Shown here piece by piece: positions 1-43,477 of a stretch of DNA of 43,477 nt. Both the position numbers and the translations under genes were made by a program. The stretch is from Deltaproteobacteria bacterium (GTDB taxonomy: Bacteria; Myxococcota_A; Polyangia; Polyangiales; JADJMO01). The DNA is taken from the NCBI GenBank assembly GCA_022843175.1, contig JALHOE010000052.1, positions 1 through 43,477 on the forward strand, written 5' to 3'. Under the pieces are notes generated by a model that was given only the letters and a program-made list of their open reading frames with translations, was not told where the DNA came from and searched no databases. Position 1 is the stretch's first letter, and each line of letters begins with the position of its first letter.

Positions 1-1
1 G

Positions 2-1453
2 CTGGCGGGACCGGTCGCGCCCGCGGCGTCCGCGCGCGAGGCGGTCACCTCGGTCCGCCTCGAGCTCGCGCGCGCCGAGGCGCTGTGGCTCGCTGGGCGG
101 TTCGTCGAGGGCTTGCCGATCGCCGAGAGCGCGGTCGTCCGCGCCAACGGGACGAGCCATCGGCCGGTGCAGGCCGAGGCGCTCTACCTCCGCGCACGCC
201 TCGAGGAGGCCAACGGCAAGTTCGCGCTCGCGCGCGACACGCTGCTCGAGGCGATCTCGCGCGCCGAGGCCGGTCATCACGACGTGCTCTCGGTGGAGAT
301 CTGGGCCGCGCTCACCCGCGTCTCCGCGGCGCGCCTCGAGAAGCCCGAGGAGGCGAGCGCGTTCGAGGCGCGGGCCCGCGCGGCGCTCGAGCGCGCGGGC
401 GATCCGGTGGCCGGCCGGCTGTCGCTCGCGCTCGCGGTCGCCGCCGGCAAGCGCGCGCGCGGTCAATACGCGCTCGCGGTCACCGCGATCGAGGAGGCGA
501 TGCGCGCGATCGTCGGGCACGAGAGCGAGCTTCCGGTGCAGCACATCGAGCTCCTCGCCGAGCTCGCGCGTGCGCAACGAGAGCTCGGCAACTACCCGGC
601 GGCCGAGGCGGCGCTCGAGGCAGCGCTCGCGGTCGCGACCACGAGATTCGGTCCGAGCCACCCCGACGTGGCCACGCTGCTCGAGATCCGCGCGATGATC
701 GCGTCGCGCCGCGGAGACCACGCCGCCGCCGTCGCCGCCTACGAACGGGTCGCGAAGCTGCGCGAGACGGTGCTGGGGTCGAAGCACTCCGACGTGGGCC
801 AGGCAAAGGCCAACCTCGCGACCGCGTACACGCGCGCCGGGAGGCCGCGCGACGCAGTGCCGCTGCTCACGAGCGCGCTCGAGGTGATGATCGAGACGTT
901 CGGTGTCGAGCACCCGACCGTCGCGCAGACCGAGGGCAACCTCGGCTTCGCGCTCCTCCGCATGAGCGACTTCGCGGCCGCGCGCCCGCACCTCGAGAAG
1001 GCGATCGCGCTCGGCGAGAAGGCGCTCGGGCCGAAGCACCCCACGCTGGCGATCTGGCTCGGCAACCTCGCGCGGGTCGAGATCGGGCAGGGGGCGCCGC
1101 AGAAGGCGATCGAGCTGCTCCATCGCGCGCTCGCGATCGAAGAGGCGGCGCTCGGCCCGAAGCACGTCGACCTCGCGTTCAACCTCACCGCGCTCGGCGA
1201 GGCGCACCTCGCGAAGAACGATCCGACGGGAGCCCGTGCGCCGCTCGAGCGGGCGGTGGTGCTGCGGGAGAGCCCCGGCGTCCCCAAGGAGAAGCTCGCC
1301 CAGTCGCGCTTCGCGCTCGCGCGCGCGCTCTTTCCGTCCGACCCGAAGCGAGCGCGCTCCCTGGCGGCGAGCGCCGAGCAGGGCTTCGTCGCTGCGGGCG
1401 ACGCCGCGGCCAAGGATCTCGAGGCAGTGCGGGCCTGGATCGCGGCCCACTAA
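2..1453 (+). CDS. TPR-repeat protein, C-terminal part (5' end outside window)
   Basis: The frame is open to the left edge of the window (first full codon at base 2), so the N-terminus is missing. The visible 483 residues are almost all helical repeats of the TPR_10/TPR_12 (kinesin-light-chain) type. The recurring signature is an Ala-rich helix followed by G-x-x-H-P/S-x-x-A, seen as FGPSHPDVAT, LGSKHSDVGQ, FGVEHPTVAQ, LGPKHPTLAI and LGPKHVDLAF. It ends at TAA 73 bases before the next gene. In myxobacteria this repeat block is very often the C-terminal half of a Ser/Thr protein kinase, where it binds partners or substrate. That is likely here but cannot be shown without the upstream sequence. 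A stand-alone TPR protein is the alternative. Confidence 0.88.
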   Translation: MAGPVAPAASAREAVTSVRLELARAEALWLAGRFVEGLPIAESAVVRANGTSHRPVQAEALYLRARLEEANGKFALARDTLLEAISRAEAGHHDVLSVEIWAALTRVSAARLEKPEEASAFEARARAALERAGDPVAGRLSLALAVAAGKRARGQYALAVTAIEEAMRAIVGHESELPVQHIELLAELARAQRELGNYPAAEAALEAALAVATTRFGPSHPDVATLLEIRAMIASRRGDHAAAVAAYERVAKLRETVLGSKHSDVGQAKANLATAYTRAGRPRDAVPLLTSALEVMIETFGVEHPTVAQTEGNLGFALLRMSDFAAARPHLEKAIALGEKALGPKHPTLAIWLGNLARVEIGQGAPQKAIELLHRALAIEEAALGPKHVDLAFNLTALGEAHLAKNDPTGARAPLERAVVLRESPGVPKEKLAQSRFALARALFPSDPKRARSLAASAEQGFVAAGDAAAKDLEAVRAWIAAH

Positions 1454-1526
1454 AAAAAGATCGGCGATCGGTGCGACACCGCGCGGCCGCCCCTGTCTTG
1501 GGGAGGTGCAAGCCGCAGGAGGTGTC

Positions 1527-2633
1527 ATGTCTCGCTCGCTCTATGTGTTCCCGCTCGGTCTGTTGATGCTCGTCGCGTGCGGCGATCCCTACGCCGCCCC
1601 GAAGACCGACGGCGGCGTGTCCGCCGACGGCGGTGGCACCCCCGGCAAGGAGACGGGCAGCGACGAGGACAGCGAGGTCCCGCCGGGAAAGGACAGCGGC
1701 GCGCCGCTCGAGGACGAGGGCACCCCCGGCGATCCCTGCTCGTCGTCGGGCAAGGTCGAGAACGCCGCCTGCGGCGACTGCGGCAAGCGCGTGCGCGTGT
1801 GCGGCTCCGACCTGAAGTGGTCCAGCTGGAGCGCGTGCGAGGGCGAGGGCATCTGCTCGCCGGGCGCCGTCGACAAAGAGGCGTGCGGCACGAGCGGAAA
1901 CCGCTCGCGCACTTGCTCGAGCACCTGCACGTGGGGCTCGTTCGGCGCGTGCGTCGGCGACGCTCCCAGCTGCGGGTTCGTTGGCAAGACCGAGAGCGAG
2001 GCGTGCGGCATGTGCGGCACCCGCACCCGCACCTGCGCGTCGACCGGCTGGGGCTCGTGGGGCTCGTGCAGCGGCGAGGGCGTCTGCACCGCGGGGGCAA
2101 CGGAGTCCGCGAGCTGCACCGACGGCGGCACCAAGAGCCGCACCTGCAGCGCGACCTGCACGTGGGGCAGCTACGGCGCCTGCACCGGCGGTTCGACCGG
2201 CGCATGCGCGAGCGGCACGCCGCGCCAGACGTTCTCCTCGAGCGCGTTCTCCGGCATGTGGGGTTGCGCCGGCAAGGTGAAGTGGACGACCGCCGACACG
2301 CTGTGCGCGCCCGGCTACCACCTCTGCACCGCGGCGGAGTTCCAGGCGCGCCGCAGCTTCACGACGCCCAACCACCACTACTGGTCCGACGACTACATGT
2401 CCGGCAGCGGCACCGAGGGCGCCTGCAAGGCCTCGAAGAGCAGCACCGGCAACTTCTGCCCGATCGACGCGCCGATGCGCGTGTGCGGCACGGCGAAGAC
2501 CGACGCCTCGGGCAACTACTGCACCTGGGTCTCGTGCGGATACGAGTCCACGTCGAGCAGCCTGTATTGGGGCGGCTGCAACGACGATGGGCTCGGCGGC
2601 GGCCTCACCGCGGGCGCGCTTTGCTGCAACTGA
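1527..2633 (+). CDS. Cys-rich lipoprotein with thrombospondin-1-like repeats
   Basis: 368 residues. The start ATG has a strong Shine-Dalgarno (AGGAGG, 1517-1522). A lipoprotein signal peptide ends in the lipobox LVAC with Cys18, so export and lipidation are expected. A Gly/Asp/Ser-rich linker follows (about 19-75). Then come four or five short Cys repeats (about 75-220) built on R-x-R-T-C / W-G-S-W-G-x-C, resembling thrombospondin type-1 modules. The last 140 residues form a second Cys/Trp/Tyr-rich domain containing GYHLCTAAEF and ending in CCN. That domain recurs in myxobacterial surface proteins but I cannot name its function. Secreted adhesion or matrix binding is an inference. It leads a same-strand cluster with a beta-barrel, a lipoprotein and a sigma factor. 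Confidence 0.9.
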   Translation: MSRSLYVFPLGLLMLVACGDPYAAPKTDGGVSADGGGTPGKETGSDEDSEVPPGKDSGAPLEDEGTPGDPCSSSGKVENAACGDCGKRVRVCGSDLKWSSWSACEGEGICSPGAVDKEACGTSGNRSRTCSSTCTWGSFGACVGDAPSCGFVGKTESEACGMCGTRTRTCASTGWGSWGSCSGEGVCTAGATESASCTDGGTKSRTCSATCTWGSYGACTGGSTGACASGTPRQTFSSSAFSGMWGCAGKVKWTTADTLCAPGYHLCTAAEFQARRSFTTPNHHYWSDDYMSGSGTEGACKASKSSTGNFCPIDAPMRVCGTAKTDASGNYCTWVSCGYESTSSSLYWGGCNDDGLGGGLTAGALCCN

Positions 2634-2653
2634 ATCGTTCAACGGAGATCATC

Positions 2654-3418
2654 ATGTTCAAGTTCGGTGTGCTCACGCTCGCTCTCGTCTCGACGTTCGC
2701 CGTCACGCTCAACGCCCGCGCCGACGAAGAGGCGCCCAAGGAAGAACCGAAGAAGCCGGTCGTCGCGGCGACGACGACCACCGCGACGACGACGGCCCCG
2801 ACCGCCGCCGCCAGCGACACGGCGACCGACCACTCGCTCGTCGTCGGACGCATGGGCGCGAGCTACTTCGGCCAGTACGACGTGCCGTTCGGCACGCTCG
2901 CCGGCAAGGCCGCGACCCAGGTCGTCGGCGTCCGCTACTGGACGAGCGACTCGCTCGCGATCGACGTCGGCCTCGGCTTCGGCACTGTGTCGGGCTCGAC
3001 CAAGAGCGGCAGCACCACCGTCGACAACCCGAGCCTCTTGGCGTTCTCGCTCATGGGCGGCGTCCCGATCACGATGCTCCAGGCGAAGCACTACACGTTC
3101 TTCATCGAGCCGCAGCTGCGCTTCGGCTACGCGACGCAGTCGATCAAGCCCGCCGGCGGCGGCGACGAGACCAAGAACACCGGCTACCGCGTGGTGGCCG
3201 GCGCGACGGTCGGCGCCGAGATCCAGTTCGGCTTCATCGGCATCCCGCACCTCGCGCTCGACGCGACGCTCGGCCTCGGCGCCGACATCGCCAGCGCGAC
3301 CACCAAGACCGGCGCCAACCCCGAGACGACGGGCTCGTCGACCGGCCTCGGCACCGCGGCGTTCGCCTCGCCGTGGAACATCTTCAACAGCAACGTGGCC
3401 GCGCGCTACTACTTCTGA
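2654..3418 (+). CDS. Outer-membrane beta-barrel protein
   Basis: 254 residues. The Sec signal peptide is about residues 1-22, with a likely cleavage after ARA before DEEA. A Lys/Pro/Glu stretch and a Thr/Ala-rich low-complexity segment (about 23-57) follow. From about 60 to the end the sequence alternates polar and hydrophobic residues (such as VVGVRYWTSDSLAIDVGLGF and FIEPQLRFGYAT) and finishes with VAARYYF. A terminal aromatic after beta strands is the usual outer-membrane barrel insertion signal. The size fits an 8- to 10-stranded barrel of the OmpA/OprF-transmembrane or OMP_b-brl type. The Shine-Dalgarno is a weak ACGGAG (2642-2647). It starts 20 bases after the lipoprotein and is followed 2 bases later by another lipoprotein, so all are likely cotranscribed. 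Confidence 0.9.
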   Translation: MFKFGVLTLALVSTFAVTLNARADEEAPKEEPKKPVVAATTTTATTTAPTAAASDTATDHSLVVGRMGASYFGQYDVPFGTLAGKAATQVVGVRYWTSDSLAIDVGLGFGTVSGSTKSGSTTVDNPSLLAFSLMGGVPITMLQAKHYTFFIEPQLRFGYATQSIKPAGGGDETKNTGYRVVAGATVGAEIQFGFIGIPHLALDATLGLGADIASATTKTGANPETTGSSTGLGTAAFASPWNIFNSNVAARYYF

Positions 3419-3420
3419 TC

Positions 3421-3738
3421 ATGAGCGCCCGACGAATCCTGATCGCAGTGCTGCTGCCGATGGCGGCGGCGAGCTACGTCGCGTGCAGCAGCGGCGGCGA
3501 GGGCGTGCCACCCGAGTTCACCCTCGGCCTCGGCGACCCCAAGACCAGCGCCAGCAACGTCTCCGCGCCCGCTCCCGCGTTCGGGCCAGCGCCCGGCAAG
3601 GGCGAGGGCAACGGCGACTCCGGGGCGACCGAGGAGGGTGGCGCAGACAGCGCGAGACCCGACACGCGTCCCGCGCTCGACACCGCCGGCTTCGACACCG
3701 CGGGCTTCGACGCCGAGGGCCTCGACCTCGGGATCTGA
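3421..3738 (+). CDS. Small lipoprotein with acidic low-complexity tail
   Basis: 105 residues. The signal peptide has a twin Arg near the start (MSARRIL) and the lipobox SYVAC with Cys22. No folded domain is visible after the Cys. The rest is Gly/Pro/Ala/Asp-rich and ends in a near repeat of D-T-A-G-F. It starts 2 bases after the beta-barrel stop with no convincing Shine-Dalgarno, so translation is probably coupled. The sigma factor starts 2 bases after its own stop. A periplasmic or surface partner of the barrel protein, or a link to the sigma factor, is possible from position only. No function is assigned. Confidence 0.82.
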   Translation: MSARRILIAVLLPMAAASYVACSSGGEGVPPEFTLGLGDPKTSASNVSAPAPAFGPAPGKGEGNGDSGATEEGGADSARPDTRPALDTAGFDTAGFDAEGLDLGI

Positions 3739-3740
3739 CT

Positions 3741-4544
3741 ATGCTGCTCGCCGTGGACGAAGCTCTCGACCGGTTCCTCGCGCGCGCCGCCGCCGCGCGG
3801 CCGTCGCTCGATCTCGCCTCGTTCGCCGAGGCGGTCGAGCGGCACGCCCGCGGCGACGTCGCGGCCTTCGTCGAGACGGCGCGCGCCGAGGACCTCGCCC
3901 TCGCGCACCAGTGTGCGCGGGGCGAGCCCGCCGCGCTCGCGGCGTTCGAGCAGCTCTACTTCGGCGAGATCGATCGCGCGCTCCTCAAGGTCCGGCGCGG
4001 CAAGCTCGACCGAGAGGACTTCGCCCAAAGGATCCGCGAGCGGCTGTTCGTCGCCACCGCCGAGCGCTCGCCGCGCATCGCCGACTACAGCGGCCAGGGC
4101 GATCTGCGCGCGTGGTTCCGCGTCGCGGTCACCCGCACGATGATCAATGAGTCACAGCGCCCGAACCGCGACGCGCCGACCGAGGACGAGGAGCTCGCCG
4201 CGATGCCGCACGGCGCCGCCGACCCGGAGCTCGACCTCTTGCGCCGCAAATACACCGCCGAGTTCCGCGCGGCGTTCACCCGCGCGCTCGCCGCGCTCGA
4301 TCCGCGCGATCGCGCGATCCTCGGCTACGTCGTCGTCGAGAAGCTCGGGATCGACGCGCTCGCCGAGGTCTACGACATCCACCGCGCGACGGCCGCCCGC
4401 TGGGTCCAGCGGGCGCGCGAGGGGCTCGTCGCCGGCGTCCGCGCCGATCTCGCGGCCACGCTCCGGGTGCCCACCGGGGAGATGGAGAGCATCCTCCGCC
4501 TCGTCGCCGATGACGTCGACATCTCGGTGCGCCGGCTCTTGTAG
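3741..4544 (+). CDS. RNA polymerase sigma-70 family factor, myxobacterial gmx1 type (TIGR03001-like)
   Basis: 267 residues. Residues about 55-135 match sigma region 2: a helix AFEQLYFGEIDRAL, then YSGQGDLRAWFRVAVTR in the position of 2.3/2.4. Residues about 180-245 match region 4: a sequence around LDPRDRAILGYVVVEKLG, then a helix-turn-helix with Ala-Glu-Val-Tyr and ATAARWVQRAR. An 80-residue N-terminal extension and this region order are typical of the gmx1 family known from Myxococcales. It would direct RNA polymerase to a dedicated promoter set. No anti-sigma gene is adjacent. The three genes upstream, starting at 1527, encode secreted proteins and run into it with 2-base gaps, so it may control the cluster it sits in (inference). 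The downstream side is a hairpin region. Confidence 0.9.
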   Translation: MLLAVDEALDRFLARAAAARPSLDLASFAEAVERHARGDVAAFVETARAEDLALAHQCARGEPAALAAFEQLYFGEIDRALLKVRRGKLDREDFAQRIRERLFVATAERSPRIADYSGQGDLRAWFRVAVTRTMINESQRPNRDAPTEDEELAAMPHGAADPELDLLRRKYTAEFRAAFTRALAALDPRDRAILGYVVVEKLGIDALAEVYDIHRATAARWVQRAREGLVAGVRADLAATLRVPTGEMESILRLVADDVDISVRRLL

Positions 4545-4571
4545 AAGTCGAAGGGGCCGCCTGCGTGAGCG

Positions 4572-4612
4572 CGCGGTTGCTCCCTTGCGCAACCGCGGGC
4601 TTACGCCCGCGG
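4572..4612. terminator. Two overlapping hairpins between convergent genes
   Basis: Hairpin 1 pairs CGCGGTTGC (4572-4580) with GCAACCGCG (4589-4597) around an 8-base loop. Hairpin 2 pairs CCGCGGGC (4593-4600) with GCCCGCGG (4605-4612) around TTAC. Both stems are perfect, and they share bases 4593-4597, so they cannot form together. The region lies between the convergent ends of the sigma factor (+) and the SDR gene (-), which fits transcription termination from either side. Neither has a clean U-tract. Bases 4589-4613 reappear inverted at 14320-14344. Confidence 0.6.
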
Positions 4613-4623
4613 CCCCGTCGGCG

Positions 4624-6030
4624 CTACCAGGGCGTGGGGGCGTAGTCCTTGAAGAAGATGCCCCAGCGGTGCTCGCCGCTGAGGAAGCCCGCGAAGATCG
4701 GATCGCAGATGCGCGCCGCGCCGTCGACGACGTCGAGCGGGGGCTCGAAGCCGTGCTCCTCGACCTTCTTGGTGGCGATCTCGACCGGATCCTCGTCGGT
4801 GATCCAGCCGGTGTCGACGCTGTTCATGTGGATGCCGTCCTTCAGGTAGTCCGGCGCCGAGGTGCGGGTCATCATGTTGAGCGCCGCCTTCGCCATGTTG
4901 GTGTGCGGATGGCGGTCGGTCTTCCACGTGCGATAGAACTGCCCCTCCATCGCGCTCACGTTGACGATGTGCTTGTCCGCGGTGGGGACCTTCTGCATCA
5001 GCGGCTTGAGGCGCGCGTTGAGCACGAACGGCGCGACGGCGTTCACCAGCTGGACCTCGAGCAGCTCGATCGACGGCACCTCGGCGAGGGTGAGCCGCCA
5101 GCTGTTGCGACCCCGCAGGTCGACCTGCTGCAGATCGGCGTCGAGCTCGCCCTCGGGGAAGAGGTGGAGCTCCTCGGTGGACGGGGCCGCGAGCTGGAGG
5201 GCCGCGCGGGTCAGCGCGTGGCTGCTCTCGCGGACGATCGGCAAGAGCTTCGGCTCGAGCGCGGACTGCTCCCCATCCATAAGGTGCCTATAGAACCCCG
5301 CCGGGCGCCGCACCGTCTGGCACGCGTTGTTGAGGATGAAGTCGAGCCGGGGCAGCGTCTCGAGCAGGTGGTGACAGAACCCCTCGACCGACGGCGTGTG
5401 GCGCAGATCGAGGGCGAACACCTGCAGCCGATCGCGGAACGACTCGAAGTCCTCTTCGCGGGCGTAGCGCGCGGCGGCGTCGTGGGCGAAGCGCGTGGTG
5501 ACGACGACGTGGCACCCCGCGCGGAGCAGCTTGAGGGCCGCGTGGTAGCCGATCTTCACGCGCGCGCCCGTGACGAGCGCGTAGCGACCGCGGAGATCGA
5601 AGCTCTGGTGCCGCTTCTGGTAGTTGAGGTCCGCGCACGCCCCGCACATCTGGTCGTAGAACGGGTGCACCTTGGTGAACGACGCCTTGCACACGTAGCA
5701 GTTGCGCGACTCGCGCAGCTCCGGATCGGGCGTGGGCTCGAGGGTGGGGAGGAGCGGCGGCGGGTAGAACACCGGCGCGCGGCGCGCGGTGCGGATGCCG
5801 GTGCGGTCGAGGATGCTCTCGTCGAAGGCGCGGGTCTCCTCGAGGCGCTTCCTGCGGAACGCCTTGCGCATCAGGCGTTGCTCGTGGCGCTGCGGTCGCG
5901 ACACCCTCCCCGCGGCGATGATCAGGCGGTGACGGTCTTCTTCGGGGAGCTCGGCGACGAGCTTCGGATCCTCCGCCAGCGCCTCGAGCAGCGCGGCGGC
6001 TTGCTTCGCGCGGTCGCGGAGGTCGCTCAC
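4624..6030 (-). CDS. SDR-fold oxidoreductase-like protein with N-terminal Cys4 zinc motif
   Basis: 468 residues from GTG at 6030. The frame stays open to 6129, but that would run into the upstream gene, which ends at 6050. Residues 1-105 are helical and Arg/Lys-rich. Cys111, 114, 129 and 132 form C-x2-C-x14-C-x2-C, a probable zinc site. Residues about 146-410 form a Rossmann SDR domain: TGARVKIG (154-161) in place of TGxxxGIG, NNAC (234-237) in place of NNAG, and catalytic-type Ser359 and Lys381. The usual Tyr four residues before the Lys is Thr377 instead. NAD(P) binding is likely. Classical alcohol dehydrogenation is doubtful unless Tyr366 or another residue substitutes. It follows the MpaB-like oxygenase by 19 bases on the same strand, so the two probably share a transcript. 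Confidence 0.88.
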   Translation of the reverse strand: MSDLRDRAKQAAALLEALAEDPKLVAELPEEDRHRLIIAAGRVSRPQRHEQRLMRKAFRRKRLEETRAFDESILDRTGIRTARRAPVFYPPPLLPTLEPTPDPELRESRNCYVCKASFTKVHPFYDQMCGACADLNYQKRHQSFDLRGRYALVTGARVKIGYHAALKLLRAGCHVVVTTRFAHDAAARYAREEDFESFRDRLQVFALDLRHTPSVEGFCHHLLETLPRLDFILNNACQTVRRPAGFYRHLMDGEQSALEPKLLPIVRESSHALTRAALQLAAPSTEELHLFPEGELDADLQQVDLRGRNSWRLTLAEVPSIELLEVQLVNAVAPFVLNARLKPLMQKVPTADKHIVNVSAMEGQFYRTWKTDRHPHTNMAKAALNMMTRTSAPDYLKDGIHMNSVDTGWITDEDPVEIATKKVEEHGFEPPLDVVDGAARICDPIFAGFLSGEHRWGIFFKDYAPTPW

Positions 6031-6049
6031 GCGGCCTGAACTAGCGCAC

Positions 6050-7042
6050 CTATGCGGCGGCCGGTACCGGCTTGAGTCGCGAGCCGCGCCCCTTGGGGCG
6101 GTTCTCCTTGACGAGGCCGTCCCACGCACGAGCTACCAGGAGCTCGAAGCGGGTCGGTCGTTTGGCGGCGATCCGCCGGAGCGCGATGTTGTAGGCGGGG
6201 AGGAAGCGGAGCGCCGAGGGGAGCATTGGATAGCCGCGCCTGAGCGCCTCGATCGAGGCGCGGAAGGTGGCGCGCTCGACGCGGCCGAGCTTGAAGCCGT
6301 ACTCCTCGCGGATTCGCTCCGGCAGCAGCGCTGCGGTCATCGTCTCGTACCACTTGGCCACGGGGCCGAGCCCGGGCACCGGCGACTGCATCAGGTAGTG
6401 CGCCATGTCGCGCGCGGGGGCTCCCACCGCCACCGGCGAGCCGGGAGCGAACATGTCCGCCATGTACCGCTCGAACGCCGTCCAGTCCGGCGGGTTCGCG
6501 GCCTCGGGGATGCCGAACAGGGCGCCGAACTTCTTCGACTCGTTGTAGTACGCGTCCTTCTCCCACAGCGAGAGCGGGCGGAAGACGAGCTCGTAGACCT
6601 GCACCGACGTGTGGAGCAGCGTGGCCTGCACCCAGAGCAGCGCGGGCACGAAGTTGGCGTGGTAGCTGTCGCCGCGGTGGTAGGGGCCCACGTCCTCGGT
6701 GATCGTGCCGGTCACCGTGCCGTGATACGTGTGCACGCGCTTCGCCGAGTTGAGCGCGGTGTCGAGGTCGCCGAACACCATGGCGAACACGTTGTCGAAC
6801 GTGCGCACGAACCGGCCGCTGAGATCGGTCTTGGTGTGCGAGTGCTGGTCGACCGCGTGGGCGACGAAGGGATGCGCGAGCTGGAGCAGCGCCGCGCGGC
6901 CACCGCCGAGGAACGCGATCGACTCGCGATTGATTCGCCAGAGCATCGACTGCGGACCGAAGACCCCAGCGCGGGGATCGACCGTCTCGCGACGCAGACG
7001 TTCCAACAGCACGTCGAGCTCACCGCGGGAGACCGTCGTCAT
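6050..7042 (-). CDS. Oxygenase MpaB / rubber-oxygenase-like family protein (DUF2236)
   Basis: 330 residues. The N-terminal third carries the family signature, running from the WRINRES segment through GGGRAALLQLAHPFVAHAVD to HSH. After it come a conserved VFGDL/HTYHGTVTG stretch and the central HANF / LLWVQATLLHTSV helix. The family (ER-bound oxygenase mpaB/B', latex-clearing protein Lcp) is all-helical and binds heme. Known members cleave isoprenoid chains or polyisoprene, but most bacterial members have no known substrate. No signal peptide or obvious membrane helix is seen, so it is probably cytoplasmic. It heads a two-gene unit with the SDR protein. A TACGAT hexamer lies 8 bases before the ATG. 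The substrate is unknown. Confidence 0.9.
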   Translation of the reverse strand: MTTVSRGELDVLLERLRRETVDPRAGVFGPQSMLWRINRESIAFLGGGRAALLQLAHPFVAHAVDQHSHTKTDLSGRFVRTFDNVFAMVFGDLDTALNSAKRVHTYHGTVTGTITEDVGPYHRGDSYHANFVPALLWVQATLLHTSVQVYELVFRPLSLWEKDAYYNESKKFGALFGIPEAANPPDWTAFERYMADMFAPGSPVAVGAPARDMAHYLMQSPVPGLGPVAKWYETMTAALLPERIREEYGFKLGRVERATFRASIEALRRGYPMLPSALRFLPAYNIALRRIAAKRPTRFELLVARAWDGLVKENRPKGRGSRLKPVPAAA

Positions 7043-7050
7043 GCCGCTCG

Positions 7051-7056
7051 ATCGTA
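7051..7056 (-). promoter_or_regulatory. Putative -10 element TACGAT for the MpaB-like gene
   Basis: Read on the minus strand, TACGAT ends 8 bases before the ATG at 7042, with no Shine-Dalgarno between. This implies a leaderless or near-leaderless transcript. No good -35 is visible. Confidence 0.4.
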
Positions 7057-7063
7057 CCCGACC

Positions 7064-7089
7064 CGCCGGCCAGGGGCATTCGGCCGGCG
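7064..7089. other. Inverted repeat between divergent genes
   Basis: CGCCGGCC (7064-7071) pairs perfectly with GGCCGGCG (7082-7089) around a 10-base spacer. It lies in the 110-base gap between the divergent genes at 7042 (-) and 7153 (+), just upstream of the putative TACGAT element. An operator or a cruciform is possible; a terminator is unlikely in a divergent gap. Confidence 0.4.
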
Positions 7090-7152
7090 CTTTACAGATG
7101 TGGATGATGCGGATAAGCCAGCCAACGCCGTCAAGAACGGCAGGGAGGCAAC

Positions 7153-7521
7153 ATGGCCAACAGTGACAGCGCGTTGATCATCGAGTGGGGCATGCCGACG
7201 CCGGGGCGCGAGACCAAGGCGCTCGAGGAGTTCTTCTCCCACGTGCAGTGGTGGACCGAGCTCAAGGCGAAGGGGACGATCAACGAGTTCCGCATGTACG
7301 GCACCAACAGCGGGCATCTCGGCGTGGGCGCCGGGTTCGTGATCGTCGAGGGCACGCAGGACCAGATCCAGAAGTTCACGGCGAGCGACGAGTTCCGCCG
7401 GAGCATCAGCCGGGTGTCGTTGATCACCCAGTCGCTCCACGTGCGTCAGCTCGACACCAACGACAACATGATGAAGCGGATGCAGGTCTACGGCACGGCC
7501 GTAAAGGAGATGGGCGTGTAA
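7153..7521 (+). CDS. Small conserved-type protein of unknown function
   Basis: 122 residues with a good Shine-Dalgarno (GGGAGG) 6 bases before the ATG. It has no signal peptide or membrane segment, so it should be cytoplasmic. The pattern beta (ALIIEWGMP), helix (TKALEEFFSHVQWWTELKAK), beta (EFRMYG), beta (GAGFVIVEG), helix (DQIQKFTASDEFRRSI), beta (ITQSLHVRQL) fits the dimeric alpha/beta-barrel (ferredoxin-like, monooxygenase-ABM-type) fold. The C-terminal tail is Met-rich. That fold assignment is by eye, and no enzyme motif is visible. It is divergent from the MpaB gene and followed by a strong hairpin, so it is probably monocistronic. Confidence 0.85.
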   Translation: MANSDSALIIEWGMPTPGRETKALEEFFSHVQWWTELKAKGTINEFRMYGTNSGHLGVGAGFVIVEGTQDQIQKFTASDEFRRSISRVSLITQSLHVRQLDTNDNMMKRMQVYGTAVKEMGV

Positions 7522-7537
7522 GGGCCCATGCCACCGC

Positions 7538-7561
7538 AGCGGGGCGGCAGCACGCCCCGCT
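7538..7561 (+). terminator. GC-rich hairpin after the small protein gene
   Basis: AGCGGGGCG (7538-7546) pairs with CGCCCCGCT (7553-7561) around a 6-base loop, 17 bases after the stop codon at 7521. There is no U-tract, so it may be a rho-assisted terminator or an mRNA 3'-end stabiliser. Confidence 0.5.
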
Positions 7562-7582
7562 CGCGGCGGCCCCGCAAGCCGC

Positions 7583-7588
7583 TAGACT
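7583..7588 (+). promoter_or_regulatory. Putative -10 element TAGACT, leaderless type
   Basis: TAGACT ends exactly 7 bases before the GTG at 7596, which places the transcription start on or next to the start codon. No Shine-Dalgarno is present. The same hexamer and spacing precede the gene starting at 10148 (-). Confidence 0.5.
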
Positions 7589-7595
7589 CCACTCG

Positions 7596-8753
7596 GTGCG
7601 GCTCGCGAGCTTGACGGCGTTCTCGTTGCTCACGGCGTGCGCACAGGTCCTGTCCTACGACGACTACCGCGAGCGCGTCGCTCCCGCGCCTCCGGTCGAC
7701 TCGAGCGTCGCGGCGGAGGCCGACGTCGACGTGCCCGATACCGCGGTCTCCGACGCGGACGCGGGCGAGCCGCCGCTGCGTATCCCCACGCGTCCGGCCG
7801 GCGAGGCGAAGCCGTCGGGCACCGGCAAGACCGTGTGGCTCGCGGTCCGTCATTACTACCTCGGCACCGTCGACCCGTCGGGGGGAGCCGCCGAGCACGC
7901 GTGGAAGCTCCGCGGCTACGACATCGACGACACGTGCACCAACGCGCGCGAGACCGCCGAGAACACCGGCACCTGCCTGCGCCCGGCGATGGCTCAGCAG
8001 GACTCGCTCCTCGACGGGCTCCGCTGCCGCGACAACAACTTCGGTCGGCACATCGGCGCGATGGTCCGCACCTCGATGCCCGACGCCGAGGAGATCCTCA
8101 ACAACACCGTCGGCGCGGGCACGAGCACCTGGGTGCTCCGCCTCGACGACCTCGATCCGAGCGCCGACGACGCCTACGCGCCCGGCGCGCTGTACCGCAC
8201 CGCCGACGAGCGCACGACCGCGCCGCCGAAGTGGGACGGCAGCGACGTGCGCGCGGTGCTCTCCGACTCGGTGGTCTCCCGCGACGCCTCGAAGCCCGTG
8301 CTCGCGTTCCCGCGCGGCTACATCGTCGGCAACGTCTGGGTCTCCGGCGAGCCCGCGGCGATGCGGCTGATGCTCCCGATCGCGCGCGACGTGTTCATCA
8401 CGATGAACATGCAGAGCACCTCCTTCACCCTCGAGCTCGACGCGGCGCGCACCGGCGGCAAGAACGGCGTGGTCGCCGGCGCGCTCCCGGTCGCCGAGAT
8501 CGAGACCATCCTCAAGCCGATCGCCGCGAGCGCCGGGTTCTGCCCCGGCACCTCGATCTACGACAGCGTGCTCAAGACCGCGCGCAAGGCGCCCGACGTG
8601 GTGATCGGGGCGCCGAAGCTGCAGGACACCACCATCCCGTGCGACGGCCTCTCGGTCGGCGTGGGGTTCGACGTCGTGCCGATCCAACCGGTCTCCAAGA
8701 TCGTCGATCCCCTCCCGCCGCGTCCGAACAAGTGCGAGGACGCCGGTCCCTGA
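7596..8753 (+). CDS. Lipoprotein of unknown function
   Basis: 385 residues from GTG. This start gives a clean lipoprotein signal (lipobox LLTAC, Cys15) and sits 7 bases after a TAGACT element; the frame upstream is open but lacks a signal. An acidic Val/Asp/Ala linker (about 25-70) follows. The mature domain begins around KTVWLAVRHYYLGT and contains four or more Cys residues in its first half (DDTCTNARE, TGTCL, LRCRDNNFGRH) and one near FCPGT, which suggests disulfides. Mixed beta structure seems likely. I do not recognise the family; similar Cys-containing lipoproteins are common in Polyangia. It converges with the minus-strand hydrolase with zero gap. Confidence 0.85.
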   Translation: MRLASLTAFSLLTACAQVLSYDDYRERVAPAPPVDSSVAAEADVDVPDTAVSDADAGEPPLRIPTRPAGEAKPSGTGKTVWLAVRHYYLGTVDPSGGAAEHAWKLRGYDIDDTCTNARETAENTGTCLRPAMAQQDSLLDGLRCRDNNFGRHIGAMVRTSMPDAEEILNNTVGAGTSTWVLRLDDLDPSADDAYAPGALYRTADERTTAPPKWDGSDVRAVLSDSVVSRDASKPVLAFPRGYIVGNVWVSGEPAAMRLMLPIARDVFITMNMQSTSFTLELDAARTGGKNGVVAGALPVAEIETILKPIAASAGFCPGTSIYDSVLKTARKAPDVVIGAPKLQDTTIPCDGLSVGVGFDVVPIQPVSKIVDPLPPRPNKCEDAGP

Positions 8754-9602
8754 TCACGGGAGCTCGAGCGAGGCCACCAACGCGAAGTGGTCGGACGCGA
8801 ACGCGCTCGTCACGCCGCCGGTGCGCGAGGGGCGGTGGCCGCGGAGGGGTCGGTCGAGGATCCGCGCCACGCTGCGTGGCCGCAGCCCGCGGACGAAGAT
8901 GTAGTCGAGCCGCTGGGTCGGCGAGGAGGGCTCGACCTCGTGGGCGAGGCTGTTGCGCTCGGGGTGCGGATCGAAGGTCGGGAGATCGTCGTGCGCGCCG
9001 AGGTCGTCGAAGCCCTCGAGCGTCTCGCGCAGCAGCGCGTAGTCCGCGCTCGCGCCCCCGAGGCCGTCGACGTTGAAGTCGCCGCAGACGATGAACGGGC
9101 GCTCGGCGCGCCGGATCTCGCGGACCGAGCGCGCGACCTCCGCGAGCTGCGCGGCGCGAATCCGCATCGACGCGGCGTCGTAGCCGGACTGCAGGTGCGC
9201 GTTGAGCACGTCGATCTCGACGCCGGACACCTCGATGCGCGCATGCAGCACGCCCTTGCGCGCGAAGCGGTCCCACCCGCTGCTCGGCGTGGCGAACGCG
9301 CGCACGGCGGTCGCGGCGATCGGGTGGTGCGCGGCGACGCCGAGGCCGCTGCCGCGGAGGGTGAGGGGCCACAGCTGGAGCCGGTTCGGGTCGTGCACAC
9401 GGACGCGGCAGAGCCCCTCGAAGAACGCCTGCGCGTCCGCGCTGAGGATCTCCTGCAAGCACACGATCTGCTGCCCCTCGAGCGCGCGCTTCACGTCCTC
9501 GTCGAGGAAGCGCGCTGCGTAGGGCGCGCGGCCGCCCACGAGCGCGTCGAACGGCCCCTGCGCCATCCCGAAGCAGTTCCACGTGGCGACCGAGACCAGC
9601 AT
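8754..9602 (-). CDS. Endonuclease/exonuclease/phosphatase (DNase I-fold) family hydrolase
   Basis: 282 residues from ATG at 9602. A GTG at 9626 is in frame but lies inside a hairpin stem with a T-run that looks like the upstream gene's terminator, so the shorter start is preferred. All hallmark residues are present in order: the Asn of TWNCFG, Glu of VCLQEI, His of LNAHLQ, Asp/Asn of CGDFNVDG, and the C-terminal SDHFALV. The fold is a Mg-dependent phosphodiesterase; the closest-looking subclass by motif spacing is neutral-sphingomyelinase/nuclease-like. The substrate (lipid head group, DNA or an inositol phosphate) cannot be told. There is no clear signal peptide. It abuts the lipoprotein on the other strand. 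Confidence 0.88.
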   Translation of the reverse strand: MLVSVATWNCFGMAQGPFDALVGGRAPYAARFLDEDVKRALEGQQIVCLQEILSADAQAFFEGLCRVRVHDPNRLQLWPLTLRGSGLGVAAHHPIAATAVRAFATPSSGWDRFARKGVLHARIEVSGVEIDVLNAHLQSGYDAASMRIRAAQLAEVARSVREIRRAERPFIVCGDFNVDGLGGASADYALLRETLEGFDDLGAHDDLPTFDPHPERNSLAHEVEPSSPTQRLDYIFVRGLRPRSVARILDRPLRGHRPSRTGGVTSAFASDHFALVASLELP

Positions 9603-9606
9603 GAGG

Positions 9607-9640
9607 AGACAAAAAGCATGACGCACCCGTGAAGGGTGCG
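9607..9640 (-). terminator. Rho-independent-like terminator of the lipoprotein gene
   Basis: On the minus strand, CGCACCC pairs with GGGTGCG (bases 9622-9640, 5-base loop), followed by TCATGC and a run of five T (9611-9615). It lies 26 bases beyond the stop of the gene at 9666-10148 and just before the ATG at 9602. Confidence 0.65.
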
Positions 9641-9665
9641 CCGGCTCCGCGCGAGGGCGAGCGTA

Positions 9666-10148
9666 TTACATGCCGCAGCGGCCGGACATGCGGCAGGTGC
9701 CGCAGCCCACGGCCGCGCACTGGGTGTTGGTGGTGCAGAGCACGGTGTTGCACACGACCGGCGCGTCGGGGACCGCGTCGATGGAGACGTCGGGGACGAT
9801 CACGTCCGGCCTGGTGTCGGTCGCGACGGCGGTGTCGGTGGCGACGGCTGTGTCGGTGGCGACGGCTGTGTCGGTGGCGACCGTGGTGTCGGTGGCGACG
9901 GCGGTGTCGCTCGCGTCGGCCGTGGGCGCGGAGTCGGCTCCACCCTCGCTCGGCGTGCCGGTGTCGCTCTCCGGCGTCTCGGACGCGGTGCCGGTGTCGT
10001 CCGTCGTCGACCCGGTGTCGCTGCTGCTCGTGCTGTCGGCGAGCGTCTCGCCTTCGCCCGTGTCGTCGGGCTCGAAGACGGTGGCCTCGTCGCCGCTGCA
10101 GGCGACCGTGGAGGAGGCAAGCAGGAGTGCCATAAGAATGTTGCGCAT
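9666..10148 (-). CDS. Lipoprotein with acidic Thr/Asp repeat linker and Cys-rich tail
   Basis: 160 residues. The lipobox is STVAC with Cys17. Residues about 20-75 are Asp/Thr/Ser/Glu-rich. Residues about 80-112 are a tandem repeat of A-T-D-T-A-V encoded by five 18-base units. The last 30 residues hold six Cys in C-x4-C...C-x4-C-G-x-C...C spacing, a small disulfide knob. The linker could span the envelope and display the knob. The start has TAGACT 7 bases upstream and no Shine-Dalgarno, and a hairpin plus T-run follows, so it is its own transcription unit. Function unknown. Confidence 0.85.
   Translation of the reverse strand: MRNILMALLLASSTVACSGDEATVFEPDDTGEGETLADSTSSSDTGSTTDDTGTASETPESDTGTPSEGGADSAPTADASDTAVATDTTVATDTAVATDTAVATDTAVATDTRPDVIVPDVSIDAVPDAPVVCNTVLCTTNTQCAAVGCGTCRMSGRCGM
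9814..9903. repeat. 18-base tandem repeat, five units, inside lipoprotein gene
   Basis: Units of the form GTGTCGGTGGCGACGGCT (plus-strand reading) start at 9814, 9832, 9850, 9868 and 9886. They encode the Ala-Thr-Asp-Thr-Ala-Val linker on the minus strand. Copies differ by only a few bases, so copy number may vary. Confidence 0.85.
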
Positions 10149-10155
10149 GGGCAAT

Positions 10156-10161
10156 AGTCTA
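10156..10161 (-). promoter_or_regulatory. Putative -10 element TAGACT, leaderless type
   Basis: Minus-strand TAGACT ends 7 bases before the ATG at 10148. It is identical in sequence and spacing to 7583-7588. Confidence 0.5.
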
Positions 10162-10222
10162 GCGGCGTCAACGCTCTTGTCGCGCTGAAAACGTGAAATG
10201 GTCGGGCCGAACGCGCGGAGCT

Positions 10223-11206
10223 CTACTCGACCTTGGTCTTCTCGTAGCCGAGCTCTGCGAGCTTGCGGTCGTCGTCGGCCCACGACTCCTCGACCCGCAC
10301 GAACAGCCCGAGATGGATGCGCCGGCCGAGGAGATCCTCGATGGCGCGCCGCGCGGCGGTGCCGATCTGCTTGATCTTGTCGCCGCCGGCGCCGATGACG
10401 ATCTTGCGCTGCGCCTCTTTGTCGACGTGGATCGTGGCCTCGATGCGGGTGACGGCCTTGGCCGAGGCCGGCTCCTCCCAGGCGTCGATCGTGACCGCGA
10501 TCGCGTAGGGGATCTCGTCGCGCGTCTGCAGGATGACCTGCTCGCGCACGCACTCCGCGGCGAGGAACCGCTCGGGGCGGTCGGTGATCTCGTCCTCGGG
10601 GAACAGGAACGGCCCCTCGGGCAGCTGCTTGCTGATCTCGTCGAGCAGGCGCTCGAGGCCGTTGGACGAGCCCTCGCCGCCCTTCGACGCGACGATCGGC
10701 ACGAAGGCCGCGAAGTCGTGCATCTTCTGGTAGCGCTCGAGGATCGGCATCAGCGCGGCCTTGTCCTTGATCCTGTCGACCTTGTTGAGCGCGAGGATGA
10801 CGCGGCCCTTGCCGATGGAGGCGACGCGCTCGAGCGTCTCGTCGCGCTCGATGCGGGGGTTGGCCTCGGCGACGTAGACGATCACGTCGGCGGCGCGCGC
10901 GGCCTCTTCGGCCTCGACGTTCATGTGCGCGCCGAGCTTGTTCTTGGGCGTGTGCAGCCCGGGCGTGTCGAGGAAGATGAGCTGGGCGGTGTCCCTCGTG
11001 AGCACCCCGAGGATCCGCTCGCGGGTGGTCTGCGGCTTGGGCGTGGCGATCGAGAGGCGAAAGCCGACGAGCGCGTTGACCAGCGTGGACTTGCCGACGT
11101 TGGGGCGGCCGACGATCGCGACCGTGCCGCAGCGGGTCTTGGGCTTCTTCGGCGCGGGACCGCCCGTGCCCGGACGGCGGTGCGACGACGAGAGCTGCTT
11201 CTTCAT
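10223..11206 (-). CDS. era: GTPase Era
   Basis: 327 residues. The GTP-binding motifs are all present: G1 GRPNVGKST (33-41), effector Thr60/61, G3 DTPG (80-83), G4 NKVD (141-144) and G5-like ASK (173-175). A C-terminal KH domain follows (about 240-327) with KIVIGAGGDKIKQIG. Era binds 16S rRNA and assists 30S assembly and cell-cycle progression. It is about 25 residues longer than the E. coli protein, due to a Lys/Pro/Gly-rich N-terminal extension. It starts 16 bases after the DUF1704 gene on the same strand and is likely the last gene of the xerD transcript. The link with these partners rather than rnc/recO is unusual. Confidence 0.96.
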   Translation of the reverse strand: MKKQLSSSHRRPGTGGPAPKKPKTRCGTVAIVGRPNVGKSTLVNALVGFRLSIATPKPQTTRERILGVLTRDTAQLIFLDTPGLHTPKNKLGAHMNVEAEEAARAADVIVYVAEANPRIERDETLERVASIGKGRVILALNKVDRIKDKAALMPILERYQKMHDFAAFVPIVASKGGEGSSNGLERLLDEISKQLPEGPFLFPEDEITDRPERFLAAECVREQVILQTRDEIPYAIAVTIDAWEEPASAKAVTRIEATIHVDKEAQRKIVIGAGGDKIKQIGTAARRAIEDLLGRRIHLGLFVRVEESWADDDRKLAELGYEKTKVE

Positions 11207-11222
11207 GACTGTCGCATGCGCT

Positions 11223-12284
11223 CTAGACCAACATCTTCCAGGCGGCGAGCGAGAGGCGGCAACCGCCGAGCCGGTCGAGCCACGCGGGCTCGCTCTCGAC
11301 CGCGCTCTGCACCCGCGCGAACGCCGGGAGATACACCCGTTCGCGGGCGACGCCGCCGAGCACATCGGTGCCGTCGAGGTACCCCCCGCGCATCACGCGC
11401 GCGGCGATCGCGAGCGCGTCCCCGAGCGGAACGAGCTCACGCGTGGCGCGGACGACGTCGACGAACGTCGCGCCCGAGAGCACGAGCCGCGCGGCCCGAT
11501 GACGCGCGGCGAGCACGCGCCGCCGGCGGGGCGACAGCAGCCCCGCGCGCTCCTCGAGCAACAGCGCGCGGCCCTCCTCGTCCTCACTCGCGCCAGCGGA
11601 GCCGAGCGTCTCGATGCCGCGCCCGCGGGACCTTCCGCGCTCGCGCGGGAGCACATGTCCCTCGATCTCGTGGAGGACCACGCGCGCGATCTCCGACTCG
11701 GGCACCCGGCGGTGCGCCGCGACGATGACGACCCCGTCGCCCGCCGCCGCGAGCGAGCCGACGCGCTCGCGCAGCAACACCCGCACCGGCAGCCGAAGCT
11801 CGGACACCCGCGCGCGCATTTGCGAGAACAGCGAGCGAGGGTCGCTCGGATCGTCGGACGCGATGACGTCTTCCTCGGCCGGCGGCGGGCAGGCGGCGAA
11901 TCGCTCGGCGACGGCGTCGCCCTCGGCTCCGTCGCCCGGAAACCGCGCGGCCGCCGCGCGGGGTAGGTCGGCGCTGAACGCGGCGTCGACGACGTCGAGA
12001 TCGCGCGACAGCTCGAGGAGCCGCTCCCGGTAGATCGCGAGCCACCCGCGCTCCCGATCGATCCCCCGCGCGAGCTCGTGCAGCACGCGCTGGGTCTCGG
12101 TGAGGAGCGCGCGATCGACGAGCGGTCGCTCCCACTGCGGCGAGGCCTCGCGGCCGCCCTCCCACGCCGCGAGCAGGCGCTCGTGCTCGCGCGCCGCGTT
12201 GCGCGGGGTGACCCCGGAGAGCAGCGGAAAGCGGGTGCTCACCGCGCGGATGCACTCGTCGAGCGCGCGCGGATCAGCCGCCAT
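11223..12284 (-). CDS. DUF1704-type zinc metallopeptidase-like protein
   Basis: 353 residues. HEIEGH at 205-210 is the zinc-binding core of the DUF1704 family, whose eukaryotic relatives (MATCAP/KIAA0895) are tubulin tyrosine carboxypeptidases. The candidate third ligand is Glu245/246 in LLLEERAG, where bacterial relatives carry the QEGLA motif; the motif here is degenerate. The N-terminal 100 residues are helical and the C-terminus has a long helix pair. No signal peptide is present, so it should be cytoplasmic. Its ATG lies inside the end of the preceding lipoprotein gene (11-base overlap) with no Shine-Dalgarno, so translation is coupled. Bacterial members have no firmly established substrate. 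Confidence 0.88.
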   Translation of the reverse strand: MAADPRALDECIRAVSTRFPLLSGVTPRNAAREHERLLAAWEGGREASPQWERPLVDRALLTETQRVLHELARGIDRERGWLAIYRERLLELSRDLDVVDAAFSADLPRAAAARFPGDGAEGDAVAERFAACPPPAEEDVIASDDPSDPRSLFSQMRARVSELRLPVRVLLRERVGSLAAAGDGVVIVAAHRRVPESEIARVVLHEIEGHVLPRERGRSRGRGIETLGSAGASEDEEGRALLLEERAGLLSPRRRRVLAARHRAARLVLSGATFVDVVRATRELVPLGDALAIAARVMRGGYLDGTDVLGGVARERVYLPAFARVQSAVESEPAWLDRLGGCRLSLAAWKMLV

Positions 12285-12633
12285 CGGCGGCGTCGGCGGC
12301 GGCGTCGGCGGCGGCGTCGCCCTCGGTCTCGGGCGCGGTGTCGGGGGCGGTGTCGACCGTGGGTGGCGCGTCGAACGCCGTGTCGGCGACCCCGCCGTCG
12401 CGCGGGCAGGTGAAGTTGCCCGGGTCGACGCAGCGGCCCGGCTCGATGATCTCGTCGGGGCCCTCTTCGTCCTGGTTACGCCGGCGGATGCACCTGCAGG
12501 CGAGGCCCTTCGAGCACTGCTCGTCGTACTCGCACTTGGCGTTGAGCGGCGCGAGCGGCACTTGCGTGGAGCACGCGGCGCCGAGCTCGATCGCGGCGAG
12601 AAACATTCCAATCGCGAACGCCCAGCGTTTCAT
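12274..12633 (-). CDS. Small Cys-containing lipoprotein
   Basis: 119 residues. The lipobox is LGAAC with Cys21. A short Cys cluster (C-x5-C-x5-C-x-C with the segment CEYDEQCSKGLACRC) is followed by charged residues and two more Cys. The tail (about 85-119) is Asp/Ala/Thr-rich and ends in a repeat of D-A-A-A encoded by 12-base units. The ATG overlaps the xerD stop as ATGA, and its own end overlaps the DUF1704 start, so a surface lipoprotein is translationally wedged between two cytoplasmic enzymes. Function unknown. Confidence 0.85.
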   Translation of the reverse strand: MKRWAFAIGMFLAAIELGAACSTQVPLAPLNAKCEYDEQCSKGLACRCIRRRNQDEEGPDEIIEPGRCVDPGNFTCPRDGGVADTAFDAPPTVDTAPDTAPETEGDAAADAAADAADGG

Positions 12634-13547
12634 CGGCCCCTCGGATGCGCTTCGGCATGAGCACGTCGCACGTGGTCGTGCGCGACGTGGGTGTAGATCT
12701 CGGTGGTGGTGATGTTGGCGTGGCCGAGCATGGTTTGGACCGCGCGGAGGTCGGCGCCGCGCGCGACGAGGTGCGTCGCGAACGAGTGCCGCAGCTTGTG
12801 CGGCGAGATGGGTTTGGAGATGCCGGCCTTCAAGAGATACCCGCGGAGGTTCTTGAAGAATGCCATACGCGTGAACCCGGCGCCTCGCGGAGAGACGAAC
12901 ACCACGTCGGTGGAGGCGATGCCGCGCTTGCCCAACGCGGCGAGCGTCGCCGGCCGAACCTCTTCGATATATCGACGGAGCAGGGCGGTCGCCACGTCTG
13001 CGACCGGGATGATCCGGCGCTTGCTGCCCTTGCCGAGGGGGGTGACCGTCCCGCGCGACAGGTCGACGTCGCCGACGCGAAGCGAGACGAGCTCGCTCAC
13101 GCGGAGGCCCGCCGCGTACATCAACATGATCATGGCCGCGTCGCGCAGCCCGCGCGGCGCGCCGAGGTCGGGCGCCGCGAGGAGCGCGTCGATCTCGGTG
13201 ACCGTCAGGTAGACCGGCAGCTTCCGCGCGAGCTTGGGCGAGTCGACGAGCGCGCTCGGATCCTTCTCGAGGACGCGCTCCTTGACGAGGAAGCGGAGGA
13301 ACCCGCGCACCGCGGAGAGGTGACGCGCCGAGGAGCGCGCGCCGAGCCCGGACTTCGACAGCTTGACGACGAACGACGCGACGTCGCCCGAGTCGAGATC
13401 CTTGAGCTCGCCTCCGCGCTTCGCGAGCGCCGCCTCGCTGAACTCCGCGAACTTGCGGAGGTCGTTGCCGTACGCCTCGAGGGTGTTCGCCGCGAGGGCC
13501 CGCTCGACCCGGAGGTGGTCGAGGAAGGCGTCCACATAGGCGTTCAT
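12630..13547 (-). CDS. xerD: Tyrosine recombinase XerD-like
   Basis: 305 residues, the usual length for Xer recombinases. The N-terminal SAM-like DNA-binding domain covers about 1-90. The catalytic domain has the full set: Arg149 (AAGLRVSEL), Lys173 (GKGSKRR), His250 and Arg253 (HKLRHSFATHL), His276 (LGHANITTTEIYTHV) and nucleophile Tyr285. The role would be chromosome dimer resolution at dif with a XerC partner encoded elsewhere. Tight linkage to era and full length argue for the housekeeping recombinase rather than a phage integrase. XerC cannot be excluded by motifs alone. It heads the minus-strand chain and is divergent from the peroxiredoxin gene (107-base gap). Confidence 0.93.
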   Translation of the reverse strand: MNAYVDAFLDHLRVERALAANTLEAYGNDLRKFAEFSEAALAKRGGELKDLDSGDVASFVVKLSKSGLGARSSARHLSAVRGFLRFLVKERVLEKDPSALVDSPKLARKLPVYLTVTEIDALLAAPDLGAPRGLRDAAMIMLMYAAGLRVSELVSLRVGDVDLSRGTVTPLGKGSKRRIIPVADVATALLRRYIEEVRPATLAALGKRGIASTDVVFVSPRGAGFTRMAFFKNLRGYLLKAGISKPISPHKLRHSFATHLVARGADLRAVQTMLGHANITTTEIYTHVAHDHVRRAHAEAHPRGR

Positions 13548-13610
13548 CGCGGTCCCACCATCGCAGGACTGGTCGAGTCGGGCAAATCCTCGATTCGCCG
13601 GGGTTGGTGG

Positions 13611-13616
13611 TACCCT
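13611..13616 (+). promoter_or_regulatory. Putative -10 element TACCCT upstream of peroxiredoxin
   Basis: TACCCT lies 38 bases before the ATG at 13655, leaving room for a leader with a Shine-Dalgarno (AAGGAG, 13641-13646). The same hexamer, preceded by GG, occurs upstream of 40204. Confidence 0.4.
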
Positions 13617-13654
13617 CCTCGCCCCTCTGAACCGCGAGCAAAGGAGAAACGCCC

Positions 13655-14293
13655 ATGGGTCTGCACCTCGGAAGCATTGCGCCGGACTTCACTCAGGACT
13701 CCACCGAGGGTCCGATCAAGTTCCACGAGTGGATCGGCAACAAGTGGTGCGTGCTCTTCTCGCACCCCAAGGACTACACGCCCGTCTGCACGACGGAGCT
13801 CGGCTACGTCGCGAAGATCAAGGCGGAGTTCGAGAAGCGCAACGCGAAGGTGATCGCGTTGAGCGTCGATCCGGTCGACTCGCACAAGGGCTGGGTCGGC
13901 GACATCGAGGAGACGCAGGGGCAGAAGATCAACTACCCGATCCTCGCCGACCACGATCGCAAGGTCAGCAAGCTCTACGACATGATCCACGAGGAGGCGA
14001 ACGACACGCTCACCGTGCGCTCGGTGTTCGTCATCGATCCCAACAAGAAGATCCGCCTGATGATCACCTACCCGGCGAGCACCGGCCGTAACTTCGCGGA
14101 GATTCTCCGCGTCATCGACTCGCTGCAGCTCACCGACAACCACTCGGTCGCCACGCCGGCCAACTGGAAGGACGGCGAGGACTGCGTGATCGTCCCGTCG
14201 CTCCAGGATCCCGAGGTCATGAAGCAGAAGTTCCCCAAGGGCTGGACGCAGCTGAAGCCCTACCTCCGGATGACCCCGCAACCGAACAAGTGA
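13655..14293 (+). CDS. 1-Cys peroxiredoxin (Prx6 type)
   Basis: 212 residues with a strong AAGGAG Shine-Dalgarno. The AhpC/TSA fold is clear: peroxidatic Cys45 in PKDYTPVCTTELG, preceded by the conserved Pro/Thr, and an active-site Arg in LTVRSVFVID. The long C-terminal arm (about 160-212, including ANWKDGEDCVI and FPKGWTQLKPYLR) is diagnostic of the Prx6 subfamily. It reduces H2O2 and organic peroxides, with an external thiol as reductant. No reductase gene is adjacent. A repeated palindrome with a T-rich tail follows the stop and probably terminates it before gyrA. Confidence 0.96.
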   Translation: MGLHLGSIAPDFTQDSTEGPIKFHEWIGNKWCVLFSHPKDYTPVCTTELGYVAKIKAEFEKRNAKVIALSVDPVDSHKGWVGDIEETQGQKINYPILADHDRKVSKLYDMIHEEANDTLTVRSVFVIDPNKKIRLMITYPASTGRNFAEILRVIDSLQLTDNHSVATPANWKDGEDCVIVPSLQDPEVMKQKFPKGWTQLKPYLRMTPQPNK

Positions 14294-14319
14294 CCCGCTA
14301 GCGACGAGAAAACGAAGGA

Positions 14320-14352
14320 GCCGCGGGCGTAAGCCCGCGGTTGCCATTTTGT
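14320..14352 (+). terminator. Palindrome with T-rich tail; copy of an intergenic repeat
   Basis: CCGCGGGC (14321-14328) pairs with GCCCGCGG (14333-14340) around GTAA, followed by TTGCCATTTTGT. The position 27 bases after the peroxiredoxin stop fits termination. Bases 14320-14344 match 4589-4613 exactly in inverted orientation, so it is also one of at least two copies of a REP-like element. Confidence 0.6.
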
Positions 14353-14430
14353 CCCCTCGAACCCCCACCGAGACCCGAGCCGAGCGAAAGCGATTGGCCC
14401 GCGCCGCCGAAGCCCTCGACCACTCGAATT

Positions 14431-14445
14431 CCCCGAGAAATCTCG
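14431..14445. promoter_or_regulatory. Palindromic motif shared with 41250-41264
   Basis: CCCCGAGAAATCTCG contains the perfect inverted repeat CGAGA-AA-TCTCG. The same 15 bases occur upstream of the kinase gene at 41370. It lies 64 bases before the gyrA ATG, near the -35 region of the putative promoter. A regulator site is possible. Confidence 0.4.
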
Positions 14446-14467
14446 CAGAAAAACGGCTCGAAATCTG

Positions 14468-14496
14468 TTGCTGACCCCTGTACGCGCGACTAGCGT
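14468..14496 (+). promoter_or_regulatory. Putative sigma-70-type promoter of gyrA
   Basis: TTGCTG (14468-14473) and TAGCGT (14491-14496) are separated by 17 bases. The -10 ends 12 bases before the ATG, so the leader would be about 5-6 bases with no Shine-Dalgarno. Confidence 0.55.
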
Positions 14497-14508
14497 CCGG
14501 GCCCGCAG

Positions 14509-17211
14509 ATGGCCGCCCAACCGCCCCCGACCGAGGACCCGAAGATCGTCAACACAGCGGGCGGTTCCGCGCCGCCCGACGGTCCGGCCGGGAGCCCGCC
14601 GGCGCCGCCCCCTGGCGGGTCGTCGCGCGTGCCCGTCTCCATCGAGGAGGAGCTGCGCACCTCGTACCTCGACTACTCGATGTCGGTCATCATCGGGCGC
14701 GCGATCCCCGATGTCCGCGACGGCCTCAAGCCCGTCCACCGCCGCGTCCTCTACTCGATGCAGGAGCAGGGCATCCGGCAGAACGGGCCCCATCGCAAGT
14801 CGGCGCGCGTCGTCGGCGACGTGCTCGGCAAGTATCACCCGCACGGCGACCAGTCCGTCTACGACGCGCTCGCGCGCCTCGCGCAGCCGTGGTCGATGCG
14901 CTACCCGCTCATCGACGGCCAGGGAAACTTCGGCTCGGTCGACGGCGATCCGCCGGCCGCCATGCGTTACACCGAGGCCCGCCTGTCGCGCCTGTCGGCC
15001 GAGCTGGTGGCCGACATCGACAAGGACACCGTCGACTTCGTCCCCAACTTCGACGACAGCGAGCAAGAGCCGGCGGTCCTGCCGTGCAAGTTCCCCAACC
15101 TGCTCGTCAACGGCACCAACGGCATCGCCGTCGGCATGGCCACGAACATCCCGCCGCACAACCTCGGCGAGGTGATCGACGCCACGGTGCACCTCATCCG
15201 CAACCCCGAGTGTCAGGTCTTCGACCTGATGAAGTTCATCCCCGGCCCGGACTTCCCGACCGGCGGCTTCATCTACGGCGTCGAGGGCATTCGCCAGGCC
15301 TACCTCACCGGTCGCGGCCGCGTGCTCATGCGCGCGAAGACGGAGATCAAGAAGCTCGGAAAGGGCGACCGCGAGCAGATCGTGGTCACGGAGATCCCCT
15401 ATCAGGTCAACAAGTCCACGCTCGTCGCGAAGATCGCCGAGCTCATTCGCGAGAAGCGGATCGAGGGCGTCAGCAACGTCGAGGACCACAGCGACCGCAA
15501 CGGCATCTCGGTGGCCATCGAGCTCCGCAAGGACGCGATGCCCCAGGTCGTCCTCAATCAGCTCTACAAGATGACCGAGCTGCAGACGACGTTCGGCGTC
15601 ATCAACCTGGTGATCGTCGGCGGCCGTCCCCGCGTGCTCGACCTGAAGGAGACGCTCGCGGAGTTCGTCCACCACCGCCGCGAGGTCGTCACCCGCCGCA
15701 CGCGCTTCGAGCTCCGCCAAGCCGAGGCGCAGATCGAGATCGTCGAGGGCCTCGGCATGGCCCTCACCGAGCTCGATGTGGTGATCCAGACGATCCGTGC
15801 GGCCAAGGATCGTGACATCGCGCGCGAGGGCTTGATGAAGCTCCGCCTGCGCGGGCTCGAGCAGTTCGTGGCGCGCGCCGGCCGGCCGCAAGAAGAGATC
15901 GACGCGGCGAGGGCCAAGCCCGAGTACACGCTCAGCGAGCGTCAGGCCAACGCGATCCTCGACATGCGCCTCGCCCGCCTCACCGGGTTGGAGCGCGAGA
16001 AGCTCGAGGCCGAATACAACGAGCTCGCCAACGAGATCACGCGCCTCAAGGCGATCCTCGCGAGCGAGAAGCTCCTGCTCGACGTCATCGTCGGCGAGCT
16101 CGAGGGCATCAAGGCCGCCTACGCCGACGCGCGCCGCACCGAGATCGTCCCCGACGAGGCCGAGATCAACCTCGAGGACCTGATCGCCGAAGAGGACATG
16201 GTCGTCACCATCTCCCACGGCGGCTACGTCAAGCGCACGCCCGTCGCCACCTACCGCGCGCAGAAGCGCGGCGGCAAGGGCAAGCTCGGAATGGAGGCGC
16301 GCGACGAGGACTGGGTCACGCAGCTCTTCGTCGCGAGCACGCACGCCTACGTCTTCTTCTTCAGCGACCGCGGCAAGGTCTACGTCAAGAAGGTCTACGA
16401 GGTCCCGCTCGCCGCGCGCAACGCGAAGGGCAGGGCGATCGTGAACTTCGTCGGCATGGAGACGGGCGAGAAGGTCGCGGCCATCGTCGAGGTGCCCAAG
16501 ATCGAAGAGGGCAAGTTCATCGTCACGCTCACGCGCGGTGGCACCATCAAGAAAACCGAGGTCACCGAGTACGAGAACTTCCGCGAGAAGGGCATCATCG
16601 GCGTCAAGATCGAGGACGACGACCAGCTCCTCTACGCCGCCCTGACCGACGGCTCCCGCCAGATCATGATCGGCACCAAGGACGGCATGTCGATTCGCTT
16701 CCCCGAGGAGCAGGTCCGGTCGATGGGCCGCGGGTCCATCGGCGTGAAGGGCATCGAGCTCCGCGAGGGCGACCAGGTCGTCGGTCTCGCCATCACCGAA
16801 GAGGGCAGCGAGCAGGTGCTCGCGATCACCGAGCGCGGCTACGGCAAGCGCACCCACATCGAGCAGTTCCGCGAGCAGAAGCGCGGCGGCGTGGGCGTGG
16901 CGCTGATCGACACCGGCGAGCGCAACGGCCCGTGCATCGGCCTTCGCCTCGTGAACGAGCAGCACGAGATCATGCTCATCACCGACAAGGGCCAGACCAT
17001 CCGCACCCGCGTCTCCGAGGTCAAGGAGACGAAGGACCGCGGCGCCATGGGCGTGAAGGTGATGACCCTCGAGGACGCCGAGCGCGTGGTCGCGTTCGAG
17101 CGCGTCGCCGACAGCTCCGAGGAGATCGCCGGTGGCAGCGAGCCGCCCACCGAGGGCAGCGAGCCGCCCACCGAGGGCAGCGAGCCGCCCGAACCGGTCG
17201 GCGAGGCGTAG
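14509..17211 (+). CDS. gyrA: DNA gyrase subunit A
   Basis: 900 residues. Breakage-reunion domain motifs include [12 protein letters not shown] (68-79), the quinolone-pocket region GKYHPHGD (107-114), and catalytic Tyr154 in [10 protein letters not shown]. The GyrA-box QKRGGKG (585-591) in the six-bladed C-terminal domain separates it from ParC. The subunit cleaves and rejoins DNA and wraps it for negative supercoiling with GyrB, which is not in this window. Three oddities are visible: a Pro/Gly-rich 42-residue N-terminal extension, Gln115 where E. coli has Ser83 (Asp119 equals Asp87), and a C-terminal tail with a GSEPPTE repeat from two and a half 21-base units (17134-17190). A GTG at codon 41 would give the conventional short N-terminus, but the promoter position supports the ATG. 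Confidence 0.97.
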
Positions 17212-17224
17212 GGTCGAGGCGCGC

Positions 17225-18301
17225 GTGACCCGCAAGAGCAAACGGCCGGAGCGTACCGAGACCGATCAGAGCCTCCTCCGAGAGCGCGAGAAGACCGATC
17301 GCGAGATCGCGAGGATTTCGCCCAAGATCGAGGCTGCGGCCGATGAAGTGCTCGAGGTGGCGCGGCAGCGCGCCGAGGAGATGCTCGAGGTCGCGAGGGA
17401 CCGCGCCGACGCGACGCTCGAGCACGCCGCCGCGCCGACGACCGCGGTCGACGCGGTCGCGCGCGCGCGCTCGAGCGAGGACAGCACGCTGGAGAACGAG
17501 CGCCGGATCGCCGCCGAGGTCCTCGAGGCCGAGCGGGAGGCTCGGTCCCGGGCGCTTCGCGAGCTGCTCGGGTTGGAGCGCGAGGAGACCGACGAACGGC
17601 TCGAGCTCGAGCGTATCCGCGCCGACGATGTGGTCGCGTCACGCGACGACTTCCTCGGCATGGTCAGCCACGACCTACGCAACCTGCTCGGGGGTATCGC
17701 GCTCAGCGCGTCGGTGGTGCTCAAGCGCACCGCCGACGAGCCAACCAAGAACGAGGCAGCGCGCATTCAGCGATACACCGCGAAGATGACCCGCCTGGTG
17801 GGAGATCTCGTCGACGCGGTCAGCATGGAGGCGGGAAGGCTGAGCATCATCCCGAAGCCGCAAGACGCGGAGGGGCTGCTGCACGACGTCGTCGAGACCT
17901 TCCGCGGCCTCGCCGCCCCCAAGGGAATCACGATCACCCTGCAGCCTCTTCCCCCGCTCGAGCCGGTGTCGATGGACGTGGAGCGCATCCATCAGGTCCT
18001 CACGAACCTCCTCAGCAACGCACTCAAGTTCACCCCGCGGGGCGGCGCCGTCGAGGTCGTCGCCGCACCGGCTGGCGACCAGGTGCGCTTCTCGGTCCAC
18101 GACACCGGTCCCGGCATCGACCCCGAGTCGTCGACCAAGATCTTCGACCGCTTCTGGCAATCGGCCCCCGGCGATCGCCGCGGGCTCGGTCTCGGCCTCT
18201 ACATCTCGCGCAACATCGTCGAGGCCCACGGCGGAAAGATCTGGTTCGAGCCGCGCAAGGGCGGCGGAAGCAGTTTCCACTTCACGCTCCCCGTCGCGTG
18301 A
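17225..18301 (+). CDS. Histidine kinase with long coiled-coil N-terminus, no sensor domain
   Basis: 358 residues from GTG. Residues about 10-135 are a continuous Arg/Glu/Ala-rich helix, predicted coiled coil. HisKA follows with phospho-acceptor His149 in FLGMVSHDLRN. HATPase has the N box (LLSNALKF), G1 (DTGPGID), F box (FDRFW) and G2 (GLGLGLYISRNIV). There is no signal peptide, membrane helix, PAS or GAF, so it is a soluble kinase whose input comes through the coiled coil, by partner or oligomer. No response regulator is adjacent. It begins 13 bases after gyrA and may be cotranscribed. Its HATPase closely resembles that of the kinase at 21268, which suggests paralogy. Confidence 0.92.
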   Translation: MTRKSKRPERTETDQSLLREREKTDREIARISPKIEAAADEVLEVARQRAEEMLEVARDRADATLEHAAAPTTAVDAVARARSSEDSTLENERRIAAEVLEAEREARSRALRELLGLEREETDERLELERIRADDVVASRDDFLGMVSHDLRNLLGGIALSASVVLKRTADEPTKNEAARIQRYTAKMTRLVGDLVDAVSMEAGRLSIIPKPQDAEGLLHDVVETFRGLAAPKGITITLQPLPPLEPVSMDVERIHQVLTNLLSNALKFTPRGGAVEVVAAPAGDQVRFSVHDTGPGIDPESSTKIFDRFWQSAPGDRRGLGLGLYISRNIVEAHGGKIWFEPRKGGGSSFHFTLPVA

Positions 18302-18383
18302 CGCGTTGGTTCGCATCGCGGGACCCCCGATGAGATTCGGCGGTCGCTCCGCTCGCCCCGCCGCGCGGCCGCCTCGGCTGCGA

Positions 18384-18389
18384 TAGCCT
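18384..18389 (+). promoter_or_regulatory. Putative -10 element TAGCCT, leaderless type
   Basis: TAGCCT ends 6 bases before the ATG at 18396, with no Shine-Dalgarno. It belongs to the same spacing class as 7583 and 10156. Confidence 0.45.
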
Positions 18390-18395
18390 CGCGCC

Positions 18396-19226
18396 ATGCG
18401 TCGCTTCTTCGTCATCGCCTCCCTCGTCTCGGCGTTCCCCCTCGGGTGTGGCAGCGACAGCGATCCGACGCCGGTGATCGAAGCGGAAACCGGCGCCGAC
18501 ACGTCCGTGACCACCGACACCGGCTCGCCCGCGATCGACACCAGCGTGGACGATACGGGCGCCGACGACACAGCGGCCGCGGACTCCACCACCACCGACG
18601 GCGTGCCCGCGGACACCAGCGCCGCGGATAGCAAGGCGAGCGACTCCGCGCTCGCCGACGCAGTCATCGACACCGCCGTCGCCGACACCGCCGTCGCCGA
18701 CACCGCGGTCGCCGACACCGCCGTCGCCGACACCGCGGTCGCCGACACCGCCGTCGCCGACACCGCGGTCGCCGACACCTCGTTCGACGCCGGCGCGGCG
18801 TGCAACGTGCTCACCCAGATCGGCGATCTCGTGACGATCACGCGCGTCGCGAGCGCCCCCCCCGTGCTCACCGGCGGAGGCCCGATCCCCGGCGGCACCT
18901 ACGTCCTCACGTCGCTCGTGGTCTACACGGGCCCGGGCGGCGCGACCGGCACGGTGGGGACGGCGCGGCTCACGAGCACCTTCACCGCGACCTCGTCCAC
19001 GACGTACTACGGTCACGGCCTCTCGACGGACGTCACGCCGACGGCGGCGACGCAGCGTTCGACGACGAACACCACGGTGAGCGGGATCAACTTCACGCAG
19101 ACCTGGCTGTGCCGCGACCCGCTGCCGCTGATTGGGCCACTCTCGGGCACCTATGAGCTCTCGGGCACGACGTTGAAGCTCCTCTACACCGCGAGCAACG
19201 CGCTCTACACGCTCGAGAAGAAGTAG
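18396..19226 (+). CDS. Lipoprotein with AVADT repeat linker and lipocalin-like C-terminal domain
   Basis: 276 residues. The lipobox is PLGC with Cys18. Residues about 20-130 are an acidic Asp/Thr/Ala/Ser linker that ends in seven tandem A-V-A-D-T units. The C-terminal domain (about 133-276) starts at a Cys and is beta-rich: GTYVLTSLVVY, TARLTSTFTA, NFTQTWLC, GTYELSGTTLKLLY. The alternation and the final hydrophobic strand resemble lipocalin-like or calycin barrels, by eye only. A surface-tethered small-molecule or lipid binder is plausible but unproven. It is separated by 157 bases from the KaiC operon. Confidence 0.85.
   Translation: MRRFFVIASLVSAFPLGCGSDSDPTPVIEAETGADTSVTTDTGSPAIDTSVDDTGADDTAAADSTTTDGVPADTSAADSKASDSALADAVIDTAVADTAVADTAVADTAVADTAVADTAVADTAVADTSFDAGAACNVLTQIGDLVTITRVASAPPVLTGGGPIPGGTYVLTSLVVYTGPGGATGTVGTARLTSTFTATSSTTYYGHGLSTDVTPTAATQRSTTNTTVSGINFTQTWLCRDPLPLIGPLSGTYELSGTTLKLLYTASNALYTLEKK
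18675..18779. repeat. 15-base tandem repeat, seven units, inside lipoprotein gene
   Basis: Seven in-frame units of GCCGTCGCCGACACC or GCGGTCGCCGACACC encode Ala-Val-Ala-Asp-Thr. Near identity suggests recent expansion and possible length variation between strains. Confidence 0.9.
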
Positions 19227-19383
19227 CCCGCCGCACGACGAATCGCGCACCCGACCCGGGGACGGCGCATCGAAGCCCCGTGGGGAGTCACGCTCTTGCG
19301 CGAATATGCAGCTTGCTTGCGCAACGATTCGCCGGACAGCCCCTCGGTTGTCCACTACGTTACACATCCTGGCGAGCCGCGGA

Positions 19384-19812
19384 ATGACCACCGTCGACCC
19401 GAACGATCACGGCGCGCAAGTCGACGCCTGGATGGCGCGAGCCACCGAGGGGCTGACGCCCGAGCAGCTCGTCGCCGCGGTCGACCAGGGCTTCTCGGCG
19501 TTGTGGCGTCGCGCTCACCAAACGCTCGGGGAGGTCACGCTCACCGCCATCGCGGACCGCGTGCTCCACAACGCCGCCGAGCTGCATCCGGCGCTCGCCG
19601 GCGTGGCGCTCGAGGGCGAGGGGCTGCGCTGCGACGACCTGCGCCACCGGGCAGCGAGCCTGCCCCGAGAGCAGCTCACCGCGGGGCTTCGGTTCGTTCT
19701 CGTCGAGTTCCTCACGGTCCTCGGCAACCTCACCGCAGAGATCCTCACGCCGGCGCTCCACGCGGAGCTCGCCGGGGTTTCGGGCAGGGATCGCGAGGAC
19801 GCGAAGTCATGA
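19384..19812 (+). CDS. Small helical protein, first gene of the KaiC operon
   Basis: 142 residues. Upstream in-frame codons reach 19306, but coding character and a short GCGGA Shine-Dalgarno favour the ATG at 19384. It is predicted nearly all-helical: amphipathic segments around DAWMARATEGLTPEQLVAAVDQGFSALWRRA and REQLTAGLRFVLVEFLTVLGNLTAEI, with no Cys, signal or membrane span. I do not recognise the family, and it resembles neither KaiA nor KaiB. Its stop overlaps the KaiC start as ATGA, so it is translated with KaiC and is a candidate partner or modulator. The 157-base gap before it contains an AT-richer patch (TACGTT, 19356-19361) that may hold the promoter. Confidence 0.82.
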   Translation: MTTVDPNDHGAQVDAWMARATEGLTPEQLVAAVDQGFSALWRRAHQTLGEVTLTAIADRVLHNAAELHPALAGVALEGEGLRCDDLRHRAASLPREQLTAGLRFVLVEFLTVLGNLTAEILTPALHAELAGVSGRDREDAKS

Positions 19813-21271
19813 GCACGAAGAAGCAAGACGACGGGCGCCTCGAGTTGGGTGTGCGCAACCTGGACGCGCTGTTCCAGCTGGGCGTGCCCGCGGGCTCGGC
19901 CATTGTTGTCTCCGGTCCTCCGGGCTCGGGCAAGACGATCCTCACCCAGCAGATCTGCTTTCACAACGCGACCGCGAAGCGCCCGGTCCTCTACTTCAGC
20001 ACGCTCTCCGAGCCCACGGCGAAGACCCTCCGATACCTCACGCAGTTCAGCTTCTTCGACGCCAAGCGGCTCAACACCGAGATCCACATGGCGGATCTCG
20101 GCGTGCTCCTCCGCACCAAGGGCCTCGAGGCGACCTCCGCGCTGATCATGCAAAAGATCAAGGAGTTCAAGCCCGGCGTCGTCGTCATCGACAGCTTCAA
20201 GGCGTTCGACGACCTCTCCAGTCGCGAGAGGAGCTGCGCAAGTTCTCCTACGCGCTCGCGGTCAACCTCATGGCCTGGGAGATCACCACGTTCCTCCTCG
20301 GCGAGTACGAGGAGCGCGACATCCACACGAGCCCGCTCTTCTCGATCGTCGACGGCCTCATCGTCCTCGGCCAGCACGAGCAATCGGGCGAGCACCAGCG
20401 GTTCATTCAGGTCGTCAAGATGCGTGGCACCGACCACGACCGCGACGAGCACCCGTTCCTCATCACGTCGAACGGCGTCGAGGTGTTCGCGCCGCGCGTG
20501 AGCATCCCCCGCAAGGACCTCGAGCTCGCGGGGGAGCGCTGCAAGACGGGCATCACCCAGCTCGATCTCCTGCTCGGCGAGGGCATCCCGCGCGGCTCGA
20601 GCCTGCTCATCTCGGGCGTGGCGGGCACCGGCAAGACGGTGCTCCTGCTCGAGTTCCTCTACCGCGGCGCGCTCGCCGGCGAGAAGGGGATCATCTTCTC
20701 GTTCGAGGAGACGGGCGAGCGCCTCCGCGCCGCGGCGCACGGGCTCGGGTGGGATCTCGAGAAGGAGATCGCGCGCGGGATGATCGAGATCGTCTTCATC
20801 CCGCAGCCCGAGATCATGATGGAGAGCCACCTCCTCATGATGCGCGAGCGCATCGAGGCGCTGAACGCGGAGCGCGTGGCGGTCGACTCCGTTTCGGTGT
20901 TCCTCCACAAGGTGAAGGATCCGCAGATCGCCCGCGAGAAGATCTTCCAGCTCGCGAGCATCGTGCAGAACCGTGGGGCGGTGGGCTTCTTCGCCACCGA
21001 CATCCCCTACGGCAAGAAGCAGCTCAGTCGCTTCGGGGTCGAGGAGACGGTCGTCGACGGCGTCGTCCTCCTCTCGGCGCCCGAAGAGGGCCTCGACCGC
21101 GTCCGGTACATCGAGGTCTACAAGCTCCGCAACACCGCCCACCTCAAGGGCCGGCACAGCATGGTCATCGGCCCCGGTGGGATCACGATCTACCCGCGCT
21201 ACCGCGCCGCGCGCGAGATCCCCGCGCGCGCCGTCCAGCCTGCGGCCAAGCGTCCGAAGAGGCGCAAATGA
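19809..21271 (+). CDS. KaiC-like double RecA-fold ATPase, frameshifted at about 20229
   Basis: About 486 residues if repaired (Synechococcus KaiC has 519). The first half has Walker A GPPGSGKT (36-43) and Walker B VVVID (123-127). The frame then breaks after DDLSSRE near base 20229. Removing two bases (AG, 20229-20230) restores E-L-R-K-F-S-Y-A-L-A-V and joins the second half, which has Walker A GVAGTGKT and the catalytic-type FEE. Unrepaired, the first frame runs to 20501 with nonsense, and a shorter product could start at ATG 20270. In the CI-type domain the Glu pair reads SEP, so one Glu is missing. By hand alignment the CII phosphosites Ser431/Thr432 read Glu/Thr (21044-21049). KaiC-like ATPases outside cyanobacteria act in signalling. 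It overlaps both neighbours as ATGA. Confidence 0.82.
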
Positions 21272-23151
21272 GCCCGCGGCCGGACGCGGAGGCGTCGAGC
21301 GCGGCGGCGACGCGCTCCCCGAGCGACGCGCACGAGGACGCTCGCGACCTCTCCGGGGACTCGCGCGGCCTGTGGTTCACGAAGCGCCTCCGCCGTCTCT
21401 ACGAGATCAGCGTCCTTCTCACGCTCTTCGAGAGCGTCGAGACCACGGTCCCCGCCGTCATCGCGCTGCTCGCCCAGGCGCTCCCCCTCCACAGCGCGAT
21501 CCTCATTCTCAACGAGGGCGACGGGAAGCATCGAACCATCGTGTGGCAGGCCGAGGGCGAGAGCGTCGCGCGGCTCACGGCGGCCAAGGCGCACGCCCGC
21601 GCGGCGCAGCGCTACCTCGCGCACTCCGAAGTGGACGCTGTGGGCGATTCGTCCGAGCTCCGCGCGTTGCCGCCGAGCGATGAGCGCGCACCGCAGGCGA
21701 CGACGAGGGTCGAGGGCAACTTCATCCACCTGCCGCTGGTGGTCGCGCGCCAGCCGGTCTTCGGCGCGCTTCAGCTCGAGGGCTCGAGCCCCTTCGACGA
21801 GCTCGACCTCATCTTCGTGAACGCGGTCGCCAACCAGATGGCGATCGCCATCGATCGCCAAGCGGTCATCAGCGCGAAGCAGGCGAGCGCAGAGGAGCGA
21901 GAGAGAGAGCAACACCTCCTCGCCGACGTGAGCGAGCTCGTCGGCTCCTCACCGGACTACCGCGATCGACTGGTGGCGTTGGCGCGCGCAGCCGTCCCCC
22001 GGTTCGCCGACCTGTGCCTCATCGACGAGGCCGCCGACGACGGCAGCTTCGAGCGCCGCGAGATCGTCTGGGCGGACGAGCCCAAAGCGCGCGACTCCTC
22101 CGAACGCCTGCGCGAGATCTCGCTCGGCTCCGAGCTGCGCGCCGCGGCGCTCGAGTCCGGCAAGCCGCTCCTCGTCGGCACGCTCGATGCGCTGCGCACC
22201 CGGGCCATTGCCTCCGCCGAGGAGGTCGAGGTCTTCGGTGCTCTCGGGATCACCTCGCTGATGTTGCTTCCGCTGGTCGCGCGTGGGCAGACCCTTGGCG
22301 TGCTCACGTTCGCCACCACCGAGCCGAGCCAGCCCTACACCACGGACGATCTGGGGTTCGCCGGCGAGCTCGCGCGGCGATCCGCGATCGCGCTCGACAA
22401 CGCGCGGCTCTACGAGCAGGCCAAGCGGGCCACCCTCGCCCGCGACAACCTGCTCGCGCTCGTCTCGCACGATCTGCGAAACCCGCTCGGCGTGATCCTC
22501 ATGCACCTGTCGCTCATGAGGTCGCACCCCGCCGACGCGCTCCCGCGCGGGCCGCTCGAGGTGATGGAGCGCGCGGCGAAGCGCATGCACCGCCTGATCG
22601 ACGACCTGCTCCAGACGGCGAGCATCGAGGCGGGGCGCCTCTCGATCGAGCCCCGGCGACTCGCGCTCGCTCCGCTCGTCGCCGAGGCGGTCGAGGCGCT
22701 CCAGCTGCAGGCGGCCGCCAAGTCCCTCCACCTGGTCAACGAGGTGCCGGCGGAGCTTCCGGCCGTCGAGGCCGACGGCCCGCGGCTCCAGCAGGTGCTC
22801 GCGAACCTCCTCGGGAACGCCGTCAAGTTCACGCCGCCCGACGGAACGATCACCATCCGCAGCGCGGTGGCCGACGACGAGGTCACGGTCTCCATCGCGG
22901 ACACCGGGCCGGGGATCGCCGAGGACGAGCTCGCCCACATCTTCGACCGCTTCTGGCAGGCCCGCCGCACCGCGCGTCTCGGCACCGGTCTCGGCCTGTT
23001 CATCGTGAAGGGCATCGTCGAGTCCCATCGCGGAAGAGTCTGGGTCGAGAGCAAGCCCGGCGAGGGGAGCACCTTCTCGTTCACGGTCCCGGTGTCGAAG
23101 CGGACGACCGAGAACTACCGCGCGTCGCAGCGCGGGCCGGCGCGCGAGTAA
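21268..23151 (+). CDS. Cytoplasmic histidine kinase with two GAF domains
   Basis: 627 residues. The ATG overlaps the KaiC stop (ATGA). A disordered charged N-terminus covers about 1-30. Two GAF-type domains follow, about 45-205 (LHSAILILNEGD, FGALQLEG, VNAVANQMAIAID) and about 225-375 (FADLCLIDEA, GITSLMLLPLVARGQTLGVLTF). HisKA carries His401 in LLALVSHDLRNPLG, and HATPase has LLGNAVKF, DTGPGIAEDE, FDRFWQA and GTGLGLFIVKGIV. No membrane segment or receiver is present. It probably autophosphorylates in response to small ligands or redox and to KaiC state. No response regulator is encoded nearby, so its target lies elsewhere. Stand-alone KaiC plus a GAF or PAS kinase is a recurrent non-cyanobacterial pairing. 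Confidence 0.94.
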   Translation: MSPRPDAEASSAAATRSPSDAHEDARDLSGDSRGLWFTKRLRRLYEISVLLTLFESVETTVPAVIALLAQALPLHSAILILNEGDGKHRTIVWQAEGESVARLTAAKAHARAAQRYLAHSEVDAVGDSSELRALPPSDERAPQATTRVEGNFIHLPLVVARQPVFGALQLEGSSPFDELDLIFVNAVANQMAIAIDRQAVISAKQASAEEREREQHLLADVSELVGSSPDYRDRLVALARAAVPRFADLCLIDEAADDGSFERREIVWADEPKARDSSERLREISLGSELRAAALESGKPLLVGTLDALRTRAIASAEEVEVFGALGITSLMLLPLVARGQTLGVLTFATTEPSQPYTTDDLGFAGELARRSAIALDNARLYEQAKRATLARDNLLALVSHDLRNPLGVILMHLSLMRSHPADALPRGPLEVMERAAKRMHRLIDDLLQTASIEAGRLSIEPRRLALAPLVAEAVEALQLQAAAKSLHLVNEVPAELPAVEADGPRLQQVLANLLGNAVKFTPPDGTITIRSAVADDEVTVSIADTGPGIAEDELAHIFDRFWQARRTARLGTGLGLFIVKGIVESHRGRVWVESKPGEGSTFSFTVPVSKRTTENYRASQRGPARE

Positions 23152-23175
23152 GCGCGAGGCGGATCGAGACCGCCA

Positions 23176-24138
23176 TCACGGCTTCGCCGCGCGCTCCTTG
23201 CGGTCCTTCTCGCAGTCGCCGAGCTTGCGGAAGAACGCGGGGCCCTCATGGCCCTCGCGGAGCGTGACCAGCCCCACGGTCAGCGGCTCGAACCGGCGCA
23301 GCTTCGAGGCCTTCTCGTCGATGGCCGGACACGCCACGCACACCGGCTCGTCTCCGCTGGCCTTGAGCGCCGGCCGGGCTTTCTTGTAACCGATGCTCGT
23401 CATCGGCTCGAGCGATACGTCCTGCAGGCGAAATTCGATGCAGCGTTCGCACGGCGTGCAGCGCGGATCGATCTGGAGGTTGCCGTGGGTGCACTTCACC
23501 GACTTGCGCACGCGCCACCCTCCGTAGCGGAGCGCGTCGCTCGTGGGCGACTCGAGGTGTCTGCCGAGCGTGCGCGCCTCGCCGATGCCCCATCCCGACA
23601 CCGAGCCCTTGGAGATCGTTTGCGCGCCGGGTCCGGTGAGGATCAGTTCCTCGTGCATCATGAGGTTGTAGTGCGTGACGCCGTTGCCCTCGGGGTTCTC
23701 CCCGAACTTCGCCGCGATGAGGGCGACGAGCGAGCCGGGCTCCTGGAAGCGGGCCGTGATCGGCACGCACTTCGCCTTGGCATTCCCCGGCCAGAACACC
23801 TCGCTGTCGACGTAGAGCGTGTTGGCCTTTTTTCGATCGATCCACGCGACGTCCGCGAGCTTCGGCGGCGGCGGGACCGACTCCGGGACGTCGAACCCCG
23901 TCGTCGCGGCCCACGCGCGCAGCTGCACGACCGACCACGCGCCGCACTTGTTCGACTCGCACACCGCGGTCGTGTCCTTCGAACGCGCCTTCTTCTCGCA
24001 GTCGGCGTCGACGGTGCACTCCGGCGCGGGGCGCGCCGGCGCGCTCGGAGCCGGCGCGACCGCGATCGGCGTATCGACCGGCGGCCGCGGCGCCGCGCTG
24101 CACGCGACCATCACCAGGAAGTAGACCAGGGCTCGCAC
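23176..24138 (-). CDS. Lipoprotein of unknown function, Cys-rich
   Basis: 320 residues from GTG, chosen because it gives a compact lipoprotein signal (MVAC, Cys13) and follows a TACCCT element by 7 bases. A Pro/Ala linker leads to a small Cys motif (ECTVDADCEKK, VCESNKCG). The main domain (about 85-300) begins near ADVAWIDRKKANTLYVDSEVFW and contains a C-x2-C-x2-C cluster (CTPCERC) and VCVACP, which could be disulfides or a metal site. I do not recognise a family. It converges with the KaiC operon kinase at a 24-base gap. The lipoprotein gene starting at 25053 lies upstream on the same strand but appears separately promoted. Confidence 0.85.
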   Translation of the reverse strand: MRALVYFLVMVACSAAPRPPVDTPIAVAPAPSAPARPAPECTVDADCEKKARSKDTTAVCESNKCGAWSVVQLRAWAATTGFDVPESVPPPPKLADVAWIDRKKANTLYVDSEVFWPGNAKAKCVPITARFQEPGSLVALIAAKFGENPEGNGVTHYNLMMHEELILTGPGAQTISKGSVSGWGIGEARTLGRHLESPTSDALRYGGWRVRKSVKCTHGNLQIDPRCTPCERCIEFRLQDVSLEPMTSIGYKKARPALKASGDEPVCVACPAIDEKASKLRRFEPLTVGLVTLREGHEGPAFFRKLGDCEKDRKERAAKP

Positions 24139-24145
24139 CTCGAGG

Positions 24146-24151
24146 AGGGTA
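24146..24151 (-). promoter_or_regulatory. Putative -10 element TACCCT, leaderless type
   Basis: Minus-strand TACCCT ends 7 bases before the GTG at 24138. It lies in the 36-base gap after the upstream lipoprotein gene, which suggests an internal promoter. Confidence 0.45.
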
Positions 24152-24174
24152 CGCCCCTTCGGGACGAATGGCGG

Positions 24175-25053
24175 CTACTTGATCGGCGGGCACTCCGCGC
24201 CGGGGGCCGGGTCGGGATCGCAGTAGAGGAACCCGCCGCCCGTGCTGCGCGTGATGAGGACGATCGTGTTCGACTTCGTCGCGTCGTCGATCGTGGGGAG
24301 CACGCGCTTGACCGCGTCGTAGTAGGTCGCGGTGGGGACCCAGACGTGGAGGATCTGCTTCTCCCACTTGTCCTCGGCGGCGACGCGCGCGCTGCTCGCC
24401 TTGATCGACTCGAAGTTCTTTACGAGCTGATCGCGCACCTCGGCGTCGGTCATCGTCAGCGGCTCGGGCTTGAACACACGCTTGGGGTTCGCGCCGAGCT
24501 TCACGCCGCCGATGGAGATCACCATGTCGGTGATCGTGGCGGCGCCGCCGTCGGGGGCCGGGCCGTACTTGATCTCGGTCTCCGTCTTCAGCAGCTTGGC
24601 GTCGTCGCAGTGGAAGAGGATCTCGTAGGTCATCACCTCGGACTCCTTGGAGGAGCCGCCGGCGTTGGGCGCGTCGAAGATCTTCTGCCCGCCGGGCGAG
24701 AGCCGCGCGCGCTCGTACTTGTCCATCGCGCCGAACGCGATCGGGATGTCGACCACGACCGAGGTCGTCGCGCTCACGAGGGACTTGAGCTTCCCGCAAT
24801 CGCCCGAGGTCGTGCCGAGGATGTCGAACGGCGCCGGCGCGTCGGCGACGCTCGTGTCGCTCCCCGCGTCGGCCGGGCCGGCTTCGACGCCCGAGTCCGC
24901 GGGCGCGGACGTCTCGAGCGCCGCGTCGACGCTCGCGGAGTCGGCGACGATCTCCGACGCGTCGGCGGTGGTGGTGTTGGAGGGACTGTCCTCTGCGCTG
25001 CCGCATCCGGCGAGGGCAACGAGCGCGAACAGGGCCGCGAGGGTCGAGCGCAT
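24175..25053 (-). CDS. Lipoprotein of unknown function with acidic linker
   Basis: 292 residues. The lipobox is LAGC with Cys17. An Asp/Ser/Ala/Thr linker (about 20-75) is followed by a mixed alpha/beta domain with an amphipathic start (CGKLKSLVSATTSVVVDIPIAF), a central CDDAKLLKTETEIKYG segment and a C-terminal half containing a long charged helix (VRDQLVKNFESIKASSARVAAED). The last 20 residues hold two Cys and many Pro/Asp. There are no enzyme motifs. TACAAG lies about 7 bases before the ATG and may be a weak -10. It is divergent from the Ser/Thr kinase at 25158 (104-base gap). Confidence 0.85.
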   Translation of the reverse strand: MRSTLAALFALVALAGCGSAEDSPSNTTTADASEIVADSASVDAALETSAPADSGVEAGPADAGSDTSVADAPAPFDILGTTSGDCGKLKSLVSATTSVVVDIPIAFGAMDKYERARLSPGGQKIFDAPNAGGSSKESEVMTYEILFHCDDAKLLKTETEIKYGPAPDGGAATITDMVISIGGVKLGANPKRVFKPEPLTMTDAEVRDQLVKNFESIKASSARVAAEDKWEKQILHVWVPTATYYDAVKRVLPTIDDATKSNTIVLITRSTGGGFLYCDPDPAPGAECPPIK

Positions 25054-25141
25054 GCCCCACTTGTACCTCGGCCCGCGGGCGAGAGCACCCCGCTCGATCG
25101 CGGCGGGTGGTGCTCCGAGCCATTCACCTCCCGAGATTCGG

Positions 25142-25147
25142 TACCAT
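25142..25147 (+). promoter_or_regulatory. Putative -10 element TACCAT before kinase gene
   Basis: TACCAT ends 10 bases before the ATG at 25158, and no Shine-Dalgarno is visible. The leader would be only a few bases. Confidence 0.4.
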
Positions 25148-25157
25148 CACGCGACCG

Positions 25158-27767
25158 ATGTTGCGTCCCGGCGACGAGTTCGATCGCTACGTGGTCGAAG
25201 CCCCCCTCGGCCAGGGAGGGATGGGCGCGGTCTACCGTGCGCTCGACACGCGCCTGAATCGACGTGTCGCGCTCAAGATTGTCCTCCTCGGCGAGGGGGC
25301 CGACGCGGAGTCGAAGGCCCGGCTGCTACGGGAGGCGCGCGCTGCAGCAGCCCTCAACCACCCGAATGCGGTGGCGGTCTACGACGTCGGGGAGCACGAC
25401 GGAATCCCGTTCATCGCCATGGAGCTCGTGCCCGGTCGGACGCTGCGGCAGTACGTCGGTGACGCGACGGTGCCCGTCGAGACGCGCCTCCGCTGGCTGC
25501 TCGAGGTCGCCCGCGCCCTCGACGCTGCCCACCGTGCCGGCCTGGTGCACCGCGACGTGAAGCCGGACAACGTGATGATCGGGAACGACGACGCGATCGT
25601 CAAAGTGCTCGACTTCGGGATCGCGCGGTCGATCCGCGGTGCGGTGGACGTCCACGCGGAGACGTCCGCCGGCGCCCTCGAAACGATCACCGCGCAGGGC
25701 GTGGCGATCGGCACGCCCCTCTACATGCCCCCCGAGCAGCTGCGGGGGCGCGAGGTGGACGCACGCGCGGACCAGTTCGCGTGGGGAGTGATGGCCTACG
25801 AGCTGCTCTCGGGAGTCACGCCATGGAGCAACGCGCGGGATGCACTCGCGCTGACCGCCGCCATCGTGGGAGAGCCCGCGCCCCCTCTGCGTTCGCGCAC
25901 CGGGGTGGTCGCGCCCGCGGTCGAGACGATCGTGATGCGAGCCCTCGAGAAGTCTCCGGAAGCGCGCTGGCCATCGATGCGTGCGATCCTCGAGCAGCTC
26001 GAGCGAACGCTCGAGACCGGGCGAGCGCACACCGCCGCGGCGCCGGTCTTGGAGCGATCGAGCAGCGCCGACGTTCCCCGGACGGGCAAGCGCTCGGTGC
26101 TCGTCGGGGTGAGCATTTCCGCGCTCGTGCTCGTCTCTGGAGCGCTTTTTCTCAGCACGGCCCGCCGTTCGGCGAGGTCGCCGGCGAGCAGCTCCTCGTC
26201 GAGCCCATCCGCCAACCGGGGCTGGAAGCGCGTCATCGATCGCCCTCTTCCCTCCTCGTCCCATGCAGACGCGGTGACCGCATTCTCCAGCGGCCTTCGG
26301 GCGGCGCACGATGCGAACTGGGCGGGCGCCCGCCAGGCGTTCGAGCGCGCGGCCGAGCTGGATCCCGGGATGGCGGAGGCCGCCACCTACGTCGCGGTCT
26401 ACAACGCCTTCGGCGACGTCAATGAGGCGCGGCTTCGCGAGCAGTATCAGCGCGCCTTCAACCTCCGCGACAAGCTCGGGGAGCGCGATCGTCGCTTCCT
26501 CCTCGCGTTCGAGCCGAAGGTCATGCGCGAGCCGCCCGACCTCATCGAATCCGCTGCGCGCGCTGTCGCGCTCCTGTCCTCGTACCCGGACGACGCGGAG
26601 CTGCACGTGTTCGCGGGATACTTCGAGTCGATCCGCGGCGAGGACACGAACGCGCTCAAGCTCGTGACCCGGGCGGTCGAGCTCGACCCGACCTACGCCG
26701 ACGCGCTGCAAGCGCAGGGACGGTTGCTCGCGCGCGCCGGACGGGTGGTCGAGGCCATGTCGGCGCTCGACGGCTGCACTCGAGCGTCGCCCGGAGCGGC
26801 CGACTGCTACGCGGACCGCGCGAGGTTGCTCGAGGTCTCCGGCGACTGCGCGGGCGTCGAGGAGATGGCGCGCAAGGGGCTCTCGTGGGCGCCGAATCAT
26901 CGGTCGCTCCTCTCGACGCGGGCCGCCGCGCTCGTCGCGCTCGGACGCGCGAGCGCCGTCATCGACGAGGCCTTGCGCGCGAAGTGGGAGTCTGCCGACG
27001 GGGCGATGCGTGCGAGCGAGAGGGCGCTCGACGAGGCCCGTCTCGCGGTCATCGCGGGGCACTTCGTCCGCGCCCAGACCCTGGCGCTCGAGGCGGAGCG
27101 AGCCGCGGCGATCGACAAGAGCGCACGAGCCCACGCGGTGCCCCTGCTGCTCGCCGTCGAGGTCAGTCACGAGATGGGACGCGACGACGAGGCGGCGAAA
27201 CACGCGATGTCGTATCTCTCGAGGCGCGAGCTGTGGGCACCGATGGCCCTCCTCGAGCCGCTTCCTCCGATGCTCCATGCGCAGCTGCTCGCAGGCGTGA
27301 TCACGTCGGCGAGTCACGACTCTCTCCGGAGCGAGTTCCTCGCGCGCAGCGCCGGCGAACGCGGAATCGCGTGGGCGGCGACCTTTTCGCCGGCCGCGTC
27401 GTCCTCGAGGGCCCACGCAGAGGCGGCCTTCGCCGCGTTGCCCGCGAGCGGACTCCCGAGGGAGCTCCCCTTCTTCCCCACGGGGAGCCTCGACGTGGCG
27501 ATGATCCAAGTCGGTGCAGGTCGCTACGCGGAGGCGGTTCCGCGACTCCGTGCTCAGGTGAACAGCTGCGTGATCTTTCACGATCCGGTTCGGCACGTGC
27601 GAGCCAGCTTGCTCCTGGGTCAAGCACTCGAGGGCACGGGCGACACGCCCGGAGCTTGCGGGGCGTATCGCGCGGTCGTTGCGCGCTGGGGCTCTCCCAA
27701 CCCACGCTCGGTGACGGCCGAGAGGGCGAGGGCGCGTCAGAAGGCGCTGTCGTGCCCCGACGCGTGA
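25158..27767 (+). CDS. Membrane Ser/Thr protein kinase with periplasmic TPR-type domain
   Basis: 869 residues. The N-terminal Hanks-type kinase has the Gly loop GQGGMGAVY, Lys40, the catalytic loop HRDVKPDN (131-138, Asp133), DFG from Asp152 and APE-like PPEQL. A single membrane helix (about 313-333, LVGVSISALVLVSGALFLS) separates the cytoplasmic kinase from an extracytoplasmic Ser-rich linker and a roughly 480-residue helical repeat domain with TPR-like units (AFERAAELDPGMAEAATYVA, AVELDPTYADALQAQGRLLARAG). This is PknB-like domain order with a TPR sensor, common in myxobacteria. All catalytic residues are intact, so it should be active. No substrate gene is identifiable. It converges with the expansin-like gene (12-base gap). 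Confidence 0.94.
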   Translation: MLRPGDEFDRYVVEAPLGQGGMGAVYRALDTRLNRRVALKIVLLGEGADAESKARLLREARAAAALNHPNAVAVYDVGEHDGIPFIAMELVPGRTLRQYVGDATVPVETRLRWLLEVARALDAAHRAGLVHRDVKPDNVMIGNDDAIVKVLDFGIARSIRGAVDVHAETSAGALETITAQGVAIGTPLYMPPEQLRGREVDARADQFAWGVMAYELLSGVTPWSNARDALALTAAIVGEPAPPLRSRTGVVAPAVETIVMRALEKSPEARWPSMRAILEQLERTLETGRAHTAAAPVLERSSSADVPRTGKRSVLVGVSISALVLVSGALFLSTARRSARSPASSSSSSPSANRGWKRVIDRPLPSSSHADAVTAFSSGLRAAHDANWAGARQAFERAAELDPGMAEAATYVAVYNAFGDVNEARLREQYQRAFNLRDKLGERDRRFLLAFEPKVMREPPDLIESAARAVALLSSYPDDAELHVFAGYFESIRGEDTNALKLVTRAVELDPTYADALQAQGRLLARAGRVVEAMSALDGCTRASPGAADCYADRARLLEVSGDCAGVEEMARKGLSWAPNHRSLLSTRAAALVALGRASAVIDEALRAKWESADGAMRASERALDEARLAVIAGHFVRAQTLALEAERAAAIDKSARAHAVPLLLAVEVSHEMGRDDEAAKHAMSYLSRRELWAPMALLEPLPPMLHAQLLAGVITSASHDSLRSEFLARSAGERGIAWAATFSPAASSSRAHAEAAFAALPASGLPRELPFFPTGSLDVAMIQVGAGRYAEAVPRLRAQVNSCVIFHDPVRHVRASLLLGQALEGTGDTPGACGAYRAVVARWGSPNPRSVTAERARARQKALSCPDA

Positions 27768-27779
27768 GCGCCCGGGGCG

Positions 27780-28568
27780 CTACGGAAAATTGCCCTTGCC
27801 GGTGAGCAGCTGTCCGCCGAGGTCGGGGCTCGGCCAGTCGAAGGTGTCCTCGTGCACGGTGCCGTCCGCGCCGGTGATGCGGAGCGTGAACGGGCCCCTA
27901 CCGAACCCGGCACCGTCGTTGAGCGTGCCGTCGCTCGAGCGCTCGAGCGCGACGAAGGCGCTGTGGTTCTTGCTCTTCACCTCGACCTTGGCGATGGGCA
28001 CGCGGACGTTGCGGACCCAGAGGCTCGTCCACCACTCGCTCGCGGCGGTCTGGAACTCGTAGAGGATCGGCCCGCCCGCGGGGCACTTCACGAACTGCCA
28101 GGTCATCGCGCGCGGGTGCTCGCCGCTGTTGAGGAGCGCGTAGGCCTCCGGGCTGACGTCGATGCTGTTCTTGGAGGTGTCGCCGTAGGTCACGACGCGG
28201 AGGACGGCGGACTTGCCCTTGGCGGTGTCGACGCGGATGCATGCGTCGCAGTAGCCGGCCACGTTGGGGATGCCGTTCCACAGCCCGGCGAGCAGCACGC
28301 CCTCTGCCGCGCGCACCGCGGCCGCGTATTTCGTCGGCGGCGCGCAGGCGTTGTGCCACTCGGTCTCGTCCCAGTCGACGGGGCCGAGGTGGAACTCTCC
28401 GCCGGGGTACGGCGCGCCGTAGGTGGTGAGCCCCGCCGCGTCGCCGGTGGGGAGCGGGGTCGAGTCCGTGGTCGCGTCGGTCGTCGTCGCGTCGGCCGTC
28501 GTCGCGTTACCGTCGCTGCCCCCGCATGCGGTCGTCGCGAACCCGACGACGAAGAGCACAGCCCTCAT
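27780..28568 (-). CDS. Expansin-like lipoprotein
   Basis: 262 residues. The lipobox is FATTAC with Cys15; a Thr/Asp/Ala linker covers about 18-45. The rest follows the two-domain bacterial expansin (EXLX/YoaJ) pattern. Domain 1 is a double-psi beta-barrel with YAAAVRAAEGVLLAGLWNG, a GYCDACIRV segment, and GK-S-x-V-L-R-V-V-T ending in SIDVSPEAYALL, whose Asp matches the essential Asp82 of YoaJ. Domain 2 has SEWWTSLWVRN, matching the wall-binding Trp pair, then VPIAKVEVKSKN and PFTLRITGADG. The third surface aromatic (YoaJ Tyr157) is not conserved. Expansins loosen cellulose or peptidoglycan networks without hydrolysis. Assignment is by hand alignment to remembered family features. A lipid-anchored expansin is unusual. 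Confidence 0.85.
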   Translation of the reverse strand: MRAVLFVVGFATTACGGSDGNATTADATTTDATTDSTPLPTGDAAGLTTYGAPYPGGEFHLGPVDWDETEWHNACAPPTKYAAAVRAAEGVLLAGLWNGIPNVAGYCDACIRVDTAKGKSAVLRVVTYGDTSKNSIDVSPEAYALLNSGEHPRAMTWQFVKCPAGGPILYEFQTAASEWWTSLWVRNVRVPIAKVEVKSKNHSAFVALERSSDGTLNDGAGFGRGPFTLRITGADGTVHEDTFDWPSPDLGGQLLTGKGNFP

Positions 28569-28681
28569 CCCCGAAGCATGCGGACAACGCGGCTGCTGCG
28601 CAATCGTTGGTCTTCCAGACCCTGGGCCGTAGTGGAGAAAGTGCTTCTCCGTCCTTCGCTGCGGCGGCATGCTCCGCGCCG

Positions 28682-29524
28682 ATGACTGCGATTCAAGCGC
28701 GTGGGTGGGTGCTCTCCGGGGTCTTCTTCGCTTGCTGTTCGATCGCGTCGTGCGCCGACGAGCCGACGAAAGAGACCGAGAGGGCGCCCGACCCCGACGC
28801 CGACACCGCCGTCGCCGACGCCCCCGCGCCCGAGGGCGGCGCCGACACCAGCACGGGCGGCGACGCCGAGCCGATGGTCGACGCCGGCGAGATCACCACC
28901 CTCAAGCTCGCGAACTTCTCCGCGTCGGCGATCAACGGGTGCGTGCGCTCGAAGATTGGCACGGGCGCGTTCACCGGCCCGCTGTTCCGCGCCGCGGGGG
29001 TCCCGGCCGGCGCCGTCAGCGAGCGGGTCTCGGTCGAGCGCATGAACCTCGACCTCAAGGTGATCGCCGCGGGCGGCGCGTGCAGCGATCCGGGCTTGAC
29101 CACGATTACGATGAACCTCGGAACGATCGCGGGCTCGCCGGTCCATCGCGGCGCCTGGTACCGCGGCGGCACCGGCTCGATCGGCGGCGGGTTCGCCGAG
29201 ATCCTCACCGTCACGCCCGGCAAGGAGACCATCCGCGCGCAGGACGGCACCGTGCGCGAGCCGTCGTTCGTGCGCGACGACGACGCCGGTGCGCCGGTCG
29301 ATCTCACGCCGATCGGCGGCGGCAGCGTGACGCTCGACGGCGACGTCGTGGGGAAGATCGTCGCGGCGTCGGGCAGCGGCGCGCCGATCGAGCGGCGCAT
29401 CAAGACGAAGCCGGGCGGCACGCTGAGCATGTGGGCCCTCTCGTCGACGATCCTCCTCTGCGACGACAGCGCGCCCGCCAAGGACGGGCTCACCGTCTGC
29501 GATCCGATGCTGCGCGCGCCGTGA
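28682..29524 (+). CDS. Lipoprotein, possibly DUF4397-like
   Basis: 280 residues. The signal peptide has Cys at 18, 19 and 24; SIASC (Cys24) or FFAC (Cys18) could be the lipidation site. An acidic Asp/Pro/Glu linker runs to about 75. The mature part is beta-rich with short strands such as LKLANFSASAINGCVRS, PAGAVSERVSV and LDLKVIAAGGACSD. It resembles the DUF4397 immunoglobulin-like pattern known from surface proteins, but the match is weak. The C-terminal Cys pair (LLCDD, TVCDP) may form a disulfide. It is divergent from the expansin-like gene (113-base gap). Function unknown. The following 203 bases hold no gene that I can support. Confidence 0.82.
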   Translation: MTAIQARGWVLSGVFFACCSIASCADEPTKETERAPDPDADTAVADAPAPEGGADTSTGGDAEPMVDAGEITTLKLANFSASAINGCVRSKIGTGAFTGPLFRAAGVPAGAVSERVSVERMNLDLKVIAAGGACSDPGLTTITMNLGTIAGSPVHRGAWYRGGTGSIGGGFAEILTVTPGKETIRAQDGTVREPSFVRDDDAGAPVDLTPIGGGSVTLDGDVVGKIVAASGSGAPIERRIKTKPGGTLSMWALSSTILLCDDSAPAKDGLTVCDPMLRAP

Positions 29525-29727
29525 GCTCCGGCCCTCGTCGACCACGCTGTCGACGCGACGCTCGGAGCAACCGGTGTCTTTGCTCACGTCGACCGCGGCG
29601 CGCTCGCTCCCCCTCCGTGCGAACGCCAGCCGGCGCGAACGCGCGGGATCGCTCGTGACCCGTGCGCGATCTTCTCGCGCATCGGCGCTGACGAGGCGAC
29701 ATCGGATCGTGTCGGGGGGGCACCATC

Positions 29728-32700
29728 ATGTCGCGAACTCTCGGCGCTTCGACTCTCGTCTTCTTCGCCTCGGCGTGCAGCGGACCGAGCGAGCAACCCG
29801 GTAACCTGCGACCTTCGGCGAGCGCGCCGGTCACGCAGGATGCGTCCGGTGGCGACGCGGATCTCACTGCGTTCGACGCCGGCCTCCCTCCGCCGCCCAC
29901 GTGCACCAAGCGAACGTGCGCCGACGAGGGCGCCAACTGCGGACCGGTCGCAGATGGGTGCGGCGGGCTCACCGAGAGCTGCGGCACCTGCGCGGCGGGA
30001 ACGGTGTGCGGAGGCGGCGGGATCGCGAGCCGCTGCGGAACGACCATCGGTGACGGCGGCGGGTGCATCCCGCGCACCTGCGAGAAGGCCGGCGCCAACT
30101 GCGGACCGATCGGCGACGGCTGCGGGGGCGTCATCGATTGCGGGAAGTGCAGCGGCGACCGCACCTGCGGCGGCGGCGGCACGCCGAGCGTGTGCGGGGT
30201 GAGCTACGTCCCGCCGGACGGCGGCGCCCTCGGCGACGGCGGCACCTGCGTGAAGCGGACGTGCGCCGAGCAGGGAGCGAACTGCGGACCGGTCGGCGAC
30301 GGCTGCGGCGGCACCGTCGAGTGCGGCACCTGCACCAACCCCGGCGAGATCTGCGGAGGCACCACGCCGAGCGTGTGCGGGAGCCCGTTCGGCGACAGCG
30401 CCGGCTGCACGCCGCGCACGTGCGCCGACGTCGGCGCGAACTGCGGACCGATCGGGGACGGCTGCGGCGGCCTGCTGGAGTGCGGCACCTGCAGCGCGCC
30501 GAACATCTGCGGCGGCGGCGGGAAGCCGAGCGTGTGCGGCAACGCCTACGGCAGCTGCACGCCGAAGACGTGCGCCGACTACCCCGGCGCGACATGCGGA
30601 CAGCTCGCCGACGGGTGCGGTGGACTCACGGCGAGCTGCGGCACCTGCGCGTCGCCGACGATCTGCGGCGGCGGCGGGACGCCCAACGTGTGCGGCAACT
30701 CGTTCGGCGCGTGCAAGCCCCAGACGTGCGCCGACCTCGGAGCCAACTGCGGGCTGATCGGAGACGGATGCGGCGGCACCGCGAGCTGCGGGACCTGCAC
30801 GGCGCCCGACATCTGCGGCGGCGCGGGCGTGCCGAGCAAGTGCGGCGGCAGCGGCGGCGTGGTGCCCGGTTGCACCGATCCCCTGTGCGCGAAGATCCCG
30901 ATCTGCACCACCGGCGAGACGACCATCGAGGGTACGGTCTACGCGCCGAACGGCGTGCAGCCGCTCTACAACGCGGTCGTCTACATCCCCAAGGGGACGG
31001 TGGCTCCGTTCGGCGACGTGATCTCGTGCGATCGTTGCGACACGCCGCGCCCGGCGCTCGCGTCCGCGGTCACGGGCCCGGACGGCCGGTTCAAGCTCAC
31101 GGGCGCGCTGCCCGCGGGCCCCAACATCCCGCTCGTGATCGAGCTCGGTCGCTGGCGGCGCTATGTGACGATCCCCAACGTCTCGGCGTGCGTGAGCAAC
31201 CCGGAGCCGGCCACGCTCACCCGAATGCCGCGGCGACAGGCCGAGGGCCACGCGCTCGACAACATCCCGCGCATGGCGATGACCACCGGCAACGTCGACG
31301 CGATGGAGTGCGTGCTCCGCAAGATGGGGCTCGAGGACTCGGTGTTCGCCAACCCGACGTTCGCCGACGCCTCGAAGCGCATCCACTTCTACCGCGACAA
31401 CGGCGCAGCCTTCAGCGCGAGCACCCCGTCGTGGACGGCGCTCGCCGACGACCCGACGGCGATGCGCAAATACGACGCGATCATCTACGCGTGCCGTGGC
31501 AGCGAGGGCACCGCCCGGTCGAGCGCACGGAAGGACGCGCTCCGCGCCTACGCCAACGAGGGCGGCCGCGTCTTCGCCACGCACTACAGCTATATGTGGC
31601 TCTTCGACAACGACAACTGGGCGACGTCGGCGAGCTGGGTGCGCGACGGCGGCCCGGCGACGTCGAGCAACACCGTGCCGCTGGTGAGCGACGTGAACAC
31701 CAGCTTCCCGAAGGGGCTCGCGTTCTCGCAGTGGTTGTCGCTCGTCGGCGCGCTCTCGTCGACCACCCCGCCGCGGGTCGACATCCTCGCGTCGCGCAAG
31801 GACGTCACCGCGGCGCTCTCGCCGGCGCTCCCGTGGATCACCTCGGACAGCCCGAAGACCGCGCAGCACATGACGTTCAACACGCCGTTCAAGGGCGCGA
31901 CGTCCTCTCTCTGCGGCCGGGTGCTGTTCAGCGACTTCCACGTCACCAACGCGTCGACCGACGGCAAGACCTTCCCCGCCGAGTGTGCGGGTGGGGATCT
32001 GACCGCGCAGGAGAAGGTCCTCGAGTTCATGCTCTTCGACCTCGCGTCGTGCGTGAACGGCGACAACCTCCCGCCCCCTCCGCCGCCCACGTGCACGCCC
32101 AAGACGTGCGCCGACGCCGGCGCGAAGTGCGGCCAGGTCGCGAACGGCTGCGGCGGGCTCACGCCGAGCTGCGGCACCTGCCCCGCCGGCGAGACGTGCG
32201 GCGGCGGAGGCAAGCCCGGCGTGTGCGGTGGGCCGACGTGCACGCCCGTGACCTGCGTCGCCCTCGGCTACGAGTGCGGGCTCGCGGGCGACGGGTGCGG
32301 CGGGAGTCTGAGCTGCGGCGTCTGCACCGTGCCCGGCGAGACGTGCGGCAGCGGCGGCGTGCCCGGCAAGTGCGGCGGTCCGAAGTGCACTCCCCAGACG
32401 TGCGCCTCGACGTCGACGATGTGCGGATGGATCGGCGACGGCTGCGGAGGCAAGAGCTACTGCGGCGACTGCGTGGCGCCCGACATCTGCGGCGGCGGCG
32501 GCGTGGCGGGGAAATGCGGCTCGCCGAAGTGCACGCCGCGCACGTGCGCCGCGACGAGCACGACCTGCGGTTGGATCGGCGACGGCTGCGGCGGCAAGAC
32601 GTTCTGCGGCGACTGCCTCACCGCCGGAGAGACGTGCGGCGGGAGCGGGCTCGCGGGCGTGTGCGGAAAGCCGGGGACGACCCCGTGCAAGCCGCGCACG

Positions 32701-32979
32701 TGCGTCGAGCTCGGGCTCGCGTGCGGCCCGGGGGGAGACGGTTGCGGCAACCTCATCGACTGTGGCGTGTGTGTCGCTCCCGAGACCTGCGGCGGCTCCG
32801 GCGTCGCCGGAGTTTGCGGTGCGCCAAAGTGCACGCCGACGACCTGCGTGGCGCTCGGCTTTGCGTGCGGGCTCGCGGCGGACGGGTGCGGCGGGAGTCT
32901 CGATTGCGGAACGTGCGTGGCTCCCTCCACGTGCGGCGGCGACGGAGTGGCGCATCAGTGCAGCGTGCTGCCGCGCTGA
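29728..32979 (+). CDS. Giant Cys-rich repeat lipoprotein around a carboxypeptidase-regulatory/amidotransferase-like core
   Basis: 1083 residues. A G-run Shine-Dalgarno (29714-29720) precedes the ATG. The lipobox is ASAC with Cys17. Six repeats (about 59-375) and six more (about 788-1080) share the eight-Cys pattern C-x4-C-x5/6-C-x6-C-x4/5-C-x2-C-x4/5-C-x7/8-C, with the core D-G-C-G-G. Between them lie a roughly 80-residue carboxypeptidase-regulatory-like beta domain (TIEGTVYAPNG...VTGPDGRFKLTGALP) and a roughly 280-residue alpha/beta domain with YDAIIYACRGSE and EGGRVFATHYSYMWLF, resembling ThuA/class-I-amidotransferase folds, though no Cys nucleophile is evident. The likely location is the cell surface. 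The repeats may be disulfide-rich binding or spacing modules. No function is established. Confidence 0.93.
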   Translation: MSRTLGASTLVFFASACSGPSEQPGNLRPSASAPVTQDASGGDADLTAFDAGLPPPPTCTKRTCADEGANCGPVADGCGGLTESCGTCAAGTVCGGGGIASRCGTTIGDGGGCIPRTCEKAGANCGPIGDGCGGVIDCGKCSGDRTCGGGGTPSVCGVSYVPPDGGALGDGGTCVKRTCAEQGANCGPVGDGCGGTVECGTCTNPGEICGGTTPSVCGSPFGDSAGCTPRTCADVGANCGPIGDGCGGLLECGTCSAPNICGGGGKPSVCGNAYGSCTPKTCADYPGATCGQLADGCGGLTASCGTCASPTICGGGGTPNVCGNSFGACKPQTCADLGANCGLIGDGCGGTASCGTCTAPDICGGAGVPSKCGGSGGVVPGCTDPLCAKIPICTTGETTIEGTVYAPNGVQPLYNAVVYIPKGTVAPFGDVISCDRCDTPRPALASAVTGPDGRFKLTGALPAGPNIPLVIELGRWRRYVTIPNVSACVSNPEPATLTRMPRRQAEGHALDNIPRMAMTTGNVDAMECVLRKMGLEDSVFANPTFADASKRIHFYRDNGAAFSASTPSWTALADDPTAMRKYDAIIYACRGSEGTARSSARKDALRAYANEGGRVFATHYSYMWLFDNDNWATSASWVRDGGPATSSNTVPLVSDVNTSFPKGLAFSQWLSLVGALSSTTPPRVDILASRKDVTAALSPALPWITSDSPKTAQHMTFNTPFKGATSSLCGRVLFSDFHVTNASTDGKTFPAECAGGDLTAQEKVLEFMLFDLASCVNGDNLPPPPPPTCTPKTCADAGAKCGQVANGCGGLTPSCGTCPAGETCGGGGKPGVCGGPTCTPVTCVALGYECGLAGDGCGGSLSCGVCTVPGETCGSGGVPGKCGGPKCTPQTCASTSTMCGWIGDGCGGKSYCGDCVAPDICGGGGVAGKCGSPKCTPRTCAATSTTCGWIGDGCGGKTFCGDCLTAGETCGGSGLAGVCGKPGTTPCKPRTCVELGLACGPGGDGCGNLIDCGVCVAPETCGGSGVAGVCGAPKCTPTTCVALGFACGLAADGCGGSLDCGTCVAPSTCGGDGVAHQCSVLPR

Positions 32980-32987
32980 GCGCGCAC

Positions 32988-32993
32988 TACGCT
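32988..32993 (+). promoter_or_regulatory. Putative -10 element TACGCT, leaderless type
   Basis: TACGCT ends 7 bases before the ATG at 33001 in a 21-base gap, with no Shine-Dalgarno. Confidence 0.45.
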
Positions 32994-33000
32994 GCTGCGG

Positions 33001-34443
33001 ATGCCCTCGCGCTTCTCTTCCTCGCTTCTCCTCGCTGTGCTCACCGCAGGGTGCAGCGTCGACTACGAGGTCGATCCGAACTTCGGCGCGATCCCCGCGC
33101 TCGACTCGACCACCGACGCGACCGACGAAGCCTCGGTCGAGGACTCGTCGGTGGTCGACTCGTCGGTGGTCGACTCGTCGGTGGTCGAGGACAGCGGCGC
33201 GCTCGACACGACAGCCATCGATGCGACCGACGCGACCGACGCCAGGATCGAGGAGACCTCGGACGCCGACGCGCCCGACAGCGCCATCGGCGACACCGCG
33301 ACCGCCGACACCGCCATCGCCGACACCGGGCCCGCCGCGGGGGACGCGGGCTGCACGGCCAACCCGGACTGCCTCACGGGGTATGCGTGCTGCGGCGGGC
33401 TGTGCAAGAGCCTCAACGAGGATCCCACCAACTGCGGCAGCTGCGGCAACACCTGCCCGACCACGCTCGGCACGCCCAAGTGCATCGCCGGCAAGTGCGG
33501 CTACGCCACGTGCCCCACGGGGCTCGGCGACTGCGACGGCAGCGGGATGTGCGCGACCACGCTGACCAACAACCTCAGCCACTGCGGCGCGTGCGGCAAC
33601 GCGTGCACGGTCGCCAACGGCACGGCCGCGTGCACCGGCACCACTTGCACCATCGGCGCCTGCGGCGCCGGCTTCGGCGACTGCAACACCACCTACGCCG
33701 ATGGTTGCGAGCAGGCGCTGAACACCAACACCCACTGCGGCGGTTGCGGGGTCGCGTGCACCCGGGCGAACGCCACGGCGGACTGCAGCACCGGCACCTG
33801 CGCGCTCGGCGCGTGCGACACGGGCTTCGGCAACTGCGACTCGAACGCCGCCAACGGCTGCGAGCGCGCGCTCACGACCGACGTCAACCACTGCGGCGCC
33901 TGCGGCAAGGTGTGCACCACCACCAACGGCACGCCAGGCTGCGCGGCGGGCGCGTGCACCGCGACGTGCAGCGCGGGTTACTCGGACTGCGATGGCAACC
34001 CGGCCTCGTGCGAGATCAACCACAACTCCAATTTCAACTCCTGCGCCACGGCGGTGCAGCTCCTCGACAGCGGCGGGAGCAACGACATCTGCGCGACCAC
34101 CACCACCGAGAGCACCGTCGTCGCCGGCAACAACCGCGAGGGCTTCTACCGCGTGCGCCTCGTGCAGTGCAGCGGGTGCTCGGCGGGCAATCCGATGCGG
34201 GTGCGCTTCACGCTCGTGAACCCGGCCGGGGCGGCCTACGATCTACGCGTGTGGGAGGCTGCCGACTGCGGCGGGGGCCCGGACGAGAGCTCGTCGTCGG
34301 GCACGCTCGGCGGCACCGAGACGGTCACCTTCAACAACTTCACCGGCTGCGGCACCACGTCGCGCGAGTTCCGCGTCGAGGTGCGCTACCGCGCGGGCCG
34401 CAGCTGCGCGAACTACGCGCTGACGGCGACGGGGGCGTACTGA
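33001..34443 (+). CDS. Cys-repeat lipoprotein with beta-sandwich C-terminus
   Basis: 480 residues. The lipobox is LTAGC with Cys18. An acidic linker (about 35-115) includes three V-V-D-S-S units. Four repeats (about 130-335) carry the H/N-C-G-x-C-G-x-x-C motif followed by G-T-x-x-C and G-x-G-D/N-C-D, a disulfide-rich module common in myxobacterial surface proteins. The final 130 residues (FYRVRLVQCSG, RVRFTLVNPAGAAYDLRVWE, REFRVEVRYRAG, YALTATGAY) look like a beta-sandwich of the bacterial pre-peptidase C-terminal (PPC) type. Surface adhesion or carbohydrate contact is inference. It follows the 1083-residue protein by 21 bases with its own putative promoter, and converges with the STAND gene. 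Confidence 0.92.
   Translation: MPSRFSSSLLLAVLTAGCSVDYEVDPNFGAIPALDSTTDATDEASVEDSSVVDSSVVDSSVVEDSGALDTTAIDATDATDARIEETSDADAPDSAIGDTATADTAIADTGPAAGDAGCTANPDCLTGYACCGGLCKSLNEDPTNCGSCGNTCPTTLGTPKCIAGKCGYATCPTGLGDCDGSGMCATTLTNNLSHCGACGNACTVANGTAACTGTTCTIGACGAGFGDCNTTYADGCEQALNTNTHCGGCGVACTRANATADCSTGTCALGACDTGFGNCDSNAANGCERALTTDVNHCGACGKVCTTTNGTPGCAAGACTATCSAGYSDCDGNPASCEINHNSNFNSCATAVQLLDSGGSNDICATTTTESTVVAGNNREGFYRVRLVQCSGCSAGNPMRVRFTLVNPAGAAYDLRVWEAADCGGGPDESSSSGTLGGTETVTFNNFTGCGTTSREFRVEVRYRAGRSCANYALTATGAY
33142..33186. repeat. 15-base tandem repeat, three identical units
   Basis: GACTCGTCGGTGGTC is repeated three times without mismatch, encoding Asp-Ser-Ser-Val-Val in the linker of the lipoprotein gene. 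Confidence 0.9.
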
Positions 34444-34448
34444 GTCGA

Positions 34449-37043
34449 TCAGCCGTCGAGGCGAGCGATGCAGAGCGCGGGCTCGAGCAGGTAGCCGTCG
34501 TCTCGCGTCACGAGCACAGAGCGCAGACCGAGCTTCCTCAACGTGGCGATCGCCACCCGCACCCTCGTCTGCGCCGCGTCGAGGAGGACGCGATCGCCGG
34601 GCCAGCCAACCTCGAAGGCCGCGAGGACCGAGAGCCCGTCGTGCTCCCCGCGTTCGTGGCGCTCGACGAGCGCGAGCAGGAGCTTCCACAGTGAGCCGCG
34701 TCGCTCGAGGCTGATCCGCTCCCCCTCGGGCGAGACGAACGTGCGCGTGGCTCGCTCGAGCCCGAGCGTGCTCGCCCGACGCGGGGGGCGCGCGCGATCG
34801 AGTGCGCGCCCGAGCATGCGCGCGGCGAAGCGCACGTCGAGGCTCCCTCGATGGACGCGTGCGTCGTCTCCCTCGGCCGAGAGCTCGGCGAGGCGGCGAC
34901 GAAGGCGCGCGACGAGGTGCTCGTCGGCCCCGCGACACACGTCCACGTTCGCGCGGTGGAGCTCGAGCACGAGGCGCACCACCGGGCTTCCGATGCGGTC
35001 CGCTCCCGCGCGTGCCGCTGCGAGGTGCAGCTCGGCGCGCGCGAAGTTGCCGGCGGTCGCCTCGACCGCCGCGGCCGCCGCGTGGAGTACGCCCGGCGTG
35101 CGGTATTGCCCGAGGAAGCGCGCTCCGTAGGCGTACCACTCGCGCGCGCGTTCGAGCTCTCCCGTCTCGAAGCAGAGATCGCCGAGCGCCCCGGCGTAGA
35201 TCGCCTCGTAGTGCGATTCGCCCTCGCTGCGAAAGCGGTCGAGGGCCTGCTCGAGGAGCGCGCGCGCGCGATCCATGGCGCCGAGCTCCTGTTCGAGCTG
35301 GGCGAGGTTCGCGAGCGGCAGCGCGCCGAGCCAGGCGTCACCCGTGGCTTCGCACGTCGCGAGCGCGCGCCCGTTGAGCTCTCGCGCTCCCTCCGCGTCC
35401 CGGAAGTCGCCGCGAAGCCTTCCCATGCACGCGTCGTTCATCGCGGAGAGACGCACGTGATCGACGCGCGAGAGCTCGTTCGCGGCGTCGACGTGGCACC
35501 GCCACGCCTCTTCCGCGAGCCCGAGCGACCGGCGCATGATTCCCTCGTAGATCCGCGCGAGGGTGCGGAGCTCGCGGGGGAGCTCCGTCGACGCGCGCAT
35601 CTCCGCGAGGTCGTCGAGGCACTGGGCGTCGTCCCCCATCGAGCGAGACACGCTCTGGCGTGCGAACAGCAGGTGCGCGCGCGTCACCGGGCACGGGTGC
35701 TCCGAGAGGAGGACCAACGCGGCGTCGAGCTCCGCTCTGCAGGCCTCGGCCGGGAGCGCGAGCAGCAGTGAGAGCGCCGACGCGAGGCTCGCGCGCATGC
35801 GGGCGACCTCGCGCGAGCCGGGGAGGGTCTTGATGTGCTCGAGCGCCGCGACGAGGTTCTCTCGCTCTCCGCGCAGGTCGGCGTAGGCGAACGCGCGCGA
35901 AGCTCGATCGGGCAGGGTGCGGGACTCCGCGAAGAGGCGCGACGCCTCCGCGAACGCCCTCGCGTGCAGCGTGCGCGCTTCGACCACGGCCTCGTGTCCG
36001 AGCGCTTCGAGCTTCCGCGCCGCGAACTCGCGAATGCTCACGTAGAGCGACAGACGGCCCGGCGCCCGAGCGAACGCGAGCGACTTGTCGCGGAGCGAGC
36101 CGACCCGGTCGAGGGCACCGTCGCCCAGCACCGCCTCGGCGAACGCCAGCGTGAACCCACCGGCGAACACGGACAGCCTCGCGAGGGCGAGACGCTCTTC
36201 TTCCGAGAGCAGGTTCCACGACCACGCGATCGCGCTCGTCAGCGTCGCGTGGCGCGCCTCGGCGTTGCGGGTGCCGCCCCCGAGGAGCTCGTGCCCCCGC
36301 GCGAGACGCTGCGCGAGATCGCGCGGAGAGAGCAGGCGCGTGCGGGACGCGGCGAGCTCGATGGCGAGCGGGATTCCATCGAGCCTGCGCACGATCTCGG
36401 CGATCGCGGACAGATCGTCGCCGACGGTGCCGCCGACCGCTCGCGCGCGCGCGAGGAAGAGCGTGACGGCATCCGACCCGCGACCCGGGTCGGTCTCGTC
36501 GGGGCAGGCGAGCGGTGCGAGCTCGAGCACGCGCTCTCCGTCGAGCGCGAGCCGCTCGCGAGAGGTCACGAGGACGATCAGCTCGCGCGCCACTGCGACG
36601 AGCCGTTGCACGACGGGCGCCGCGGAGGCGATCTGCTCGAAGTTGTCGAGGACGAGCAGCATCGGCCCGGCTTCGCACAGGATCCGTTCGAGCTTCGCCG
36701 CGGCCTCGCGTACGTGCTCCGCGGTGCGCTCGGAGACCACCGACAGCATCGCGTGCACGAGCTCCGCCTCGGACCGGCAGTCGGCGAGATCGCAGAACCA
36801 CGCTCCGCCGCGCCCTGCGTACGCTTCGCCGAGCGTCTCGAGCGCGGCCCGCGCGACGCGCGTCTTTCCCATCCCGGGCGGGCCCACGATCGTGAAGAGG
36901 CGATGACCGCCGCGGATCTCCCTCGACAGTCGTTCGAGGACGTCCGCGCGTCCGACGAGCGCGGTGAGCGCCGGCCGCACGTTCGTCCTCGGCGCGCGCC
37001 CGACGGGGACGAGCTCGAGGCCACGGTGTGCGACGGCAGACAT
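34449..37043 (-). CDS. STAND-class ATPase with TPR-like repeats and C-terminal winged-helix domain
   Basis: 864 residues from ATG at 37043. An ATG at 37115 is in frame, but the 24 codons between use rare A/T-ending codons unlike the gene, so the shorter start is preferred. The NB-ARC/AfsR-like ATPase has Walker A GPPGMGKT (54-61), Walker B MLLVLDNFEQ and GIPLAIELAASR. A long helical repeat region (about 330-750) follows. The last 100 residues (TFVSPEGERISLERRGSLWKLL, then TRVRVAIATLRKLGL and SVLVTRDDGYLLE) match an OmpR-type winged helix. It is probably a ligand- and ATP-gated transcription regulator. In SARP/AfsR proteins the winged helix is N-terminal; here it is C-terminal. It is divergent from the Asp-box lipoprotein, a possible target. 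Confidence 0.92.
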   Translation of the reverse strand: MSAVAHRGLELVPVGRAPRTNVRPALTALVGRADVLERLSREIRGGHRLFTIVGPPGMGKTRVARAALETLGEAYAGRGGAWFCDLADCRSEAELVHAMLSVVSERTAEHVREAAAKLERILCEAGPMLLVLDNFEQIASAAPVVQRLVAVARELIVLVTSRERLALDGERVLELAPLACPDETDPGRGSDAVTLFLARARAVGGTVGDDLSAIAEIVRRLDGIPLAIELAASRTRLLSPRDLAQRLARGHELLGGGTRNAEARHATLTSAIAWSWNLLSEEERLALARLSVFAGGFTLAFAEAVLGDGALDRVGSLRDKSLAFARAPGRLSLYVSIREFAARKLEALGHEAVVEARTLHARAFAEASRLFAESRTLPDRASRAFAYADLRGERENLVAALEHIKTLPGSREVARMRASLASALSLLLALPAEACRAELDAALVLLSEHPCPVTRAHLLFARQSVSRSMGDDAQCLDDLAEMRASTELPRELRTLARIYEGIMRRSLGLAEEAWRCHVDAANELSRVDHVRLSAMNDACMGRLRGDFRDAEGARELNGRALATCEATGDAWLGALPLANLAQLEQELGAMDRARALLEQALDRFRSEGESHYEAIYAGALGDLCFETGELERAREWYAYGARFLGQYRTPGVLHAAAAAVEATAGNFARAELHLAAARAGADRIGSPVVRLVLELHRANVDVCRGADEHLVARLRRRLAELSAEGDDARVHRGSLDVRFAARMLGRALDRARPPRRASTLGLERATRTFVSPEGERISLERRGSLWKLLLALVERHERGEHDGLSVLAAFEVGWPGDRVLLDAAQTRVRVAIATLRKLGLRSVLVTRDDGYLLEPALCIARLDG

Positions 37044-37197
37044 GCGGGCCGCCACGGCAGCAAGCGGTATGCCAGTGGATTTGCACGAGTTTCGCCGTGA
37101 TTCGGCGCGGAGCATCGCGCCCTGGTGCGAGAGCTAACGCCCGATTTCACGATCTTTAACGTGCTGCCGTGCGCACCCGTGTGGCTCAGTGGCCCCC

Positions 37198-38337
37198 ATG
37201 AAGCGCCTCGCCACGTTCCTGTTCACCGCCCTCGTCGCCTGCAGCAGCCCATCGTCCACGAGCCCGACGCCCGAGAGTGACACCGGCGTGAGCGCCGACG
37301 CCGAGGGCGACACCGCGGTCGATCCGAGGGCCGCGCTCGCGGAGGCCGTGCGCGCCGCGAAGTGGACCAAGGTGGCGGGGGCGCCCCAGTCCGCCGGCAA
37401 GCAGGACGACGTGTTCTTCACCTCGAAGACGCGCGGCTTCGTCGCGAGCGGCTCGGAGTCGGCGATCTTCCGCACCGACGACGCCGGCGCGAGCTGGAAG
37501 AAGGTCTTCGAGAAGTCGGGCAGCTTCTTCCGCTCGCTGCTCTTCGTGGACGACGCGCACGGTTTCGCTGGCAACCTCGGCGCCGGGCTCACTCCCTCGA
37601 TCTCCGACAGCAACCCGCTCTACGAGACCAGGGACGGAGGCGACACGTGGAGCCCGGTCACCAGCATGACCGGACCGGCCATGGCGGGCGTCTGCAACCT
37701 CGCCGCGGCCGACGCGTCGCATCTCTTCGCGGTCGGTCGCACGAACGGTCCCGCCTTCATGCTCGCCTCGTCGGACGGTGGCGCGTCGTGGACGTCGACC
37801 GATCTCTCGGCGAGCTTCTCGATGTTGATCGACGCGCGCTTCACGTCGGCGAGCGAGGGCATCCTCGCCGGCCAGAACGCGAGCGGCACGCGCGTGTGCA
37901 CCATCATGCGCACGACCGACGGCGGGAAGACCCTCACCCCGGTGTTCTCGTCGAAGACGCGAAATAGCCTCTGCTGGAAGCTCCATTTCCCCTCGGCCGA
38001 GGTCGGCTACGTCGCCGTGCAGGACACCACCGCGGGACCTCCCACGTTCGGAAAGACGACCGATGGCGGCAAGACGTGGACCGAGCTCCCGCTCCCCGAC
38101 GGTGGCAATCCGACTGCCGGGTACTCCGCCATCGGCATCGGCTTCCTCACCGACGAGATCGGCTGGGTGGTCGGGAGCGACGCGAAGAAGCCCGCGTACC
38201 GCACCTTCGACGGCGGCGTCACCTGGGAGCCCGCGCCCGATCTCGAGGGGCCGATCAACCGCTTCCGCTTCGTCGACAAGAACACGGCGTACGCGAGCGG
38301 GCGCACCGTGTGGAAGCTCGAGATCCCCGCCAAGTGA
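37198..38337 (+). CDS. Lipoprotein with Asp-box (BNR) beta-propeller
   Basis: 379 residues. The lipobox is LVAC with Cys15; a short Asp/Thr linker runs to about 45. Six Asp-box signatures recur: TDDAGASWKKV, TRDGGDTWSPV, SSDGGASWTST, TTDGGKTLTPV, TTDGGKTWTEL and TFDGGVTWEPA, spaced about 50 residues apart as in sortilin/Ycf48-like six- or seven-bladed propellers. These folds usually bind proteins or glycans. There are no sialidase catalytic residues. The stop overlaps the next gene's GTG start (GTGA), which couples it to the thioredoxin/di-heme peroxidase; it may present a substrate or anchor it. It lies across a 154-base divergent region from the STAND regulator. Confidence 0.92.
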   Translation: MKRLATFLFTALVACSSPSSTSPTPESDTGVSADAEGDTAVDPRAALAEAVRAAKWTKVAGAPQSAGKQDDVFFTSKTRGFVASGSESAIFRTDDAGASWKKVFEKSGSFFRSLLFVDDAHGFAGNLGAGLTPSISDSNPLYETRDGGDTWSPVTSMTGPAMAGVCNLAAADASHLFAVGRTNGPAFMLASSDGGASWTSTDLSASFSMLIDARFTSASEGILAGQNASGTRVCTIMRTTDGGKTLTPVFSSKTRNSLCWKLHFPSAEVGYVAVQDTTAGPPTFGKTTDGGKTWTELPLPDGGNPTAGYSAIGIGFLTDEIGWVVGSDAKKPAYRTFDGGVTWEPAPDLEGPINRFRFVDKNTAYASGRTVWKLEIPAK

Positions 38338-40097
38338 GGCCTCCGCTCTCGTCGCTCGCGCGCGTGCTCGGTGTCGTCGCCGTGGTCTCGGCGTGCTCGG
38401 CGACCGCGCCCCCCGCGGGCACCGAGACGGCTCCCTCGTGCACGTCGCGCGCGTACCCCGAGGGTTCGGCGATCGGAGTCGGCCGAATCCTCCCCGAGCT
38501 CGCGCTCGCGGGGCTGCGCGAGAACGGTGCGCGAGACACGATCCGCCTGCACGAGCACTACGAGCCGTGCGCATCCGAGGCCAAGCTCACGATCCTGCGG
38601 GTGCACGGCGGGACGTGGTGCGGGACGTGTCTCTGGCACGCCGCCCACGGCCGCGAGCTCCTCGACGGCCCGCTCGGTCCGCGGCTCCGCATGCTCGACC
38701 TCGTGGTGCGCGGGCCGGACGGCGACCGCGCGCGGGTCGAGGATCTCCCGGGCTTTCGCGCGAAGGTCGATCGCCCCGATCGCATCGCTACGGTCATCGA
38801 TCCCGAGCACCACTTTCGGGCGCTCTCGCCCGGCGCGCCGCTCCCGCTCTACGTGTTCGTCGATGTGCGCACGATGAGGGTCGAGGGCTACGCGTCCAAC
38901 CCGTCGCCCGATGCGCTCGAGCATCAGGTGCGCACACTCCTCGCGCGGCTCGACGGGAAGCAAGCCCCGGGAGCCCCTGCGCCGGCGCTCATCGACGGGC
39001 ACTTCTCGCGCGACGAATGGGATCTCCTGACCGACATCGGCAAGCAGGAGCCGCTCCCTCGCGATCCGTCGAACGCGGTCGCCGACGACCCTGCCGCGCG
39101 CGCGCTCGGAGCGGCCCTCTTCGCCGACCCCGGCTTCTCTCCGAAGAACGACGTCTCGTGCAAGACCTGTCACGAGCCCGACAAGCACTTCTCGGACGGT
39201 CTGCCCCACCCGTCGCCAAGGGGCACGCGGAGGACGCCGCGCATCGCGCTCGCCGCGTACGCGCGTTGGCAGTTCTGGGACGGACGCGCCGACTCGCTCT
39301 GGTCGCAGGCGCTCGGCCCGCTCGAGAACCCGGATGAGATCGCGTCATCGCGAGCACGGGTCGCCAGGCGAGTCCTCTCGACCCACCGCGACGCGTACGA
39401 GAGGGCCTTCCCCGGGCACCCGCTGCCCGACGCGGCGACCGTTCCCGCGGACGGCAAGCCGGGCGACCCCGCGTTCGATTCGCTCTCCCCGGCGACGCGC
39501 GAGCGCATCACCCGGGTGTTCGTGAACGTCGGCAAGGCCATCGCCGCCTTCGAGCGCACGTTACCGGTCCCGGAGATGCGCATCGATCGCTACGCGCGCG
39601 GCGATCGCACGGCGCTGACGTCGCTCGAGAAGTCGAGCCTCGCGGTGTTCATGCAGAGCGGCTGCATGCAGTGTCACTTCGGACCGCGCCTCACCAACGA
39701 CGCATTTCACGTCACGCGGATGGCCACGGGACGCCCCGACGGCGTCGCCGATCGCGGACGCTACGACGGGCTCCTCCTCCTCGCGAAGAGCGAGACCTCA
39801 CGCGCGTCGCGCTACAGCGACGCGCTGACGCCGTTCGCGCTCGCTCTGCCGCCGAGCCCCGAGACGCTCGGAGCGTTCAAGACGCCGTCGCTGCGAGGCA
39901 TCGTCGGGGGCGGTCCGTTCGGCCACGGCGGGACGCTGCGCACCCTGGTCGAAGTGACCGAGCACTACGGCAGGGGTGGGCTGCCCGAGAGCGACAGCCG
40001 CACCACCGGCGCACTCGAGCCGTGGCTCCCGACCTTCGACGAGGCGATCCAATGGGCGATCGTGCCGTTCCTCGAGTCGCTCGGGAGCACCCCCTAG
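38334..40097 (+). CDS. Lipoprotein fusion of thioredoxin-like domain and di-heme cytochrome c peroxidase/MauG-type domain
   Basis: 587 residues from GTG overlapping the upstream stop. The lipobox is VVSAC with Cys21. Residues about 45-210 form a TlpA/thioredoxin-like domain with the redox motif WCGTC (Cys96, Cys99). Residues about 225-587 match the bacterial di-heme cytochrome c peroxidase/MauG family: heme site 1 CKTCH (276-280), heme site 2 CMQCH (444-448), with ALFADPGFS, TRRTPRIALAAY, WQFWDGRADSLWSQA and FKTPSLRGI between and after. The family reduces H2O2 or performs high-valent heme oxidation in the periplasm. Fusion to a disulfide oxidoreductase suggests self-maturation of heme Cys residues or coupling of thiol and peroxide chemistry (inference). 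Confidence 0.94.
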   Translation: MRPPLSSLARVLGVVAVVSACSATAPPAGTETAPSCTSRAYPEGSAIGVGRILPELALAGLRENGARDTIRLHEHYEPCASEAKLTILRVHGGTWCGTCLWHAAHGRELLDGPLGPRLRMLDLVVRGPDGDRARVEDLPGFRAKVDRPDRIATVIDPEHHFRALSPGAPLPLYVFVDVRTMRVEGYASNPSPDALEHQVRTLLARLDGKQAPGAPAPALIDGHFSRDEWDLLTDIGKQEPLPRDPSNAVADDPAARALGAALFADPGFSPKNDVSCKTCHEPDKHFSDGLPHPSPRGTRRTPRIALAAYARWQFWDGRADSLWSQALGPLENPDEIASSRARVARRVLSTHRDAYERAFPGHPLPDAATVPADGKPGDPAFDSLSPATRERITRVFVNVGKAIAAFERTLPVPEMRIDRYARGDRTALTSLEKSSLAVFMQSGCMQCHFGPRLTNDAFHVTRMATGRPDGVADRGRYDGLLLLAKSETSRASRYSDALTPFALALPPSPETLGAFKTPSLRGIVGGGPFGHGGTLRTLVEVTEHYGRGGLPESDSRTTGALEPWLPTFDEAIQWAIVPFLESLGSTP

Positions 40098-40118
40098 CCA
40101 ATCGGGAGAGAAGGCGGC

Positions 40119-40137
40119 CCCCTCGGCGCTCGAGGGG
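40119..40137 (+). terminator. Hairpin after the peroxidase gene
   Basis: CCCCTC (40119-40124) pairs with GAGGGG (40132-40137) around 7 bases, 22 bases after the stop at 40097. There is no U-tract; moderate strength. Confidence 0.35.
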
Positions 40138-40168
40138 TGGGGATTCGCGTTCGCGGCCGGTTTGGCGG

Positions 40169-40174
40169 TACCCT
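40169..40174 (+). promoter_or_regulatory. Putative -10 element TACCCT before 40204
   Basis: GGTACCCT (40167-40174) lies 29 bases before the ATG, leaving space for the GGAGG Shine-Dalgarno (40191-40195). The same octamer precedes the peroxiredoxin gene. Confidence 0.4.
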
Positions 40175-40203
40175 GTCGCCCTCGCTGTACGGAGGCCCCC
40201 GAT

Positions 40204-40677
40204 ATGAATCGCATCAGTCTGTTCGTGACCGGCATCACTCTCGCTTCTTTCTTCCTCGGCTGCACACCCTCGCCCGAGAAGGTCTGCACCCACTACGAGG
40301 GCCTCAGCGAGAAGAAGAAGAAGAAGAGCGACGACGACGACGTGAAGCTCGACAAGAAGATGGAGGAGGAGCTCAAGTCCCTCTGTCCGAAGATGCTCAC
40401 GGCCGTCAAAGAGGAGAACGCCGACGCGTACAAGTGCTACGCGAAGTGCGTCACCGGGACCGAGTCGCTCGATACCGCGAAGAAGTGCGACAAGGACTGC
40501 GACGGCTTCGACAAGGCCGCCAACAAGGCGATGTCCAAGCTCCTCAAGCTCGACGACGACGGCGACAAGAAGAAGAAGAAGTCCGACGACGAGGAGGAGA
40601 CGCCCAAGAAGAAGAAGGCGTCCGACGACGACGACGGCGACAAGAAGAAGAAGAAGAAGTCGTCCGACGACGAGTGA
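40204..40677 (+). CDS. Lys/Asp-rich low-complexity lipoprotein
   Basis: 157 residues with a good Shine-Dalgarno. The lipobox is FFLGC with Cys20. A small Cys-containing helical core (about 25-110: VCTHYEGL, ELKSLCPKML, YKCYAKCV, KKCDKDCDGFDKAANKAMSKLL) has seven Cys after the lipidated one. Runs of Lys5/Asp4 interrupt it at about 37-47, and the C-terminal 45 residues alternate Lys and Asp/Glu blocks. Such blocks are disordered polyampholytes that might bind wall polymers or divalent metals. It is monocistronic between a putative promoter and a clear terminator. I do not recognise the family. Confidence 0.86.
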   Translation: MNRISLFVTGITLASFFLGCTPSPEKVCTHYEGLSEKKKKKSDDDDVKLDKKMEEELKSLCPKMLTAVKEENADAYKCYAKCVTGTESLDTAKKCDKDCDGFDKAANKAMSKLLKLDDDGDKKKKKSDDEEETPKKKKASDDDDGDKKKKKKSSDDE

Positions 40678-40697
40678 TCGTCGCAGCGTGACTTCCG

Positions 40698-40732
40698 GGC
40701 CGACGGTGGAGACGCCGTCGGCCTTCTTCGTT
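40698..40732 (+). terminator. Rho-independent-like terminator
   Basis: GGCCGACGG (40698-40706) pairs perfectly with CCGTCGGCC (40715-40723) around 8 bases, followed by TTCTTCGTT. It starts 21 bases after the stop at 40677 and separates that gene from the convergent minus-strand gene. Confidence 0.75.
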
Positions 40733-41211
40733 CACCAGGTCTCGAACGACCAGCGCACGGCCGAGTGCGCCGTGGTGGCGGCGGCGTCGAACTCGGCCTC
40801 GTTCACTGCGTCGGCGAACGCGGAGACCGCGTCGATGCGGACCCACGACATGCTGCCCGCGCGACAGACGATGCTGTCGACCGGGACCATGCCCTCGCGG
40901 AGGCCGCGCCGGACCCGATCCGTGTCGACCGGCCCGACGATCGCGCCGCCGGGACGGGTCACGTACCAGAGCGCTTGCCGGGTGCTCGCGCGGAGGAGCA
41001 CGTCCTCGATCGGCTCCCACTCGGTGGTGTCCTCGCGGGCGATGAGCGCGGCGTTGGGCATCAGCCCGTGCTCGCGGCGCGCGCGGACCTGCGCGAGCGT
41101 GATCCCGCGGGCGACGCGGCGACCGCGTCGATCGAGGACGTCCCAGAACGCCTCCTCGTCGGCGACGTGGGACGCAAGCCGGACCGGAGCGGAGGCGAAG
41201 CGCGGTCGCAT
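40732..41211 (-). CDS. GYF_2-like domain protein
   Basis: 159 residues from ATG at 41211 (a TTG four codons upstream is possible). The C-terminal half contains WYVTRPGGAIVGPVDTDRV and VPVDSIVCRAGSMSWVRI, the W-Y-x-x-x-x-G-x-x-x-G-P...P-x-x...G-x-x-x-W layout of the bacterial GYF_2 domain. The N-terminal half (FWDVLDRRGRRVARGITLAQVRA through TTEWEPIEDVLL) looks like a second, degenerate copy, so the protein is probably a tandem. GYF_2 domains are protein-interaction modules often found beside Ser/Thr kinases in myxobacteria, where they are candidate substrates or adaptors. It is divergent from the kinase at 41370 (158 bases apart). No membrane segment or signal is present. Confidence 0.85.
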   Translation of the reverse strand: MRPRFASAPVRLASHVADEEAFWDVLDRRGRRVARGITLAQVRARREHGLMPNAALIAREDTTEWEPIEDVLLRASTRQALWYVTRPGGAIVGPVDTDRVRRGLREGMVPVDSIVCRAGSMSWVRIDAVSAFADAVNEAEFDAAATTAHSAVRWSFETW

Positions 41212-41249
41212 GTGGGGAAGCAACGAGCACGTCGCGTGCCTCGACGGAA

Positions 41250-41265
41250 CCCCGAGAAATCTCGG
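41250..41265. promoter_or_regulatory. Palindromic motif shared with the gyrA upstream region
   Basis: CCCCGAGAAATCTCGG contains CCGAGA-AA-TCTCGG, a perfect inverted repeat. Fifteen bases are identical to 14431-14445. It lies between the divergent GYF-like gene and the kinase gene and could serve either. Confidence 0.4.
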
Positions 41266-41350
41266 TTGCCGCCTGTCACGTCGATAGAACGAGGGTCGCC
41301 TTTCCGTGCGCGTGGCGTGACGCCATCTCGGAAATGGGGGCCGACCCCGT

Positions 41351-41356
41351 TACCCT
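41351..41356 (+). promoter_or_regulatory. Putative -10 element TACCCT before kinase gene
   Basis: TACCCT ends 13 bases before the ATG at 41370, with no Shine-Dalgarno. It supports that start over the in-frame ATG at 41334, which would lie upstream of the promoter. Confidence 0.45.
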
Positions 41357-41369
41357 TTGGGTTCGCGAA

Positions 41370-42641
41370 ATGGACGACCCGCGGATCGGCGCGACCCTCG
41401 CCGGAAAGTACACACTGACCCGGCTGATTGGTCGCGGCGCGTTCGGTGCGGTCTACGAGGCGACGAACATCGAGCTCGAGAAGCGCGTCGCGGTGAAGCT
41501 CATCGATCCCCAGTACGTCCAGCACGAGGAGGTCGTCGCGCGCTTCAAGGTCGAGGCCAAAGCTGCGAGCCGGGTCGAGAGCGAGCACATCATCCAGGTG
41601 TTCGACGTCGGCAGCGACGAGACCCACGGCCTCTACCAGGTGATGGAGTTGCTCCACGGCGAAGATCTCGCCGACCGACTCGACCGCGAGTTCAAGCTCT
41701 CGCCCTCGGTCGCGGTGCACATCGCGACCCAGGCCGCGCGCGGCCTCGCCAAGGCGCACGCAGCGGGCGTCGTCCATCGCGATCTCAAGCCGGCGAACCT
41801 CTTCCTCGTCACCCGCGAGGATGGCTCGCTGCTCGTGAAGATCGTCGACTTCGGCATCTCCAAGCTGATCGGGCAGCGTGAGCCCGGCGCCGATCGCGCG
41901 CTCACCCGCACGGGCACCGCGGTCGGCACGCCCAACTACATGTCGCCCGAGCAGGCGCGCGGCCTCGAGGTCGACGGGCGCACCGATGTGTGGGCGCTCG
42001 GCGCGGTGCTCTACGAGATGCTCTCGGGCGCCCCCTGCTTCGCGCACAACCTCTCCTACGAGGAGACGGTGATCGGCATCGCGACCGGCCCCGAGCCGCG
42101 GGTGCTCGACGTCGCGCCATGGGTACCGAAGGAGGTCGCCGCGGTCGTCGACAAGGCGCTCACCCGCGATCTCGTCGAGCGCATCCAGGACTGCGGCGAG
42201 CTCGCGCGGCGCCTGACCGAGGCGATGCCCAACGCGACCCGGCCGCGCCGCGAGGAGAGCCTCTACATGGAGCCCTCGGACTACTCGTCCGAGCCGGTGG
42301 CGCCACAGCCGGTGCCCGAGAACATCGACGCGATGGAGGTCGCCGCGCGCCGTGCGCCGACGACGATCGCCGCTTCGCGGCAGCGCGAGCCGAGAGCGGC
42401 GCGCTGGCCGTGGGTCATCCTCGCGACCCTGTTGCTCGGCGGTGGCGGCTTCTTCCTGTGGCGGGAGCTCGAGCGTCCCGAGCCCGTGCCCGTGCCGAGC
42501 GCGGAGCCGGTCGAGACCGCGAGCGCGCCCCCCAAGGCCACGACCTCGGTCCCGCCCAAGCCCCACGTGAACGTGAAGCCGAAGGCCTCGGTCAGCACCA
42601 AACCCTCTGCCAAACCGAGCCAGTCGACCAAGCCGAAATGA
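41370..42641 (+). CDS. Membrane-anchored Ser/Thr protein kinase
   Basis: 423 residues. A complete Hanks-type kinase domain covers about 13-280: Gly loop GRGAFGAVY, Lys43, HRDLKPAN (136-143, Asp138), DFG from Asp160, and a GTPNYMSPEQ activation segment. A juxtamembrane segment rich in Pro/Glu/Arg follows, then one membrane helix (about 346-364, WVILATLLLGGGGFFLW) and a short extracytoplasmic Pro/Lys/Ser/Thr-rich tail with no folded sensor domain. This resembles truncated PknB-type kinases. Its TGA overlaps the next kinase start (ATGA), so two kinases are made from one message and may phosphorylate each other. The GYF-like protein divergently encoded upstream is a possible partner. Confidence 0.94.
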   Translation: MDDPRIGATLAGKYTLTRLIGRGAFGAVYEATNIELEKRVAVKLIDPQYVQHEEVVARFKVEAKAASRVESEHIIQVFDVGSDETHGLYQVMELLHGEDLADRLDREFKLSPSVAVHIATQAARGLAKAHAAGVVHRDLKPANLFLVTREDGSLLVKIVDFGISKLIGQREPGADRALTRTGTAVGTPNYMSPEQARGLEVDGRTDVWALGAVLYEMLSGAPCFAHNLSYEETVIGIATGPEPRVLDVAPWVPKEVAAVVDKALTRDLVERIQDCGELARRLTEAMPNATRPRREESLYMEPSDYSSEPVAPQPVPENIDAMEVAARRAPTTIAASRQREPRAARWPWVILATLLLGGGGFFLWRELERPEPVPVPSAEPVETASAPPKATTSVPPKPHVNVKPKASVSTKPSAKPSQSTKPK

Positions 42642-43477
42642 ACGGTTCGGACAACGATCGCATCGGTCGAGTGCTCGACGGCAAGTGGACACTCGAGCGG
42701 CTCCTCGGCAGCGGAGGAATGGCGTCGGTCTACGCCGCACGCCACCGCAACGGCGCGCGCGCGGCGGTGAAGATCCTCCACCCCGAGCTCGCCGCGCACC
42801 CCGAGCTGCGCCAGCGGTTCCTGCGCGAGGGCTACGCGGCCAACCGCGTGGAGCACCCCGGCGCCGTGGCCGTGCTCGACGACGACGTCGTCAAAGAGGG
42901 GCCCGACGCGGGCGCGGCGTACATCGTGATGGAGCTGCTCGACGGAGAGCTCCTCGAGGACCGAGCCAACCGCCCCTTCACCGAGCTCGAGCTCCTCGCG
43001 ATCGCCGACTCGGTGCTCGATGTCCTCGACGCGGCGCACGCGCGCGGGGTCATCCATCGCGACCTCAAGCCCGACAACCTGTTCGTGCTCCGCACCGACG
43101 ACGGCAGCACCCGGGTGAAGGTGCTCGACTTCGGGCTCGCGCGGATCATCGAGGGGAGCCGGCTGCAAACGCGGGCGGGCGTGGCGCTCGGCACGCCTTC
43201 CTACATGTCGCCGGAGCAGGCCGCGGGCCTCGCCGATCGGATCGACGGGCGGAGCGATCTCTTCTCGCTCGGCGCGGTGCTGTTCCGGCTGCGGACGGGA
43301 AGGCGGATCCACGACGCGCCCAACCCGATCGAGCTCGTCGGCAGGATGGCGCGCGAGCCGGCGCCGCCGATCGAGACCGTCGCCAAGGACGTGTCGCCGC
43401 AGTTCGCCAAGGTCGTCGATCGGGCGCTCGCGTTCGAGCAGGACGAGCGCTACCCCGACGCCGCGGCGATGCGCGCC
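42638..43477 (+). CDS. Ser/Thr protein kinase, 3' end outside window
   Basis: 280 codons are visible and the frame is open to the right edge. The start ATG overlaps the upstream kinase stop (ATGA). Kinase motifs are intact: Gly loop GSGGMASVY, Lys45 in RAAVKIL, HRDLKPDN (140-147, Asp142), DFGLA, and GTPSYMSPEQAAG. A C-lobe with RSDLFSLGAVLF and a helix ending DERYPDAAAMRA, typical of PknB-like kinases, follows. Whatever follows the kinase (membrane helix, TPR or other sensor) is not visible. It is distinct in sequence from the kinase just upstream, so this is not a simple recent tandem duplication. Confidence 0.93.
   Translation, partial: MNGSDNDRIGRVLDGKWTLERLLGSGGMASVYAARHRNGARAAVKILHPELAAHPELRQRFLREGYAANRVEHPGAVAVLDDDVVKEGPDAGAAYIVMELLDGELLEDRANRPFTELELLAIADSVLDVLDAAHARGVIHRDLKPDNLFVLRTDDGSTRVKVLDFGLARIIEGSRLQTRAGVALGTPSYMSPEQAAGLADRIDGRSDLFSLGAVLFRLRTGRRIHDAPNPIELVGRMAREPAPPIETVAKDVSPQFAKVVDRALAFEQDERYPDAAAMRA

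Follow-up and report, generated by a model that had tools for sequence, protein, structure and literature searches.

Organization of the operon

KaiC homologues are common outside cyanobacteria, where KaiA is missing and KaiB is often missing too. Which protein then connects such an ATPase with the histidine kinase encoded next to it? The question is raised by a three-gene operon on the plus strand of the 43,477 nt of DNA that are called the window here. The first gene (19384..19812) encodes a small protein of 142 aa, the second is KaiC-like and is read in two parts (19809..20222 and 20225..21271), and the third (21268..23151) encodes a soluble histidine kinase of 627 aa. In line with the initial annotation, which had described a trio joined by ATGA overlaps, both overlaps are present, at 19809 between the small gene and the KaiC-like gene and at 21268 between the latter and the kinase gene. 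The conservation of the order small gene, KaiC gene, kinase gene across loci (see below) shows that this arrangement is beyond chance. A promoter scan gave no match.

According to Pfam, the kinase has the domain order GAF-GAF-HisKA-HATPase_c, and with HisKA at 55.6 bits and HATPase_c at 113.4 bits it has a histidine kinase core. Its earlier description as a soluble kinase with two GAF domains is thus borne out. A response regulator had been said to be absent from the vicinity, and indeed none was found by Pfam among the window genes scanned (about 4500-40200). The reported absence of KaiA and KaiB stands for the operon, and the KaiA profile PF07688 had no match in the whole source genome or in any small protein scanned, but KaiB is encoded elsewhere in the genome.

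Two genes upstream of the trio (17210-18301), a further soluble histidine kinase is encoded, in which no sensor domain was recognised, and a similar kinase is also found upstream of the operon in the locus L021. At 29728-32979 the window contains a large ORF without Pfam match, with imperfect repeat arrays at 30258-30846 (159 bases) and 32186-32642 (144 bases).

The KaiC-like gene is interrupted and lacks the CII domain

The KaiC-like gene had been annotated as a single gene, but it is not one open frame. The reading passes from the frame 19809 to about 20222 into the frame 20225 to 21271, with the loss of one base near 20220-20224 (frameshift feature 20218..20226, plus strand). In a GC frame plot the change of frame falls at this position as well (about 20222). 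All relatives read at this position are in frame, and their two codons there correspond to five bases in the window, from which we conclude that one base is missing in the window. Of the residues that are invariant in eleven relatives, 41 of 43 are kept before the break and 126 of 129 after it. Since they are kept on both sides, either selection acted on the gene until a very recent date or the assembly is in error. The source genome is a draft assembly of 470 contigs, and an assembly error and a very recent mutation are both plausible.

In every complete gene with an aligned C-terminus, the KaiC of the relatives has three KaiC domains and about 710-730 residues; the KaiC of L029 runs off its contig and is not counted among the complete ones. 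A single stretch of alignment (E 2e-63) pairs domains 2 and 3 with CI and CII of cyanobacterial KaiC, while domain 1 is an extra N-terminal KaiC domain with the motif TLSE instead of the usual FEE. In the window, the 5’ part of the gene encodes the first part of domain 1 with the Walker A motif GPPGSGKT, and the 3’ part encodes the end of domain 1 and the CI-like domain 2, with the Walker A motif GVAGTGKT, the FEE motif and a basic tail. The window KaiC thus consists of domains 1 and 2 only, and the description as a CI-CII double ATPase does not apply. The basic tail resembles those of some relatives and the overlap with the kinase gene is kept, so that the C-terminus has the appearance expected after domain 3 has been lost in frame. 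A fragment on contig C9 of the same genome was considered as the missing CII and rejected, as it is only a short KaiC-like piece.

The CII domain of KaiC is the seat of the autokinase and of the phosphosites. Because of the frameshift and the loss of CII, autophosphorylation of the KaiC type is not expected of the window copy, and a phosphorylation time course, which had been proposed as a check, would be uninformative for this protein. In domain 3 of the relatives, Ser is found at the position equivalent to S431 and Pro or Ala at that of T432 (numbering via the alignment with cyanobacterial KaiC). Thus, neither the window copy, without CII, nor the relatives have the CII with S431 and T432 of a clock KaiC. 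The profile scores agree with membership in the wider family: PF06745 (gathering cut-off 26.6) matches the 5’ piece with 48.8 bits, the 3’ piece in two stretches with 234.6 bits and an intact relative with 444.5 bits. The intact relative P0001 passes PRK09302 (451.6 bits, cut-off 408) and stays with 376.3 bits below the cut-off of 546 of TIGR02655, the equivalog for circadian clock KaiC, with which the 5’ piece of the window scores 31.5 bits. Bacterial KaiCs almost always have about 500 residues (PMC5520375), and KaiC homologues of 470-514 residues are given for M. xanthus and M. macrosporus in PMC11832031. The three-domain KaiC of the relatives is unusual in comparison.

The small protein belongs to no named family

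The small protein has no Pfam match, and with NCBIfam only one negligible match was obtained. Its AlphaFold2 model is a confident single domain (pLDDT 89.5) composed of helices and one short beta-hairpin. Thus, the initial annotation was right in assigning it to no recognised family, while its description as all-helical has to be changed to mostly helical, as predicted. An alignment of 14 family members has 31 invariant columns. The small family gave nothing below E 0.19 when compared with sequence profiles of the PDB, and a Foldseek search of the PDB with the model gave no match at E 0.001 or better. The best VIA-align hits (Z 6.0; an apolipophorin and the HIV capsid) were rejected, since this value is within the range for unrelated helical proteins. 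A likeness to the C-terminal domain of KaiA or to the N-terminal domain of RsbU was also considered and had no support in any comparison. No KaiA chain was among the PDB sequence matches of the family at E 10 or less. The C-terminal helical bundle of KaiA was not among the chains re-aligned to the model, which is a statement about this list and leaves room for a likeness in fold. As for KaiB, there is no match to PF07689, and the predicted helices with one hairpin differ from the thioredoxin-like KaiB fold.

The small gene precedes kaiC in two distant branches

Whole-genome and contig searches yielded a close family of 20 loci including the window, and in 19 of them the small gene directly precedes a KaiC gene. 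In most of these loci the KaiC gene is followed by a homologous histidine kinase gene. The hosts are Myxococcota and metagenome-assembled genomes (MAGs) labelled Gammaproteobacteria, Proteobacteria, Gemmatimonadetes and Cyanobacteria.

A search with KaiC as query revealed a remote branch of small ORFs upstream of further KaiC genes, mostly overlapping or abutting kaiC. These ORFs have almost no pairwise similarity to the small protein of the window. A profile-profile comparison of the two branches aligned 124 columns with a probability of 95.5 (E 1.4e-8, score 54.9); in the controls for this score, 100 column shuffles reached at most 15.5 and the reversed alignment 19.6. The remote alignment alone, used as query, also recovers the close homologue G002 at E 8e-5. 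Among 24 matches to the remote alignment, 21 have KaiC as the next gene, two have none (L108 and L114) and one is at a contig end, corresponding to 21 of 23 testable loci; because the ORFs of the branch had been taken from the position in front of KaiC genes, this search is not independent of KaiC, and the matches outside its build are the fairer test. Seen from the KaiC side, the gene upstream belonged to the small family in at least 20 of 30 loci (20 of 29 testable), with a receiver domain in five, another gene in four and a contig cut in one, these counts being lower bounds because a limited number of candidates was scored per genome. Taken together, the association between the small gene and kaiC is strong across about 40 loci. 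In L080, L083, L084, L085 and L087, a lone receiver domain gene lies directly upstream of kaiC, as if the upstream slot were interchangeable.

The remote branch is also present on plasmids of Alpha- and Betaproteobacteria. On Caballeronia and Paracoccus plasmids, the small gene carries the annotation ‘hypothetical protein’ and is immediately followed by an ‘ATPase domain-containing protein’ which matches KaiC. The two genes overlap on the Caballeronia plasmid, and the Paracoccus plasmid (L125, NZ_CP040765.1) carries a set of small gene, KaiC, kinase and response regulator genes flanked by insertion sequences. A plasmid search with the small protein of the window itself as query gave no match.

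Whether the small gene always precedes kaiC had been proposed as a check. This is the case for the large majority of loci in both branches, but there are exceptions without adjoining KaiC, namely L030 (Gemmatimonadetes), L108 and L114 (both Myxococcota), and L123 (a Polaromonas plasmid). An occurrence independent of kaiC, which had been named as a refutation of the partnership, is thus seen in a minority of the loci. In L114 the small gene is followed by a receiver-kinase gene. In L030 the small domain is joined in frame to the N-terminus of a kinase; this locus is a 3.8-kb contig, and a search of the MAG from which it comes (3.2 Mb) gave no match to KaiC.

Two loci deviate in their structure. 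In L026 (G080 C15, 3528-8909), the order is helical gene, KaiC gene, second close-branch helical gene, KaiC gene (474 aa), single-domain KaiC gene (254 aa) and a gene for a V4R-domain protein. In L035 (9067-11040, Myxococcales MAG UBA2376), the central part of the operon is inverted, from within kaiC to within the kinase gene; the ends show no strong inverted repeats, and this could be a misassembly or a plain inversion.

The small protein diverges together with KaiC

In 15 close-branch operons, the distances between the small proteins correlate with those between the KaiC proteins with r 0.945, and none of 1000 label shuffles gave a value as high. For the small protein and the kinase in the same operons the correlation is 0.33, a rough value since the kinase set mixes architectures and some of its members are truncated or wrong. 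For the small protein and KaiC, co-inheritance by itself could produce such a correlation. The sensory part of the kinase differs among the operons, where GAF, PAS or no recognised domain was found by eye. The small protein and KaiC thus form the constant core of the cassette, and the sensory part of the kinase is variable.

Comparison with known Kai systems

Three kaiC gene contexts, often with adjoining kinases, are described in PMC3164672, and no helical gene upstream of kaiC is mentioned in the accessible part of this work. In its first context, the kaiBC-histidine kinase operons, a KaiC-type ATPase likewise stands beside a small partner gene and a histidine kinase. There, however, the partner is KaiB, while here it is helical and without sequence relationship to KaiB; KaiC is extended by an N-terminal domain, and the window copy has no CII. 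The source genome itself contains an operon of that kind on contig C104: an intact two-domain KaiC (9500-10867, open frame of 530 aa; L009, L024) is directly preceded by a KaiB gene (PF07689, 82.7 bits) and has a histidine kinase beside it. Thus, two kinds of KaiC operon coexist in this genome. In the second context, represented by Rta_04330/Rta_04340 of Ramlibacter, KaiC is likewise followed by a dedicated kinase without KaiB in the operon. The KaiC-binding module proposed there is the N-terminal domain of the kinase, whereas in our operons the candidate is a separate gene before kaiC and is fused to the kinase only in L030.

The cyanobacterial SasA is likewise a soluble kinase of a KaiC system. 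The best NCBIfam match of the window kinase is PRK09303, the SasA model, but it extends over the kinase core and the score of 186 is below the cut-off of 342. SasA has a KaiB-like N-terminal domain; instead, the window kinase has two GAF domains and no match to PF07689. It was considered very unlikely that KaiC stimulates SasA homologues outside cyanobacteria, because these are without a KaiB-like domain (PMC5520375). For myxobacteria, multiple kaiC genes, no kaiA and few kaiB were reported, and the accessible part of this work mentions neither three-domain forms nor a helical partner and states that KaiC modulators are yet to be identified (PMC11832031). The links between KaiC and its output outside cyanobacteria are not known according to PMC5520375 and PMC11832031. 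KaiC-kinase cassettes as such are already known. What is added here, as judged from the open-access literature, is a cassette with an undescribed partner family and, in the relatives, a three-domain KaiC.

A putative adaptor between KaiC and the kinase

Based on these data, we suggest that the operon is a KaiC signalling cassette in which the helical protein is a KaiC-binding adaptor between the ATPase state and the kinase, a reading to which we assign a probability of somewhat below 0.6. The helical protein would bind the KaiC ring, probably at the N-terminal or CI-like domains, and as adaptor or regulator would couple the ATPase state of KaiC to the cognate kinase, which in turn may phosphorylate a response regulator encoded elsewhere. 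The data themselves show the conserved gene order, the coupling by overlaps, the correlated divergence of the small protein and KaiC, the loss of a domain and one natural fusion to the kinase; physical binding, the direction of signalling and the output are inferred. In other kaiC operons of these bacteria, the slot of the small gene is held by KaiB or a lone receiver. This position, together with the divergence that follows KaiC and the fusion to a kinase in L030, makes an adaptor the most economical reading. The fusion at the kinase N-terminus is at the place of the KaiC-binding domain of SasA. The initial annotation had offered two guesses, a substitute for KaiA/KaiB or a transmitter of the ATPase state to the kinase, and as judged from sequence the latter remains the better half. 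Its view that the first gene encodes an undescribed partner is supported by the association with kaiC, the shared divergence and the lack of a named family; in all probability the small protein is a so far undescribed partner of KaiC.

It could be argued that the small protein belongs primarily to the kinase, as a detached sensor or dimer domain, with KaiC as an optional third member which perhaps acts on the kinase independently. The fusion in L030, whose genome has no KaiC match, and the pair of small gene and receiver-kinase in L114 point in this direction. We nevertheless regard this as unlikely, since the divergence of the small protein tracks KaiC and not the kinase, the sensory part of the kinase varies while the pair of small protein and KaiC stays, and the L030 evidence comes from a short contig of a MAG. 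Still much less probable is that the small protein does the job of KaiA and stimulates the KaiC autokinase via CII. KaiA was not found in the genome, and according to PMC11832031 there is none in myxobacteria; further, domain 3 of the relatives is CII-like and has kept the Ser at the S431 position. However, neither the KaiA profile nor a structure-sequence comparison gave a match, the T432 position is Pro or Ala, and the window retains the small gene although CII, the target of KaiA, is gone, the last being a weak argument because this copy may be failing.

Decay of the window copy has to be considered as well. The one-base frameshift and the loss of CII would fit an operon in which KaiC is a recent pseudogene without function in the source organism, which would be compatible with the adaptor model for the family. 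This is rather doubtful, since 95-98 percent of the residues invariant in the relatives are still present before and after the break, the loss of domain 3 has left the frame, the basic tail and the ATGA overlap intact, and a base error is plausible in a draft of this kind. Even so, the window cassette may be inactive, its KaiC gene being interrupted. Finally, the shortness of the small gene and its overlap with the following start codon might suggest an unrelated neighbour or a translational leader, but its invariant columns, the confident predicted fold and the same gene position in remote lineages have already largely refuted this idea, and we give it hardly any credence.

If the adaptor reading holds for the family as a whole, the helical proteins could, next to KaiA and KaiB, form a third class of KaiC regulators, which would read the KaiC ring and drive cognate kinases without a KaiB-like domain, as part of a Kai-type signalling or timing module of Myxococcota and Proteobacteria that is partly plasmid-borne. 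We put this forward as a tentative proposal, for which the odds are at present somewhat unfavourable. In any case, a helical protein encoded before kaiC and once fused to a kinase is a concrete candidate for the link between KaiC and the kinase.
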